NCBI GenBank assembly: GCA_945905815.1
Contig: CAMDQH010000014.1
Span: 1 to 54,259, forward strand
Source of the DNA: Bacteriovorax stolpii
GTDB lineage: Bacteria; Bdellovibrionota; Bacteriovoracia; Bacteriovoracales; Bacteriovoracaceae
Direction of reading: 5' to 3'
Length of the DNA stretch: 54,259 nucleotides
Positions 1 to 54,259 of the stretch are shown one piece after another. The notes beneath the pieces were generated by a model. That model was not told where the DNA came from. It ran no database searches and saw nothing but the letters and a program-made list of their open reading frames with translations. Both the position numbers and the translations under genes were made by a program. Positions within the stretch are counted from its first letter, which is position 1, and every line of letters begins with the position of its first letter.

Positions 1-149
1 TGGAGGTGCACTTACTGGTTCAGGGTTGTAGCGTCCTCTAATTAATTCTGTTTGATAAACAGAATTGTGTATTTCGGACTTGTTTGGGCAATTGGAAATT
101 ATTGAAATGACTGAAAATAATTATCCTCAGTTGTCTGCGAACAATTAAA
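1..149 (+). repeat. Dispersed ~150-bp repeat, copy 1 (left end cut by window)
   Basis: The first 149 bases recur almost identically, in reverse complement, at 19604-19755; I count about three mismatches (near bases 8, 24 and 135). The unit holds a perfect hairpin at 44-66: AATTCTGTTT, a 3-base loop, AAACAGAATT. A second long imperfect hairpin runs about 88-138: GGCAATTGG and AATTATT pair with AATAATT and CAGTTGTC. Copy 2 shows that the unit begins with AAGACATGGA, of which only the last bases are inside this window. No protein is convincingly encoded. It resembles a MITE-like or REP-like non-coding element, but the family is not recognised. Confidence 0.9.
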
Positions 150-238
150 GACTTAATGGAGTGAATGTGGGAGATGCTGTTGATATCACCTTCACTGAAG
201 CACTCGCATTGAAAGTTGATAAGAAAGTGACAAAATGA
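149..238 (+). pseudogene. 3' remnant of a gene cut off by the repeat
   Basis: Immediately after the repeat an open frame encodes RLNGVNVGDAVDITFTEALA followed by a short Lys-rich end and a TGA at 236. The GVxVGDxVxxxFTEALAL pattern looks like the conserved C-terminus of small secreted or copper-binding-like proteins, where a 'xVGDxVxxxYxEALAL' ending is common. The reading frame is closed by TAA at 146-148, inside the repeat, so the rest of the gene is missing or lies outside the window. I infer that the repeat inserted into the gene or that a rearrangement joined them. The family assignment is weak; the presence of a protein tail is moderately supported. Confidence 0.45.
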
Positions 239-256
239 TTTCATTCAATAAATATG

Positions 257-287
257 CAAAAAAAAAGCCCCGCGACAAGGCGGGGCT
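257..287 (-). terminator. Rho-independent terminator of sucCD-ndk
   Basis: Stem AGCCCCGC (66-73 past 200) pairs with GCGGGGCT at 280-287 around a 6-base loop. Read on the minus strand it is followed by nine or more T residues. It lies 25 bases beyond the ndk stop. Confidence 0.9.
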
Positions 288-312
288 AATATAAAAATAG
301 TCTTATTAAATA

Positions 313-741
313 CTAGAAACGATTAATTACTTCATTTCTCTCAAAGAAATAAGCAATTTCTCTTTCAGCAGCAGTTGCTGAATCAGAACCATGGACAGAG
401 TTCTCGCCCACAGATTTAGCATAAAGCTTCCGAATAGTACCTTCAGCAGCGTTAGCTGGATTAGTTGCACCCATAAGCTCACGATTTTTAGAAACTGCAT
501 TTTCACCTTCAAGAACCATAAGAAGAACTGGACCTGAAGTCATGAAATTAACAAGTTCACCAAAGAATGGACGCTCTTTGTGCTCGATATAAAATCCTTC
601 TGCTTTCTCTTTAGAAAGTTTAGCGAATTTTGCAGCAGCAATGCGAAGCCCATTTTTTTCGAAAACATTAATAACATTACCGATATTGTTATCAAGAGTT
701 GAGTTAGGTTTGATGATTGAAAACGTTTTTTCGATGGCCAT
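313..741 (-). CDS. ndk: Nucleoside diphosphate kinase
   Basis: Cytosolic enzyme moving the gamma phosphate of ATP to other NDPs through a phosphohistidine. The 142-residue length is the family norm. Lys11 of the N-terminal IIKP motif and the active-site NSVHGSDS with His117 are both present. The ATG at 741 is preceded by GGAG at a good distance. It is the last gene of the sucC-sucD-ndk run, 24 bp after sucD, and is followed by a strong terminator. Pairing with succinyl-CoA synthetase makes metabolic sense: the synthetase makes ATP or GTP, and Ndk redistributes it to other nucleotides. In Pseudomonas the two proteins are known to associate. Confidence 0.98.
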
Positions 742-765
742 TGTTAGCTCCTTATAAATTGAATA

Positions 766-1638
766 CTACTTCTTTAATACTTCTGAGACCTTTTGTCCAA
801 GTTCTGCTGGAGATCTGGCGATAGTTACGCCACATTCTTTTAAAACTTTGAATTTTGCTTCAGCCGAATCGTCCTCACCAGAGATAATTGCTCCAGCGTG
901 GCCCATTCTTTTCCCTTTTGGAGCTGCTGCGCCAGCAATAAAGCTGACTACTGGCTTAGCCATGTTCTTTTTAATCCAACGGGCCGCTTCAGTTTCAGCT
1001 GTACCACCGATTTCACCGATCATGATCACGGCTTTGGTATCAGGATCTTTCTCGAACATTTCAAGAATGTCGATAAAGTTTGTTCCATTAACTGGATCTC
1101 CACCAATACCAACGCAAGTCGATTGACCGATTTCACGTTGAGTAAGTTGAAAAACTGCTTCGTAAGTAAGAGTTCCAGAACGAGAGATTACCCCAACGTT
1201 TCCTGGCATATGAATATGGCCTGGCATGATTCCAATTTTACACTCGCCTGGAGTTATTACACCCGGACAGTTTGGACCGATCAAGCGAGACTTAGAGCCT
1301 TTAAGCATGGCCTTAACTTTGATCATGTCCTGTATCGGAATCCCTTCAGTGATGGCGATAATCAGAGGCATTTCAGCTTCAATACATTCCATGATTGAAT
1401 CCGCAGCAAATGCAGGCGGAACAAAAACCATAGCTGCATTAGCACCAGTTTCTTTAATCGCTTCATAGGCCGTGTTAAAAACAGGAATACCTTCGTGAAT
1501 TGTTCCACCCTTACCAGGAGTCACACCACCTACAACATTAGTTCCATAGTCACGTGATTGAAGAGTATGGAAAGTACCTTGTTTACCTGTAAGACCAATA
1601 GTGATCAAACGTGTATTTCTATTGATTAGAATAGCCAT
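766..1638 (-). CDS. sucD: Succinate-CoA ligase, alpha subunit
   Basis: TCA-cycle enzyme subunit that binds CoA and carries the phosphorylated histidine; it works with SucC to convert succinyl-CoA to succinate with nucleotide triphosphate formation. The 290-residue protein shows the N-terminal CoA-binding Rossmann segment ([12 protein letters not shown], residues 13-24), the RLIGPNCPG motif near 118-126, and the catalytic GHAGAI with His247. The start lies one base from the sucC stop, so translation is probably coupled. There is no sign of truncation. Confidence 0.98.
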
Positions 1639-1639
1639 A

Positions 1640-2809
1640 TTATTTAGCTCCCTTAGCAGCCGCTACAGCTTTAATAGCAGCATCAGCAAGATCATTTGCG
1701 GCCGTGATCTTAAGTCCAGATTCACTTAAGATTTTTTTACCAAGTGCAACGTTAGTGCCTTCAAGTCTGACGATCAATGGAACTTTCAGAGAAAGCTCTT
1801 TTGCAGCATCAACAACACCGTTAGCAATAATGTCACATTTCATGATCCCACCGAAGATGTTAACCAAGATCGCCTTAACATTTTTATCTTCAAGAATAAT
1901 TGAGAATGCTTTTTGAACTGTTTCTTTCGTTGCGCCACCCCCTACATCAAGGAAGTTCGCCGGAGTTCCACCGTGAATTTTGAGAATGTCGAGAGTACCC
2001 ATCGCTAGACCGGCACCGTTAACAAGACAGCCAATATTCCCATCAAGAGAGATATAAGACAGACCAAATTTTCCAGCTTCAAGTTCCTGTGCTGATTCTT
2101 CAGTCACATCTCTCAATGCTTCAATTTCCGGATGACGAAAAAGAGCATTGTCATCAAAGTTCAGTTTTCCATCAAGTGCGATTACGTCACCTGATTTCGT
2201 TGTAACCAGAGGGTTAATTTCTGCAATTGAACAATCTTTTTGAGTATAGAGCTTATAGAGTCCATCAAAGAAATTGATAGCCTTGTTTAAAGTTTCACCT
2301 TTAAGCCCAAGAGCGTATCCAAGTTTACGACCTACGGCCGGAGTAAAACCAGTTGACGGGTTGATGTGAGCTTTAATAATTTTTTCAGGTGTGTCATGGG
2401 CCACTTTTTCAATGTCCATTCCGCCTTCAACTGAAACCATAAAAGTATTTTGCCCTGTCACGCGATCAAGGACGATCCCGCAATAGTATTCATGATCGAT
2501 GTCACAACCCTGCTCAATCAAAACCTTAAGTACTTTTTTTCCTTCAGGTCCAGTTTGGTGAGTGACAAGTTGCATGCCCAAAATTTCTTTCGCATACTTC
2601 TCTACTTCTTCCAAAGTTTTTGCAAGCTTCACACCGCCGCCTTTTCCGCGACCTCCAGCATGAATCTGGGCCTTAACAACCCAAACTTTTGTGTCTAATT
2701 TTCTTGCAACCTCGACTGCTTCTGCAGGAGTATTCGCAATACCGCCCTTTAGGACGCTAATACCAAACTCTCGCATAAGTTCTTTGGCCTGATACTCATG
2801 AACGTTCAT
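1640..2809 (-). CDS. sucC: Succinate-CoA ligase (ADP/GDP-forming), beta subunit
   Basis: ATP-grasp subunit binding the nucleotide and succinate. From the chosen start the protein is 389 residues, the usual SucC length, and begins with [12 protein letters not shown], the conserved SucC N-terminus. An upstream in-frame start at 2830 would add seven atypical residues. The ATG at 2809 has AAGGAGA just upstream, which decides the start. Glycine-rich [14 protein letters not shown] (about 50-63) and [14 protein letters not shown] near the C-terminus are typical. It is the first gene of the operon, with a sigma70-type promoter about 40 bp upstream. Confidence 0.98.
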
Positions 2810-2848
2810 AGGTCTCCTTAAAATCCACAATAAAAGTATATGCTGGAC

Positions 2849-2876
2849 ATTATAGGCATTTATCAGGCTCTATCAA
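2849..2876 (-). promoter_or_regulatory. sigma70-type promoter of sucCD-ndk
   Basis: On the minus strand TTGATA (2871-2876) and a perfect TATAAT (2849-2854) are separated by 16 bases. Transcription would start near 2842, giving a leader of about 33 nt before the sucC Shine-Dalgarno. The match to the housekeeping consensus is strong, but no start site has been measured. Confidence 0.75.
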
Positions 2877-2909
2877 TGAAAAGGTCTTGAAAAAGACGCG
2901 CGAGGTGTT

Positions 2910-3782
2910 ATGACAAAATATTTTATTATTCATCCGGCAGTTTTTAAGCTCGATGGCGGGGCGATGTTTGGAATTATTCCAAAACCATTATGGCAAAAGG
3001 CCATAGCAGCTGATGAATTAAACAGAATTCAGTTGAGTTTGCGTGTCATGTTAATTCAGACAAAAAACAAGAACATACTGATTGATACAGGGGTTGGCGA
3101 CTACCACGGTGAGAAATTCGATAGCCGCTTTGGAGTAGAGGGATCAAAAAACCCGTTGGTTCAAATCCTTAAAGAAAAAATTAATCTGAATCCATTAGAC
3201 ATTACAGATATGATTATATCTCATTTGCATTTTGATCATGTGGGTGGATTAGGCAGTGACGACCCTCAACAATTGGTCTTTCCTGAAGCGACTCTCCATA
3301 TTCACCGTCAGCATTATGAATATTCTTTAAATCCTACAGCCAGGGATTCAGGATCTTTTCACCCTCAATACTTTAAAGGCCTGATTGCATTTGCGGAAAA
3401 TAAGGGAAAAGTTCACTGGTTAGATGGAAAAGACGGCGTCATTCTAAATGATGGCCCAGACACGATCAACTTCAAGTGCTCTTTTGGGCATACCCCATAC
3501 CTTATGCACGCTTGGGACGAAAATTTTATTTATATGGCCGACTTAGTTCCAACTGCCCACCACGTCCCTATTCCATGGGTCATGGGCTACGATATTGCTC
3601 CTGGGCAAACAACAAAAGATAAAGAAGAGTTCTATAAGTTTATTTCTCAAACCAAGAAGACCATGATTTTTGAGCACGACATCAAAACATGGGGGGCAAC
3701 CATTGCCTTAAAAGGTGATGAGCCAGAAATTCTCCAAAAATTTCCTGCGACTGAAGATAAAATGATGCAGATTTTTATCTAG
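2910..3782 (+). CDS. MBL-fold metallohydrolase (lactonase-like)
   Basis: Metallo-beta-lactamase-fold hydrolase of 290 residues with the binuclear metal motif SHLHFDHVGG (His105, His107, Asp109, His110). It also has a third His in FGHTPYL (His194), a bridging Asp in MADLVP (Asp211), and a late FEHD. Layout and length resemble the AiiA-like/N-acyl-homoserine lactonase branch, but the substrate cannot be read from sequence. There is no signal peptide, so it is probably cytoplasmic. Its 3' end overlaps the convergent 3775-5166 gene by 8 bp. It is divergent from sucC with about 100 bp between. Confidence 0.88.
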   Translation: MTKYFIIHPAVFKLDGGAMFGIIPKPLWQKAIAADELNRIQLSLRVMLIQTKNKNILIDTGVGDYHGEKFDSRFGVEGSKNPLVQILKEKINLNPLDITDMIISHLHFDHVGGLGSDDPQQLVFPEATLHIHRQHYEYSLNPTARDSGSFHPQYFKGLIAFAENKGKVHWLDGKDGVILNDGPDTINFKCSFGHTPYLMHAWDENFIYMADLVPTAHHVPIPWVMGYDIAPGQTTKDKEEFYKFISQTKKTMIFEHDIKTWGATIALKGDEPEILQKFPATEDKMMQIFI

Positions 3783-5166
3783 TACGATCTTCAGTCATTT
3801 CTATGATTCGTTGATTCAAGCTGCCCTTGAGTGCCTCAAATTTTTGGATGATTTTGGTCTCCATTTGAGCGAGATCTTTTTTATTAGGCTTTTTCCATGT
3901 CTGAAGTTGTTCAATTAATTTCATAGATTCTAATCCAATATTTTTTGAATTAATCCGAATAATCTTTTCATAATCTCTTTTATTGATAAGATCGGAGATT
4001 TCTGATTTTTCAAGTTCATTAAAGTATTTTTCATTGGCGACAACTAATTCCGTCAAAAAACGACCATAATTTCGAGTATATTTACCCACAGCTGTTTTTA
4101 GATTTTTCCTAAAATTAACCGACGGAGATTCTACAAAATCAAGGAGAAGCTGTTCAATTTGCAAAGAGATGGCCAACAAAGTCTGCAACTTCTGCTGATA
4201 ATCCTGCAAAAAAAGTTCTTCTTGGTTTTGAGTTTTTAATTCGGTTTTAACTTTCTTATTAATCAATTTGTCCAAGACTGAAATGAATTCAACACTCCCT
4301 TTATGATAGAGAACCACCTTCATTCTAGTTACATACGTTGGATCTGGGGTTTTAAAAAGATTTACCAATTTGGGTGCCAGGCCATCCCACGAACATGAGT
4401 GGGCCTTTAAATCCATTTCGTATAAACCAGGCAACATTTTATGACCAGAAACAAAATTAAAGTTTGAAAACTCTGCAAGGTGGTCTTTTATTCTGGCAGA
4501 GGCTTTAAAGATAATTTTCTCATCTTTATTTGATAGTAATTTTTCTTTTACAGAAGAAAAGCTGGCCTCTATCTGACAAGTCTGAAAACTAGATGTAACG
4601 AGCCAAATGCGGGACATATCAGCGGGAACATACTCTTTAAAAAATATCTTTTTGTCCCAGCCATCAAACTTAAAATGAGAATTAATTCTCTCATGCAACT
4701 CAGTGGACATTCCAGTTGCCCTGTTAAATGAAAAAAACTCCTGAGTTTGAACCCATTCTTTCAGTCCAAAGAAGACGACCAAAGTGACACCCAAAACTAA
4801 GCCAACTACTTTTTGAAATTTATAATTTTTTTCCGGAGAAGTATCTGTCTTCTCTTCGTAACTTGTAGTTTCCGGAACTGGAGGAATGAATTCAATTTCC
4901 CTAGATGGAATGGGCAAAGGTGGAATTTCATCTTCCTCTGCAGGTTCCGTCACTTTTATTACTTCTTCGATGATTTCTTGAGATTTTTTGACCGCAGTTT
5001 TAAACAAGATGGCTTCAGGTAGACCCTCTGCCCAAACTTTAACTTCAGGGGACATTTTACGTTTAATCAAGGATAAAAGGGAATAGGGCCCCTCATGTCC
5101 AGTAGGGAGCATAATGAACCACTTCACAGAAGTCTTGTCAGTCCAAGCAAAATTTGACAACGTCAT
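3775..5166 (-). CDS. GYF-2-like domain membrane protein of unknown function
   Basis: 463 residues. The N-terminus (about 13-50, WFIMLPTGHEGPYSLLSLIK then VWAEG) matches the pattern of the bacterial GYF_2 domain: aromatic start, GP[FY]S-x-x-x-L, and a VW-G ending. A Pro/Glu-rich linker follows, then one membrane span around 116-134 (VVGLVLGVTLVVFFGL). A ~320-residue Lys/Glu-rich, largely helical region lies on the other side. The expected topology is GYF domain inside and the helical domain in the periplasm. There is no clear Shine-Dalgarno at the ATG, which is 31 bp from the divergent ureohydrolase start. The GYF assignment is by pattern only and the function is unknown. Confidence 0.75.
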   Translation of the reverse strand: MTLSNFAWTDKTSVKWFIMLPTGHEGPYSLLSLIKRKMSPEVKVWAEGLPEAILFKTAVKKSQEIIEEVIKVTEPAEEDEIPPLPIPSREIEFIPPVPETTSYEEKTDTSPEKNYKFQKVVGLVLGVTLVVFFGLKEWVQTQEFFSFNRATGMSTELHERINSHFKFDGWDKKIFFKEYVPADMSRIWLVTSSFQTCQIEASFSSVKEKLLSNKDEKIIFKASARIKDHLAEFSNFNFVSGHKMLPGLYEMDLKAHSCSWDGLAPKLVNLFKTPDPTYVTRMKVVLYHKGSVEFISVLDKLINKKVKTELKTQNQEELFLQDYQQKLQTLLAISLQIEQLLLDFVESPSVNFRKNLKTAVGKYTRNYGRFLTELVVANEKYFNELEKSEISDLINKRDYEKIIRINSKNIGLESMKLIEQLQTWKKPNKKDLAQMETKIIQKFEALKGSLNQRIIEMTEDRTR

Positions 5167-5197
5167 TTAGGTTAACCAATGGAATTTTAATTATTTT

Positions 5198-6112
5198 ATG
5201 ACGAAGCAACCCATCACTCAATCACAAAAACGATTTAAAGATTCTCTGTCGTCACTTTTTAGGCCTGAAAAAGCTTCCCCTTGCGATTTTATCTTCCTTA
5301 AAAGCTCATCTGACATAGGCGTACAAAGAAATGGTGGAAGAAATGGCGCCCGCCTTGGCCCGCAGTCCTTCCTTTCCTATTTCAAAAAACTGAATATCGG
5401 TCAGGCCTTTGAAAACAAGATTTTTCAAGAAATCGAGGTTTCATCAGAAGATGAGGAAAAGAGCGATTTTCATCAAGCCCAAAAAACAGAAGCCCTGCGC
5501 ATAGGGCATATTATCAAAACGACTGAACCTTCTTTCATTTGTCACCTAGGGGGCGGTCACGATCACATTTATCCGCTCCTTTCGGCCATTGGGCTCGAGT
5601 ACGAGAAAGTGATTGTTGTTAATGTCGATGCTCATGCTGATACTCGAACTGATAATGATTTTCATTCTGGTACTCCATTCAGACAATTTGCCGATGAGTA
5701 CAAAGGAGAATTTCACCTTTTTCAGATTGGCCTCCTTGAGCTTGCAAACTCTAAAGCAACTTTAAGCCCATTGAATAATGGTAACTTCAAGATTCTCTGG
5801 CGCCATGAGCTAAATGAAGTTGAAAAGCTTTCAAACTTTTTTAAGAGCATAGGGGCACATATTGATTCAAAAACGGTTGTGGTTTTCAGTTTGGACGCTG
5901 ATGCCTTAAACGGTGCTGATATGCCTGGAGTAAGTGCAGTAAACGGTAATGGCCTGACTCGAACAGAATTGAACAAAATCTGGAAGCTCTATCAAGAACT
6001 CCCCTCTTCAGGAAAACGAATCGTGGGCTTTTATGAATTGAATCCCGTATATGACACTCTTTCAATGATGAGTATGCGAACACTCGGCTCTTTTCTCTAC
6101 GAATGCTTTTAA
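5198..6112 (+). CDS. Ureohydrolase (arginase/agmatinase/formimidoylglutamase family)
   Basis: Manganese hydrolase releasing urea or formamide from a guanidino or formimino substrate. All six expected metal ligands are visible: His121 (GGGHD), Asp144, His146 and Asp148 (NVDAHADTR), Asp233 and Asp235 (SLDADALNG). FHSGTPFRQF (155-164) resembles the formimidoylglutamase/arginase substrate loop. Length 304 is normal. Neighbours give no pathway (no hut or arg genes), so the substrate stays open. No clear ribosome-binding site precedes the ATG. A strong terminator follows directly. Confidence 0.9.
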   Translation: MTKQPITQSQKRFKDSLSSLFRPEKASPCDFIFLKSSSDIGVQRNGGRNGARLGPQSFLSYFKKLNIGQAFENKIFQEIEVSSEDEEKSDFHQAQKTEALRIGHIIKTTEPSFICHLGGGHDHIYPLLSAIGLEYEKVIVVNVDAHADTRTDNDFHSGTPFRQFADEYKGEFHLFQIGLLELANSKATLSPLNNGNFKILWRHELNEVEKLSNFFKSIGAHIDSKTVVVFSLDADALNGADMPGVSAVNGNGLTRTELNKIWKLYQELPSSGKRIVGFYELNPVYDTLSMMSMRTLGSFLYECF

Positions 6113-6115
6113 GAC

Positions 6116-6150
6116 AAAAAAAAAGCCCATCGGAAAGATGGGCTTTTTTT
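6116..6150 (+). terminator. Rho-independent terminator after the ureohydrolase gene
   Basis: AAGCCCATC, a 5-base loop, GATGGGCTT, then a run of T residues. It starts a few bases after the stop codon at 6110-6112. Confidence 0.92.
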
Positions 6151-6474
6151 AACGAGAAACAAAGAGAAGTTAAAAAAATCCTTTCTTTAACTCCAACACA
6201 CACACAGACTTAAAGATGCAAACTGTATGCCACCTTAAATTTTCCCTGCGATTAAAATTTATAACACAAAATTGAACTCTTGACGCACTTCTGAATTTGC
6301 ATAGCTGTCAAATTTTAAACTCCTACTTAGATTTAACGTCAAACCTATGACGGGAGATCGTAATAAAGTCTAACCCCTCAGATCAGTTTTTACTTCAAAT
6401 AACACGCTCATGTCGGCATAATGACAAAGCTAATTTAAATTTCAAATATTGCCCTACTTCAAAGGAGAAGTTTC
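6151..6474. other. 324-bp non-coding leader region before pal
   Basis: No convincing coding sequence on either strand. It contains TTGACG near 6278 followed 16 bases later by a poor -10 (TAGCTG), which is only a weak promoter candidate for pal. A -24/-12-like motif lies on the minus strand at 6217-6232. The last bases hold the strong pal ribosome-binding site (AAAGGAGAAG). Confidence 0.6.
6217..6232 (-). promoter_or_regulatory. Possible sigma54-like -24/-12 motif, orphan
   Basis: The minus strand reads TGGCATACAGTTTGCA, with the invariant GG and GC ten bases apart and good flanking matches. It points towards the terminator and the antisense strand of the ureohydrolase gene, where no gene is evident, so it may be chance or drive an antisense RNA. 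Confidence 0.25.
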
Positions 6475-6975
6475 ATGTTTACTCGTGCTTTTTTCACAAC
6501 ACTATTGGTTACACTTCTTGCCGTAGGTTGTTCTTCTAACAGACCAAAAAATGCTCAAGATGCAGGCGCAGATGGTGCAAATGGTGCTAACAACGGTCTT
6601 TCACTTGACCTAAATGGTGATTCTGATTCAAACAAAGCTGGCGGACTTCAGACGGTTTACTTTGCTTATGAATCTTCAAACCTAGAGTCATCTGCTAAAG
6701 ACACAATGAAAGCAAATGCTGATTTTCTTAAAACAAATGCAAATGTTGATATCCAAGTTGAAGGTCACTGCGATGAGCGCGGTGGACGTCAATATAACTT
6801 AGCTCTAGGTGAGCGTCGTGCAAAAGCTGTTCGTGACTACCTCGTAGCAATGGGTGTTGAAGCAAAAAGAGTTTCAACAATCTCTTACGGTAATGAGCGT
6901 GCACTTGCTGAAGGTCATGACGAATCAGCTTGGTCTAAAAACCGTCGCGCAAACTTCGTTGTAACTGCTAAATAA
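6475..6975 (+). CDS. pal: Peptidoglycan-associated lipoprotein Pal
   Basis: Outer-membrane lipoprotein of 166 residues that ties the outer membrane to peptidoglycan as part of Tol-Pal. It has a signal peptide with lipobox LAVGC (lipidated Cys19), a short Asn/Ala/Asp-rich linker, then an OmpA-C domain from about 55 to 165. The peptidoglycan-binding motif GHCDERGGRQYNLALGERRA is present. AAAGGAG lies before the ATG. The two genes downstream, a DUF4398 lipoprotein and a CpoB-like protein, fit the same envelope role. tolA, tolB, tolQ and tolR are not in the window. Confidence 0.96.
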   Translation: MFTRAFFTTLLVTLLAVGCSSNRPKNAQDAGADGANGANNGLSLDLNGDSDSNKAGGLQTVYFAYESSNLESSAKDTMKANADFLKTNANVDIQVEGHCDERGGRQYNLALGERRAKAVRDYLVAMGVEAKRVSTISYGNERALAEGHDESAWSKNRRANFVVTAK

Positions 6976-6982
6976 GACCTAA

Positions 6983-7282
6983 TTGAAGCTTACTTTCCTA
7001 CTGTTTTTTGTTATCAGCGCGTGTGGTTTAACTACCACACGCCCTAAAATTGAAATGAGTCTCGCACAAGCTGCTTTCATGGCCGCAAAAGAATCTGGAG
7101 CTGACGTTCACGCATCAAGTCTCTTTCGCAAAGCTGAGGATTACTACCTCAAAGCCAAATCATCTTATCGCCGGAAGTATTTTAATAAGGCAAAAGAATA
7201 TGCCATCCTTTCTAAGAAGTACTCTGAGCAAGCCGAATACTCGGCCGTCAGAAAAAAAGCCCTCGAAGGCAATGCTGAATAA
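6983..7282 (+). CDS. Small DUF4398-type lipoprotein
   Basis: 99 residues from a TTG codon 7 bp after the pal stop. The signal peptide ends in the lipobox ISAC (Cys14). The rest is a helical hairpin with the AAxxxGAxxxASxLFxKAxxYYxKA pattern typical of DUF4398 envelope lipoproteins (about 27-90), rich in Tyr, Lys and Ala. The start has no strong Shine-Dalgarno and probably depends on coupling to pal. Likely an outer-membrane or periplasmic partner of Pal; its biochemical role is unknown. Confidence 0.8.
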   Translation: MKLTFLLFFVISACGLTTTRPKIEMSLAQAAFMAAKESGADVHASSLFRKAEDYYLKAKSSYRRKYFNKAKEYAILSKKYSEQAEYSAVRKKALEGNAE

Positions 7283-7352
7283 GTAAAATTCCTGCCAAGT
7301 TAATAATCTTTGAGATAGTATTATTTAATCAATCCATAAAAGGTTTAATAGT

Positions 7353-8114
7353 ATGAAATTCTTAAGTTACTTTTTTCTATTAGTTTTATCTCTTTCTTGT
7401 ATTAAAACAGCAGATCAGGTTAATCGAGAAAAACGCGTAGAAAGCATGTCTGAGCAGATGAAAGACTCTCAGGGTCTGGTGGCAGATATGGTCTCTCAAA
7501 TGAAAGACATTCAGTCACAACTTGATAAAATGAATGGTCGTATCGATGAGCTTGAACATAAAAACAAAAAAATTGATCCAGATGCAATAAATAAGATGAG
7601 CGAGAATATGGGAGTTATCAAAACTCAGCAAGAAGCTCAGAGTGCACAATTATTACAAATTCAAAATGAACTAAAAGAACAGCGCGCTTTCATTGAAAAA
7701 GTAACTGCCAATCTAAGCCACGTATCAACTGGCAATAAATCGCAAAAAAAAAGCGCAAAAAGTGAATTGGAACACGCCCTCGGTTTAATTAAGCAAGATG
7801 CTTTCACAGATGCAAAGTCAGAACTTGAAACATTAATTGATCATCCAGAATTATCTCTGGGCGACCATAATAAAGTTTTCCATGGACTCGGTAAAGTTGA
7901 GTACTATATCAAGAACTATGAAAAATCTTTGATCTATTTTAGCAAGATCTATTCGAAGTATCCAAAATCATCACTCGCGGCCAGTAGTCTACTATTTATC
8001 GGACAAAACTTAGAGAAGATGGGTAAAAAAGATGAGGCGAAAGAAGCTTATGCAAAAGTAGTTGAAGACTACGCAGGATCAAAAGAGGCTAAAGAGGCCA
8101 AAAAAGAAATGTAG
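7353..8114 (+). CDS. CpoB/YbgF-like Tol-Pal-associated protein
   Basis: 253 residues. The signal peptide ends at a non-canonical lipobox-like LSLSC (Cys16). A coiled coil (about 25-125, heptad-like Met/Gln/Lys/Glu) is followed by tetratricopeptide-like repeats from about 135 to 250 (ALGLIKQDAFTDAKSELETL, YFSKIYSKYPKSSLAASSLL). Coiled coil followed by TPRs, together with position behind pal, is the CpoB architecture. CpoB coordinates outer-membrane constriction with septal peptidoglycan synthesis. Its TAG stop overlaps the GTG start of tsaD by one base. Confidence 0.82.
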   Translation: MKFLSYFFLLVLSLSCIKTADQVNREKRVESMSEQMKDSQGLVADMVSQMKDIQSQLDKMNGRIDELEHKNKKIDPDAINKMSENMGVIKTQQEAQSAQLLQIQNELKEQRAFIEKVTANLSHVSTGNKSQKKSAKSELEHALGLIKQDAFTDAKSELETLIDHPELSLGDHNKVFHGLGKVEYYIKNYEKSLIYFSKIYSKYPKSSLAASSLLFIGQNLEKMGKKDEAKEAYAKVVEDYAGSKEAKEAKKEM

Positions 8115-9166
8115 TGGATTTGAAAAAGAACCTTCGAAAAATTATTCTTGGAATAGAAACGAGCTGTGATGACACTTCAGTCTGCATTATGGAAGTGACA
8201 TCATCCAGCCAAAAAATACTTTCACTCAATAGTTATAACCAAGACTTTCTCCTCTCTAAATGGGGCGGAGTTGTGCCTGAATTAGCGGCTAGAAGTCACG
8301 TAAAGGCGATCCCTCCTTTATTAGAAATTTCTTTCAAGGAAGCCGGAGTCAAGGCCGAAGAAATTGATGAAATTGCAGTTACTACTCACCCGGGTTTAAT
8401 CGGTTCTCTGCTCACAGGAATAAATCTCGCAAAAACTTTTGCTTTAGTTCTCGAAATTCCTGTCGTTCCAGTTAATCATCTTTTTGCACATCTTGAAGCA
8501 ATCCATCTTTCAGAAACAGTTTCTTATCCCTACCTTGGACTTTTAGTTAGCGGTGGCCACACTGTTTTCTTTTGGGTTACTGGACCAAATAAAATGGATG
8601 TCATCGGTAATACCCTCGATGATGCTGCCGGTGAAGCTTTTGATAAGGGTGGAAAGATTTTAGGCGTGGGTTACCCTGCCGGAAAATTAATTGATGATCT
8701 TGCTAAAACTGGTGATCCAAAAAAATATACTTTCCCCATTAGTTATATGCGGGATCGCCCCGGTAAAATGAGTTACTCGGGACTCAAGACCGCTTTGAAA
8801 GTGAAACTTGAAAAGATGACCCAAGAAGAAATCAAAACAGAACTTAATGACTTATGCGCCGGATACCAGGAAGCCATTGTTCAAACTCTCCGGGTAAAAG
8901 CGGAAGAGATCATTGAAAAAGTTCTCAACCTCAAATTAAAATCATTCGACATTCCTATTGTCGTGGGTGGCGGAGTTGCCTGCAATTCACGTTTAAGAGA
9001 AGTCATGAAAAAACATTTTAAGAATGTTCATTTCGTCACTCCTCTCTTCTGTACCGATAATGCCGGCATGATTGCCAACTGGGCAGCACGTGTTCCAGAA
9101 CTTGCTGTTAGCTTTCCAGAATGCCTTTCTCTCGATGCTCAAAGCCGATATGTGGAGAAGAAGTAA
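8114..9166 (+). CDS. tsaD: tRNA N6-threonylcarbamoyladenosine transferase TsaD
   Basis: Cytosolic enzyme that transfers threonylcarbamoyl to A37 of ANN-decoding tRNAs. The 350-residue ASKHA-fold protein begins near ILGIETSCDDTS (10-22), has the metal-binding NHLFAHLEAIHL (His122 and His126) and the nucleotide-binding VSGGHT and GGGVACNS segments. It starts with GTG overlapping the preceding TAG, and its TAA overlaps the rsmA ATG by one base, so a coupled operon is likely. Confidence 0.97.
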   Translation: MDLKKNLRKIILGIETSCDDTSVCIMEVTSSSQKILSLNSYNQDFLLSKWGGVVPELAARSHVKAIPPLLEISFKEAGVKAEEIDEIAVTTHPGLIGSLLTGINLAKTFALVLEIPVVPVNHLFAHLEAIHLSETVSYPYLGLLVSGGHTVFFWVTGPNKMDVIGNTLDDAAGEAFDKGGKILGVGYPAGKLIDDLAKTGDPKKYTFPISYMRDRPGKMSYSGLKTALKVKLEKMTQEEIKTELNDLCAGYQEAIVQTLRVKAEEIIEKVLNLKLKSFDIPIVVGGGVACNSRLREVMKKHFKNVHFVTPLFCTDNAGMIANWAARVPELAVSFPECLSLDAQSRYVEKK

Positions 9167-9963
9167 TGGGTAAGTTTCCAACCGCTAATAAACAATTTGG
9201 TCAGCATTTTCTCAATAGCCCAACAGTCATAAAAAAAATTACGTCCCCGCTACCCGAAGGTTGCGACGCGATTGTGGAAGTTGGTCCGGGCCCGGCAGTG
9301 TTAACTCCACACTTGGCCGCTTATGAGAAACCTATATACGTTATTGAGATGGATGAACGTTTTGTTGAAATCCTTGCTCCTGTAGTTGGTGCCGATCACA
9401 TTTTTCGCCAAGATGCTCTGGAGTTTAACTGGCCTGAGTTTTTAACAAGCAAAAACTTTAAATCCATCTGGCTGGTATCGAACCTTCCTTATAACGTCAG
9501 CGTGCCACTAACTCTGGCGTTCCTGCGAATCCCAGAAATCACCCAAATGACTTTGATGTATCAAAAAGAAGTGGCCCAAAAGATCCTTCCGAATGATTTA
9601 CGAAATGCCATGGGTTCTCTCCACGTCTTGATGCAAACTCAGTTTGATTTATCTCACGTGGTGTACGCTCCTCCTGGTGCATTTATTCCACCACCGAAAG
9701 TTGATTCACAAGTTTTAAACTTTAAACGTAAAACCACTCCTCTAATTTCTCTCAGTGATATTGATAATTTTGAAGTATTCCTCAGACTGGCCTTCGCTAA
9801 CCGCCGTAAACAATTAGGCGGAATCTTGCGTAAGGAATGGGGACCCGAAAAGTCTATTTATTCTATGGAAAAAGCCGGCCTGTCGTTAGAAATCCGGGCA
9901 GAAGCCTTAACCCTCAATCAAGTATTAAAACTTTATGAAATTTCTTCTAGCTATACTCCTTAG
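9166..9963 (+). CDS. rsmA: 16S rRNA dimethyladenosine transferase RsmA (KsgA)
   Basis: SAM-dependent enzyme dimethylating two adjacent adenosines in helix 45 of 16S rRNA during 30S maturation. The 265-residue protein from the ATG at 9166 begins MGKFPTANKQFGQHFLNSP, the usual RsmA N-terminus. An earlier in-frame ATG at 9121 lies inside tsaD and gives atypical residues. SAM motif I is VEVGPGPAVLTPHL and the catalytic motif IV is NLPYNV. The 3' end overlaps the next gene by 29 bp. Confidence 0.97.
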   Translation: MGKFPTANKQFGQHFLNSPTVIKKITSPLPEGCDAIVEVGPGPAVLTPHLAAYEKPIYVIEMDERFVEILAPVVGADHIFRQDALEFNWPEFLTSKNFKSIWLVSNLPYNVSVPLTLAFLRIPEITQMTLMYQKEVAQKILPNDLRNAMGSLHVLMQTQFDLSHVVYAPPGAFIPPPKVDSQVLNFKRKTTPLISLSDIDNFEVFLRLAFANRRKQLGGILRKEWGPEKSIYSMEKAGLSLEIRAEALTLNQVLKLYEISSSYTP

Positions 9964-11263
9964 TCTTTCTTTCACAGCTCATGCTTCATTGCCTGAACTT
10001 TTTGGTCCATCTTCCGGAAGTATTGCTATTGGGAATCAGCCCCAAAAAGATTCTGCCGCTAACAATTATCATGCGCCATCGCTCTTGGGTTACTCACAGA
10101 CAACTCAGTTTAGTTTTGATTTTTTCTACATTGATACGGCCTTTAAAGACATCAACAACGTTACAACAAAAAATGAAAACACCACCGTCAATTCCTTTGA
10201 AACTGGTGATATTGATGTAAACACAAAACTCTCTACGATGTTTGCAGTTCACGTCTCGACACCACTTTTTTCTCCAGCTGGTCCAAAATTCAATTTCAGT
10301 TTATTTGCCCCTGCTGATCGCATGATGGAAGCAGATACGGGTGATCCCTACACACCTCGATATGTTATGTATGCCAGTCGATTAGCGCGTCCAACCATGG
10401 TTTTTAGTTTTGCCCAATCATTTAATGAATGGAGTTATTCATTGGGTGCCCATACTGGATTTCAAACCACCGGTGAAACTTATTTCGTGACTCGTGATCA
10501 AAGCACGGCGAATGCGAGTGTCGGTAAAATGACCTTCAATGCGAAACCTTCAATAGGTGCAGTCGTTTCTGTTGCAAAACAAACCGCAAACCACACGAGC
10601 TATTTTACTTTCCAACAGGAAATGAAATCAAAGTTCACCAACCGAGCGACCGGTGAAACTGATATTGGTGCCGGTGGTGCGTTCTCATTTGATTTCGATA
10701 TCGTCTCTCTACTCTATTATGATCCGATGACTATTCGGTTAGGTGATCAGGTAAAACTTGAAAACGGAAACTTGATGTTTTCTTTAGAATTCCAGCAGTG
10801 GGAAAATTTTGAAGCATCAACCATGAAGATCAAAAAGCGTGGTGGAACCCTCAATAGCTCGAATGACCAAGAGAAACTAAAACTCAGAAACATTTTCATT
10901 CCGAAAATTGGCTACGAACAAAATATTAATGAAAGATGGATTGGAAAAATGGGTTACTTTTATCGTCAGTCCCCACTTGATACTAATAACTTAAAAAACG
11001 CCGGCAATACTATTGATGTTGATAAACACGTGGCTTCACTTGGTGTGGCGCACCTTTTTAAAATTTATGAAAAACCTGTGACGCTGGATCTTGCTTATCA
11101 AGCGCACTTTCTTAAATCTAAAAAAATCACTAAAACACCAGATCGCGAAGATGGCACACCGGACGACGGATCTGGAAATCCCGAAGTAAAGATCGGTTCG
11201 CCAGGTTACACCGTTGGTGGTATGATCCACGTCCTGAGCATAGGACTTAGCTGGATGTACTAA
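9935..11263 (+). CDS. Predicted outer-membrane beta-barrel protein
   Basis: 442 residues with a clear signal peptide (cleavage after AHA, residue 18) and a C-terminus (GLSWMY) ending in an aromatic residue, as in barrel proteins. The body alternates polar and hydrophobic residues in short beta-strands (for example FSFDFFYIDTAF, YSLGAHTGFQTTGETYF). The PSSGSIAIGN start and general layout recall FadL/OmpP1-like transport barrels, but I do not see a decisive motif. The start lies 29 bp inside rsmA. The smpB ATG follows the stop directly. Confidence 0.7.
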   Translation: MKFLLAILLSLSFTAHASLPELFGPSSGSIAIGNQPQKDSAANNYHAPSLLGYSQTTQFSFDFFYIDTAFKDINNVTTKNENTTVNSFETGDIDVNTKLSTMFAVHVSTPLFSPAGPKFNFSLFAPADRMMEADTGDPYTPRYVMYASRLARPTMVFSFAQSFNEWSYSLGAHTGFQTTGETYFVTRDQSTANASVGKMTFNAKPSIGAVVSVAKQTANHTSYFTFQQEMKSKFTNRATGETDIGAGGAFSFDFDIVSLLYYDPMTIRLGDQVKLENGNLMFSLEFQQWENFEASTMKIKKRGGTLNSSNDQEKLKLRNIFIPKIGYEQNINERWIGKMGYFYRQSPLDTNNLKNAGNTIDVDKHVASLGVAHLFKIYEKPVTLDLAYQAHFLKSKKITKTPDREDGTPDDGSGNPEVKIGSPGYTVGGMIHVLSIGLSWMY

Positions 11264-11713
11264 ATGGGTGTCAAAATTATCTGTAAAAATCAGCGCGCTG
11301 GTTATGACTACTTCCTAGAAGAGAAGTACGAGTGTGGTATTTCCCTTTTGGGAACAGAAGTTAAGTCGATGCGTCAAGGAAAGGGAATCATCAATGATGC
11401 CTACGTAGTGATTGATTCTCAAGGTGAGGCCTGGCTTCAAAACGCCACTATTCCTCATTATGATTTTGGGAATATCAATAATCATTCCGAGACCAGAAAG
11501 CGTAAGTTACTGTTAAAACGAGAAGAAATTCATCAAATAGAGAAGAAAATGGCGACTAAGGGCTACGCACTCATACCTTTAACGCTCTACTTCAAAGACT
11601 CGCTAGTCAAATGCGAAATCGCGTTGGCCAAAGGCAAAAAACTCTTTGATAAACGTGACACAGCTGCTAAAAAGGACGTAGAGCGCAAACTAAGACAAGG
11701 ACAATACGAGTAA
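11264..11713 (+). CDS. smpB: SsrA-binding protein SmpB
   Basis: 149-residue tmRNA partner for trans-translation, which rescues stalled ribosomes. Conserved core: YECGISLLGTEVKSMRQGK (about 22-40), NDAYVVI, and a C-terminal basic tail (AKGKKLFDKRDTAAKKDVER) that enters the empty A site. The ATG follows the previous stop directly. Its own TAA overlaps the next ATG by one base. No tmRNA gene is seen here. Confidence 0.97.
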   Translation: MGVKIICKNQRAGYDYFLEEKYECGISLLGTEVKSMRQGKGIINDAYVVIDSQGEAWLQNATIPHYDFGNINNHSETRKRKLLLKREEIHQIEKKMATKGYALIPLTLYFKDSLVKCEIALAKGKKLFDKRDTAAKKDVERKLRQGQYE

Positions 11714-12048
11714 TGGAAACGTCAGATAACGTACGCACCATATATCCTCTCGATAAGACCAAAATCTTCAAACATGAAGAAGCCCTAGAGCTTGTTCCGC
11801 TCTTAATGCATATTTCAGCAAAAACCAAACGCGATCTAAATGTTCTCAATTCTCAACTGGGATTTTTTAAGACTAATTCTGATAAGGCCATAGCTATTCA
11901 GGAAAAGATTAATATTTCACTTCAGGCATGGTCGGACAAAATCAGAAGACTTGGTGCGATTCCCGTTTCTCTGTGTAAAGTTCGTATCCCGGGAGATGAA
12001 GGTCATTATCTTTGGGAATATCCGGAAAAACGTTTATACATGCACTAA
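11713..12048 (+). CDS. DUF2203-like small protein
   Basis: 111 residues, starting on the last base of the smpB stop. An N-terminal helix (FKHEEALELVPLLMHI) is followed by a second long helix. The ending GAIPVSLCKVRIPGDEGHYLWEYPEKRLYMH resembles the DUF2203 pattern, in which a helical domain ends in a beta hairpin with an 'LCW-x-GE-x-x-YWH' element. There is no signal peptide, so it is probably cytoplasmic. Function unknown; the operon position links it loosely to translation genes. Confidence 0.6.
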   Translation: METSDNVRTIYPLDKTKIFKHEEALELVPLLMHISAKTKRDLNVLNSQLGFFKTNSDKAIAIQEKINISLQAWSDKIRRLGAIPVSLCKVRIPGDEGHYLWEYPEKRLYMH

Positions 12049-12054
12049 TCGTTT

Positions 12055-12783
12055 CTAGATTAGCTCAACTATTCCTTCATACAGCACTTTAACCGCGATC
12101 AAACCTAAAAGAATATTTAGCATAAGGTCGAATTTCGCATCGGAAATTTTTCGAGAAATTGGAATTGATACTCCTACCCCAACTAATGATGCCAATATGA
12201 GAATCAGGACATGCTCCTTGAGATCCATGAAATTAATCCCTGCGGCACCCCAGAAAGCAATAATCTTTGAAAGTTGAAGCAGTGCTTGCCCCGCACTTTT
12301 AGTAGAAAGCATCGCTTGTCGTTCAATCTTGAGACGATTGAAAAACGGCATCACAAGAGGCCCAACGGCTCCAACGAATACACCTAAAAATCCTGAGATG
12401 GCACCAAGAAAAATAAAAGTCCGTAGTTGCGGGACTCCTTTTGGTTTGAAGCGAAAAGGAATAATTGAAAAAATTATAAATACACCAACTATAATTTTTA
12501 GCCAACTAGGATTTACGAGATGAAAAAGCTTGGCTCCGCCCCAGGCCGCAGGAATCATCAATAAAGAATAGGCCCCTACCACTTTCCAATTAACTTGTTT
12601 GAAAAATATTCCCGTTCTTAATGCATTGGCGGAAAGTTGCGTAAAGCTATGGAGGGGAATGGCAAGTCCGGGCGGGAAAACCAATAGGAGTCCGGCAAGA
12701 ATAACAGTCCCACCGCCAAGACCAGTAAGGCTCGAAATCAACGCCCCTAAAGTAACAAGAAAAAATAATAAGAGAGAACTCAT
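12055..12783 (-). CDS. TauE/SafE-family membrane permease
   Basis: 242 residues with about eight hydrophobic spans and the family's repeated Gly-rich motifs: GALISSLTGLGGGTVILAGLL at the N-terminus and GAISGFLGVFVGAVGPLVMPFF at mid-protein, the two half-repeats. Members move sulfite, sulfoacetate or other small anions across the inner membrane; the substrate cannot be told here. Start and the upstream DUF2252 stop overlap as TAATG, so the two are co-translated. Confidence 0.88.
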   Translation of the reverse strand: MSSLLLFFLVTLGALISSLTGLGGGTVILAGLLLVFPPGLAIPLHSFTQLSANALRTGIFFKQVNWKVVGAYSLLMIPAAWGGAKLFHLVNPSWLKIIVGVFIIFSIIPFRFKPKGVPQLRTFIFLGAISGFLGVFVGAVGPLVMPFFNRLKIERQAMLSTKSAGQALLQLSKIIAFWGAAGINFMDLKEHVLILILASLVGVGVSIPISRKISDAKFDLMLNILLGLIAVKVLYEGIVELI

Positions 12784-13892
12784 TACCAGCCTTTATAGTC
12801 CTGATAGAGCTGCATTTTTCTTCTCATTGCCTCAAAGGCCAGAGAAATTTCAAACGTAAATAGTTTTGAGATTTTATAATATCGATCAAAGTTTTCACGA
12901 AAATCTTTTTCAAAAAGCTCAACATGCTTTTGTTCTTTCAAACCTTTTCGATGACCCTTACCAAGTTCTGAGCCCACGGAGTAAGCAAAATCACTTAGTT
13001 CATCTCTATCAAGAAATTTTTTAACTTTCACAGAGAACGATGGAATTTGGCGGCCCCAATATTGTTTTCCTTGGTGAGTGCAGTATCCTAATCGCTCTTC
13101 CATTCCATCTGCAAATATTTTACTCGCCTCAATCATACGCAACCCATGGTGATCAAATGGAGAATAGAAAAAACGATTATTTTTCTCAGTATATACTTCT
13201 TTAATATCCAAAAGGATTGCATCTGCTCGAGAGTCAGGATTTTTTGGAAGAAGCGAATAGATATAATGCTTTTTGCCAAAACTTCCTGGAGTTAGACCGA
13301 CTTCATCAATGTAATATTCATTCATCAAGGCGGATTCACTTCTTGATTCCAAAAATTTTTTTAACAACTGGGTAGTGATTTCGCATCTGGTATTAATGGG
13401 GAAATCACGCATTTTTTTTGCCCATTTTTTATTAGCGCCTAAGTAATTCCGTGTATTCATCTCCCAATTATCAGGTTTTACATCTTTTAGCATTTTGAGT
13501 TGTTTATGAGGAATTTCAGGATTTAAAAAATGGGTATAATAAGCATCGATAAAATGTTCTACAACCCGATGATCCAGGAATCCACCTTCATTTTCTCTTC
13601 TTAGTGAAAGTGAACTTAAAAAACGAATGATGTCCCAACAATATGGCCCCAAGCGAGAGCGATCAAAATCCATCATGGCAGAACCGCGCGAGGTTTTTAC
13701 GTAATTATCGATATGAGGATTGCCATGAATAAATGTCGTCGGGACTTTTGAAAGATCCACAAACCTATGAAACTTGGCCTGCATAATGGGTCCGGCCATG
13801 CGAAAAAAAAGATAACGTGCCTCTTTACGGGCCAAAGGAGCTGTTCCTAAGCGTTTTTGAAAGACTTGGCTCTGGCGTAAATACTCTTCCAT
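12783..13892 (-). CDS. DUF2252 protein (kinase-like fold)
   Basis: 369 residues. FIHGNPHIDNYVKT (about 54-67) and MMDFDRSRLGPYCWDIIRFL (about 73-92) match the DUF2252 signatures HGDxHxxNF and DFDxxxxGPxxWDxxR. These are related to aminoglycoside-phosphotransferase-type kinase catalytic and metal-binding motifs. Later segments (HHGLRMIEASKIFADGMEER) fit the family. The substrate is unknown. It is the first gene of a two-gene operon with the permease, and only 53 bp from the divergent 13946 gene. Confidence 0.8.
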   Translation of the reverse strand: MEEYLRQSQVFQKRLGTAPLARKEARYLFFRMAGPIMQAKFHRFVDLSKVPTTFIHGNPHIDNYVKTSRGSAMMDFDRSRLGPYCWDIIRFLSSLSLRRENEGGFLDHRVVEHFIDAYYTHFLNPEIPHKQLKMLKDVKPDNWEMNTRNYLGANKKWAKKMRDFPINTRCEITTQLLKKFLESRSESALMNEYYIDEVGLTPGSFGKKHYIYSLLPKNPDSRADAILLDIKEVYTEKNNRFFYSPFDHHGLRMIEASKIFADGMEERLGYCTHQGKQYWGRQIPSFSVKVKKFLDRDELSDFAYSVGSELGKGHRKGLKEQKHVELFEKDFRENFDRYYKISKLFTFEISLAFEAMRRKMQLYQDYKGW

Positions 13893-13945
13893 AATAAAAG
13901 TATATCAGAATTCCATTCTTTTTGGATTTAAGTTAACATAGGTTC

Positions 13946-14452
13946 ATGAAAGAAAAGCTGCTAAATCACTTTATGAGAATTGGTCCTCGACGCTTCGTGG
14001 TGGGTACGGTCATTTTGTTGGTTATTTTGGATGTACTTAATAGTATCTATCTCAAACTTTCATGGGTCAAAAATGATTTATCACATAAGATCGTTTTATT
14101 GATCATAGATCGCATGAAACTGCAGATCGGGGATTTCGATCAGGCCACTATAATGGAAATTAGTGGATTAACGAATAAATCTTTCGACTTTTTTCTTTTA
14201 CTGATTTTAGTCAACAATTTGTTTTTTTACTTTTTCTACCTTCGTAAAAAGCTATGGGCCCAAGCCTATGTTTTATTTTATGCCCTTACGGCCAGCATCT
14301 TTTCAGCGACAATGATTTTTGATGGTTATGGCATGGGTCTCGGTTGGACGATTTTTAACATCCTGACAGTGCCACTTTATTTGTATATTTATTGGGGAGT
14401 CAAGCTTCTCAAAAGCGAAACTACCCTTGTGCCAGAAAAGAAGGGACGATAA
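13946..14452 (+). CDS. Small multi-span membrane protein, unknown
   Basis: 168 residues with four hydrophobic segments near 17-37, 78-97, 104-124 and 129-148, and a Lys/Arg-rich C-terminus. A soluble loop (about 40-75) follows the first span. No family motif recognised. Weak ribosome-binding site (AGG). The last 32 bp overlap the 3' end of the convergent 14421-15386 gene. Confidence 0.65.
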   Translation: MKEKLLNHFMRIGPRRFVVGTVILLVILDVLNSIYLKLSWVKNDLSHKIVLLIIDRMKLQIGDFDQATIMEISGLTNKSFDFFLLLILVNNLFFYFFYLRKKLWAQAYVLFYALTASIFSATMIFDGYGMGLGWTIFNILTVPLYLYIYWGVKLLKSETTLVPEKKGR

Positions 14453-15386
14453 AGTTCGCACCGTCAGAGGTTCCCCAATCCGGAATCTCCCTCAAACCAT
14501 TCATCAACATTCTCTGGCCAACTACTGACAATATAAATGAATCAAACGCCTGACCATTTTTTGTAATGGTGTCCAGGTCGTTTTCATATATAAAAATATC
14601 CATATTCTGCTCAATCTGTTGAACAATCATTTCTCTTGCAGCTGGAGCAAGCTCCAAATCAAGAAGTTGATACATGGTTGTTTTTTTAATTATTCGAGCA
14701 CGGTAAAGTTCAATTAAGCAAATTTCGATACTTGATTCATACATTTTGAGATCACGAGGAAGATGTCTCACAAGATATTTAAGCCTTGCAAGAAGCATCA
14801 CTGATACGTTTCCAAATGAATCATATGACATTTTAAATACTTCTAATAATTGATCGTAATAATTTTTCCAAATCCAAACATCTAGGGGACGATGCCAGTA
14901 AGGTACAAAACCTTTTCGAAGTTTTCTTTTAAACGAACGAGAAAGCATGTGCTCATCAGGATTTTTGTTCGTTAAATCTTTAGAGTAATCAAGTTCCAAA
15001 GATGCTACTCGGTCTTGCTCATATTTTTTAGGATTGCAGCGTTCAAATTCTGCATCCTCATCTAGGAGCTTTTCCATTTCACTTCTGACTTCGATGACTT
15101 CTCGACGTGGACAGGCATGAGCCCCAGTACAATTATTCAAGCAAGCTTCCTCACAGGGAGGGCGGCTGAGTGGAAAGTCGACAATAAGGTCTAAGAGGCC
15201 ATATTGATCGACCCATGAAGCTATAATGGCATCACGGTCTTGGATTTCCTCATCTCTTACTTGATGAAGAGATTTAAGAAACCAGCGCTTTTTTTCAGGA
15301 TAATATTCAAGGAGCGATAGAAAAAAGTTTTCGCGACGTCCGCCACCTAGACTCATTCCTGCTACGTTTTTAAATTTATTTCCCAA
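14421..15386 (-). CDS. Possible RNase H-like/DUF429-type protein with a Cys cluster
   Basis: 321 residues from a TTG (GGA upstream). The N-terminus GMSLGGGRRENFFLSLL, then ASWVDQYGLLDLIVDFPLS (about 57-75), follows the pattern of predicted RNase H-fold DUF429 proteins, where an early acidic/Gly strand and an IDxPL strand build the active site. Four Cys within PPCEEACLNNCTGAHACP (about 77-94) could bind a metal. The C-terminal half is helical. It is the last gene after the GHMP kinase, 12 bp away. The assignment is by pattern only. Confidence 0.5.
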   Translation of the reverse strand: MGNKFKNVAGMSLGGGRRENFFLSLLEYYPEKKRWFLKSLHQVRDEEIQDRDAIIASWVDQYGLLDLIVDFPLSRPPCEEACLNNCTGAHACPRREVIEVRSEMEKLLDEDAEFERCNPKKYEQDRVASLELDYSKDLTNKNPDEHMLSRSFKRKLRKGFVPYWHRPLDVWIWKNYYDQLLEVFKMSYDSFGNVSVMLLARLKYLVRHLPRDLKMYESSIEICLIELYRARIIKKTTMYQLLDLELAPAAREMIVQQIEQNMDIFIYENDLDTITKNGQAFDSFILSVVGQRMLMNGLREIPDWGTSDGANFIVPSFLAQG

Positions 15387-15398
15387 AATAAATTCCTA

Positions 15399-16412
15399 TT
15401 AAAGAGGTGCTTCCACTTTAAATGGAAGAATCTCCATTCCATGTGCTCTCACTTTCGCTTCGATCACGTTTGGATCAAGACCTTTGTGAACTAGGATGAA
15501 GCACCCACCGCCACCGGCACCGCACATCTTTAATCCTATCACATTTCCGTCTTGTCTTAATTCTGCCGTAAATTGCCGAATTTTATCTGTCGAAATGCCT
15601 GGAAAGAGTTTTTCACGCTCAAGACCCTCTAGCGCAATATTTTGAAGCATTTCATCCCACTTCCGTTCTTTGATCGCCAAATAAGTGGCATGAGAAATTT
15701 CTGCAATACGAGTTAATCCATTTACGACTTCAGGTTTTTTATCAAAGAAGGCCTTATAGACTTCCCAGTTATTGATGCCTGATGCACGAGATTGTTTCGA
15801 AGAAATGAGAGTGAGATGAGCTTCCAGAACATTTTTGAGTTCATCAGAATAAAGCTGCTCTACCTTGATCTCCCCTTCCATCCCTCTTATCGCAAGTACT
15901 CCGCCCGTTAGGGCCGGAAAATAATCCTGATAGCCGGCCATGCCTTGATTAAGAATACGGCTTTCAACTGCCTTCACTCGAACAACTGCCGTGTGACGAT
16001 CATAATTGTGCCCTGTAAAATTACAGAGAGCTCGGTAAAGGGTTACTCCCATTGCCGACGAACCACCCAAACCTGATCCAGCTGGAGCACCAGAAGCAAG
16101 TTCAAGCTTTAGACCCGAATTAATATTAAATAATCGGAGAATTTGAAGAACAAAACTCATTTCAGCATATTCACCGGCGTAGACTACGCGATCTTCAGTT
16201 AAGTCGGCCGATTCGTATTTATACGATTTATTATAATCTGCAGAATGAATCTCAATTCCATTAAAAGCTATTTTAGAAAGAGTAACCGAAGCCTTGAGAC
16301 CTGTGGCAACATTTAAGGTCACTACATTCTTAATAATTAGATTAATAGGCTCAATATCCAGTGTTCCACCAACAAGATCGACTCTCACACTTCCTTGATT
16401 AGTTACCTGCAT
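15399..16412 (-). CDS. GHMP-family small-molecule kinase
   Basis: 337 residues. RVDLVGGTLDI (10-20) is the substrate-side N-terminal motif. The ATP loop PAGSGLGGSSA spans 110-120 and the third GHMP motif MCGAGGGGCFILV lies near the C-terminus. N-terminal sequence and length are closest to sugar or heptose kinases (HddA, galactokinase-like) rather than homoserine or mevalonate kinase, but this is uncertain. GGAG precedes the ATG. The first 14 bp overlap the end of hpt. Sitting between hpt and an RNase H-like gene, its substrate could be a nucleoside or sugar. Confidence 0.85.
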   Translation of the reverse strand: MQVTNQGSVRVDLVGGTLDIEPINLIIKNVVTLNVATGLKASVTLSKIAFNGIEIHSADYNKSYKYESADLTEDRVVYAGEYAEMSFVLQILRLFNINSGLKLELASGAPAGSGLGGSSAMGVTLYRALCNFTGHNYDRHTAVVRVKAVESRILNQGMAGYQDYFPALTGGVLAIRGMEGEIKVEQLYSDELKNVLEAHLTLISSKQSRASGINNWEVYKAFFDKKPEVVNGLTRIAEISHATYLAIKERKWDEMLQNIALEGLEREKLFPGISTDKIRQFTAELRQDGNVIGLKMCGAGGGGCFILVHKGLDPNVIEAKVRAHGMEILPFKVEAPL

Positions 16413-16929
16413 TTAAAACTCCTATGTAGGGAAGTTCGCGATATCTGCCGGCATAATCAAGACCGTAACCAATCACAAATTTATCTTCAATTTCAAAACC
16501 TAAGTAATCAATTTTTACTTTGTACTTAAGTTTAACGGGCTTGAAAAGAAGTGAGGCGAGTTTAACCGTTTTTGGTTTTCTTACGGCCATCATATCCATC
16601 AGTGTTTTAATCGTAAGACCCGAGTCCACAATGTCTTCTACGATTAAAACGTTTTTCCCTTCAATGTTAGCAGTAATGTCCATCTCTAAACGTACATTTC
16701 CCGAACTATTGGTGGAATCACCATAAGAAGAAAGCGAAATGAATTCGACAGAGATTGGTCGATTTATTTTTTTAATCAAATCGGAGCAAAAAATAAAAGC
16801 ACCCTTGAGAACACAAATAACCACCAGATCTTCGTCTTCAAAATCTTTAGTAATCGCATTACCAAGAGCTTGAATACGCAAAGCTATCTCATCTTCAGTG
16901 ATTAAGGCTTCAGGTGTGTATAATTCCAT
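16399..16929 (-). CDS. hpt: Hypoxanthine phosphoribosyltransferase
   Basis: 176-residue purine salvage enzyme converting hypoxanthine or guanine plus PRPP to IMP or GMP. Motifs: VICVLKGAFIF (37-47), SLSSYGDST (66-73, flexible active-site loop) and the PRPP-binding VLIVEDIVDSGLT (94-106). AGGAG precedes the ATG. It lies 10 bp downstream of the upp-like gene, so purine and pyrimidine base salvage are co-transcribed, which fits an organism feeding on prey nucleic acids. Confidence 0.96.
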   Translation of the reverse strand: MELYTPEALITEDEIALRIQALGNAITKDFEDEDLVVICVLKGAFIFCSDLIKKINRPISVEFISLSSYGDSTNSSGNVRLEMDITANIEGKNVLIVEDIVDSGLTIKTLMDMMAVRKPKTVKLASLLFKPVKLKYKVKIDYLGFEIEDKFVIGYGLDYAGRYRELPYIGVLNAGN

Positions 16930-16939
16930 TTGAAAACTC

Positions 16940-17758
16940 CTAACAGTACGAATTGTTCAGGATCTCACCTAAACCGCCGGCACCAGGGACAATATATTGA
17001 ATAGGGTTAAGTCCCTTTTCTTGATTCCATTTTTTTCCAGGCTCCGAATTTAATACATCCTTTGGCGAAAGACCTCGATCAAGTCTTAAAGCGAAGATAT
17101 GCAGATCAGGACAAGCCTTTGTAACTTTTTTCAAATACTCGGGAGTGATAATTAAATGCATCGCAATCATCATCTTCGGCTTACCGCCGACTTCCGTTAG
17201 ATAGTGATCATGCGCCTGAACAATTGTTCCACCAGTGGCTCCCATTGGGTCAGGAAAAAGCACGATTGCTTCTTCAACACCGCCACCAATTTTTGATCCA
17301 GAAACATTTACGCCTGTAACTTGTCCGCTTTCATCACTTACACGAGAAACATAAAAGTGATCCTGCCGAACAAGCTCTGGATTCATGAGGTAATTAAGTT
17401 TGTTGTAACAAAGATGAGAAGGAAATGTTCCTGCACGTGCAAGATCCACACTTACAACCGGAACTTCAGGATCAATAATCTGACCTTCATAAACTGCTTC
17501 AGCATGTGAAGAGTTCATGCGTGTTTCGATCGCTGCAAGTTTTCTTGGAAATACCGAATCGATTACATTATCCATGAGGTATGAATAAAGCATACCCACG
17601 AGTTCATTAATCTGTGGCTGATGAGTTTGAGGTGACCCTAGCTTGGCCAAAAGCGAAAGCATGAGGGGTGAAGAAACTAAATGAACATTCTTTCCATAAT
17701 GATGAATCATTTCATTAGAGTGAAAATCTAAGTTCTGGTGTTGTATGTCTTTGGCCAT
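16940..17758 (-). CDS. upp: Uracil phosphoribosyltransferase-like protein
   Basis: Makes UMP from uracil and PRPP if it acts as the family predicts. The PRPP loop FPDPMGATGGT is present (about residues 174-184 counted from the upstream TTG), as is the C-terminal uracil-binding region GLNPIQYIVPGAGGLGE, which matches the Upp ending. At over 270 residues it is longer than the usual ~208, with a longer N-terminus and an insertion before the PRPP loop. Start uncertain: ATG at 17758 or TTG at 17776, neither with a good Shine-Dalgarno. First gene of the upp-hpt-GHMP-RNaseH-like operon. Confidence 0.85.
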   Translation of the reverse strand: MAKDIQHQNLDFHSNEMIHHYGKNVHLVSSPLMLSLLAKLGSPQTHQPQINELVGMLYSYLMDNVIDSVFPRKLAAIETRMNSSHAEAVYEGQIIDPEVPVVSVDLARAGTFPSHLCYNKLNYLMNPELVRQDHFYVSRVSDESGQVTGVNVSGSKIGGGVEEAIVLFPDPMGATGGTIVQAHDHYLTEVGGKPKMMIAMHLIITPEYLKKVTKACPDLHIFALRLDRGLSPKDVLNSEPGKKWNQEKGLNPIQYIVPGAGGLGEILNNSYC

Positions 17759-17935
17759 AGTTGATAAGTCTAACAAAAGGGGTTTATGTGTGTCACGTAT
17801 CCGTAAAAATAAAGAGCTGATTACCTGTCCGAAATACTCTACTAAGAAAGTATCCTTATTTTTATATTAAGTCGCTATATCCAGGATTTTTCCGATAATT
17901 ACATAGTAGATTAATTTTAACGTGAGGTTAGAAGC

Positions 17936-18235
17936 ATGTTACTTCGAATTTTGTCCTGCCTACTTTGCTTATCTTTTTGTAATATTTCTATCGCGGATGA
18001 TACTTGTGTTAAAGAAGGGCATTCAATTGTCATCTACCCGGGTGCACCAAATAAATGTTGCGCAGGCCTTACTTTAAAAGCACCACCTAAAGGATCGGCC
18101 GGAAGCGGTGGAATGTGTGTGGAAAGTACTCTAAGCAACGTAAACAACACTTCTAGGGATTCTAAAAACAAGGATCAGTTACCTACAAATTCAATTCCTA
18201 AGACCAACAAGAAAACAGATGGTGTTGAAAACTAG
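17936..18235 (+). CDS. Small secreted Cys-containing protein
   Basis: 99 residues. The signal peptide (about 1-20, cleavage after SIA) leaves a short exported protein with four Cys (24, 41, 42, 61) in a C-x16-CC-x18-C layout, then an Asn/Lys/Ser-rich tail. GAGG precedes the ATG. The adjacent Cys pair recalls the CC blocks of the large lipoprotein at 46212-48290. Function unknown. Followed by a bidirectional terminator. Confidence 0.65.
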   Translation: MLLRILSCLLCLSFCNISIADDTCVKEGHSIVIYPGAPNKCCAGLTLKAPPKGSAGSGGMCVESTLSNVNNTSRDSKNKDQLPTNSIPKTNKKTDGVEN

Positions 18236-18261
18236 ACCATACTTCACAGCGAACATAAGAA

Positions 18262-18295
18262 TAAAAAAATGCCCAGCTAGTTAATGGGCATTTTT
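18262..18295. terminator. Bidirectional terminator between convergent genes
   Basis: AATGCCCA (18268-18275) pairs with TGGGCATT (18285-18292) around a 9-base loop. There is a T-run on the plus strand and a longer A-run (T-run for minus) on the other side. It serves both the 17936 gene and the HD-GYP gene. Confidence 0.88.
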
Positions 18296-18303
18296 AAGTT
18301 TGG

Positions 18304-19278
18304 CTACTTAGATTTAGCAGGCTTTATAGGACCTAGAATCATTTCCTCAAAGGCGTCAAGAAATTCTCGGTCATAGTGACCAATATCACTCTTCATTCGG
18401 CTAATTACCAGAGACGGGGATAACGCCGGCTCACCAGGGCTCGACATTGTTATCATGGTACAAAATTCTTCAGCAATCGCTACAATCTTTGCAGGTGGAA
18501 ATATTTTATTACCACCTAGTCTATTAGGGTATCCTCGACCATTGCGCTGTTCATGATGCTGAAGAATGATTGATCTCACGTCATCAGGAATTAATCTAGA
18601 TCGTTCAAGAATTTTCAATCCAAGAATTGGATGATCCTTAATTTCTTCCCACTCTCTTGGAGTGAGATTACTCTTTTGTAATAGCTCGGCATTCAATCTA
18701 GAATGGCCGATGTCGTGCAGGAGGGCACCCAACCCAATTACCACAAGATTTTTTTCGTTCGTAAAATCAAGTTTTTTAGCCAAAGTTAACGAAAAGAGGG
18801 ACACCAAATACGAATGTTTTAAAAGAGATAGGTCTGAGGAAAGTGCCTTAAAAATTTCAATCGTCGAAGCCGCATTATCGCCCATTAAATATAGAGCACT
18901 TCTGATATGATAAGAAGCCCAAGTAATGCTTGTATCAAGTTCATTATTATCTTCTACAATTTTCTCATAGGTTAATTCAAGCGCCGTTGCAATGATCTCG
19001 ACGATTTTCGCTTTATCAAGTTGATCAGAACCTTTAGTGAATTGATCAATTTCCTTATATAAAAAATTACCATAGCTAATTTTATCATTTTTAGAGATAT
19101 AAAGGGTTTTAATATCATTGCTCTCATACCGAACTATCTGATTAGAATCAGCTTCGGCATCCTTGTGATAAATCTTGGTAAATTTCCCTGTAAATCGTTC
19201 CAAATAAACGTCAAAAGGCAGAGCACCTTTAAAATAACTTATGAACTTGGTTGAAACCGGGAAAAATTCAGCCGTCAT
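18304..19278 (-). CDS. HD-GYP domain c-di-GMP phosphodiesterase
   Basis: 324 residues. The C-terminal half is an HD-GYP domain: LLHDIGH (HD at 188-189), DHPILGLKIL, HHEQRNGRGYP (GYP at 249-251). These domains hydrolyse c-di-GMP at an iron or manganese centre. The N-terminal ~115 residues are a separate, unrecognised sensory or regulatory domain without membrane spans. GGAG precedes the ATG. It stands alone, with the repeat-rich 700-bp island upstream. It opposes the GGDEF protein at 33907. Confidence 0.92.
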   Translation of the reverse strand: MTAEFFPVSTKFISYFKGALPFDVYLERFTGKFTKIYHKDAEADSNQIVRYESNDIKTLYISKNDKISYGNFLYKEIDQFTKGSDQLDKAKIVEIIATALELTYEKIVEDNNELDTSITWASYHIRSALYLMGDNAASTIEIFKALSSDLSLLKHSYLVSLFSLTLAKKLDFTNEKNLVVIGLGALLHDIGHSRLNAELLQKSNLTPREWEEIKDHPILGLKILERSRLIPDDVRSIILQHHEQRNGRGYPNRLGGNKIFPPAKIVAIAEEFCTMITMSSPGEPALSPSLVISRMKSDIGHYDREFLDAFEEMILGPIKPAKSK

Positions 19279-19353
19279 CTGAGCTCCATGCTTTTAGAAG
19301 TTTATAATTTACCACACTTCGAAAAAAGCATTAAGGTATTCTTAATGTTATAA

Positions 19354-19596
19354 AATCCAAACGATCAGGAATGCTTACAACTACTTGATTTTTATTATTT
19401 ATTAAAAACGGAAAGTCTTCATTTTGCGAATATGGGGCGAAAATTGAACGGATATGAAAGCCCTGTGTATTTGGCAGTTAGTCCGCTCCCCTTACGGTTC
19501 GCCTTGACTCGTTATCTCCATGAATTTGATAAGGTAGGCATGATGACCGAGAGAAAAATTAAATATGAAAGTTTAATTCATCAATCTTATAGTTAA
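19354..19596 (+). pseudogene. Possible regulator relic (LysR-type HTH-like), no start
   Basis: An open frame of 80 codons between TAA at 19351 and TAA at 19594. LLDFYYLLKTESLHFANMGR then KLNGYESPV aligns by eye with the LysR helix-turn-helix (LxxFxxVAEExHFxRAAxRLxxSQPxL), but the helix is decayed and no start codon precedes it. The only ATG in frame is at 19432. It stops 8 bp before repeat copy 2. It may be a chance open frame. Confidence 0.2.
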
Positions 19597-19603
19597 CAAT
19601 TTT

Positions 19604-19755
19604 AATTGTTCGCAGCCAACTGAGGATAATTATTTTCAGTCATTTCAATAATTTCCAATTGCCCAAACAAGTCCGAAATACACAATTCTGTTTATCAAAC
19701 AGAATTAATTAGAGGACGCTACAACTCTGAACCAGTAAGTGGACCTCCATGTCTT
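19604..19755 (-). repeat. Dispersed repeat, copy 2 (full length)
   Basis: Reverse complement of copy 1. Read on the minus strand it runs from AAGACATGGA (19755) to GCGAACAATTAAA (near 19604). The perfect AATTCTGTTT/AAACAGAATT hairpin lies at 19684-19706, its loop reading ATC here and GAT in copy 1, as expected for opposite orientation. This copy shows that the unit is about 150 bp. Confidence 0.9.
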
Positions 19756-19788
19756 AAATGAAACAGGGGATTTCCACAAGTTTGATGG

Positions 19789-19844
19789 AAGACATGGATT
19801 TGGGCAATTGGAAATCATCCTCAGTTGTCTGCGAACAGTTAACA
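19789..19844 (+). repeat. Dispersed repeat, copy 3 (internally deleted)
   Basis: Begins AAGACATGGA and ends GCGAACAGTTAACAATT like copies 1 and 2, but lacks about 75 bp after the left end and about 22 bp forming the tip of the second hairpin. What remains reads GGCAATTGGAAAT then CATCCTCAGTTGTC. It is head-to-head with copy 2: their left ends form a perfect 10-bp inverted repeat, TCCATGTCTT (19746-19755) and AAGACATGGA (19789-19798), 33 bp apart. Confidence 0.8.
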
Positions 19845-19886
19845 ATTTTTTGAATGAAGGATTGAATTAAGCCATTTTGGACTCCT

Positions 19887-19919
19887 AAAAAAAAGACTAC
19901 CGCATTTCTGGGGTAGTCT
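19887..19919 (-). terminator. Terminator of the 19979-20647 gene
   Basis: AGACTACC (19894-19901) and GGTAGTCT (19912-19919) form an 8-bp stem. On the minus strand the stem is followed by eight T residues. Confidence 0.85.
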
Positions 19920-19978
19920 CGATTATTTTAGTGTCCGAAATTAAGGGTACAGAGCGGAGCGGAGCCTGTTTTATTTCT

Positions 19979-20647
19979 TTAAATATGTTCTGCTAATTGT
20001 TTTGAGCGCGCGAGTTTATGCTTTAATTTCCTTCCAGAAGCGAGTCTTGGTTTCTTTACCATCGAGCCATCGCAAAGATTTCCAGAATTATCGAGTTCAA
20101 GAAGTTTGCCTAAGAAAGTTTGCTCATTAACAGGATTTCTAGAGTTTTTTGCATATTTAGCGTAAAGTTTAGCCGATTTTTTTCCAGGTTGATTTAAATG
20201 CAGTTCGGCCAGCGTCTTTAGTATTCTATCTACGTCTGCAAGTTGGAAGGCGGCGATGCTTGTGTTCGCCGAGGTTCCGACTCCGGTTGCCAGGCCACTA
20301 CCTAACATTCCAAGAATGACTCCTGCAAATGAGTCAATTCCCGTTACATAAACGACTCCGAGACCCACAAAGGCTCCACCTAATGTGGCGGCATAAGTCC
20401 CAGCTACAATTGTCACTGGCGATAATGATAGCTTAATGATGAGTTGTTTTCTGCGTTTGAGATATTCATCCATACAGGTCTTTTCTGGGCCAATAGAAGT
20501 GATGAGTTCTTTCACGTCTTTGATTCTAACGGCCGGTGCTTCAATAACTTCTTCGTCGAGCATGATTTCTGCAGCTTCTGGAATTTCGACAGCGGCAAAG
20601 CTGTTGAGAGAAAAGAGACAGCATAGAGCAAGTGCTTTGAATTTCAT
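19979..20647 (-). CDS. Secreted or membrane-inserted protein of unknown function
   Basis: 222 residues with a signal peptide (cleavage after FAA, about residue 19), an acidic stretch, then two Gly/Ala-rich hydrophobic segments (about 78-100 and 103-125, rich in GxxxG). A basic C-terminus (GRKLKHKLARSKQ) follows. The glycine-zipper-like segments suggest membrane insertion or oligomerisation. AGGTTG precedes the ATG. Own terminator downstream. No family recognised. Confidence 0.7.
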   Translation of the reverse strand: MKFKALALCCLFSLNSFAAVEIPEAAEIMLDEEVIEAPAVRIKDVKELITSIGPEKTCMDEYLKRRKQLIIKLSLSPVTIVAGTYAATLGGAFVGLGVVYVTGIDSFAGVILGMLGSGLATGVGTSANTSIAAFQLADVDRILKTLAELHLNQPGKKSAKLYAKYAKNSRNPVNEQTFLGKLLELDNSGNLCDGSMVKKPRLASGRKLKHKLARSKQLAEHI

Positions 20648-20846
20648 TGGTCAACCTTTGTAAGAGTGGGGTCGGCCGGATTATCGCACTATCTGGTAAT
20701 GATAGAGAGGGGGCCAGCATATTTTACAAAGACTTGGGGTAACTGGTTAGAAAGACATTAACTATTTTTTTCTATTACTACTTGGGGAGAATTTAAAAGC
20801 CTTTCCGTTGGATTCGCCTGAACGAAAAGTGCCAAAAAAATATACC

Positions 20847-21470
20847 TTAATTGGCGAGTTGCCCGGCCAGCGGCTTAATTTCTTCTTCAAGCGGAAGAAG
20901 CGCTTGCTCTTCTGCTTCATCGTTCTGGTAATGTCCACGGCACCTAGCTTCATAGGCGTCCGTTTCTCCAATCAAGACACGCTCTTTGTGCGCATTTAAT
21001 CGCTGAGATCTGGTGGCAGGTGCCCCACAAACTGTACAAATAGCATGGATCTTCATCACTTCATCTGCCAAAGCTAAAAGCACAGGCATTGGACCGAAAG
21101 GCTGGGCACGAAAATCCAGATCGAGACCAGCACAAATAACTCTGTATCCTCTGGCCGCAAGTTTCGTTACAACCGTGATTATATTTTCATCAAAAAACTG
21201 AACTTCATCAATTGCCACAACTCGAGTGGAATCTTTTAAACGAATAAGAATATCTACAGCACTCTCAACAGGCTCGGCCTTAATTGTTTGAGAAGAATGA
21301 GAAACCACATCTTCAACGTCATAACGAACATCGATAGCAGGTTTAAATATTTGAACACGCTGTTTTGCAATTTGTGCGCGTTTAACCCGGCGTATCAGTT
21401 CTTCAGTTTTACCTGAAAACATAGGGCCACAAACGACTTCAATTGATCCATGGAAATACTGGTGGGTCAT
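20847..21470 (-). CDS. tdk: Thymidine kinase
   Basis: 207-residue type II thymidine kinase phosphorylating thymidine to dTMP. P-loop GPMFSGKTEEL (15-25), catalytic DEVQFF with Glu89, AGLDLDFRAQPF (114-124), and a zinc site Cys145, Cys148, Cys177, His180 (CxxC and CxxH). AGGAG precedes the ATG. Salvage of thymidine fits the hpt/upp set elsewhere in the window and a predatory or scavenging life. A direct repeat lies between the gene and its presumed promoter. Confidence 0.97.
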   Translation of the reverse strand: MTHQYFHGSIEVVCGPMFSGKTEELIRRVKRAQIAKQRVQIFKPAIDVRYDVEDVVSHSSQTIKAEPVESAVDILIRLKDSTRVVAIDEVQFFDENIITVVTKLAARGYRVICAGLDLDFRAQPFGPMPVLLALADEVMKIHAICTVCGAPATRSQRLNAHKERVLIGETDAYEARCRGHYQNDEAEEQALLPLEEEIKPLAGQLAN

Positions 21471-21486
21471 TAATGGGTCTCCTAGA

Positions 21487-21506
21487 ACTTAACTAATACT
21501 TAACTA
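21487..21506. repeat. Tandem 9-bp repeat upstream of tdk
   Basis: ACTTAACTA occurs at 21487-21495 and 21498-21506, an 11-bp period, about one helical turn, just upstream of the tdk ribosome-binding site. It could be an operator for a protein binding one face of the DNA. No regulator can be named. Confidence 0.35.
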
Positions 21507-21609
21507 TTGGTATCAGTTATATTTCCAAACTTTCTGAAAGATGACAACGAAACCAGCTTTCACAAAGGCATGAATTCCCGTGGCCGTAAGAAAATATCAG
21601 GCTATAAGT

Positions 21610-22269
21610 TTATGAAACTAAATAAAAAACTGCGAAGCCGAAGAGGCTAAAGAGCATTATTGCGAGGAGCGTTGGAGTTAAGAGAATTACCCAGGCAAGT
21701 GACCGAGAAGCCCCTAGGTTTGAGCGTAGTCCTGCGTAGAGTAAAAAGTAATATAGAGCGGCCTGAATTAGATCCCCTAAGAAGGGAATAATGCTGAAAA
21801 TATTTGAACTCAAAGCATGGGTCGTAATCTGGTCTGCAATTTCTTCATGAGGCAGTTCAGGGTTCAGCCACTTACTATAAGTTCGAATCATCCACGCCCA
21901 AACTTCGGTCATAACCAAAGCAGTTATCGGGAAAAATATAATATCTAGTGAAGCTGAGAATAAGAGAAAGTAATAAGTTGAAAGGCCGGAGCTGATAAGT
22001 AAATCCTGAAGGATAGGAAAGCTATCACTTTGCATATTTACAAATGACTGAAGAAAAAAATTCATCAACATGAGTTTTGCTAAACCACGAATGATGGCGA
22101 AAACCCAGGAAATACCTAAAGCCTCTGAAAGTTTAAGCGGAGCGAAGAAATGATTTTCCTGACCTGGAAGAGCTACTTGATAACGAAACTGCTGGTGAAT
22201 CTTAAAAGGATGAACCAGTACCATTAAATATGTCTCTAATAACTCAGTAATTGATTTCATAGGGCTCAT
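21610..22269 (-). CDS. Multi-span membrane protein (YIP1-like), Gld operon end
   Basis: 219 residues with about five hydrophobic spans (near 49-72, 92-118, 120-135, 165-182, 188-217). The layout, with a hydrophilic N-terminus and LETYLMVLVHPFKIHQQFR before the first span, resembles YIP1-family inner-membrane proteins ('xxxLxxPxxxFxxI'), though this is only a pattern. Its ATG overlaps the upstream stop as ATGA; a second ATG at 22260 is also possible. Last of five co-transcribed genes with the ABC/GldG module. Confidence 0.6.
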   Translation of the reverse strand: MSPMKSITELLETYLMVLVHPFKIHQQFRYQVALPGQENHFFAPLKLSEALGISWVFAIIRGLAKLMLMNFFLQSFVNMQSDSFPILQDLLISSGLSTYYFLLFSASLDIIFFPITALVMTEVWAWMIRTYSKWLNPELPHEEIADQITTHALSSNIFSIIPFLGDLIQAALYYFLLYAGLRSNLGASRSLAWVILLTPTLLAIMLFSLFGFAVFYLVS

Positions 22270-23576
22270 TTTATCACATCTTCAAAAGTCGCGCGAAAAC
22301 TTTGCTGTGTGACCATAAAATGGGCCTTAAATCCTTGAGTGAAGTTGACAAGAATTAGCTCGTCTTGCTTACGCCAGAAAAAAATATCCTGCCCCATCAC
22401 TTCCAACCTTAGGTGATTGCCTGAAAGAAGTTCCTTTCTTTCAGATTTAGAGAGCTGAGAAACCCTGTCGGCTTGCGATTTTTCAGATAGATTAAATACG
22501 TATTGAAAAAGAATATTCATTTTTTCTGAATCAATCTTATATTTAGTGGTTTCAAAGACTAGTGGTTCACGATTAATGACTTCTACCAGCGCCGTCTTTT
22601 CACCTTGAGTGAAAATTGTTTTTAAACGTGAGAAGTTTTTAAATTCGCTTTGGGGGATTACTTTTTTATCCCAAAAATCCTGATAATGAATAAAAAATGT
22701 TTTCAAGGTTCCGCCAACCATCTTCCACGCCATTTTATTTTCGGAATCAATAATGTAAGAGTCAGCAGATTTAAGATCGCTCAACCACAATTCCCAAGTC
22801 ACGGTCTTAGATTCACTTCGAAAAACCATTTGCCCTAATTTTCTCACTTTAAGCGTTTCAGAAAATGGAATTTTCGCCTTAATAGTTATCTGAGTCAAAA
22901 GTGAAGTGAATTTATCGAGCAGATTGTTATGAACTCGTATCCCTTGGATTGGTGGCGGAAGAGTCTGATTGTTTACAAAATCCAATTCATAGCTGGGCCG
23001 CCCATCACTCTCAACGGTCACTGTTCCTAAAGGAAGCTTAGGATAAAATCGAAAAAGCTGTGTTTCACCGAGTTCGGACAATTTAAAAAGGAGGGCTTTT
23101 TTAAGGTCCTCTAGTTTAACTTCACTGACCTTATCTGGCTCATCTGTAATTTCTTGGCCAACGCCCTCACTGACACAAATCATAATCTCATCATTTCTCG
23201 CAACATAAAATCCCTGCCGATCCAAAGTTAGATCACCTAAGAGCCATGTTTCGCTATTTACTTTAAAGGTAACAGGGTTTGAGAAATAATTTTCTTTCGC
23301 TCCTTCAACTTTTTTTATTCTTTTGATCTGACCAATCCGTTTTTCTATCTGCTTAAAGATATTTGCAGAAAGGAGTTTATCGCCTGACCACCATTGCCCA
23401 TCTTTTTTTATAGCAACGACATCTCCCCAACTTACAGATTTAATATCTTCAAATGCTACGAGGTGGTCTTTTGTGAAAGACTCTTCAAAAATTTTAGACA
23501 CTCTAACTTCCTGAAACACATAAGTTCCAATTAGAAGAGCGACCAGAATCCCAAGGAGGTAGAGATTTTTTTTCAT
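22266..23576 (-). CDS. DUF4340-type membrane-anchored protein
   Basis: 436 residues. One N-terminal membrane span (4-20, LYLLGILVALLIGTYVF) is followed by a large exported beta-rich region. Segments such as IKSVSWGDVVAIKKDGQWW and repeated 'xxWxLxxxx' strands are characteristic of DUF4340. In delta-type bacteria DUF4340 genes regularly follow a GldA/F/G-like ABC set, as here. Start overlaps the GldG-like stop (ATGA). It is probably an extracytoplasmic partner of the complex; its biochemical role is not known. Confidence 0.75.
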   Translation of the reverse strand: MKKNLYLLGILVALLIGTYVFQEVRVSKIFEESFTKDHLVAFEDIKSVSWGDVVAIKKDGQWWSGDKLLSANIFKQIEKRIGQIKRIKKVEGAKENYFSNPVTFKVNSETWLLGDLTLDRQGFYVARNDEIMICVSEGVGQEITDEPDKVSEVKLEDLKKALLFKLSELGETQLFRFYPKLPLGTVTVESDGRPSYELDFVNNQTLPPPIQGIRVHNNLLDKFTSLLTQITIKAKIPFSETLKVRKLGQMVFRSESKTVTWELWLSDLKSADSYIIDSENKMAWKMVGGTLKTFFIHYQDFWDKKVIPQSEFKNFSRLKTIFTQGEKTALVEVINREPLVFETTKYKIDSEKMNILFQYVFNLSEKSQADRVSQLSKSERKELLSGNHLRLEVMGQDIFFWRKQDELILVNFTQGFKAHFMVTQQSFRATFEDVIK

Positions 23577-25108
23577 AATAGGCGTCGTCTTCTATAAATA
23601 AAAATAGCACATCCAAAGAAAAGAATGGGAACGAGTAGTATCGCAATGACAAAAATCATTTGAATATGTTGAGAACTTAGAATGACAGGATACTCTTCAA
23701 TTCCCGGACGATTAAAAGAAATGATACCCTCATCATTAACTAACCATGAAACGGTATTCAAAAAAAGGGTCGTGTTACCTGATTGGTTTTGATAAGCGTT
23801 GATAAGAAATGAACTCGACCCAAGTAAAACGAATCGAGAGTCTTTTCCGGCGTTTTCTCCAACTTTTTCTCCAACTCCAAGTAGCCCAATAGGTCCTTTA
23901 ATATCCTCGGTTTCTTTATATTCTGCTTTGCCAGATGCAATACCTTTTAAGTTCTTTTCTGCCCAACTGCCTGGGAAGTTTGAGGTTAAAGCAATAAGAG
24001 TAGCAGCATCATTTCCTTCAATTATAGAAACTGATGAGCTTAAAGGAAAAACGGTTCTTAAATTGAAACTGCTTGTTATGGGATGCTCATGTTCATAAGA
24101 ACTAATGATTGGAATAGTAGCTTCCGAGCCTTGAACAGTAGACATTCGATCTACAACAACATCCTTACCAAGCTTTAAACCATAAGGCTTTGCAAGAGTT
24201 GTGAGATTGTCATACACATCAGATTTAAATGCCGGAGCGAGGCCAAGAAAAAGACTTCCACTATTTGCTAAGTAGCTTTCTAGCTGCTTAGTTTCTGAGG
24301 CAAGAAAACCTGAGACTGGTCCAAACACCATGACGGCAGTTGCATCTTGCGGGACTTCTTTTGTTTGCGTTAAATCTAAAGAGCGGATCTCATAGTTTTG
24401 TGATCTTAATTTTGCGCAAAGTTCAGAAAGGCCTTCTTGTGCTGTTTCTTCACAAGAAAGTTCTTGATGGCCCTTTACAAGATACAAAACAATCTTTTCA
24501 TCCCTTAGGGCCTTCAGAAGCGCATTCGTAACTGATAATTCATCTACTATTTGAAAAATAGATTCCTTACCCTTGTAACTTATAATGACTGATCCGTTCT
24601 GAGAAATATGTTTGGACTTAACCAAATCTGGCCTGACATCAGTATCAATAGCAGTAATTTTGAGTTTTTTACTTTTGCCCTCATATAACTTTAATAAATC
24701 AAGCATCGGCTTCCACTCTTCTCTTTTGGCATATACCGTGAGTTGAATGGGTGCCTTGATCATTTCTAACACTTTCAATGTTTGATCAGTCAGGCTGTTT
24801 CTCTTTTCAGAAGTCATATCAAATTCAGAATAGTTTTTATTACCAAGGTAATTCACGACTCCAGTAATTGCAAAAACCAATAGGACATTTACCACATGAT
24901 ACGAAACACGCTTAAAGTATTGGGTTCTAACAAATAGGACTATTTTATTCCAACGGGCAAAAAGTAAAAGAGTTCCCAATGATAAGGCGAAAATTGTCAA
25001 ACCAACATTGAGGGTTTTATATTCTGGAGCTGTAATCCACAGGGAAAGCGCGGCCAATGCAACGAGAACATCAATAATTACCCATAAAGGGAATAACCAA
25101 ATTTTCAT
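23573..25108 (-). CDS. GldG-like ABC transporter auxiliary protein
   Basis: 511 residues. Three hydrophobic spans near the N-terminus (about 3-25, 33-52, 72-87) and one at the very C-terminus (about 485-505) flank a large exported domain. That domain has the GldG/'ABC_transp_aux' pattern (NSLTDQTLKVLEMIKAPIQL near 104-123, and VMVFGPVSGF with an ELxxLxxYLxxGGxLxLxLxP-type strand after it). A near-perfect AGGAGGA precedes the ATG. The stop/start with the permease overlaps as TAATG. GldG proteins pair with GldF permease and GldA ATPase. Confidence 0.85.
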   Translation of the reverse strand: MKIWLFPLWVIIDVLVALAALSLWITAPEYKTLNVGLTIFALSLGTLLLFARWNKIVLFVRTQYFKRVSYHVVNVLLVFAITGVVNYLGNKNYSEFDMTSEKRNSLTDQTLKVLEMIKAPIQLTVYAKREEWKPMLDLLKLYEGKSKKLKITAIDTDVRPDLVKSKHISQNGSVIISYKGKESIFQIVDELSVTNALLKALRDEKIVLYLVKGHQELSCEETAQEGLSELCAKLRSQNYEIRSLDLTQTKEVPQDATAVMVFGPVSGFLASETKQLESYLANSGSLFLGLAPAFKSDVYDNLTTLAKPYGLKLGKDVVVDRMSTVQGSEATIPIISSYEHEHPITSSFNLRTVFPLSSSVSIIEGNDAATLIALTSNFPGSWAEKNLKGIASGKAEYKETEDIKGPIGLLGVGEKVGENAGKDSRFVLLGSSSFLINAYQNQSGNTTLFLNTVSWLVNDEGIISFNRPGIEEYPVILSSQHIQMIFVIAILLVPILFFGCAIFIYRRRRLL

Positions 25109-25863
25109 TACCAGTTCCTCCTACCGAGACTCTTGACAGTAAGAAAACTGAAAATAGAAACGAAACTAAAATAATAAATAATATCCTGAGTTCCCAAAAT
25201 TCCTCTCAGTGACCTTTCAAAATGCGAGGTGATTCCAATATAGGTGAAGATTTCAGAAACGACATAATTTGAATTTAAATGCCCACCCCAAGTAATCATC
25301 CATAAAAACATAATTCCTAAGACAGACAGAAGTGCGGCAATAATCTGATTACCAGAAATTGAAGAACAAAAAAGTCCAAGAGCAATATAGGCACAAGCAT
25401 TTAACGAAACAGCAAGATATGAAGTTCCCAATAAATGAAAATCGCGGATTCCGACTCCCCATATAACTAACGGGAAAACACCCGTGATAAGGAGCATTGA
25501 AAGAACCAAAGTAAAAGCTGCCAATGTTTTAGAAAGAACGAGTTCCCATTCTTTTATTGGTGATAACCAGTAAAGATCAAGTGTTTCTTGCCGTATTTCT
25601 TCAGAAAAAAGTTTCATGGTTATCAACGGAATAAAAACAAGGAACAAGAAGTTCACGTTAGCAAAGAACTTCAACACAACTTCTTCGACAAAAGAAATTT
25701 GTTCCGTATAATTTGGCGGCAATGCCTGAATGCCATCGGTATATGTGACCAGTAGATTGAAAAATATAATTCCGCTGATTAAAGAGAATAAACCAATTAA
25801 TACAAACGCTAAAGGAGAAGAAAAATATGCATCCACTTCTTTTTTCCATAAAGTAAAAATCAT
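25108..25863 (-). CDS. ABC-2 type permease (GldF-like)
   Basis: 251 residues with six membrane spans. It begins MIFTLWKKEVDAYFSSPLAF, the typical cytoplasmic lead-in of GldF/NosY-like ABC-2 permeases. The ITMKLFSEEIRQETLDLYWLSPI region (about 81-103), which contacts the ATPase, is the most diagnostic stretch. It overlaps the ATPase gene upstream (ATGA) and the GldG-like gene downstream (TAATG). Confidence 0.9.
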   Translation of the reverse strand: MIFTLWKKEVDAYFSSPLAFVLIGLFSLISGIIFFNLLVTYTDGIQALPPNYTEQISFVEEVVLKFFANVNFLFLVFIPLITMKLFSEEIRQETLDLYWLSPIKEWELVLSKTLAAFTLVLSMLLITGVFPLVIWGVGIRDFHLLGTSYLAVSLNACAYIALGLFCSSISGNQIIAALLSVLGIMFLWMITWGGHLNSNYVVSEIFTYIGITSHFERSLRGILGTQDIIYYFSFVSIFSFLTVKSLGRRNW

Positions 25864-26789
25864 TTTTTTGTCTCCGTCATATGTAGAAAGATATCTTCCA
25901 GCTCTGGAGACTCTACGTGAAGGGTCATAAGCTTTAGCCCACGATCTAAAATAAATCGTCCTAAATCTGAACGAATATCTGATTCTGATTCAAAATTTAA
26001 AATAAATTGCTCTTCCATTGAAAGTGATGAGTGATGAGTAACTTCAAATTTACCAAAGCTTCCAAGATCAGGCAGCTTTTCGCCTAATCCCAAACCAATC
26101 TTTATGACCAGACCTTGCCTAAATTTACGATGGATATCCTGCAGGTTTCCAGATGCTCGGATTTTGCCTTTGTGAATAATGGTAATGTCGTTACAAAGCT
26201 GCTCTACTTCGCTTAGAACGTGGGAAGAAAATAGAATTGTTTTATCGATAGAAAGCTTTTTAATAAAATCCCGAAGTTCAAACACTGTTTGGGGATCTAG
26301 CCCATTCGTTGGTTCATCTAAAATTAAAAATGGAGCATCATAAACAATTGCCTGCGCCAGACCCACACGTTGCTTAAAACCTTTTGACAAATTTCCAATT
26401 AACCTTGCTCGAACTTCAGTGAGATGAAGTTCCTCCATGACCTTATTTACCTGATCCTTTGCTTTACTTACCCCATGAAGTTTCGCGACATATTGTAAAT
26501 ATGTTTCAACCTTCATGTCTGGATATAGTGGGGCATTTTCTGGCAGCAGACCTAGCTGATTTTTTAATTCCCTATTTTCTGGTGAAACAGTTTGGCCAAA
26601 AAGTTTAATTTCTCCTGCTGATGTCGGAAGAATTCCAGCGATCATTTTCATTGTTGTAGATTTGCCAGCGCCATTTGGACCCAAGAAGCCGTGGATTGAA
26701 CCTTTGGCCACAGCAAAGCTGGCCTCAGAGACAGCTACACGTCCGGGATATTCCTTACAAACTCGGTCAACTACTAGTATTTTATCCAT
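25860..26789 (-). CDS. ABC transporter ATP-binding protein (GldA-like)
   Basis: 309 residues. Walker A GPNGAGKST (37-45), Q-loop GLLPENAPLYPDM (80-92), signature LSKGFKQR (134-141), Walker B FLILDEP (154-160) and the H-loop in LFSSHVLSE. The ~90-residue C-terminal extension is typical of ABC-2 ATPases. First gene of the operon ATPase, permease, GldG-like, DUF4340, membrane protein. Such sets are tied to gliding or surface functions in Bacteroidota but are widespread with unknown roles in delta-type bacteria. Confidence 0.93.
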   Translation of the reverse strand: MDKILVVDRVCKEYPGRVAVSEASFAVAKGSIHGFLGPNGAGKSTTMKMIAGILPTSAGEIKLFGQTVSPENRELKNQLGLLPENAPLYPDMKVETYLQYVAKLHGVSKAKDQVNKVMEELHLTEVRARLIGNLSKGFKQRVGLAQAIVYDAPFLILDEPTNGLDPQTVFELRDFIKKLSIDKTILFSSHVLSEVEQLCNDITIIHKGKIRASGNLQDIHRKFRQGLVIKIGLGLGEKLPDLGSFGKFEVTHHSSLSMEEQFILNFESESDIRSDLGRFILDRGLKLMTLHVESPELEDIFLHMTETKK

Positions 26790-26864
26790 AAATGATCCGT
26801 TTCAGTTATTATTAAATGAATTCTCTACTTCTTAAGGCCAACTGCCGAAAAGTTCATTAACTTT

Positions 26865-27869
26865 ATGACTATTTTAGATACTTTTAAGGCAAGAATACAA
26901 GCCGCAGATAAGATTCTTATCACTACTCACGAATTTCCTGACGCTGATGGGATTGGAAGTGAAATTGCACTTTGCCTGGCGCTCTTGTCACTTGGCAAAA
27001 ATGTATATTGTGTTAACGAAGAACCCCTACTTGAACGTTACCAATATCTGGACCAAGATAAAGTCGTGTTAGGTTACCAGCAGTATAAAAAGAAACATGC
27101 AAATTTTAAGCCTGATATGATGATTGTTGTTGATACAAATACTAAAGATAGAATTGGAAAAAACTTAGCCGGCCTTATTGTCGAGAATAATATTCACACT
27201 CTTTATATTGATCACCACCCTTGTCGTGGCAGAGACCTCTCTACTCATTGTATAGATGTATCATCAGCTGCAACCGGTCAGATGATTGGTGAAATGATTG
27301 AAGCACTCGGTGTAAAATTTACTAAAAAAATGGCGCTTCCGATTTATACAGCAATTATTATTGATACAAGTTCTTTCAGATATCCAACAGTCTCAGCTGC
27401 GACACATCGTTTAGTGGCCAAACTGATGGACACCGGTGTAAATCCACCGGAAGCATATAATGGTATTTATGGCACGAAACGCATTATTCATATGCATCTT
27501 CTTTCTAAAATTCTAAATTCTGCCGCTACAAATGCGAATGAAACGATTGCTTGGATGCTTTTGAAGAAAGAAGATATTGATCAATTCAAATCCGATATTG
27601 AAGATACGCATGCCTTCATTAATAACTTACTCATTTTAAATAATATTAAAGTTGCTGTAATGTTCCGTGACGATGGTGATCAGATTAAAATGAGTATGCG
27701 CTCTTCAGGGGATGTTGATGTGGGATTAATTGCTCAGGCCTTAGGTGGAGGCGGACATTCTCACTCCGCTGCTACAATTCTTTTTCGTCTAAAAGACGAA
27801 AGTACACAGGCAATTATTGATAAGAGTATTGCTGTTGTAGAAGACCTCGTTCAAAAGGCTGAAAGCTAA
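26865..27869 (+). CDS. DHH/DHHA1 phosphoesterase (NrnA-like nanoRNase/pAp phosphatase)
   Basis: 334 residues. The DHH domain has TTHEFPDADGIGSE (His22, Asp26, Asp28), VVDTN (Asp90) and YIDHHP (DHH at 116-118), the full set of manganese ligands. The DHHA1 domain ends with the GGGGHSHSAA substrate motif near 296-305. NrnA proteins degrade 2-5-mer RNAs and often 3'-phosphoadenosine 5'-phosphate. Oligonucleotide clearance also finishes c-di-GMP (pGpG) breakdown, relevant to the HD-GYP and GGDEF genes here. Monocistronic, divergent from the ABC operon. Confidence 0.9.
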   Translation: MTILDTFKARIQAADKILITTHEFPDADGIGSEIALCLALLSLGKNVYCVNEEPLLERYQYLDQDKVVLGYQQYKKKHANFKPDMMIVVDTNTKDRIGKNLAGLIVENNIHTLYIDHHPCRGRDLSTHCIDVSSAATGQMIGEMIEALGVKFTKKMALPIYTAIIIDTSSFRYPTVSAATHRLVAKLMDTGVNPPEAYNGIYGTKRIIHMHLLSKILNSAATNANETIAWMLLKKEDIDQFKSDIEDTHAFINNLLILNNIKVAVMFRDDGDQIKMSMRSSGDVDVGLIAQALGGGGHSHSAATILFRLKDESTQAIIDKSIAVVEDLVQKAES

Positions 27870-27880
27870 AGTCGGTTTAA

Positions 27881-28273
27881 TTATTGTTCCATGACTCGCT
27901 TAATAAACATCCCGACTCCCAAAACCATTAGAACAATAAAAATTCTTTCGAATATCTTTAGCCTGTTTTTTGTTTTTACTGGGTCTGAAATCGGTTTTTC
28001 TTTTGGAACTTCCTCGCTAAAATCCGGAGCTTCCATTTCAGGGTAAATCCCCAAACCTTCTAGCTTCGACTTTGCACTCATTGGTAGTGAATCGAATTGA
28101 CCATCATGAATTTCAATTTGATAAAATGAAGTATCTCCTCGACCACCCTTAACTTTCGCTTCATGAGCGCTATTAGCGCCACCAGCAGCATCGACATGGT
28201 ACTCAACTTTGTGTTCATCTAAAACTTTAGTAATAAGATTAATTTCGTGTTGTGATAGTCCTACTGTAATCAT
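27881..28273 (-). CDS. Tail-anchored small protein, unknown
   Basis: 130 residues. The N-terminal ~80 residues (LSQHEINLITKVLDEHKVEY..., then beta-strand YQIEIHDGQF) form a small soluble alpha/beta domain. An acidic/Pro linker and a single C-terminal span (about 108-125, IFERIFIVLMVLGVGMFI) suggest a tail-anchored inner-membrane protein facing the cytoplasm. The start overlaps the upstream glycosyltransferase-like stop (ATGA). Similarity to the DUF2007 'signal transducing' fold is conceivable but not shown. Confidence 0.65.
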   Translation of the reverse strand: MITVGLSQHEINLITKVLDEHKVEYHVDAAGGANSAHEAKVKGGRGDTSFYQIEIHDGQFDSLPMSAKSKLEGLGIYPEMEAPDFSEEVPKEKPISDPVKTKNRLKIFERIFIVLMVLGVGMFIKRVMEQ

Positions 28274-29316
28274 TCGTTTTTATCCAGAAATTTCACCATA
28301 CGAGATTTGAATAAGCGCTCATTCCACTTCAAACCGAGGCGTCTTAAGGCGCGACGATCATGCGATAAAAAAGAGCCTTCAATCTCTATATAGAGAGAGT
28401 TAATATCATTTTCATTAAACGTTTTTAAAAAATAAGCTCCACTCGTAAGATACTCACGATTAATTGCATTATCAGGTACAACTACTGGACGCCCCGTACA
28501 TAATCCACCAAAAGCTTTGGCCGGAAAATAGTTTCTAGAAAAATCCCAAACGGCTTTTGCTTGATGTGAGTACATCGCACTGGTCGCTTCGCAGTGGTCT
28601 CCAGCAAAATCAATTTGAGGAAATTCATTTTTGATGACACTTAAATGTTCATTGGGGCCCATCACTCTGACGGTCTCCCCTTTTTCAATCAGAACTTTAA
28701 CAATGGTTCTAAAGTTCTCTAGAGACAAATCATGTGAGTAAATCAAATGATGATCAAATAAAAAATTATGATCTTCATCTTTCACAAATGGATACTCTTC
28801 GGTTCTAAACGTTGGCTGTATAACTTCGGCATTGGGAAGATATAAATTTTCTTTCAAGGTTTCAGAACTCACGGCGATTTTTTTATAGTGAGTTAAGGTC
28901 TTCTCACGCCACTCATTAACATAGGGTGTAAATAACTTCTGCCACCCTAAATGACCCTGATCAACCAGGTCCCAATCAACGATGTAGAGATAACTTTTTA
29001 GGTGAGAGGGGAACTTTAATCCATGGATATATCCACGACTAAAAACAATCACTTTCTCGATGGATTTATGCATGGGAATTCCCTTAACTGCCGAAGGCAT
29101 TATCCAGAAGTTTTTTTTATAAACATTTAGATTTTTTGCTTTGTGAGTTAAGAAACTAGAAACAATTGGCCGAGTTTCGATAGTGCCCAGTATCCCACCT
29201 CGTTTATGGGCAATCGTATAGATTTCAGAATTAGGAAATAGATTAAGTGCCATCTCGAGAAGAAATATTGAGTCGTCACGCGCAATTAGTGAATCAATAC
29301 AAAGTGCAATTTTCAT
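28270..29316 (-). CDS. Glycosyltransferase-like protein (GT-B-type)
   Basis: 348 residues. The N-terminal MKIALCIDSLIARDDSIFLL, then central IAVSSETLKENLYLP and a C-terminal SGAYFLKTFNENDI with PAKAFGGLCTGRPVVVPDN (about 275-293), follow the GT4-type pattern. In that pattern the 'E/KA-x-GxPVV' loop binds the nucleotide-sugar phosphate, although the usual Glu is replaced. No sugar-nucleotide genes are nearby, so the target is unknown. Overlaps the next gene by 4 bp, and starts 2 bp from the upstream DMT gene. Confidence 0.6.
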   Translation of the reverse strand: MKIALCIDSLIARDDSIFLLEMALNLFPNSEIYTIAHKRGGILGTIETRPIVSSFLTHKAKNLNVYKKNFWIMPSAVKGIPMHKSIEKVIVFSRGYIHGLKFPSHLKSYLYIVDWDLVDQGHLGWQKLFTPYVNEWREKTLTHYKKIAVSSETLKENLYLPNAEVIQPTFRTEEYPFVKDEDHNFLFDHHLIYSHDLSLENFRTIVKVLIEKGETVRVMGPNEHLSVIKNEFPQIDFAGDHCEATSAMYSHQAKAVWDFSRNYFPAKAFGGLCTGRPVVVPDNAINREYLTSGAYFLKTFNENDINSLYIEIEGSFLSHDRRALRRLGLKWNERLFKSRMVKFLDKNE

Positions 29317-29317
29317 T

Positions 29318-30220
29318 TCAGTATTTTTTTATTTGTATGACAAGGGATCCTATCATGAGAATTATGCCCCCAAGAATTTGCAAATCATTAAGTTGTTTCC
29401 CAAGGAAAAACCAATTCACAAGGATAGCAAAGAATGGAAAAAACATCTCTGCAATGGCAGTTGTCTTTGCTGGTAACCGTTGTAGACCCTGGTAATATAG
29501 CCACATCGCCAAAGCACCCGAAATAAGAACCATGATTAAAATTCGGAGATAATCTTCGCCATGAGGAAGAATGAGCGATCTATTCCACTGAACAAAGGGA
29601 ATTAAAACCAAAAGCCCAATCAGAAAGCGGCCGGACATGATCGATTTAGTATCAAAACCTACCATCGAAAGGCGCTTACCAAAAACTGTTGTCGCCCCCC
29701 ACCCCAAAATAGAAACACCTACTAAAGTATAACCGTGAAGAGCGTTATCTGAAGTCACAGTACTAAAATCCGACCTCATTAGCTCATACAATCTGACAAT
29801 ATCAGGAGAGCTAATAAGCAGGCCCCCTACTAAACAGATGAATGCCCAAATTAAAAATTGTTTTTGAACTTGCTCTTTTAAAATAATCGCCGAAAGAAGA
29901 ATCGCCACTACAGGCTGAAGCTTTTGAAGAAGGATGACCATCGATGGATTGAGAAATTGAAAGGCCTGAGTGAAAGCGACAGTCGCTACCGCCGATCCAA
30001 TACCTCCAATAACAAGAAAACTAAAAATATCGGCAAGCTTTAATTCACCAATACGCTTAATTGCTGGGAACAGTCCGAGCGAAAAGATGAGAGTCAAAAC
30101 AATGTGTTCGTAAAAAACAATCGTTATGGGATTAATCCCACTTTCAACTAAAGGGTAACGGATAATAGTATCCATTCCCCAAAAAAAACACGCGAGTATA
30201 ACTAAGAAAGTTCCGCCCAT
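29318..30220 (-). CDS. EamA/DMT-family transporter
   Basis: 300 residues with ten hydrophobic spans in two EamA repeats (about 3-130 and 148-298). The repeats carry typical endings such as LQPVVAILLSAIILKEQ in the first and MFFPFFAILVNWFFLGKQL in the second. These inner-membrane proteins export metabolites or amino acids; substrate unknown. Lies 3 bp from trmFO and 1 bp from the glycosyltransferase-like gene, so it is part of one minus-strand transcription unit. Confidence 0.9.
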   Translation of the reverse strand: MGGTFLVILACFFWGMDTIIRYPLVESGINPITIVFYEHIVLTLIFSLGLFPAIKRIGELKLADIFSFLVIGGIGSAVATVAFTQAFQFLNPSMVILLQKLQPVVAILLSAIILKEQVQKQFLIWAFICLVGGLLISSPDIVRLYELMRSDFSTVTSDNALHGYTLVGVSILGWGATTVFGKRLSMVGFDTKSIMSGRFLIGLLVLIPFVQWNRSLILPHGEDYLRILIMVLISGALAMWLYYQGLQRLPAKTTAIAEMFFPFFAILVNWFFLGKQLNDLQILGGIILMIGSLVIQIKKY

Positions 30221-30223
30221 GAA

Positions 30224-31585
30224 TTATCTTAACGTGGAATAGAAGCTTTGGAAAACATCTTGTGCGCGTTTTGCGACCAGTTCTTTTTTAAGTTTCTTGC
30301 CACCTTCCTTACGCTGCTCGCGACTTATATCTATAGAAGGTAGGAGACCAAAATTGATATTTGAGGGACATGGCTTTTCAATGGTCATAATGTAGTTAAC
30401 CAAGGCACCGATCGCGGTTTGGACTGGAAATTTGATCAATTCTTCGCCCTTAATTCGACGCAAAAGCTGAAAAGCAACGTAAAGTCCCATAGAGGCCGAC
30501 TCTGTGTAACCTTCAACCCCAGTAATTTGGCCGGCAAAGTAAAGTTCAGGATATTTCTTACTTCTTAGATCATTCTCTAAGAGCTTTCGGGAGTTCAAAA
30601 ACGAATTACGATGACATGAACCCAAATGAATGAAGGCAGCCTCTTCTAAACCCGGGATCATTCGAAATACACGAACTTGCTCTTTATAAGTAAGACGGGT
30701 CTGGAATCCCACCAAGTTATAGGCCGAACCAAGCAGGTTTTCTTTACGAAGCTGAACCACGGCATATGGCCATTTACCTTCAATATCCGCATCAGGAATG
30801 AGTCCGATAGGCTTCATACAAGAAAAACGGGCGGTATCTTTACCACGCTCAGACATGACATCAATGGGAAGACACGATTCAAAGAATTTCCAGTCTTCAA
30901 ATTCTTTTGGCGGTACTTTTTCAGCTTTAGACATCTCTTCGACAAAAGCGTAGTACTGCTCGCGAGTCATTGGAGCATTGAGATAATCTCCACCATTAGT
31001 CTGGGGCTTGTGACGATCTTTGAAATACATTTTAGAAAGATCAAGCGTATCGGCATCTACCACAGGAGCAATAGCGTCGTAGAAATAAAAATTATCTTCT
31101 GAAACGTCTTTTAGAATCCATGCCTCAAGGGCTTTTGAAGTTAAAGGGCCTGTTGCCACGATGACATAATCACATTCAAACTGAGCTTTAAGTTCTATCG
31201 GATTCTGAGCTTCAAGTTCAACAACTCGAATATTGGGATGAGATTTTAAACCATTGGTAACTTCGCCCGAAAAAAGTTCACGATCCACTGCCAGAGCATC
31301 GCCGGCCGGAACAGCATGTTTCTCAGCACACGAAATGATATATGAGCCCATGGATTTCATTTCAGATTTTAAAAGGCCATGAGCAGAATGTGGATCAAGT
31401 GACTTGAGAGAATTGGTGCAAACTAGTTCGGCAAAGGTTGGGATTTTTTGGGCAGGGTTTAATTTGAGAGTTTTCCCTTCAACTAGAACGACTGAGATAC
31501 CATTTTGGGCCAAATACATCGCAGCTTCTGAACCCGCTAAACCTGCGCCGATGACCAGAACTCGCGCTTTCGGGGAATTATTCAT
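30224..31585 (-). CDS. trmFO: Folate-dependent tRNA (uracil-5-)-methyltransferase TrmFO
   Basis: 453-residue flavoprotein making m5U54 in the tRNA T-loop with methylenetetrahydrofolate as carbon donor. FAD motif VIGAGLAGSEAA (10-21), FAELVCTNSLKS (51-62, with the family's conserved Cys), GPLTS near 150, and the FAGQITGVEGYTESASMG segment near 351-368 are diagnostic. GAGA precedes the ATG. First gene of the trmFO-DMT-GT-like-27881 run. Confidence 0.96.
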   Translation of the reverse strand: MNNSPKARVLVIGAGLAGSEAAMYLAQNGISVVLVEGKTLKLNPAQKIPTFAELVCTNSLKSLDPHSAHGLLKSEMKSMGSYIISCAEKHAVPAGDALAVDRELFSGEVTNGLKSHPNIRVVELEAQNPIELKAQFECDYVIVATGPLTSKALEAWILKDVSEDNFYFYDAIAPVVDADTLDLSKMYFKDRHKPQTNGGDYLNAPMTREQYYAFVEEMSKAEKVPPKEFEDWKFFESCLPIDVMSERGKDTARFSCMKPIGLIPDADIEGKWPYAVVQLRKENLLGSAYNLVGFQTRLTYKEQVRVFRMIPGLEEAAFIHLGSCHRNSFLNSRKLLENDLRSKKYPELYFAGQITGVEGYTESASMGLYVAFQLLRRIKGEELIKFPVQTAIGALVNYIMTIEKPCPSNINFGLLPSIDISREQRKEGGKKLKKELVAKRAQDVFQSFYSTLR

Positions 31586-31680
31586 ATTCTCTCTCTTAAG
31601 ACGATTATTTTTAGGCTATAGTAATGTAGTTCCTAATACCTTTTTTTTAGGCAGAGTGTCAAGCAATTGGGGCACGACTT

Positions 31681-33432
31681 ATGAAAACAACAATACACCT
31701 TCACCAGACTCATCACACGGTAGCGGATTTTGCTGCCATTTTTAAACATGCAACTGATGTTTTAAAAGCTGATGGCCTGCACTTATTTTCTGAACTTTAC
31801 CTTACTGGATACCCTCTCCAGGATCTCGTCCTTCAACGGCCATTTATTGATTCATACCTAGAGCACCAAACTAAACTAGATACTTGGGCAAAAAAACAAA
31901 CAGGTAACTGGCGTGCTCTGATGGGTGGACTTTTTTACGAACTCGAGGACGAGAGTCTTCCTAAGAAAATCCAAAACGTTATTTATGAGGTCATACCAGG
32001 AGTCGGTCTCAAAAAAATTTACACGAAACGGCTCCTTCCTAATTACGATATTTTTGATGAACAAAAATATTTTTCGGCCGGAAAATCAAATACATTTTAT
32101 GAATTCAATGGTGAGACTTATGGGCTCCAGATTTGTGAAGATATGTGGGCCTCAAGCTTTCATGAAATTGATCCCTGCGAATTGATGCTCAAAGAAAGTC
32201 AGGACAAGAAGCTTAATATTAAGGCGATTATCAATTTGAGTGCCTCACCTTTTGAGGCCACAAAAAGATCGAAGCGCCTTGAGCGCGCCCGTAATATTTC
32301 CCTACTTTTTGGATGTCCTTTCATTTATGTCAACAGAGTTGGCGGAGAAGATGAAATTCTTTTTGATGGTGCCAGCTTTGTGATGAATGGAAGTGATCTT
32401 ATTAAAGAACTGCCAAGTTTTAAGGAATTATCTGAAAGTTTAGATATGACTTCGATTCATGGCCCATATGCCGAAAAACCTAAATTTCTCCCTGAAAATA
32501 CCTGGGAAGGACTTTTCTCCCCTCGAATTAACACTTCTATTCATCCAGCTGTAATTAAATCCTGGAGTGAGGAAGAATCCTTGGAAGTCCTTTTAGCGCT
32601 ACAGTTTGGTCTTCAAGAATATGCTCGTAAAAGTGGTTTTAAAAAATTTCTCATAGCCCTTTCGGGGGGAATGGATTCGGCCCTAGTCTTGGCAATAACG
32701 AAGCTCTCTCTTAGACCAGGCCAAAGTATCGAAGCTATTTACATGCCAAGTGTCCACTCAGCTTCCCTTAGCACGCAACTTTCTGAAGAAATGTGCCGGA
32801 GACTTGGAGTCCCTTTAACCTATTTACCAATTAAATTTCTCCATTCGACGGTAAAAAATGCCTTTACCCAGACATTTCAAGAGCCATTTTCTGGACTCGT
32901 TGATGAGAATATACAAAGTCGCCTCAGGGGAATGTTGCTGTACACGCGTTCTAATCAAACAGGTGCCATGGTCATCAATACCTCCAATAAATCAGAGCTC
33001 GCAGTAGGTTATTCAACCCAGTATGGGGATTCAGTTGGGGCCATTTCTCTTCTGGGGGACCTATATAAAACAGAGGTTTATGGCCTTGCAAACTTCATAA
33101 ATAAGCATTTTAACTCTCCCATTCCCGAAGGAATTATTGGTCGGGGACCATCAGCGGAACTGCGAGAGAATCAACTGGATCAAGATTCACTTCCACCCTA
33201 TTCAAGGCTAGATACTATTCTAGAGGGGATCTTAAGCTATCGTTTAGGAAAAACTCAGCTGATGGAATTAGGACTACTAGAAAATGAAATCATAAAAGTG
33301 CTGGAGCTATATTCAAAATCAGAGTATAAAAGATCTCAATTCTGCCCGATCTTAAAAGTGAAGGCAAAAAGTTTTGGTTTTGGTTATCGAGTGCCGATAA
33401 GTAAAAACCATAACTACCAACTTGAAATTTAG
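31681..33432 (+). CDS. nadE: Glutamine-dependent NAD+ synthetase
   Basis: 583 residues in two domains. The N-terminal nitrilase-type glutaminase has the triad Glu38 (FSELYLTGYP), Lys116 (TKRLLPNYDIFDE) and Cys152 (LQICEDMW). The C-terminal synthetase has the PP-loop LSGGMDSA (327-334) and SNKSELAVGYSTQYGD. It finishes NAD+ synthesis by amidating the deamido form in the cytosol. Length is normal. The following gene is 12 bp downstream. Confidence 0.97.
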   Translation: MKTTIHLHQTHHTVADFAAIFKHATDVLKADGLHLFSELYLTGYPLQDLVLQRPFIDSYLEHQTKLDTWAKKQTGNWRALMGGLFYELEDESLPKKIQNVIYEVIPGVGLKKIYTKRLLPNYDIFDEQKYFSAGKSNTFYEFNGETYGLQICEDMWASSFHEIDPCELMLKESQDKKLNIKAIINLSASPFEATKRSKRLERARNISLLFGCPFIYVNRVGGEDEILFDGASFVMNGSDLIKELPSFKELSESLDMTSIHGPYAEKPKFLPENTWEGLFSPRINTSIHPAVIKSWSEEESLEVLLALQFGLQEYARKSGFKKFLIALSGGMDSALVLAITKLSLRPGQSIEAIYMPSVHSASLSTQLSEEMCRRLGVPLTYLPIKFLHSTVKNAFTQTFQEPFSGLVDENIQSRLRGMLLYTRSNQTGAMVINTSNKSELAVGYSTQYGDSVGAISLLGDLYKTEVYGLANFINKHFNSPIPEGIIGRGPSAELRENQLDQDSLPPYSRLDTILEGILSYRLGKTQLMELGLLENEIIKVLELYSKSEYKRSQFCPILKVKAKSFGFGYRVPISKNHNYQLEI

Positions 33433-33444
33433 CAGGAGGATTTT

Positions 33445-33870
33445 ATGAGCGATCAGACAACACAGAAAGAAAAAGTCATGGGAAAAATTAACGAAATCAA
33501 GAAGAATGTCGAGACATTCATCGCTGATGTAAATGTGAATGAGCTTAAAGAGAGCCTGAACACAATGGTTAAAGATGCTCAAAAAGACTTCAGCAATCTA
33601 GTTGATAAAGATCTTGGTGTGCTTAAAACGAAGTTTGCTAAAGAAAAAGGCATCCTTGAGAAGAAAGCTAAAAAATTCTATGAAGGTCATAAAAAAGAAA
33701 TCAATGCTCTTCAGGCAAAATTTGAAAAAATGGTAAAAACCTCTGGCAAGAAACAAGCTCCTAAAGTTGCTAAAGCAGCGCCTAAGGCCGCAGCTCCAAA
33801 AAAGAAAGTAGCAACTAAGAAAGTTGCAAAAGTTGTTCAGAAGATTACAAAAAAATCGAAGAAAAAATAG
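33445..33870 (+). CDS. Helical protein with histone-H1-like Lys/Ala tail
   Basis: 141 residues. An amphipathic helical N-terminal part (about 8-95, rich in Lys, Glu, Asp with regular hydrophobics, phasin- or apolipoprotein-like) is followed by a tail from about 100 made almost wholly of Lys, Ala, Val, Pro and Thr (AKAAPKAAAPKKKVATKKVA). The tail resembles bacterial H1-like DNA-binding tails. An optimal AGGAGG precedes the ATG and a strong terminator follows, suggesting high expression. Either nucleoid-binding or granule-associated roles are possible; neither is shown. Confidence 0.75.
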   Translation: MSDQTTQKEKVMGKINEIKKNVETFIADVNVNELKESLNTMVKDAQKDFSNLVDKDLGVLKTKFAKEKGILEKKAKKFYEGHKKEINALQAKFEKMVKTSGKKQAPKVAKAAPKAAAPKKKVATKKVAKVVQKITKKSKKK

Positions 33871-33874
33871 TTTT

Positions 33875-33905
33875 GCAAAAGGCCCGAGCAATCGGGCCTT
33901 TTTTT
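33875..33905. terminator. Terminator after the 33445 gene
   Basis: GGCCCGA, loop GCAA, TCGGGCC (33881-33898) followed by seven T residues on the plus strand. The A-run on the other side may make it work weakly for the minus-strand GGDEF gene as well. Confidence 0.9.
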
Positions 33906-33906
33906 A

Positions 33907-35241
33907 TCAGGCTACAACTTCATTAATATGAAAGACTTTTCCACGGCCTGATTTTTTCGACATGTACATCATCTTGTCAGCAAATTCGATTATCGACTTC
34001 GCACTATCAGCATCCGAAGGAAATTCAGCGATACCAATAGAAAGAGATAGCCGGTATTTTTTGTCATGATCAATTGAAAACTCTGTTGCTTTAACGGCTT
34101 CAGAAATTCTAACGGCAATCCGTTTGGATTCTTCAAGATTGGACTTCGGTAAGAGTATGATAAACTCATCTCCTCCGTAGCGATAAACTAAGTCTGAAGA
34201 ACGTAACTGTATCTTTAATATCGCGGCCATATCGATCAAAATCTGACTGCCTACGACATGACCAAACTGATCGTTCACGTTTTTAAAATAATCAATATCA
34301 ACAAAAAGTAAGCTAAACACCTGCTTTTCATGTCCATAACGGGAAATGTAGTGTTCCAGATCTTCAACGAGTTTTCTTAGGTTGAACAGGCCGGTCACCT
34401 CATCCGTGAGGGATAGAAGTCGTATCTGATCGATTCTTTTTGATTCAGAAAGAATAGAAAGCGAAGTTTTTAAGACGTTTGAGAGATAATCACTCAAAAT
34501 CTCGTGAATTTTAAAATCAGATGTATTCCGTGCGACAAGAAATGAAAAACCACCTTCGCTTTTTTTTACAAGAAAATGAAATTTGTTTTTATAAAATCGA
34601 AGACCAAAGATCAGACCGCTCGGGTCTTTGATAAATCGAATGATACGTTTGCGCTGAGAATCATTAAGTTTAAATCTTTTTTGTAATTCTTCTTCCAATT
34701 CTTTTTGAGAAGAATAAAACTTATTTTCTTCAATTTGAAAAAACAGGTTCAGATACTGATCTAAACTTGCAGCAATATCTCCAATTGCAGAAAAAATCTC
34801 TGGCCTCGAAAACAAATGAAGAACTGCGCGCTCAGGATTCCACATACCACTCTGAATAACTTCATGTAGCTGGAGTCTGTAAATGATTGTGCGTATTTCA
34901 TGTTCATCAATTGGAAGCGAAAGAAAATCAAAGAGGCCGGCCCTAAAAGCACCAATTATTCCCTGCTGATCCGCTTTTGGAGAAAGCAGGATGATCGCAG
35001 CTTTGGGAAACACTAAGTTGATCTTTCGTACTTCATGAGTCGTCTTTTGACTTTGACGGTTAGAATAAAAAAAGACCGCCCGGACTGATTTTTTCGAATA
35101 AGTATCAATCTCGGTCACATTCTGCAAAAAGCTAATATGATACTTCAATCCATTTTCCTTTAAAGCTTTTTTCATCGCTTCGATTGAAAATGAATCCAAA
35201 TCTATCGCCAATATTTCTAAAAAAGCTTCTTTATTTATCAT
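33907..35241 (-). CDS. Pseudo-receiver-GGDEF diguanylate cyclase
   Basis: 444 residues. The N-terminal ~128 residues have the strand pattern of a response-regulator receiver (ILAIDLD, VRAVFFYS, AAIILLSPKA, FDFLSLPID). The phospho-acceptor Asp at the end of strand 3 is replaced (FFYS) and the Lys of strand 5 is Leu (LSLP), so phosphorylation is unlikely. A linker (about 130-265) precedes a GGDEF domain with an intact active site GGDEF (356-360) and an inhibitory RSSD (347-350), so c-di-GMP synthesis with product inhibition is expected. The start overlaps the preceding stop (TAATG). Confidence 0.9.
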   Translation of the reverse strand: MINKEAFLEILAIDLDSFSIEAMKKALKENGLKYHISFLQNVTEIDTYSKKSVRAVFFYSNRQSQKTTHEVRKINLVFPKAAIILLSPKADQQGIIGAFRAGLFDFLSLPIDEHEIRTIIYRLQLHEVIQSGMWNPERAVLHLFSRPEIFSAIGDIAASLDQYLNLFFQIEENKFYSSQKELEEELQKRFKLNDSQRKRIIRFIKDPSGLIFGLRFYKNKFHFLVKKSEGGFSFLVARNTSDFKIHEILSDYLSNVLKTSLSILSESKRIDQIRLLSLTDEVTGLFNLRKLVEDLEHYISRYGHEKQVFSLLFVDIDYFKNVNDQFGHVVGSQILIDMAAILKIQLRSSDLVYRYGGDEFIILLPKSNLEESKRIAVRISEAVKATEFSIDHDKKYRLSLSIGIAEFPSDADSAKSIIEFADKMMYMSKKSGRGKVFHINEVVA

Positions 35242-37286
35242 TACATATCTATATTTTTCTTTAGGGCTTCCAAGGTTCCGCTTCTCTCTGATTCATCTTC
35301 AAGAACAGTTATTGCATTTCTAAGAGTTTTTAAAGCTTTATCCAGTTTATCCTCTAATTCAAATCGGCTCTCTACCGATCTCTTTTCCTGAACAGAGATT
35401 GATTCAATATCAAATTCCATGGCATCAAGCTTACGTTTCAATTCTAGGATTTTTAAATCCCTGTGACGAATTTGAGATTCTGAATCGGCTTTTAAAAGCT
35501 CAAGCTTCTGCTCAAGCTCTCTTTCCCTCATTTGAACTTTTTTGACATCAATCTTGTTTTTATGTGAAGTTTTATCAAATTCGACGGCCATAATTCGGTT
35601 TTTTTCTTCTAAAATTAACTTTTTCTCTTCAAAAAGTTTCAGCCTATCTTTTAGTTCCGAAACTTCATCGTTTAGTTTTTTTCGTACAATAGAAAGCTCT
35701 ATTTTCTTTTCATCCAATTCAGCTCTCATCGTAAGTGTTTGACGATTCTGAAGAGTCTTGTCCTCTTCAAGTTTTTGAATTTTAGCGATCAATTCTTCAC
35801 GATCAGAGCGTAAATTAGAAATGGTGGCCTGCATGCGCTCCATTTCACCTGTATAAGCGCCTGATATTTCTTTTAAATCTCTCCCCATTGCCCCGTCATA
35901 GGACTCTTTGATTTCTTTGGTCTCTTTAGGCTTTTTCTTGCTCTTCTCTTCGATGATAGGGGCTACAGTTTTTGCTTCCACCGCTTCCTCATCTTCAGAC
36001 GAAAAACTGATACTTCCAAGATCCAGATCATCAGCAACCAGGGACGTATCTATGTCACTATCAGAAGACTCAACTCCAAAGTCTATCGCATCATCATCAC
36101 CGGCTAGAGAGAGGCCAATGTCATCAACCTCATCAGCTGGCGAAAGACTAACCTGAATTCCGGCTTGGGTCGCATCAAAATCCATGATGGCATCAATTTC
36201 TTTTAACTTTTCTTTTGCATCATCAGACAAATCTATATCGTGATTAAGGGTTAGATCATCTGAAAGACTTAATTCATTACTATCATCTAAGGGATCACTC
36301 GATCCGAAATCGAGAGATGGCATTTCATCATCGAGAAGATCTGATGCTAAGGTCGGTGGTTCTGTAGCGTCATCATCCAAAGAAAATCCAAGGTCATCCG
36401 AAGCCGCTAATGAATCATCATCGTCCAAAGACAAACCAGCATCATCTGGAGCAGCTGCTGACAAAGAGGCCGAATCGCCATCATCTAATGAAAAACTAGT
36501 ATCTAAATCAATTTCCATAAAACTTTCTTTGGCCGGAGCATCTTCTGACAACTCATCAGGCTCAGAAAGATCAAGATCCATTTCACTATCTAAGTCTAGA
36601 TCTAGACCTTCTTCTTCCTGTTCAGTTATTTCACCAACCCCATCAGATGTGATTTCCAGTTCACCTAGATCATCCAAAGAAAGTTCTTGGTCTTTATCAC
36701 TCATATCGTCTCCTACTTCTAATTCATCAACTGTAGATTCAGGAACTAAGTTATTGGCTTTTTGCCAGGTCGGCTTTTTCTTTTTTGAACCAAATATTTC
36801 CGAGAAAATTAATTCTAATTCTAGACTCTTAGGGTTTTTGCTAAGGTCATTGAGATCATTTTTAGTCGACATATTATTTCTTGCCACTTGTTGAGTTTCA
36901 AGACGATTACCCCGTTGATTAATTTCCGGAGGCATTAGTCGCTCAACAATAGAATACAATTTGGAAGCTTCAATCTGCATAGGTACATAGGCATCACCTC
37001 CAACCGGAGTCATTTGGTGGGTTTTGAGATCAGGCGCCTTTCCATCTTCTGTAACGTAAATAATTTTGGCCGTACGCAAAGCATCGCGAATAATAAGTAT
37101 TAACTCATCAATAATTTCACGTTTAGTTGTTAAATGGACAAAAAAGTAGGGATCGCCCGAGGGCGAGGATATAATTTGAGACAAGTCTTGTTTCTCTTTA
37201 ATCCAGGTCGCGTCATCCAAAAAATCGTGATTTTTCTGGAAACGTTCCATCTGCTCTGGTTCAAAGCTAATAATGTAGTAAGCCAT
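35241..37286 (-). CDS. Pseudo-receiver/acidic/coiled-coil protein (FrzS/AglZ-like layout)
   Basis: 681 residues in three parts. Residues 1-118 look like a degenerate receiver: YYIISFEPEQ, YFFVHLTTKRE, KIIYVTEDG, then GGDAYVPMQIEASKLYSIVE where the usual Lys-Pro is absent. Residues about 185-440 are extremely Asp/Ser/Leu-rich with recurring [LF]SLDD units (ELSLDD, FSLDDG, LSLDDD, FSLDDD). Residues about 465-675 are a long coiled coil. Receiver-like head plus coiled coil is the layout of Myxococcus FrzS and AglZ, polarity and motility proteins. AAGGAA precedes the ATG. Coupled to the GGDEF gene downstream. Confidence 0.75.
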   Translation of the reverse strand: MAYYIISFEPEQMERFQKNHDFLDDATWIKEKQDLSQIISSPSGDPYFFVHLTTKREIIDELILIIRDALRTAKIIYVTEDGKAPDLKTHQMTPVGGDAYVPMQIEASKLYSIVERLMPPEINQRGNRLETQQVARNNMSTKNDLNDLSKNPKSLELELIFSEIFGSKKKKPTWQKANNLVPESTVDELEVGDDMSDKDQELSLDDLGELEITSDGVGEITEQEEEGLDLDLDSEMDLDLSEPDELSEDAPAKESFMEIDLDTSFSLDDGDSASLSAAAPDDAGLSLDDDDSLAASDDLGFSLDDDATEPPTLASDLLDDEMPSLDFGSSDPLDDSNELSLSDDLTLNHDIDLSDDAKEKLKEIDAIMDFDATQAGIQVSLSPADEVDDIGLSLAGDDDAIDFGVESSDSDIDTSLVADDLDLGSISFSSEDEEAVEAKTVAPIIEEKSKKKPKETKEIKESYDGAMGRDLKEISGAYTGEMERMQATISNLRSDREELIAKIQKLEEDKTLQNRQTLTMRAELDEKKIELSIVRKKLNDEVSELKDRLKLFEEKKLILEEKNRIMAVEFDKTSHKNKIDVKKVQMRERELEQKLELLKADSESQIRHRDLKILELKRKLDAMEFDIESISVQEKRSVESRFELEDKLDKALKTLRNAITVLEDESERSGTLEALKKNIDM

Positions 37287-37427
37287 TAAGGTTCCTTATT
37301 GATAATGATAACTTAGGATTAAATTGGGTGGCAGTTGCGGCAAAGATTGCTTTAAGAATCACAAGGTCGGTATTGCTTCCTTCTCTGCACCATATTACAA
37401 TCTACTTGTTTATGAGAGGGAGGCTTC

Positions 37428-38399
37428 TTGAAAAAAGTAATCGTTACTGCTTTCTTGACTACAATGATCAGTTTTGCGTCCGCTGAGGATTTTTTTCCTT
37501 CCAACATTTTAATGATGGACGAAAAATTTGCACACCATGTAATCCTTGTTGAGAAGGCCACTCACAAAGTTCATCTCTACGAAAATGGTGGAACTAACCC
37601 AAAACTTATTAAGACATACAACACCGCTACCGGAAAATTCAAAGGTGATAAGTCGATCAATGGAGACCACAAAACTCCTGAGGGCATTTACTCAATTAAC
37701 GATTTTTTTTCAAAAGAAGAATTGTTAGGACGCCATGGTAAATATGCAGAAATTTATGGTGCCGGCGCCTTCCCTATGAATTACCCAAACTTCATAGATG
37801 AGAGAGCTGGAAAAACTGGCGGCGGTATTTGGCTTCATTCGACTCATGATGATAATCGAATCTCCAAAGGTCTTGATTCTAAAGGCTGTGTCGTTTTACA
37901 AAATGCAGACTTAAGAGATATTTCTCAGTACATCGAAATTGAACATACCCCCATCATTGTTGTTCAAGATGTTTTATATCTTGCAAGGCCAACTTGGGAT
38001 AGTAACCGAACAGATATCAACGCCGCCGTGGAAAAATGGGCTAAAGCGTGGCAAACAAAGGACTTCGAAACTTATATTTCCAGTTACGACTCTCTAAGGT
38101 TCAAAGATCGTAGCAAGGGGAATTACTCGGCTTACAAGGCTTACAAGAAGGCCGTATTTTCTCGACCAGACTCTCCAAATATTAAGCTCGAATTCATTTC
38201 TATCATGGCAAATCTTGATTATGCCGTCATTCAAATGCAGCAGAATTATCAATCATCAATTATTAACGATATCGGAATGAAAACACTTTATCTGCAAAAA
38301 GACGCAAACTATGAATGGAAAATTGTAGGAGAGCTTTGGTCCAAAGCAGGCCATTCAAGCATTGCCTTTACACCCTCGAAGCGTTTCTTTAAAGATTAG
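37428..38399 (+). CDS. YkuD-type L,D-transpeptidase with C-terminal NTF2-like domain
   Basis: 323 residues from a TTG with GAGGGAGG upstream. Signal peptide ends near FASA (19). The YkuD domain (about 36-178) has the catalytic pair His137 (WLHSTHDD) and Cys154 (SKGCVVL), matching HxSHGC with Lys for His. The family uses the Cys to make or break meso-DAP crosslinks or attach proteins to peptidoglycan. A C-terminal ~120-residue NTF2/SnoaL-like domain (AAVEKWAKAWQTKDFETYIS...) is typical of YafK-like proteins. First of three plus-strand genes ending in a bactofilin. Confidence 0.9.
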   Translation: MKKVIVTAFLTTMISFASAEDFFPSNILMMDEKFAHHVILVEKATHKVHLYENGGTNPKLIKTYNTATGKFKGDKSINGDHKTPEGIYSINDFFSKEELLGRHGKYAEIYGAGAFPMNYPNFIDERAGKTGGGIWLHSTHDDNRISKGLDSKGCVVLQNADLRDISQYIEIEHTPIIVVQDVLYLARPTWDSNRTDINAAVEKWAKAWQTKDFETYISSYDSLRFKDRSKGNYSAYKAYKKAVFSRPDSPNIKLEFISIMANLDYAVIQMQQNYQSSIINDIGMKTLYLQKDANYEWKIVGELWSKAGHSSIAFTPSKRFFKD

Positions 38400-38402
38400 A
38401 TT

Positions 38403-39149
38403 ATGAAAGAACCTATACAGCAAATTGGACAAGAAGTTTCCATCGTCATTTATGATTCGCCCCTCCCACCAAGGTACTTAAGGTTTTCAAAGAAATTTAT
38501 CCGCACCCTGTTTATTGTAGCTCCTGTTTTACTAGGCCTTATATTTATAACTCTCCTGCTTATTATTTTCGGAACAAAACTTAAGGAAACGCCTGCACCA
38601 AACCTATCAACAGTTTTGAGTGATGAAGAAAGCAAGGTTACTTCTCTCGAATCTGATATAAAATCTCTCCAAGTAAGTAATCAACAACTTCAAGACAAAC
38701 TTTCTGGTCAGGGAACGGTCGCCGCCAATCAGGACGAACCTTTCTTAATGGGTATAAAAAAACCGTACGGAATGCAAAACCTGATTCAAGAGAACAAAGT
38801 ATCTCTCGATCAGTTTGAATTGGTTCAAGATCAAAATAAGACTAGTTTGAAATTTCAGATTATTAGCAACGATACTGAAACCAAAGTTTCGGGGCATGTT
38901 TTGGTCTTTATGATTTCAGAAAGTGGAATGATGGCCTACCCAGCCGAATCAAACACTTCAATTGGCGGAGGAGTAAAATTCTCGATGGGAGAGCCATTTT
39001 CTGTATCTAGACTGCGCCCAACAAATGCTGAATTTCTTCACAGCCTAACTGGAAGCACCGTTAAGTTTGTAATCTATATCTTCTCAAGAGAAGGGGATCT
39101 CCTTCTTATAAAAGAAACTGAATCCTATAAAGTGGGAGATAAATCTTGA
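38403..39149 (+). CDS. Single-span membrane protein with periplasmic coiled coil
   Basis: 248 residues. A short cytoplasmic N-terminus with a basic patch (RYLRFSKKFIR) precedes one span (about 34-56, LFIVAPVLLGLIFITLLLIIF). A short coiled coil follows (about 72-98, ESKVTSLESDIKSLQVSNQQ), then a beta-rich exported domain (about 130-245). Begins 3 bp after the transpeptidase stop and ends overlapping the bactofilin start (TTGA). No family recognised. The position suggests a link between a cytoplasmic bactofilin and a periplasmic wall enzyme. Confidence 0.7.
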   Translation: MKEPIQQIGQEVSIVIYDSPLPPRYLRFSKKFIRTLFIVAPVLLGLIFITLLLIIFGTKLKETPAPNLSTVLSDEESKVTSLESDIKSLQVSNQQLQDKLSGQGTVAANQDEPFLMGIKKPYGMQNLIQENKVSLDQFELVQDQNKTSLKFQIISNDTETKVSGHVLVFMISESGMMAYPAESNTSIGGGVKFSMGEPFSVSRLRPTNAEFLHSLTGSTVKFVIYIFSREGDLLLIKETESYKVGDKS

Positions 39150-39496
39150 TTAACGACAATGACTTTAGACACTTCAATTACAATGTCCTAGGAGTAAAAT
39201 CGAAGGTCGTAGGTGATCTTATATTAAGCGGTGATGCCATAATCACCTCTTCTGTTGAAGGCAGCATAGAAGTTATTGATACAGGAAAACTCGTTTTAGA
39301 GCGTGGCTCTTTCATTAAGGGTAAAATCAAGGCAATTGATCTTGAAATTTTCGGCGATGTCGAAGGTGAGATTGTGTGTAGTGGTTTAGTGTCGATACGA
39401 TCAAGTGGAAGAGTGACTGGCTCAATACAATCGGCACGTTTAGTTGTTTACCCGGGAGCGATTGTCGAAATGACAGCTCACTCCCAGGAAACTTAA
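39146..39496 (+). CDS. Bactofilin (polymer-forming cytoskeletal protein)
   Basis: 116 residues from a TTG overlapping the preceding stop, with GTGGGAG upstream. The repeating beta-helix pattern VVGDLILSGDAIITSSVEGSIEV, then GKLVLERGSFIKGKI..IFGDVEGEIVCSGLVSIRSSGRVTGSI, is diagnostic of the DUF583/bactofilin right-handed beta-helix that polymerises without nucleotide. Bactofilins position peptidoglycan enzymes and shape cells in Caulobacter, Myxococcus and Helicobacter. The operon with an L,D-transpeptidase supports a wall-shaping role. Confidence 0.9.
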   Translation: MINDNDFRHFNYNVLGVKSKVVGDLILSGDAIITSSVEGSIEVIDTGKLVLERGSFIKGKIKAIDLEIFGDVEGEIVCSGLVSIRSSGRVTGSIQSARLVVYPGAIVEMTAHSQET

Positions 39497-39497
39497 T

Positions 39498-40850
39498 TTA
39501 CAAATAATCCTTATATTTTAGAATTCTTACAGGTCTAATTCTGGAGAGACTCTTCTCAAGACTTTTATCTCCAACTACTACAATCGTCATACGATCCCAG
39601 GGAAATGCTTCAAGATTAGTCTGAGAAAGTGCCTCTGGAGTAAGTGAAGCAATATTATCTGGAAAATTTACGAGTTCCTGAAGATTTCTTCCCTGATGGT
39701 CATAAAGCATGATCTGAGAGAGAAAGGCATTTGTTTCTTCAAAACCAAAAGCAAATCCCCCAATCTGATGACCTTGCTGGTGCTTGAATTCTTCCGGAGT
39801 AATTTTTTTCGCAGATATGTCCTGGAAAATATCTCTTACGAGAGAGATCACCTCTGCTGCAGATTCATTTTTCGAGAAGGTCATAATTCCGGCACGACCA
39901 TAATCCCTCTGCATGGAAACGTAAGCACCTGCAGAATAAGTAAGCCCTCTTTTAACTCGTAGTTCCTGAACCAGTTTAGAAGTAAAGCCACCACCTAAGA
40001 AACCAGCGAGGAAGCTGAAGTGATCATACTTGCCCTTTATTTCATCTGGAATAACGTAGCGGCCAATTCGAATCTGGGCCTGGTTTGCGCCCTGAACTGG
40101 AACCAGAAAAATGGCCGACTGAGGGGAAGGTTTTTTCAAGACTAATTTCTCAGAAACTGATCCAGTGGTCCATTTACATTTATTAGCGATGATCTCTTTC
40201 AATTTAAAAATTTCTGATGGCCCGGTTAAATAAAGAACTTTTTTAGAATGATTGAGTTCAGACAATCGCTCCTTCAGTCCATTAGGATTCAATTTATCAA
40301 AGGTCGCAAGAGTTCCCTCTACTGGGATTGCATAGGGCGTCTCAATCAGTGAAATTTGTCTAAAAATGCGATCAGCAAGTGACGAATGTGATGTAACAAG
40401 ATTTTTAAGCTGACTCTTTGAGCGACTAATATAAGAAAAAAGTTCTTTTTGGGGATACTGAGCATCATTAAATAGCTCACAGACTTTACTCATGACAGGC
40501 CCAATATCTTTTGTCAGACCTTGAACCGTATAAACAGAGTACTCATGAGTTACAGAGTTTTTAAGATTAACTCCATAAAAATCAAAAAACTCAGAAATCT
40601 CTCTTTGAGATTCTTTCGAAGTACCTGAGGCAATTTGGTCAAATGTTCCAGAAGTTAATCCTGAAAATGGATCACTTAAAGAGCCATCTTGAAAATAAAT
40701 GGCTGCATTGAAACGAGGAAATTTACTATCTTCAATCCAGACAACATCAAGGTTTCCCCACTTCATTCTTTTAACGGAATCAAGAAAAGTTGCTCCAAAC
40801 GCAGCAGTTGATAAAAGTAATAATAGGGAAATCGAAAGTATGTTTTTCAT
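39498..40850 (-). CDS. M16-family peptidase homologue, catalytically inactive partner
   Basis: 450 residues from the ATG at 40850 (signal peptide MKNILSISLLLLLSTAAFG). A GTG at 40862 overlapping the upstream stop is the alternative start. It has the two-lobed M16 layout, but where HxxEH belongs it reads GLTSGTFDQIASGT, so the zinc site is gone. It keeps the substrate-binding R..RGLTYSAGAYV element in the second half. Paired M16 genes, one active and one inactive, commonly form a heterodimer; the upstream gene supplies the active subunit. Periplasmic by its signal peptide. Confidence 0.88.
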   Translation of the reverse strand: MKNILSISLLLLLSTAAFGATFLDSVKRMKWGNLDVVWIEDSKFPRFNAAIYFQDGSLSDPFSGLTSGTFDQIASGTSKESQREISEFFDFYGVNLKNSVTHEYSVYTVQGLTKDIGPVMSKVCELFNDAQYPQKELFSYISRSKSQLKNLVTSHSSLADRIFRQISLIETPYAIPVEGTLATFDKLNPNGLKERLSELNHSKKVLYLTGPSEIFKLKEIIANKCKWTTGSVSEKLVLKKPSPQSAIFLVPVQGANQAQIRIGRYVIPDEIKGKYDHFSFLAGFLGGGFTSKLVQELRVKRGLTYSAGAYVSMQRDYGRAGIMTFSKNESAAEVISLVRDIFQDISAKKITPEEFKHQQGHQIGGFAFGFEETNAFLSQIMLYDHQGRNLQELVNFPDNIASLTPEALSQTNLEAFPWDRMTIVVVGDKSLEKSLSRIRPVRILKYKDYL

Positions 40851-40858
40851 AATAATTC

Positions 40859-42205
40859 TCACTTATGCATGTTCCAGACAGAGACAAAAACACTTGGTTT
40901 AACAAAAGTTTCTTTGCAGAGGGCCTTCACATCATTAACAGTAACCTTTTCGTACATATCAAGTTCTTGTTTATAGAAGCGCCAGTCGTTAAAAACAATT
41001 TGTCTTTCACCTAGAAAAGATCCTAATCCGGCATTTGTATCAAGACCACCATAGAGACCAGTAAGGTAATTATTTTTTACTTTTTGGATACTACGTTCGC
41101 TAACCTCTGAATCACAAAATCCATTTAGATTTTTAAGCAGATCCTGGCGAAACTCTGGAAGCTTAACTCCCCGAACCAGTTCTCCGCCAATAAAGAAAAA
41201 GCCAGATTTATCCAAAGATTGATGTGCAGAATACATCGAGGTCGCAATCGGTTTTTCGATAAGTATATATTGATTAACCAGCGAAGCACTCTTACCTGAA
41301 CCAATAATCGAAGAAAGAACATCCAGTGCATAACCTTTAATGTGACCGGCCTTATATGTAGGAAATGCCAACATGAAAATTGGGTTTGGTGACTCTCCCT
41401 TCTTGGCCACTGTTTGGTCTACTTTCCACTTAGGAACGAAGTCCTCGTCTTTTAATTCCTTATGAGCCTCTTCTACCGATGGAGAAGAAGGAATCTTTCC
41501 AAACTTCTCTTGAATCATGGCCTTGGCCTTATAAACGTCAATATCACCAACAAGAACTAAAGTTGCATTATTTGGAGCGTAGAAACGCTTGAAGTATTTA
41601 TAGATCTGCTCACGGGTAACTGATTTAAGATCAGGAATATCACCAATCACTGAACGACCGTATGGCGTTCCTTTATAAAGAGTTTGCATCATCTCAAGAT
41701 AAAGCTGACCGCGCGGAGAATTCTCATAGCGCATTTTTCTTTCTTCTAAAACGACTTCCCTTTCCTTGTTGAAAGCTTCTAGGTCGAGAAGGAGGTTTTC
41801 CATTCTGTCTGATTCAATATCAATAATTTTCTCAAGTTCTGTTGAAGGCAAATTTTCATAATAAACAGTCTGATCATTTGTCGTATAGGCATTCGTCGAT
41901 CCCCCACTTCCTTCAATAATGAAGTCCATGGTGTTGCTTCCATATTTCTTTGCTCCTTTAAACATCATGTGCTCAAGAAAGTGACTTGCGCCAGTGATTC
42001 CCGGAACTTCATTTTTTCCACCAACTTTATAAAAGAGCTGTAGAGAAAAAATTGGCAACTTCGGATTGCTGACAATCAAAGCAGTCAAACCATTATCAAG
42101 TTTTAATTCCTCTACATCTATGTGGATGTTGCTAGAAAGTGTTTTATTTTCTTTCACTGAAGAACAGCCCATGAGCAGGGCGAATAGCGCTAACCAGAAT
42201 TTCAT
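40859..42205 (-). CDS. M16-family zinc peptidase lipoprotein, active subunit
   Basis: 448 residues from ATG 42205 with AGGAT upstream. A longer reading to 42337 exists but lies inside the divergent gene and lacks a signal sequence, so it is rejected. Signal peptide ends with lipobox LLMGC (Cys14), giving a membrane-anchored periplasmic enzyme. The zinc motif is HFLEH (His75, Glu78, His79), with the more distal Glu in the following helix region. Degrades peptides; likely partner of the inactive homologue directly downstream (4-bp overlap if GTG is used). Confidence 0.92.
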   Translation of the reverse strand: MKFWLALFALLMGCSSVKENKTLSSNIHIDVEELKLDNGLTALIVSNPKLPIFSLQLFYKVGGKNEVPGITGASHFLEHMMFKGAKKYGSNTMDFIIEGSGGSTNAYTTNDQTVYYENLPSTELEKIIDIESDRMENLLLDLEAFNKEREVVLEERKMRYENSPRGQLYLEMMQTLYKGTPYGRSVIGDIPDLKSVTREQIYKYFKRFYAPNNATLVLVGDIDVYKAKAMIQEKFGKIPSSPSVEEAHKELKDEDFVPKWKVDQTVAKKGESPNPIFMLAFPTYKAGHIKGYALDVLSSIIGSGKSASLVNQYILIEKPIATSMYSAHQSLDKSGFFFIGGELVRGVKLPEFRQDLLKNLNGFCDSEVSERSIQKVKNNYLTGLYGGLDTNAGLGSFLGERQIVFNDWRFYKQELDMYEKVTVNDVKALCKETFVKPSVFVSVWNMHK

Positions 42206-42221
42206 AGTAACATCCTCATTG

Positions 42222-43031
42222 ATGAACAAGATCACGATTTTAGGTTCAGGTACAAGTACAGGTGTTCCTATTTTAGGGTGTAACTGCTCTATTTGCCAAT
42301 CAATCGATCCAAGAAATAAACGTCTCCGAACTTCCATACTTCTTGAAACAGATCAGGCAAAAAATATCCTTATTGATGCATCACCCGATCTTAGAACTCA
42401 GTTACTTCGTACCAAAACGAACAGACTGGATGCCGTTATTATTACTCATGATCATGCAGATCATACGCATGGTGTAGATGATTTGCGTCCTTTCAGTTTT
42501 AAAAATTCTTCACCTCTTCCATTGTTCGCTGATCTTTATGCCCTCGATTCATTGACTATCAAGTTTCCCTATATTTTCCAAAGGGAAAAAGTATTTGCTG
42601 ATAAACCTATCATCGGCGGCGGTATCCCTCTTCTGGATTTGCATCCACTACTTCCCGGAGCCAACCTCGTTGCCAATGAAACTTTTCATTTTGAGGCACT
42701 TCCTCATGGTCATGGGGAATCTCTTTGTTTTATTCATAAAAAATTTGGCTACATGATTGATTGCAGAGAAATTCCTGAATTAGTGATAGAAAAGTTTCGT
42801 GACGCTAAGCTTGAAATTCTTATTATAGACTGCCTAAGATATGAACCTCATCAAACTCATCTCCATCTTGATCTCGCTCTTAAATATATTCAAGAAATCG
42901 CACCCAAGACCGCTATTCTCACCCACATGGGTCATGAATTGGACTATCTTGACCTGACTAAAGAACTACAGAAACGGGGCAGCAGGAATGTCTTTCCTGC
43001 TGTAGATGGCCAGAGCTTCCTCTATTCTTAA
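42222..43031 (+). CDS. PhnP-like MBL-fold phosphodiesterase
   Basis: 269 residues from ATG 42222. N-terminal ILGSGTSTGVPILGC followed by CxCxxC (Cys20, 22, 25) and the metal motif THDHADH (His76, His78, Asp80, His81) match the PhnP/cyclic-phosphate phosphodiesterase branch, in which the Cys cluster binds a structural zinc. No phosphonate genes are nearby, so the substrate is open. No Shine-Dalgarno precedes the ATG. The start is only 16 bp from the divergent peptidase start, so leaderless or very short-leader expression is likely. Confidence 0.88.
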   Translation: MNKITILGSGTSTGVPILGCNCSICQSIDPRNKRLRTSILLETDQAKNILIDASPDLRTQLLRTKTNRLDAVIITHDHADHTHGVDDLRPFSFKNSSPLPLFADLYALDSLTIKFPYIFQREKVFADKPIIGGGIPLLDLHPLLPGANLVANETFHFEALPHGHGESLCFIHKKFGYMIDCREIPELVIEKFRDAKLEILIIDCLRYEPHQTHLHLDLALKYIQEIAPKTAILTHMGHELDYLDLTKELQKRGSRNVFPAVDGQSFLYS

Positions 43032-43098
43032 ACTCAAAAACCAAGTAAAATTAGCTCACATATTTCAGTCTTAAAAATTGCACAAGCAGGGAGATCCC

Positions 43099-44217
43099 AT
43101 GAAGATTGCTGTTCCAAAAGAAATTAAAAATAATGAAAACCGCGTTGGCCTAGTGCCAAGTGGAGCTCGTCAACTTGTGCAAGATGGTCACGAAGTTTTC
43201 GTGCAACATAATGCTGGTATGGGAATTGGTATTACTGATGAAGAGTATATCAAGGCCGGTGCAAAGATCGTTGCAACACTTGAGGATGCATTTGCAATTG
43301 GTGAGATGATTATCAAAGTAAAAGAGCCTCAACAAAATGAGATCGCTTTACTTAAGCCGCATCACATCCTTTATACCTATTTGCATCTTGCTGCTGATAA
43401 ACCCCAGACTGAAGGTTTGATGAAGTCAGGCTCAACTTGTATTGCTTATGAAACAATTCAAATGGAAGATAACTCTCTTCCTCTTTTGGTTCCGATGTCA
43501 GAAGTTGCAGGCCGTATGTCAGTTCAAGTTGGTGCAACTTATCTCCAGCTGGACAAGGGTGGAAAGGGTATTCTTCTTGGAGGAGTCCCAGGTGTTCGTC
43601 GTGCAAAAGTAACAATTATTGGATGTGGTATCGCTGGTACTAACGCTGCAAAGATGGCAATTGGTATGGGTGCAGATGTTACCTTGATTGATCTCTCTAC
43701 AAAACGTCTTGCCGAGCTTGATGATCTTTTTGAAAACAAAGTGAACACTGTTTTCTCCAACTCACAAAATATTGAAGATGCTGTTCTTCAATCTGACCTT
43801 GTGATTGGTGCTGTGTTGGTTCCTGGTGCTAAGGCTCCAAAGCTAGTCACTCGTGAAATGATTTCTAGAATGCAAAAAGGTTCAGTCGTTGTTGATATCG
43901 CCGTTGACCAAGGCGGTTGTATTGAAACATGTAAAGCAACTACTCATGAAAACCCAACTTTCGTCATCGACGGTGTTGTTCATTATTGTGTGGCCAATAT
44001 GCCAGGTGCAGTTGCCCGTACTTCAACCTTCGCTCTTACTAACGTAACACTTAAGTATGCCCGTATGATTGCCCGTGATGGTGTTGACAGGGCCATCATG
44101 AAAGATAAACCACTTCGTTTAGGAGTGAACATTTACAAAGGTAAGCTGGTTTACGAGCAAGTGGCGAAGGATCTTGATCTTCCATTTACTCCCCTTCAAT
44201 TAGACAAATATCTCTAA
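43099..44217 (+). CDS. ald: Alanine dehydrogenase
   Basis: 372 residues from ATG 43099, chosen for GGGAG 6 bp upstream and the family start MKIAVPKE; a TTG at 43078 would add seven atypical residues. Catalytic Lys75 (IKVKEP) and His96 (YTYLHLA) are in place. The NAD-binding IGCGIAGTNAAKMA lies near 176. It reversibly deaminates alanine to pyruvate and ammonia in the cytosol, useful for living on amino acids. Monocistronic by context, with a hairpin downstream. Confidence 0.97.
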   Translation: MKIAVPKEIKNNENRVGLVPSGARQLVQDGHEVFVQHNAGMGIGITDEEYIKAGAKIVATLEDAFAIGEMIIKVKEPQQNEIALLKPHHILYTYLHLAADKPQTEGLMKSGSTCIAYETIQMEDNSLPLLVPMSEVAGRMSVQVGATYLQLDKGGKGILLGGVPGVRRAKVTIIGCGIAGTNAAKMAIGMGADVTLIDLSTKRLAELDDLFENKVNTVFSNSQNIEDAVLQSDLVIGAVLVPGAKAPKLVTREMISRMQKGSVVVDIAVDQGGCIETCKATTHENPTFVIDGVVHYCVANMPGAVARTSTFALTNVTLKYARMIARDGVDRAIMKDKPLRLGVNIYKGKLVYEQVAKDLDLPFTPLQLDKYL

Positions 44218-44225
44218 GCCTTAGA

Positions 44226-44246
44226 ATGGGGGCCTTCGGGCCCCAT
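44226..44246 (+). terminator. GC-rich hairpin after ald
   Basis: ATGGGG and CCCCAT pair around an inner CC-TTC-GG tip. Only a short T-rich stretch follows (TTTCATT), so termination may be partial. Confidence 0.55.
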
Positions 44247-44293
44247 TTCATTCCACTGATTGCGTTATTCCAGCTCCATGCTATGATTAGTTC

Positions 44294-44755
44294 ATGGGTA
44301 AAGTTCAAAAGATTCTCATAATTCTTAATTTAGTCGTTGTCTTGGCCGGTGCCGGTCTTGTTTATTATGCCCACAATATCATTAAACCTGAGCCAACAAA
44401 TCAAGCTGCCGAAGCTGAAAGCCTCAAAACAAATGCAGCTGAACAGGCACAAGTTCAGGCACTACCGATGAAAAAATTTGTGGTTAACCTTCACTCACGT
44501 GAATCTCGTCTTCGCTACCTTGATGTTGAAATGAATATCCTGCCGTTTCACAATGATCAAAAAGAACTGATCAAGGCGAACGAATACATACTTAAAGATA
44601 TACTCATTGAAACCGCTTCTCATCTTGCGCCGGAAGATCTTGATACTTTGTCTGGAAAGATTTTATTGGAAAATAAACTAAAGAAACAGATCAACGCCAA
44701 ACTGGGTCAACCTGTTGTAAAGCAAATATATTTTTCTGGATTTATAGTTCAGTAA
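44294..44755 (+). CDS. fliL: FliL-type flagellar basal-body protein
   Basis: 153 residues. Single N-terminal span (about 6-26), Ala/Glu/Gln-rich linker, then the FliL domain (about 60-153: MKKFVVNLHSRESRLRYLDVEMNIL and a helix with DILIETASHLAPEDLDTLSGK). FliL encircles stators and supports torque and motor function in the inner membrane. The gene is isolated here; no other flagellar gene is in the window, so it may be a paralogue outside the main cluster. Its stop is 2 bp from the convergent small gene. Confidence 0.88.
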   Translation: MGKVQKILIILNLVVVLAGAGLVYYAHNIIKPEPTNQAAEAESLKTNAAEQAQVQALPMKKFVVNLHSRESRLRYLDVEMNILPFHNDQKELIKANEYILKDILIETASHLAPEDLDTLSGKILLENKLKKQINAKLGQPVVKQIYFSGFIVQ

Positions 44756-44757
44756 GA

Positions 44758-44931
44758 CTATTGAAGGTTTTTAACTTCTTCTTGGTCTAGAGGTACTGAA
44801 TTTTTAGTTTCATCAGGCAGAGAATCAAGATATTTTTTTACTTGTTCCTTAGTGATTTTACCTTCAGAGAGAAGACGGTCACGAACTCGAGCATCCATAA
44901 GTTTTTCTTCAAGAGCTAATCTTAATTTCAT
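44758..44931 (-). CDS. 57-residue small protein, unknown
   Basis: A short open frame (below usual length cut-offs) encoding 57 residues, starting MKLRLALEEKLMDARVRDRL and continuing LLSEGKITKEQVKKYLDSLP. It has a purine-rich GGGGA 4 bp before its ATG and a believable composition: Lys/Glu/Leu-rich amphipathic helices and a polar C-terminus. It is convergent with fliL (stops 2 bp apart) and downstream of the rhomboid-like gene. No family recognised. It could be a small regulatory or adaptor protein. Confidence 0.6.
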   Translation of the reverse strand: MKLRLALEEKLMDARVRDRLLSEGKITKEQVKKYLDSLPDETKNSVPLDQEEVKNLQ

Positions 44932-45014
44932 AAGTCCCCACTTTTAAACGAAACTTTTTGTACCACTGCACACAGACTTAGGCAAGAACTCCCCAGAATT
45001 CCTTACTTTGATGC

Positions 45015-45731
45015 TTATTGCCAAAACTTAGGCGGCTTCTGATCCTCATCTTTAACCACATACAGGTGACTTTTGCTCCGCTTCTTCGTCTCAAATGATG
45101 CGTTCAGGGCCATTCGCACCAAAGGCTTGGTTTGGAATCGGATGATGAGATAGCTGATTACCATGGCCAATAAATGCGCCCAAGCAGAGGCCAAATTGGA
45201 AAAGAGCGCCATGTAGGCCTCTATACCCGCTAAAATCCAGCAAAAAGTTCGTGCACGCATAGGAAAAATCATCATGAGTGACATCTGTCGATCAGGATAT
45301 AAAAGAGCGTAAGCAATTAGCATAGCGAAGTTTATTCCAGTTAAGCCATGAAGAGGAATGGCACCCGTATTAGTGCCAAAGAAAAGTACATTAACTAAGG
45401 AGTATATTATTCCAACTCCTATAATATTGATGAGAAGAAATCTCACATAGATTTTACTTCCCCACTGTTTTTCCAGCTCTGATCCAATAAACCAAATAAC
45501 AAGTGAATTAAAAATAAATCCCATAAGATTTACTTCAATTAAGGGATAGGTAATTAGCTGAAAAATAAATCCATTCGCAAGGCCTGTCGCTGAAAGTCCT
45601 AGAAGACCAACAAGATTGTAAGCTCCAACCGCTTTTAAAATTGAAAAAAGTAAAAAACAAGTTCCAGCGGCTATGAGAATAATTTTATTAATTTTAGTTA
45701 AGGGAGGAGCACTAAATTGATGCTGATTCAT
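45015..45731 (-). CDS. Rhomboid-like membrane protein with Thr for catalytic Ser
   Basis: 238 residues with six or more spans. Rhomboid features: FIFNSLVIWFIGSELEKQWGS (about 72-92, the TM2/L3 'N-x-x-x-x-x-x-G-x-x-[LV]E-x-x-x-G' motif), HGLTGINFAML (128-138) at the place of GxSG, and the TM6 His in AWAHLLAM (His186). The nucleophile position holds Thr131, not Ser. It is therefore a probable pseudoprotease or, less likely, a Thr enzyme. It overlaps the VOC gene by 4 bp (ATGA). Confidence 0.85.
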   Translation of the reverse strand: MNQHQFSAPPLTKINKIILIAAGTCFLLFSILKAVGAYNLVGLLGLSATGLANGFIFQLITYPLIEVNLMGFIFNSLVIWFIGSELEKQWGSKIYVRFLLINIIGVGIIYSLVNVLFFGTNTGAIPLHGLTGINFAMLIAYALLYPDRQMSLMMIFPMRARTFCWILAGIEAYMALFSNLASAWAHLLAMVISYLIIRFQTKPLVRMALNASFETKKRSKSHLYVVKDEDQKPPKFWQ

Positions 45732-46156
45732 ATTTGAGGCCTCTGAGATATTTCAATTAAAACTCCGCCGGTAGACTTAGGATGAATGAAATTGACCAAA
45801 CACCCTCCAGCACCGATTCTTGGCTCAGGATAAATAAATTTATAGCCTTTCTGACTCAATTCAAGAGTTTTATTTTTAACGTTTAAAACTTTAAAACAAA
45901 GATGATGAATACCTTCACCTTTAGACTCTATAAATTTATGGATAGCGGATTCATTAGAAGTAGGTTCAAGTAATTCAATATGCGCGTTCACATCAATTTG
46001 CGCAAAAGTAGTCAGCACTTTTTGATCTACAACCTCTTCAATAATTCCTGAAAAAGTCATTCCCAAATCCTCATAGATTTTTTGAGAAGCGGAGATACTT
46101 TTGACCGCTATAGCAATGTGGTCAAGAATACAGTCTTGTGATGTTGGCAATGACAT
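45728..46156 (-). CDS. VOC-fold protein, probable methylmalonyl-CoA epimerase
   Basis: 142 residues from ATG 46156, which has AGGAGAG at the right distance; an ATG at 46180 is possible but unsupported. LDHIAIAVKSISASQKIYEDLG (about 12-33), VELLEPT-type strand (IELLEPT), GEGIHHLCFKV (about 81-91) and a late Glu strand (VLIEIS) give the metal ligands and layout of methylmalonyl-CoA epimerase (His, Gln/His, Glu). The mutase and carboxylase are not in the window, so another VOC substrate remains possible. Overlaps the rhomboid-like gene. Confidence 0.8.
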   Translation of the reverse strand: MSLPTSQDCILDHIAIAVKSISASQKIYEDLGMTFSGIIEEVVDQKVLTTFAQIDVNAHIELLEPTSNESAIHKFIESKGEGIHHLCFKVLNVKNKTLELSQKGYKFIYPEPRIGAGGCLVNFIHPKSTGGVLIEISQRPQI

Positions 46157-46211
46157 AAAAGTCTCTCCTAGAACTTCCATTATGCACTAGCTTTATAGCG
46201 GGTATCAATGA

Positions 46212-48290
46212 TTAAAAACTGGGTGGTGGAACGGCAGCATCACATGCGCCTTGAGCGTTAGGATCAAAGACCGGAATAACGTCCTGGAATGGCGCTATAC
46301 AAACACCGGCTTTACACTCGCCAAACTCACTTGTGGTGTAGCACTGCTGACGACAAGTTGTTTCGCCTAGGGCATTGGTTCCAGTTCTGACTATTAAACA
46401 ACTTACCACTGGAGTTTTTTGGCACCATTCTTTAGCGATGCAAAAATCCCCTATTGGTTTACTACACATAACTGCCGGACTTAAAATCGTGTTATGGGGA
46501 GCGCATAGGCCTGAACTATTGTTACAACATAAACTTGTACATTCCAGATCATTTAAACAAGTTTCACCAATCTGATGATTGCCCAGAGTGTTTGACGAAT
46601 CATAGCACTGGGAAACTAAAGTCTCATCCCAGCAACGATTATTGAAACAACATTCACTTCCCCCGCAAGAAGCATTGGAAGCACAAGTTTTAAAATTCGA
46701 GTAGAGAACGTCATTACCACTATCTGTATAATGCTGAATCGGACGGACTAATTGGAGCTTAACTTCATCTGTTAAGGCGATGACATATTCATTATTATTA
46801 TCATCTTTAGCAATGATTTCAATAGTAGCAGAAACGTTACAAGATCCTATGTGCTCAAGATCCGCATTTTTGCTTTGAGCACGAGCATTAGATCCATCCA
46901 TCCACAAAGTCTTATCTGGAATAACAAGTGTTGTTTCCGTTCTTGGTTCATTCCACAAAGCTGAACTTAGGTGTGGTACGTTTGCTGCAAGACTCATTTG
47001 AGTTGCTAATGGAAACATATACGAGCCGTAATAAACGCTTGCTTGAGCACACTTATTTGTACTTGGATTGCAGTAACGAGTAATACATTGAGCATCAGTT
47101 GAACAACTTGCACCAGTTGCAACCGTTCCAGCAGTGACATACGATCCTTCGTAACCAGGAACAGCAACATCGGGACCAGTGTAGGGCCGACTGTTTTTAA
47201 ATAAACGATTTGGGCCGACAGGATCAGCAAACTTAAAGTGCCATCCAGACTTATTTACCTGCCTGTACGGACCACGATAGTGATATGTTGAAAGATTTAT
47301 GACTTTAGCGGCCCAGTCAACCAGGTTAGAAGGCGTCAGCCAAAAATTTAAATTAATAGCATCTGTTGAATTCAATGGAACAGCTGCTTGACTAAATTGA
47401 AAAGAGCCAACAGCGTTGGCAGATAGAGAATCAAAAGTATTATCAGCAAGTGTTTTTTTCAAATTCTGCGCCATTGAATCCTGATAGTAAGCATTACCAG
47501 TGACACTTTTGACCTGTGGCAGAGTTGGAACAGAAGGAACTAAAGTTGTGGAAGACCCACTAACAACTTCTTTAACTAAACCTTGATCCATTACCTTCGC
47601 ATATGAATAAAGACATTCTTCGTCAGGTTGAAGGCCATCACACTGGCCAACTCCTAAGAAACTTGGATCATCTTCAACTCTAAGACCACGACAATAAAGC
47701 CCAGAATCGCGGTTATCCTGAACTGGTGTTTGAGTAGCTGAGTATTCGTTATAGTCAAATAGGTCATAAGTAAGACGTATATTACGGAAAGGTTCTGAAC
47801 GCATATCCATCACAAGAACACTAATATTAGTCTGTGGTGTAATTCCCGGGGCGGCTGAAACCACTCCTGGAATAGTAATCGCATCGCGACCCACACCAAA
47901 TTTGAATCTCACTTTGACGTGTCGATTTGCAAGAGTTCCAATATTGATCCCTGCAAGATACATGCGGCCCTGAAAGTTTTTTGGAAGAGTCATTTTTCTT
48001 ACGTAACTACCGCCACCACCATAGCCTGTTCCTGAGGTATAGGTAATATCCGTCGAAAGATTTGGTTCAATTAAATGTCTGATTTCAACTTTTGGTGGAA
48101 TAGAGGTAGACCCACTACCTGATCCAGTTGTCGTCGCCCCTTCTCCGGCACCAGTAGTACTTTCGCCAGCAGCAGTCGAATTAAAACCTTGTTGAGCTTT
48201 AGGAATATCTGAAGACAAGCAACCAGAGACAGCAAACGCCATCGCTAATATACTGCTCATCGATTTCTTCCCTAAACTCGTATAGACCAT
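46212..48290 (-). CDS. Large Cys-rich lipoprotein, unknown
   Basis: 692 residues from the ATG at 48290, chosen for AGAGGA upstream and a normal signal peptide. Lipobox VSGC puts lipidated Cys at 24. A Gly/Ser/Thr linker follows (about 35-65), then a large beta-rich region. In the C-terminal ~300 residues there are several Cys blocks of the form C-x5-C-x4-C(C)-x5-6-C (CSTDAQCITRYC, CGGSECCFNNRCW, CTSLCCNNSSGLC). The repeated Cys spacing suggests small disulfide-bonded modules on the cell surface. No catalytic motif seen. A role in adhesion or surface structure is a guess. Confidence 0.78.
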   Translation of the reverse strand: MVYTSLGKKSMSSILAMAFAVSGCLSSDIPKAQQGFNSTAAGESTTGAGEGATTTGSGSGSTSIPPKVEIRHLIEPNLSTDITYTSGTGYGGGGSYVRKMTLPKNFQGRMYLAGINIGTLANRHVKVRFKFGVGRDAITIPGVVSAAPGITPQTNISVLVMDMRSEPFRNIRLTYDLFDYNEYSATQTPVQDNRDSGLYCRGLRVEDDPSFLGVGQCDGLQPDEECLYSYAKVMDQGLVKEVVSGSSTTLVPSVPTLPQVKSVTGNAYYQDSMAQNLKKTLADNTFDSLSANAVGSFQFSQAAVPLNSTDAINLNFWLTPSNLVDWAAKVINLSTYHYRGPYRQVNKSGWHFKFADPVGPNRLFKNSRPYTGPDVAVPGYEGSYVTAGTVATGASCSTDAQCITRYCNPSTNKCAQASVYYGSYMFPLATQMSLAANVPHLSSALWNEPRTETTLVIPDKTLWMDGSNARAQSKNADLEHIGSCNVSATIEIIAKDDNNNEYVIALTDEVKLQLVRPIQHYTDSGNDVLYSNFKTCASNASCGGSECCFNNRCWDETLVSQCYDSSNTLGNHQIGETCLNDLECTSLCCNNSSGLCAPHNTILSPAVMCSKPIGDFCIAKEWCQKTPVVSCLIVRTGTNALGETTCRQQCYTTSEFGECKAGVCIAPFQDVIPVFDPNAQGACDAAVPPPSF

Positions 48291-48484
48291 AATCCTTGAT
48301 CCTCTAAGGGTTATATCGGACATTTTCTTTAAAATTCTTAGGCTATTATCGCTCACAAATGCCGATATTAAGTAGTTATATCAGATAGTAGGTGTCTTTT
48401 CTGAGTGTTAGAAAAACCGACAATTTTACTTTGCTGGGTAAAACTGGCCCGAATTTGAGGCTAATCGCCCAATTATTGGAAACA

Positions 48485-48500
48485 ATTTGTGATCACAAAT
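48485..48500. promoter_or_regulatory. Perfect 16-bp palindrome, likely operator
   Basis: ATTTGTGATCACAAAT lies between the divergent 46212 and 48565 genes. Its centre is about 44 bp upstream of the start expected from the TATAAA at 48525-48530, a typical place for an activator. It contains TGTGA/TCACA half-sites like those of the CRP/FNR family, but with no spacer, so the binding protein is not identified. Confidence 0.55.
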
Positions 48501-48564
48501 GGCCCAAAGCGTGTGATTATTTTTTATAAATAACTGCAGGCCATTAGATTCGGAATAAATAAAT

Positions 48565-49479
48565 ATGATTAATAAAACTGTCGTCCACGTAACTTCAAAA
48601 TCATTATGTAAGTCAACAGAGCTTATCCATCAACTCACGGCACTAGGTACTACTCCAGTTCTTTGGGACCAACAAGAGCCATTAGAGATATTTTTAAAAG
48701 ATGCAAAATGGTTAATCGTCGGCACTGAAAAATTTGACCAACACCTCTTGAAAAAGCTCCCAAATCTAAAAGGAATTTCAAAGTATGGCGTTGGCACCGA
48801 TAATCTTGATTTAGAATATTTAGAAGGAAGTACTATTCAATTGGCCCTTCACCCAGGAACAAACCGTGTGGCCGTAGCTGAATACGCACTTAGTTTTCTA
48901 CTCACGGGCATGCACCTCATGCACACTACTTCTATGAAGCTTAGACAAAATATTTGGCACAAAGATGGCGGACAAAACCTCTCATTGAAAACTGTAGGAA
49001 TAATTGGCTTTGGGCATGTCGGTCAAGAACTGGCACGTTTACTAAAACCATTTAACTGCCAATTATTGGTAAGTGAAATAGATAAATCAAAACATAAAAG
49101 CTCCACTGACAACGTTAAATTTGTTGATTTCAAGACGTTAATTCAAGAGTCTCATGCCGTCAGTTTGCATATTCCTTTGACGCCGCAGACGAGAAATTTG
49201 ATCAACAAACAATCATTAGAAAAAATGAAAACCAATTCTGTTTTAGTAAATACAAGTCGTGGAGAAATTGTAGATGAGAATGCGATGCTTAAGCATCTTG
49301 AAGCTAATACCTATTTTCAGTATCTGGCCGATACTCATACTCCAGAGCCGTACCAGGGAAAAATGGTTGAGTTTGATAATTTCATGGGAACTCCTCACAG
49401 TGCAGGAAATTCCATCGAAGCTGTTCTAGCAATGGGCTCAGCCGCCATTACGGGAATGAAGAAGTTGCTCGACGAGTGA
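48565..49479 (+). CDS. D-isomer-specific 2-hydroxyacid dehydrogenase
   Basis: 304-residue NAD(P)-dependent dehydrogenase of the SerA/LdhA superfamily. GIIGFGHVGQELARL (about 142-156) is the nucleotide loop. VSLHIPLTPQTRNLI, NTSRGEIVDE (catalytic Arg in SRG), then DTHTPEP and GTPHSAG (catalytic His in PHSAG) are all present. The substrate is unclear: no ACT domain, so not a typical regulated SerA. The stop lies inside the downstream hairpin. Placed behind a palindrome and a possible TATAAA -10, it may be regulated. Confidence 0.9.
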   Translation: MINKTVVHVTSKSLCKSTELIHQLTALGTTPVLWDQQEPLEIFLKDAKWLIVGTEKFDQHLLKKLPNLKGISKYGVGTDNLDLEYLEGSTIQLALHPGTNRVAVAEYALSFLLTGMHLMHTTSMKLRQNIWHKDGGQNLSLKTVGIIGFGHVGQELARLLKPFNCQLLVSEIDKSKHKSSTDNVKFVDFKTLIQESHAVSLHIPLTPQTRNLINKQSLEKMKTNSVLVNTSRGEIVDENAMLKHLEANTYFQYLADTHTPEPYQGKMVEFDNFMGTPHSAGNSIEAVLAMGSAAITGMKKLLDE

Positions 49480-49488
49480 GCAACTTTT
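49462..49488 (+). terminator. Terminator overlapping the dehydrogenase stop codon
   Basis: AAGTTGCTC (49462-49470) pairs with GAGCAACTT (49478-49486), followed by T residues. The TGA stop (49477-49479) lies at the loop/stem edge, so the last codons double as terminator. Confidence 0.7.
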
Positions 49489-49493
49489 AAAGA

Positions 49494-50330
49494 TTATTTT
49501 AGATTTTCATTTAAAAGCATAGCAAGTCGAACGCCGGCCTCATAAAGTCTTTTCTCAATTATTGGATAAAACTTGTAGGCATACTCATACGATAACTTCG
49601 GCATTTCTTCTGGAAGCACTTCTTTTTTGCAATAACTACGACCGACGGCCGGTTCAGTTGAAGGAATGACTTCAGCAGGATAAAGAATTGCCGCAATATT
49701 TTTTGATTCAAGCGCCCAGTCTAAAACGGAACTGTTTCGTGCTGCCTTGACGTCTTCGCTGGTTTTTCCTTCAGAAATAAATTTCGCCATTTCTGTAAAA
49801 CTAAGATTTGTGAAATCAATCATCGCTTCATCCCAGAGTACATGAAGGTTATAAGGTTTTCCCATATAAGTAACCTTACACAAGTTACCACCCTGATCCG
49901 TACCATCGCTAACGTGAAGAGGCATGTGTACATCACCAACCAAGTGAACAACGAATTTTAAGGCAAAAGCTTTTTGATCATCTGAAGCGATAGGATCACG
50001 GAGGACGGCCAGTTGATCACTGATTGATTTTAAAAGTAAACCAGTCGTTGCGGTTTCAGTGCTCTCATTGTGATCATGATCATTAGTCTGCCATGTCGTG
50101 TAGTGCCAGTTGTACGTATACTGATAAGTTGTTGGTTCTGATTTAATTTCATCCGGCCAAGTTGCAACATGAGACAGGCTTTGACCTTTTAAAAGTTTAT
50201 GTGCCTTCACTAAAATACCAATATCAAGAAATCTCGCAGCAACGTCCCCTACCACCCTGTGTCCGGTATTGCCCCAAGCAAATACAGCGCTAGAAGATAT
50301 AAGCATTAGAGCTGCAATAAAAGTTTTCAT
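49494..50330 (-). CDS. S1/P1-family nuclease, secreted
   Basis: 278 residues. The signal peptide ends before AWGNTGHRV, so mature Trp19 and His24 are the family's trinuclear zinc N-terminal ligands. HVATWPDEIK (about 54-63), NWHYTTW, FVVHLVGDVHMPLHVS and NLHVLWDEAMID supply the remaining His/Asp ligands. These enzymes cut single-stranded nucleic acids and act as 3'-nucleotidases in the periplasm or outside. This suits salvage from prey or environment and links to hpt, upp and tdk. Overlaps the asparaginase-domain gene by 4 bp. Confidence 0.93.
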   Translation of the reverse strand: MKTFIAALMLISSSAVFAWGNTGHRVVGDVAARFLDIGILVKAHKLLKGQSLSHVATWPDEIKSEPTTYQYTYNWHYTTWQTNDHDHNESTETATTGLLLKSISDQLAVLRDPIASDDQKAFALKFVVHLVGDVHMPLHVSDGTDQGGNLCKVTYMGKPYNLHVLWDEAMIDFTNLSFTEMAKFISEGKTSEDVKAARNSSVLDWALESKNIAAILYPAEVIPSTEPAVGRSYCKKEVLPEEMPKLSYEYAYKFYPIIEKRLYEAGVRLAMLLNENLK

Positions 50331-50851
50331 GATTCGATCTCCTCAAAAGTGCCACGTATTTTATTTTTTTTAACATTTGGAACGGTAAAAAGTTTTCCGT
50401 GAAAAGTAACATAAAACCCAGGCTTCAAAATGCGAGCAGCAAAGATTGCTTCAATCACATTTTGAGCGGCATCAGAATCATCAAATCCAAGTGGTTTCAT
50501 CGCACCTGTAAAAACCACGGGGACTGAAATATCTTTAAAGTTTTCGAAGCAATGTTTTGCAGTCAAATCCATCGTATCTGTTCCATGCAGAACCACTATC
50601 GGATTACCATGAAGTGAATAAGTTCTAATGGATTGAAGAATCGAAGCACGATCCTTGTCATCCATAACTAAAGAATCCTTGGCCATAATTGGCTCAAGAT
50701 GTATTTCAGTATAAGGAAGTCTTAGCTTCTGAAGGATCTTATTCTTGACGATAGTATCTTTGTTTTGAAGAGACCCTTCAAATTCGTCATATATTTTTTC
50801 AATCGTCCCACCAGTCGTTAGAATGAAGAGAGGAAGTATTTCATTAGACAT
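50327..50851 (-). CDS. Single-domain asparaginase-like protein
   Basis: 174 residues, about half a normal type I/II asparaginase. The N-terminal catalytic domain is complete: TTGGTIEKIYDE (Thr13, Thr16), HGTDTMDLT (Thr91, Asp92) and FTGAMKP (Lys119), i.e. the two threonines, Asp and Lys needed for the reaction. The ~150-residue C-terminal domain is absent. The next gene overlaps by ATGA and is a different protein, so this is not a frameshift. Short asparaginase-domain proteins of this size are known. No signal peptide. Confidence 0.88.
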   Translation of the reverse strand: MSNEILPLFILTTGGTIEKIYDEFEGSLQNKDTIVKNKILQKLRLPYTEIHLEPIMAKDSLVMDDKDRASILQSIRTYSLHGNPIVVLHGTDTMDLTAKHCFENFKDISVPVVFTGAMKPLGFDDSDAAQNVIEAIFAARILKPGFYVTFHGKLFTVPNVKKNKIRGTFEEIES

Positions 50852-50863
50852 TATCCAAGTACC

Positions 50864-50891
50864 CTTGACGATTATGTTTTCAATACCATCT
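50864..50891 (+). promoter_or_regulatory. sigma32-like heat-shock promoter of htpG
   Basis: CTTGACG (50864-50870) and ACCATCT (50885-50891) are 14 bp apart, compared with the sigma32 consensus CTTGAAA-(13-15)-CCCATNT (five of seven and six of seven matches). It lies about 60 bp before the htpG start. Inferred by consensus only. Confidence 0.5.
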
Positions 50892-50953
50892 TTCTAATGG
50901 ATTATTACGCTAAATGACAAGACGACAAAATGACACTAGGGAGAAGGAACACT

Positions 50954-52831
50954 ATGAGTACACGTAAAGGTTCGATTTCAGTAAAGACTAACGACATTTT
51001 TCCTATCATCAAAAAATGGCTTTACTCGGAGCATGATATTTTTATCCGGGAACTGGCCTCCAATGCCTGTGACGCCATAACCAAGCGCTCAACCCTTGCC
51101 CGCTCTCAAGGCCATGAAACTCCTGAGGGAAAGGTTAAAATTGAGGTAGATAAGGCCAATCGTACGATTACGATTAGCGATAACGGCTTAGGAATGAATG
51201 AATCTGAAGTTGAAAAATACATCGCTCAGCTCGCCTTCTCGGGAGCTGAAGAATTTGTCAAAAAGATGAAAGACTCAGGCGTGACTTCTGCCAAAGACGA
51301 AATCATCGGTAAATTCGGTCTCGGTTTTTATTCGGCCTTCATGGTTTCTGAAAAAGTTGAAGTAGAATCTCTATCAATGGTTGCAGGATCAGTTCCTACC
51401 AAATGGACTTGTCTTGGTGATACTGACTACGAATTCTCTGAATCAACTAAAGCAGAGATTGGTACCACTATAACACTTTTTATCAACGCTGAATCAGAAG
51501 ACTTTCTAAATGCCTGGAAAGTTCGTGAAACACTAAATCGTTATTGTGATTTCATGCCTTCTCCAATCGCCCTTCTCGATTTAAGTGACAAGGAAGCGAA
51601 AGAAGAAATTATCAACGAAACAACTCCAGTCTGGAGAAAAGATCCAACAACAGTAACTGATGAAGAGTATAAGAGTTTTTACCGCAAAATGTTTCCGGCC
51701 GACCAAGAGCCACTTTTTTGGTTACATTTAAATGTGGACCATCCATTTACACTTCAGGGTGTTTTATTCTTTCCTAAAGTTAATGCGAGTAAACCGGTTC
51801 AGGAAAACGGGATCAAACTTTATTCTAAGCAAGTGTTTGTTTCTGATAACATCAAGAGCGTCGTACCAGACTTCTTAGGACTTCTTAAAGGTGCCATTGA
51901 TTCAACAGATATTCCTTTAAACGTTTCTCGTTCATCACTTCAAGGTGATCCGAATATCAAAAAAATCTCTAACTACATCATTAAGAAAGTTGCTGAGTCA
52001 CTCAAGAAACTCTTCAATAATGATCGTGAAAAATACGAGAAAGCTTGGGAAGACATTGGTCTTTTCGTCAAATACGGCTGTATGCAAGACACGAAATTTG
52101 ATGAGGTCATGAGGAATTTCGTCCTCTTCAGAAACTCAGAAGGCAAACTAGTCACTTTTGATGAGTACCAAGCTTCAGTTCCTGAAGCCTATAAAGAAAA
52201 GCTTAAAGATAAGTACGTTTATTTTGAAAAAAATCTGAGCGACGAATCCCTCCGTAAGCAATTGTTGACTGAAGGCATTCAAGTTATTGAGACAGATCAA
52301 TACATTGATCCGCATTTCATGCAGCATACTGAGATGGGAAAACAAGAAGAAAGATCTTACAAGTTTGCAGCAATAGATTCTGAAGTTGAAAACTTGCTTG
52401 AAAGCGCCGAGACAACTGCCGATGACATCAAGATCAAAGATTTCTTTAAGCAGGTTTTAGTTGGTGACAATAAAGACATGGAAATGAAACTTGACGTAGA
52501 TGTTAAAAATCTTAAAAACGCTTCATCTAGTGCTTATTTTAAAGTTGATGAGAACATGAAGCGCTTTCAGCAAATGACAAAATCCATGGGAAATACTGCT
52601 TTCTCAATGCCAATTAAAAAGACTCTGGTAGTTAATCCATCTAATACTCTGATCCAAAATGCACTAAAGATTTGGGAAAAGGGTGAGAAAAAAGAATTGG
52701 CCGAAAAGATAGCTCATCACGTTCAGGACCTTGCTTCTCTTTCATCTGAAGGATTATCTTCTGAAGAAAAAGAAAAATTTGTATCTCGCAGTCAGTCTCT
52801 CGTTCAGGAACTTTCTCAGTTTATTGTTTAA
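50954..52831 (+). CDS. htpG: Chaperone HtpG (Hsp90)
   Basis: 625 residues from ATG 50954, chosen for GGGAGAAGG upstream; an ATG at 50930 would add eight residues and precede that site. The GHKL ATPase domain shows SEHDIFIRELASNACDAITK (about 27-46), SDNGLGMNESEV (about 76-87) and GKFGLGFYSAF. The middle domain and C-terminal dimerisation domain are present at normal length. ATP-driven protein-folding chaperone in the cytosol. A sigma32-like promoter lies upstream. Confidence 0.97.
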   Translation: MSTRKGSISVKTNDIFPIIKKWLYSEHDIFIRELASNACDAITKRSTLARSQGHETPEGKVKIEVDKANRTITISDNGLGMNESEVEKYIAQLAFSGAEEFVKKMKDSGVTSAKDEIIGKFGLGFYSAFMVSEKVEVESLSMVAGSVPTKWTCLGDTDYEFSESTKAEIGTTITLFINAESEDFLNAWKVRETLNRYCDFMPSPIALLDLSDKEAKEEIINETTPVWRKDPTTVTDEEYKSFYRKMFPADQEPLFWLHLNVDHPFTLQGVLFFPKVNASKPVQENGIKLYSKQVFVSDNIKSVVPDFLGLLKGAIDSTDIPLNVSRSSLQGDPNIKKISNYIIKKVAESLKKLFNNDREKYEKAWEDIGLFVKYGCMQDTKFDEVMRNFVLFRNSEGKLVTFDEYQASVPEAYKEKLKDKYVYFEKNLSDESLRKQLLTEGIQVIETDQYIDPHFMQHTEMGKQEERSYKFAAIDSEVENLLESAETTADDIKIKDFFKQVLVGDNKDMEMKLDVDVKNLKNASSSAYFKVDENMKRFQQMTKSMGNTAFSMPIKKTLVVNPSNTLIQNALKIWEKGEKKELAEKIAHHVQDLASLSSEGLSSEEKEKFVSRSQSLVQELSQFIV

Positions 52832-52844
52832 TTCGACTCAAATA

Positions 52845-52875
52845 AAAGAGGGCCCGCATTTGCGGGCCCATCTCT
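52845..52875. terminator. Bidirectional terminator between htpG and the DksA-type gene
   Basis: GGGCCCGCA (52850-52858) and TGCGGGCCC (52861-52869) make a perfect 9-bp stem with a 2-base loop. The minus side continues CTCTTTTATTT and the plus side ATCTCTT. Confidence 0.75.
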
Positions 52876-52896
52876 TAACCGATTTTAATATCCTTC

Positions 52897-53376
52897 CTAG
52901 CCCACAATATCTTGGTATGACCCATGACTTAAATGAAAGTCAGATGTACCTGTTTCATCTCTATGAAAACCTTTTTCAAGCTGCTCGATTGGCAGAGAAC
53001 GACCGCCAATCTTAGAAGAGTCACGATTCCTATCTACTAACTGATTCTCCTGCTTTTCTTCAAGCTCCTTGCAGTGAATACAAAGATCCGCTGTAGGGCG
53101 CGCTAGAAGGCGGTTATAAGTGATTTCGGCGCCGCACTCCTCACATTCACCGAATGTTCCTTCGTCAATTTTATGAAGAGATTTACGAACTTTATTTAAG
53201 TATATAGCGTTACGTGCCTTTAAACGGAAGTCCATCTGGTTGGCCTTCTCAGTTGACACGATATCAACATCATCGCCTTCAAGAGTAGTTGGAGAAAGTT
53301 TTGCTTCAAAAACTTCTTCTTCAGAAATGATTTCCAAAAAAAGATTTTTGAATTGTTCGATTGTTGCCTTTTCCAT
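52897..53376 (-). CDS. DksA/TraR-family zinc-finger protein
   Basis: 159 residues. An N-terminal coiled-coil-like helix pair with an acidic tip (GDDVDIVSTEKA, Asp35 and Asp38, like the DxxDxA tip of DksA) is followed by a C4 zinc finger Cys78, Cys81, Cys99, Cys102 (CEECG and CIHCK). It then has a ~50-residue C-terminal extension. DksA binds the RNA polymerase secondary channel and acts with ppGpp. AGGAG precedes the ATG. The gene has a ~140-nt leader behind a strong sigma54-like promoter, so it may serve a specific stress or life-cycle role rather than being the housekeeping DksA. Confidence 0.9.
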   Translation of the reverse strand: MEKATIEQFKNLFLEIISEEEVFEAKLSPTTLEGDDVDIVSTEKANQMDFRLKARNAIYLNKVRKSLHKIDEGTFGECEECGAEITYNRLLARPTADLCIHCKELEEKQENQLVDRNRDSSKIGGRSLPIEQLEKGFHRDETGTSDFHLSHGSYQDIVG

Positions 53377-53527
53377 AAATCACTCCTTAATTAAATATCT
53401 TCCTTAAAGTTGCTCGGTTTCAATCCTTGATACCGACTGCCTTTCCATGGCGAGATATAGAAGGTGACATTCTGTTGTCTTGAACCACTCATCCATGAGT
53501 GTCCTTCACATCTCTCGGATCACATTG

Positions 53528-53544
53528 AGCATAAATCGTGCCAA
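53528..53544 (-). promoter_or_regulatory. sigma54-like -24/-12 promoter
   Basis: The minus strand reads TTGGCACGATTTATGCT. Against TGGCACG-R-NNN-TTGCW, 15 of 16 positions fit, including the invariant GG and GC ten bases apart. It would start transcription near 53516 and read into the DksA-type gene. Confidence 0.7.
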
Positions 53545-53616
53545 CTCCACACCTATCCCTTTTTTAATCAGTTACAGATAGCCGCCATGACAATTTCTTA
53601 CAAACAGGGGGCAGAT

Positions 53617-53657
53617 TGGCCTTAAGCAGTGCCGGAGGGGCTCCGAATTAAGGGCCA
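53617..53657. other. Stable hairpin, possible structured RNA
   Basis: TGGCC and TTAA pair with TTAA (one bulged G) and GGCCA, around an inner stem CGGAG-3-CTCCG. Further GGCCA/TGGCC-type complementarities follow to about 53710. The surrounding 100 bp are GC-rich compared with neighbours and encode no protein. It does not match 6S, SRP or tmRNA as far as I can tell. Confidence 0.4.
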
Positions 53658-53774
53658 CTTAGACCATTCTTGGTGGCCAAACGCGCGTAAGACCCTGTAA
53701 GTTCTACGTGACCACTGGCGTTAAAAGTCGACTTGATATAGAAATGCGCATCTTAAATATATCGGAGATATATA

Positions 53775-54242
53775 GTGAAAACATTTATTACAATTATAAG
53801 TCTTACACTTTCGTTGGGTGCCTTTGCTCAAGAAAAAATTATTCTCAATAGTGAGATAGCACTAGTTAATAGTACCGAGGGCATTCTGCTTCGTACGGCC
53901 GAGACTCCAGGAATAGTTAAAGTATTATTTAACGTCCCTATGACTAGAAACGTTTGCGTGAAATACAGACGCACTTCAGGTGGTAGAGGATCTCAAAGTA
54001 AATGTGTAAAATACGATAAAGTTACTACCAACGAAGCGGATAAAGTAAAAATCAAATTTGAAAAATTACCAGCTCTCGGCGGTTCTGAAGAAGAAACATT
54101 TTCAGTCAAGGCAGTTCAGCGCCGCATAGATAGCGAGAACGTTATCTATACTATTACATCATCTACAAATAGCCACGTCGTAATCAAGAAAGGAATTCTT
54201 GGATATGACAGTTACGTAATCGAACTTAAAGCAGACCAATAG
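53775..54242 (+). CDS. Small secreted protein, unknown
   Basis: 155 residues from GTG with GGAG upstream. Signal peptide cleaves after GAFA (18). The exported remainder is beta-rich and carries two Cys (VCVKYRRT... and SKCVKYDK, repeating a CVKY motif) that could form a disulfide. Many Lys, Thr and Val. No family recognised. Apparently complete at the right edge of the window. Confidence 0.72.
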   Translation: MKTFITIISLTLSLGAFAQEKIILNSEIALVNSTEGILLRTAETPGIVKVLFNVPMTRNVCVKYRRTSGGRGSQSKCVKYDKVTTNEADKVKIKFEKLPALGGSEEETFSVKAVQRRIDSENVIYTITSSTNSHVVIKKGILGYDSYVIELKADQ

Positions 54243-54259
54243 TATTGAAATAAAATAAC

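Follow-up and report, generated by a model that had tools for sequence, protein, structure and literature searches.

Three consecutive rightwards-transcribed genes of Bacteriovorax stolpii (Bacteriovoracaceae) encode a secreted peptidoglycan enzyme, a bitopic membrane protein and a bactofilin, raising the question of whether the three act as one device across the envelope and what such a device would do to the cell wall. The window, i.e. the whole stretch of 54,259 nucleotides analysed (contig CAMDQH010000014.1), belongs to a 3.0 Mb genome. Gene 1 (37428–38399) encodes a protein with YkuD and NTF2-like domains that is assigned by domain and sequence matches to the LD-carboxypeptidase type (Bd1075/Csd6/Pgp2 family), gene 2 (38403–39149) a bitopic adaptor of an unnamed family recognised from profiles and predicted structure, and gene 3 (39146–39496) a bactofilin. 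Genes 1 and 2 are separated by 3 bp and genes 2 and 3 overlap by 4 bp (5′-TTGA); counts of putative terminators and promoters within the trio are not clearly above those of shuffled sequences. Outside the trio are two conserved flanks, a divergent leftwards-transcribed gene for an acidic coiled-coil protein (35241–37286) and a convergent, leftwards-transcribed pair of M16 peptidase genes (39498–42337). The leftwards-transcribed region 33907–37286, which encodes the acidic coiled-coil protein together with a GGDEF protein, is syntenic in several families and could contain regulators.

The sequence-only reading had taken these closely spaced or overlapping same-strand genes as one operon and had named conservation of the trio as one check, and both hold well beyond the window. 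All 77 distinct complete loci of the family have the order enzyme–adaptor–bactofilin on one strand and are tightly spaced (median 2 bp between enzyme and adaptor, 0 bp between adaptor and bactofilin), more than expected by chance. The trio is present in about 115 of 129 Bacteriovoracaceae genomes; enzyme and adaptor are each found in 115/129 genomes and in 45 of the 48 genera, and among well-assembled genomes each is found in 70/73, the same three genomes lacking both. Adaptor relatives in a named collection (a single-protein scan, 7 named loci) come from Halobacteriovorax sp., Bacteriovoracaceae MAGs and one record titled Bdellovibrio sp. The trio is usually flanked by divergent genes for the coiled-coil protein and a GGDEF protein and, on the other side, by the convergent M16 pair, and this wider synteny would fit a gene order kept only through slow rearrangement of the whole region, with no functional link. 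However, the trio is intact where its flanks have moved or inverted (L083, L088 and L094), its reading frames overlap, and it has been excised as a unit between flanks that were kept, such that this explanation is barely credible.

The excision is seen in genus g28, in which no enzyme, no adaptor and no bactofilin of any kind are left, while MreB is retained. In three g28 genomes (L257, L258 and L259) the M16 pair and the coiled-coil gene still adjoin at the locus with the trio gone from between them. The genus thus shows loss of the trio as a unit, and represents one evolutionary event. Kept together across the family and once lost together, the three genes therefore very likely constitute one cell-shaping unit.

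The activity of the enzyme is central to what this unit would do. Gene 1 starts with TTG preceded by GGAGG, and its N-terminus resembles a signal peptide. Pfam searches reveal a catalytic YkuD domain (8e-18; residues 37–178, coordinates 37536–37961) followed by a C-terminal NTF2-like Cds6_C domain (4e-18; residues 197–302, coordinates 38016–38333). Its best solved relative by phmmer is 7O21 (E-value 3e-50, over both domains), which is Bd1075 of Bdellovibrio bacteriovorus (PMC8938487), and further structure matches are Pgp2 (7e-27) and Csd6 (2e-23). H137, C154 and V156 are invariant in an alignment of 22 diverse family members, and in all 22 the valine replaces the arginine that transpeptidases carry two residues past the catalytic cysteine; Bd1075 has V158 at this position (PMC8938487). 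Bd1075 was at first predicted to be a transpeptidase and then proved to be an LD-carboxypeptidase whose substrate is the wall of the predator itself; it is found on one side of the cell, which it curves, and its NTF2 domain, including W303, places it on the convex side (PMC8938487). An aromatic residue (W or F) is mostly kept at the W303 position in relatives of gene 1. The two proteins thus share the YkuD and NTF2-like architecture, the V158-type active site, about 36% identity and, mostly, the C-terminal tryptophan, although bd1075 is monocistronic in a genome with neither an adaptor nor a partner bactofilin.

Because of its architecture, its match to Bd1075 and V156, gene 1 most plausibly encodes an LD-carboxypeptidase, and its product very likely trims tetrapeptides. 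The sequence-only reading had described it as a peptidoglycan crosslinker, an L,D-transpeptidase held by the bactofilin through a linker. A YkuD domain with a His/Cys active site is compatible with this, but the Cds6_C domain, Bd1075 as best match, and valine for arginine in 22/22 aligned members all point away from it, as does the finding that the relatives Bd1075, Csd6 and Pgp2 are all LD-carboxypeptidases (PMC8938487). A classical crosslinking transpeptidase is rejected on domain make-up and active-site motif (V, not Arg), and the crosslinking account as a whole is highly improbable. Editing of the prey wall, also suggested earlier, is unlikely because Bd1075, the closest studied relative, acts on the predator's own wall.

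It is fairly likely that the unit acts on shape or curvature. The operon could instead serve polarity, motility or division under the neighbouring GGDEF and coiled-coil genes, which are long-standing divergent neighbours, and motility and chromosome organisation are among the roles of bactofilins. However, the coiled-coil gene is retained in the genus that lost the trio, and those relatives of the enzyme that have been studied act on shape, making such a role improbable.

The adaptor has no Pfam or NCBIfam match above the family cut-offs, and its relatives (46 family members, Pfam) match no described family consistently. A structure predicted from eight sequences (mean pLDDT 72) contains, from the N-terminus, a cytoplasmic beta-hairpin (residues 11–29, coordinates 38433–38489) with strands at 11–18 and 21–29, this part being of low confidence (pLDDT about 50–56); a membrane helix (residues 30–59, coordinates 38490–38579); a coiled-coil helix (residues 74–101, coordinates 38622–38705); and a well-predicted periplasmic Ig/FN3-like beta-sandwich (residues 133–238, coordinates 38799–39116) with the conserved motif GE.F...RFRP / IFSR.GDL. 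The prediction agrees with the earlier description of a single-span protein with a periplasmic domain, and adds a cytoplasmic one. A PDB fold search with the whole model gives no specific relative; the beta-domain matches only generic folds of the Ig/FN3 type, at low TM-scores. Pfam reveals no SH3 domain, the domain present being of the Ig/FN3 beta-sandwich type, and no M23 peptidase domain, which is also not common to the 46 family members.

The hairpin resembles a described element. In the bactofilin–LmdC module of Hyphomonas and Rhodospirillum (PMC10945521) a bactofilin is likewise encoded beside a bitopic protein with a cytoplasmic beta-hairpin, and the wall-cutting enzyme is periplasmic. 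The LmdC hairpin is required for recruitment of BacA, hairpin mutations abolish recruitment by the bactofilin, and the R25-H26-L27 cluster is in the first strand (PMC10945521). The LmdC-type M23 peptidases of the genomes studied here, including that of the window's genome, start with a hairpin, membrane helix and coil as in gene 2, and comparison of the adaptor profile with their N-terminal profile scores 26.8, as against 13.0±2.1 (maximum 20.3) for 200 shuffles of the cytosolic columns (0/200 as high). The best whole-genome adaptor matches in two linker-less genomes (G251 and G220) are M23 peptidases, with similarity that extends over the hairpin, the membrane helix and the coiled coil. On the model and the profile comparison, the hairpin is the proposed bactofilin-binding element, and it probably binds the bactofilin of the trio. 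Gene 2 is not itself an LmdC, because it lacks the M23 peptidase domain; the bitopic protein of the trio is non-catalytic, and the enzyme, whose predicted activity differs (LD-carboxypeptidase), is encoded by a gene of its own. An M23 peptidase was also considered as an enzyme that the operon might lack and was rejected, with hairpin-bearing M23 proteins encoded elsewhere in the genome and none at the locus. The LmdC-type M23 peptidase with a cytoplasmic hairpin in the window's genome (G000:C2, L235) is on a contig different from those of both bactofilin genes and is a possible second client.

Gene 3 contains a Bactofilin domain (PF04519, a beta-helix; 4e-17, above cut-off), and it and the other trio bactofilins whose N-termini were inspected lack the MFSKKKK-type membrane-targeting motif, which is common but not universal. 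Its absence is as expected if a client anchors the bactofilin; in Caulobacter, an overproduced client can replace the bactofilin membrane motif. Bactofilins of the trio and of the adaptor–bactofilin pairs described below form one clade (support 0.97), apart from those located at parAB/ATP synthase loci (support 0.96). The window's genome has a second bactofilin between parAB and ATP synthase genes (G000:C6:43964-44245, L004), and a distant genome (G330, contigs C104, C155, C165, C217 and C43) encodes several long proteins with weak bactofilin-like repeats.

Beyond the Bacteriovoracaceae, profile searches reveal the adaptor in further families and in further classes of its phylum. In families f20–f27 it is directly upstream of a bactofilin in 19/19 fetched loci, mostly between the same flanks, and the enzyme is not at the locus; by our own count, the enzyme is encoded elsewhere in 49 of 55 adaptor-bearing genomes of these families and was not seen in the remaining six. 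A genome of family f17 has all three genes at the locus, and in f29 the bactofilin gene follows that of a full-length, diverged adaptor. Since adaptor and bactofilin are always paired and the enzyme is often elsewhere, the stable core is adaptor plus bactofilin, the enzyme gene belonging to the operon in f17 and in the family of the window.

Bdellovibrio itself is organised differently. HD100, taken to be genome G132 from a 100% match to the 7O21 sequence in a whole-genome search, has the enzyme but no adaptor, and its sole bactofilin is of the parAB/ATP-synthase-locus type; the weak adaptor-profile matches inspected in Bdellovibrio are coiled coils or unrelated proteins. An enzyme of this type therefore does not generally need these partners, and the earlier framing of the trio as a feature of Bdellovibrio-type cells does not fit. 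At the HD100 locus (L204:6566-11167), bd1075 is flanked on one side by a FliL gene and an M16 pair and on the other by unrelated genes. An M16 pair beside both bd1075 and the trio hints at a common ancestral neighbourhood.

The operon structure, the domain composition, the co-conservation and joint loss of the genes and the similarity of the hairpins are read directly from sequence, and they suggest the following mechanism. Bactofilin filaments beneath the inner membrane would hold the adaptor by its cytoplasmic beta-hairpin; the adaptor would span the membrane, pair through its coiled coil and present its beta-sandwich in the periplasm, where it would position or regulate the Bd1075-type LD-carboxypeptidase. 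The carboxypeptidase would then shorten tetrapeptides of the cell's own wall to tripeptides within one zone of the cell, producing curvature. That the three genes encode one envelope-spanning shape unit working in this way is, on balance, the favoured reading. A putative direct contact between the periplasmic domain of the adaptor and the enzyme is more tentative. The lone HD100 enzyme speaks against this contact and against the unit as a whole, as does work on Helicobacter pylori in which no interaction of the related enzyme Csd6 with the bactofilin or the membrane partners of the bactofilin was found (PMC9507126). Also counting against the unit are the off-locus enzyme genes of other classes, the adaptor-bearing genomes without an enzyme, the low confidence of the hairpin model, the persistence of this hairpin type on an M23 peptidase in the bactofilin-free genus g28, and the fact that the co-loss is a single event.

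The main rival draws on similar observations. Adaptor and bactofilin could form a pair like Csd5 and CcmA, whose tasks would be to anchor the bactofilin and to bring in wall synthesis or other factors; the carboxypeptidase would merely be co-expressed for the same process and sited by its own NTF2 domain. Consistent with this, the pairing persists where the enzyme is elsewhere, adaptors lacking an enzyme at the locus share the conserved periplasmic motif, the HD100 enzyme works alone (PMC8938487), and Csd5 brings CcmA to the envelope while Csd6 is not seen in CcmA complexes (PMC9507126). However, the enzyme is inside the operon family-wide with a median spacing of 2 bp and is lost with the trio as a unit, and we regard this rival as possible though rather unlikely. 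A specific form of the favoured shape unit is a split bactofilin–hydrolase module. Here a dedicated family of non-catalytic adaptors would stand in for the M23 domain found in LmdC, retain the hairpin that binds the bactofilin and provide a docking site for a separately encoded LD-carboxypeptidase. The scaffold in the cytoplasm would thereby determine on which side the wall is trimmed; this version is put forward only tentatively.

Pairing of bactofilins with hydrolases is already known, mostly with M23 peptidases. The Helicobacter CcmA–Csd5/Csd7–Csd1 complex with Csd6 (PMC9507126) also combines a bactofilin, non-enzymatic membrane proteins and an LD-carboxypeptidase, all needed for shape, but Csd5, found only in Helicobacter, contains an SH3 domain, Csd6 is not a known member of the complex (PMC9507126), and no operon like the trio is reported in the Helicobacter complex literature examined. 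Searches of open-licence papers linking bactofilins with LD-carboxypeptidases, Bdellovibrio or Bacteriovorax turned up no account of the trio operon, and none was found describing a module of bactofilin, YkuD enzyme and linker, in agreement with the sequence-only reading, which did not know it as an established module. The trio is a variation on the known bactofilin–hydrolase module with a new adaptor family, and seems undescribed.

The operon names a protein family with a mutable candidate binding element in Halobacteriovorax-like bacteria. It also offers a natural comparison among relatives that carry the trio, Bdellovibrio, which has only the enzyme, and genus g28, which has none of the three, g28 being a natural test case for cell shape, with MreB kept and the trio and all bactofilins lost. 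If the split module is correct, a curvature enzyme would be targeted laterally by a mechanism that spans the envelope and that Bdellovibrio would have replaced or lost.
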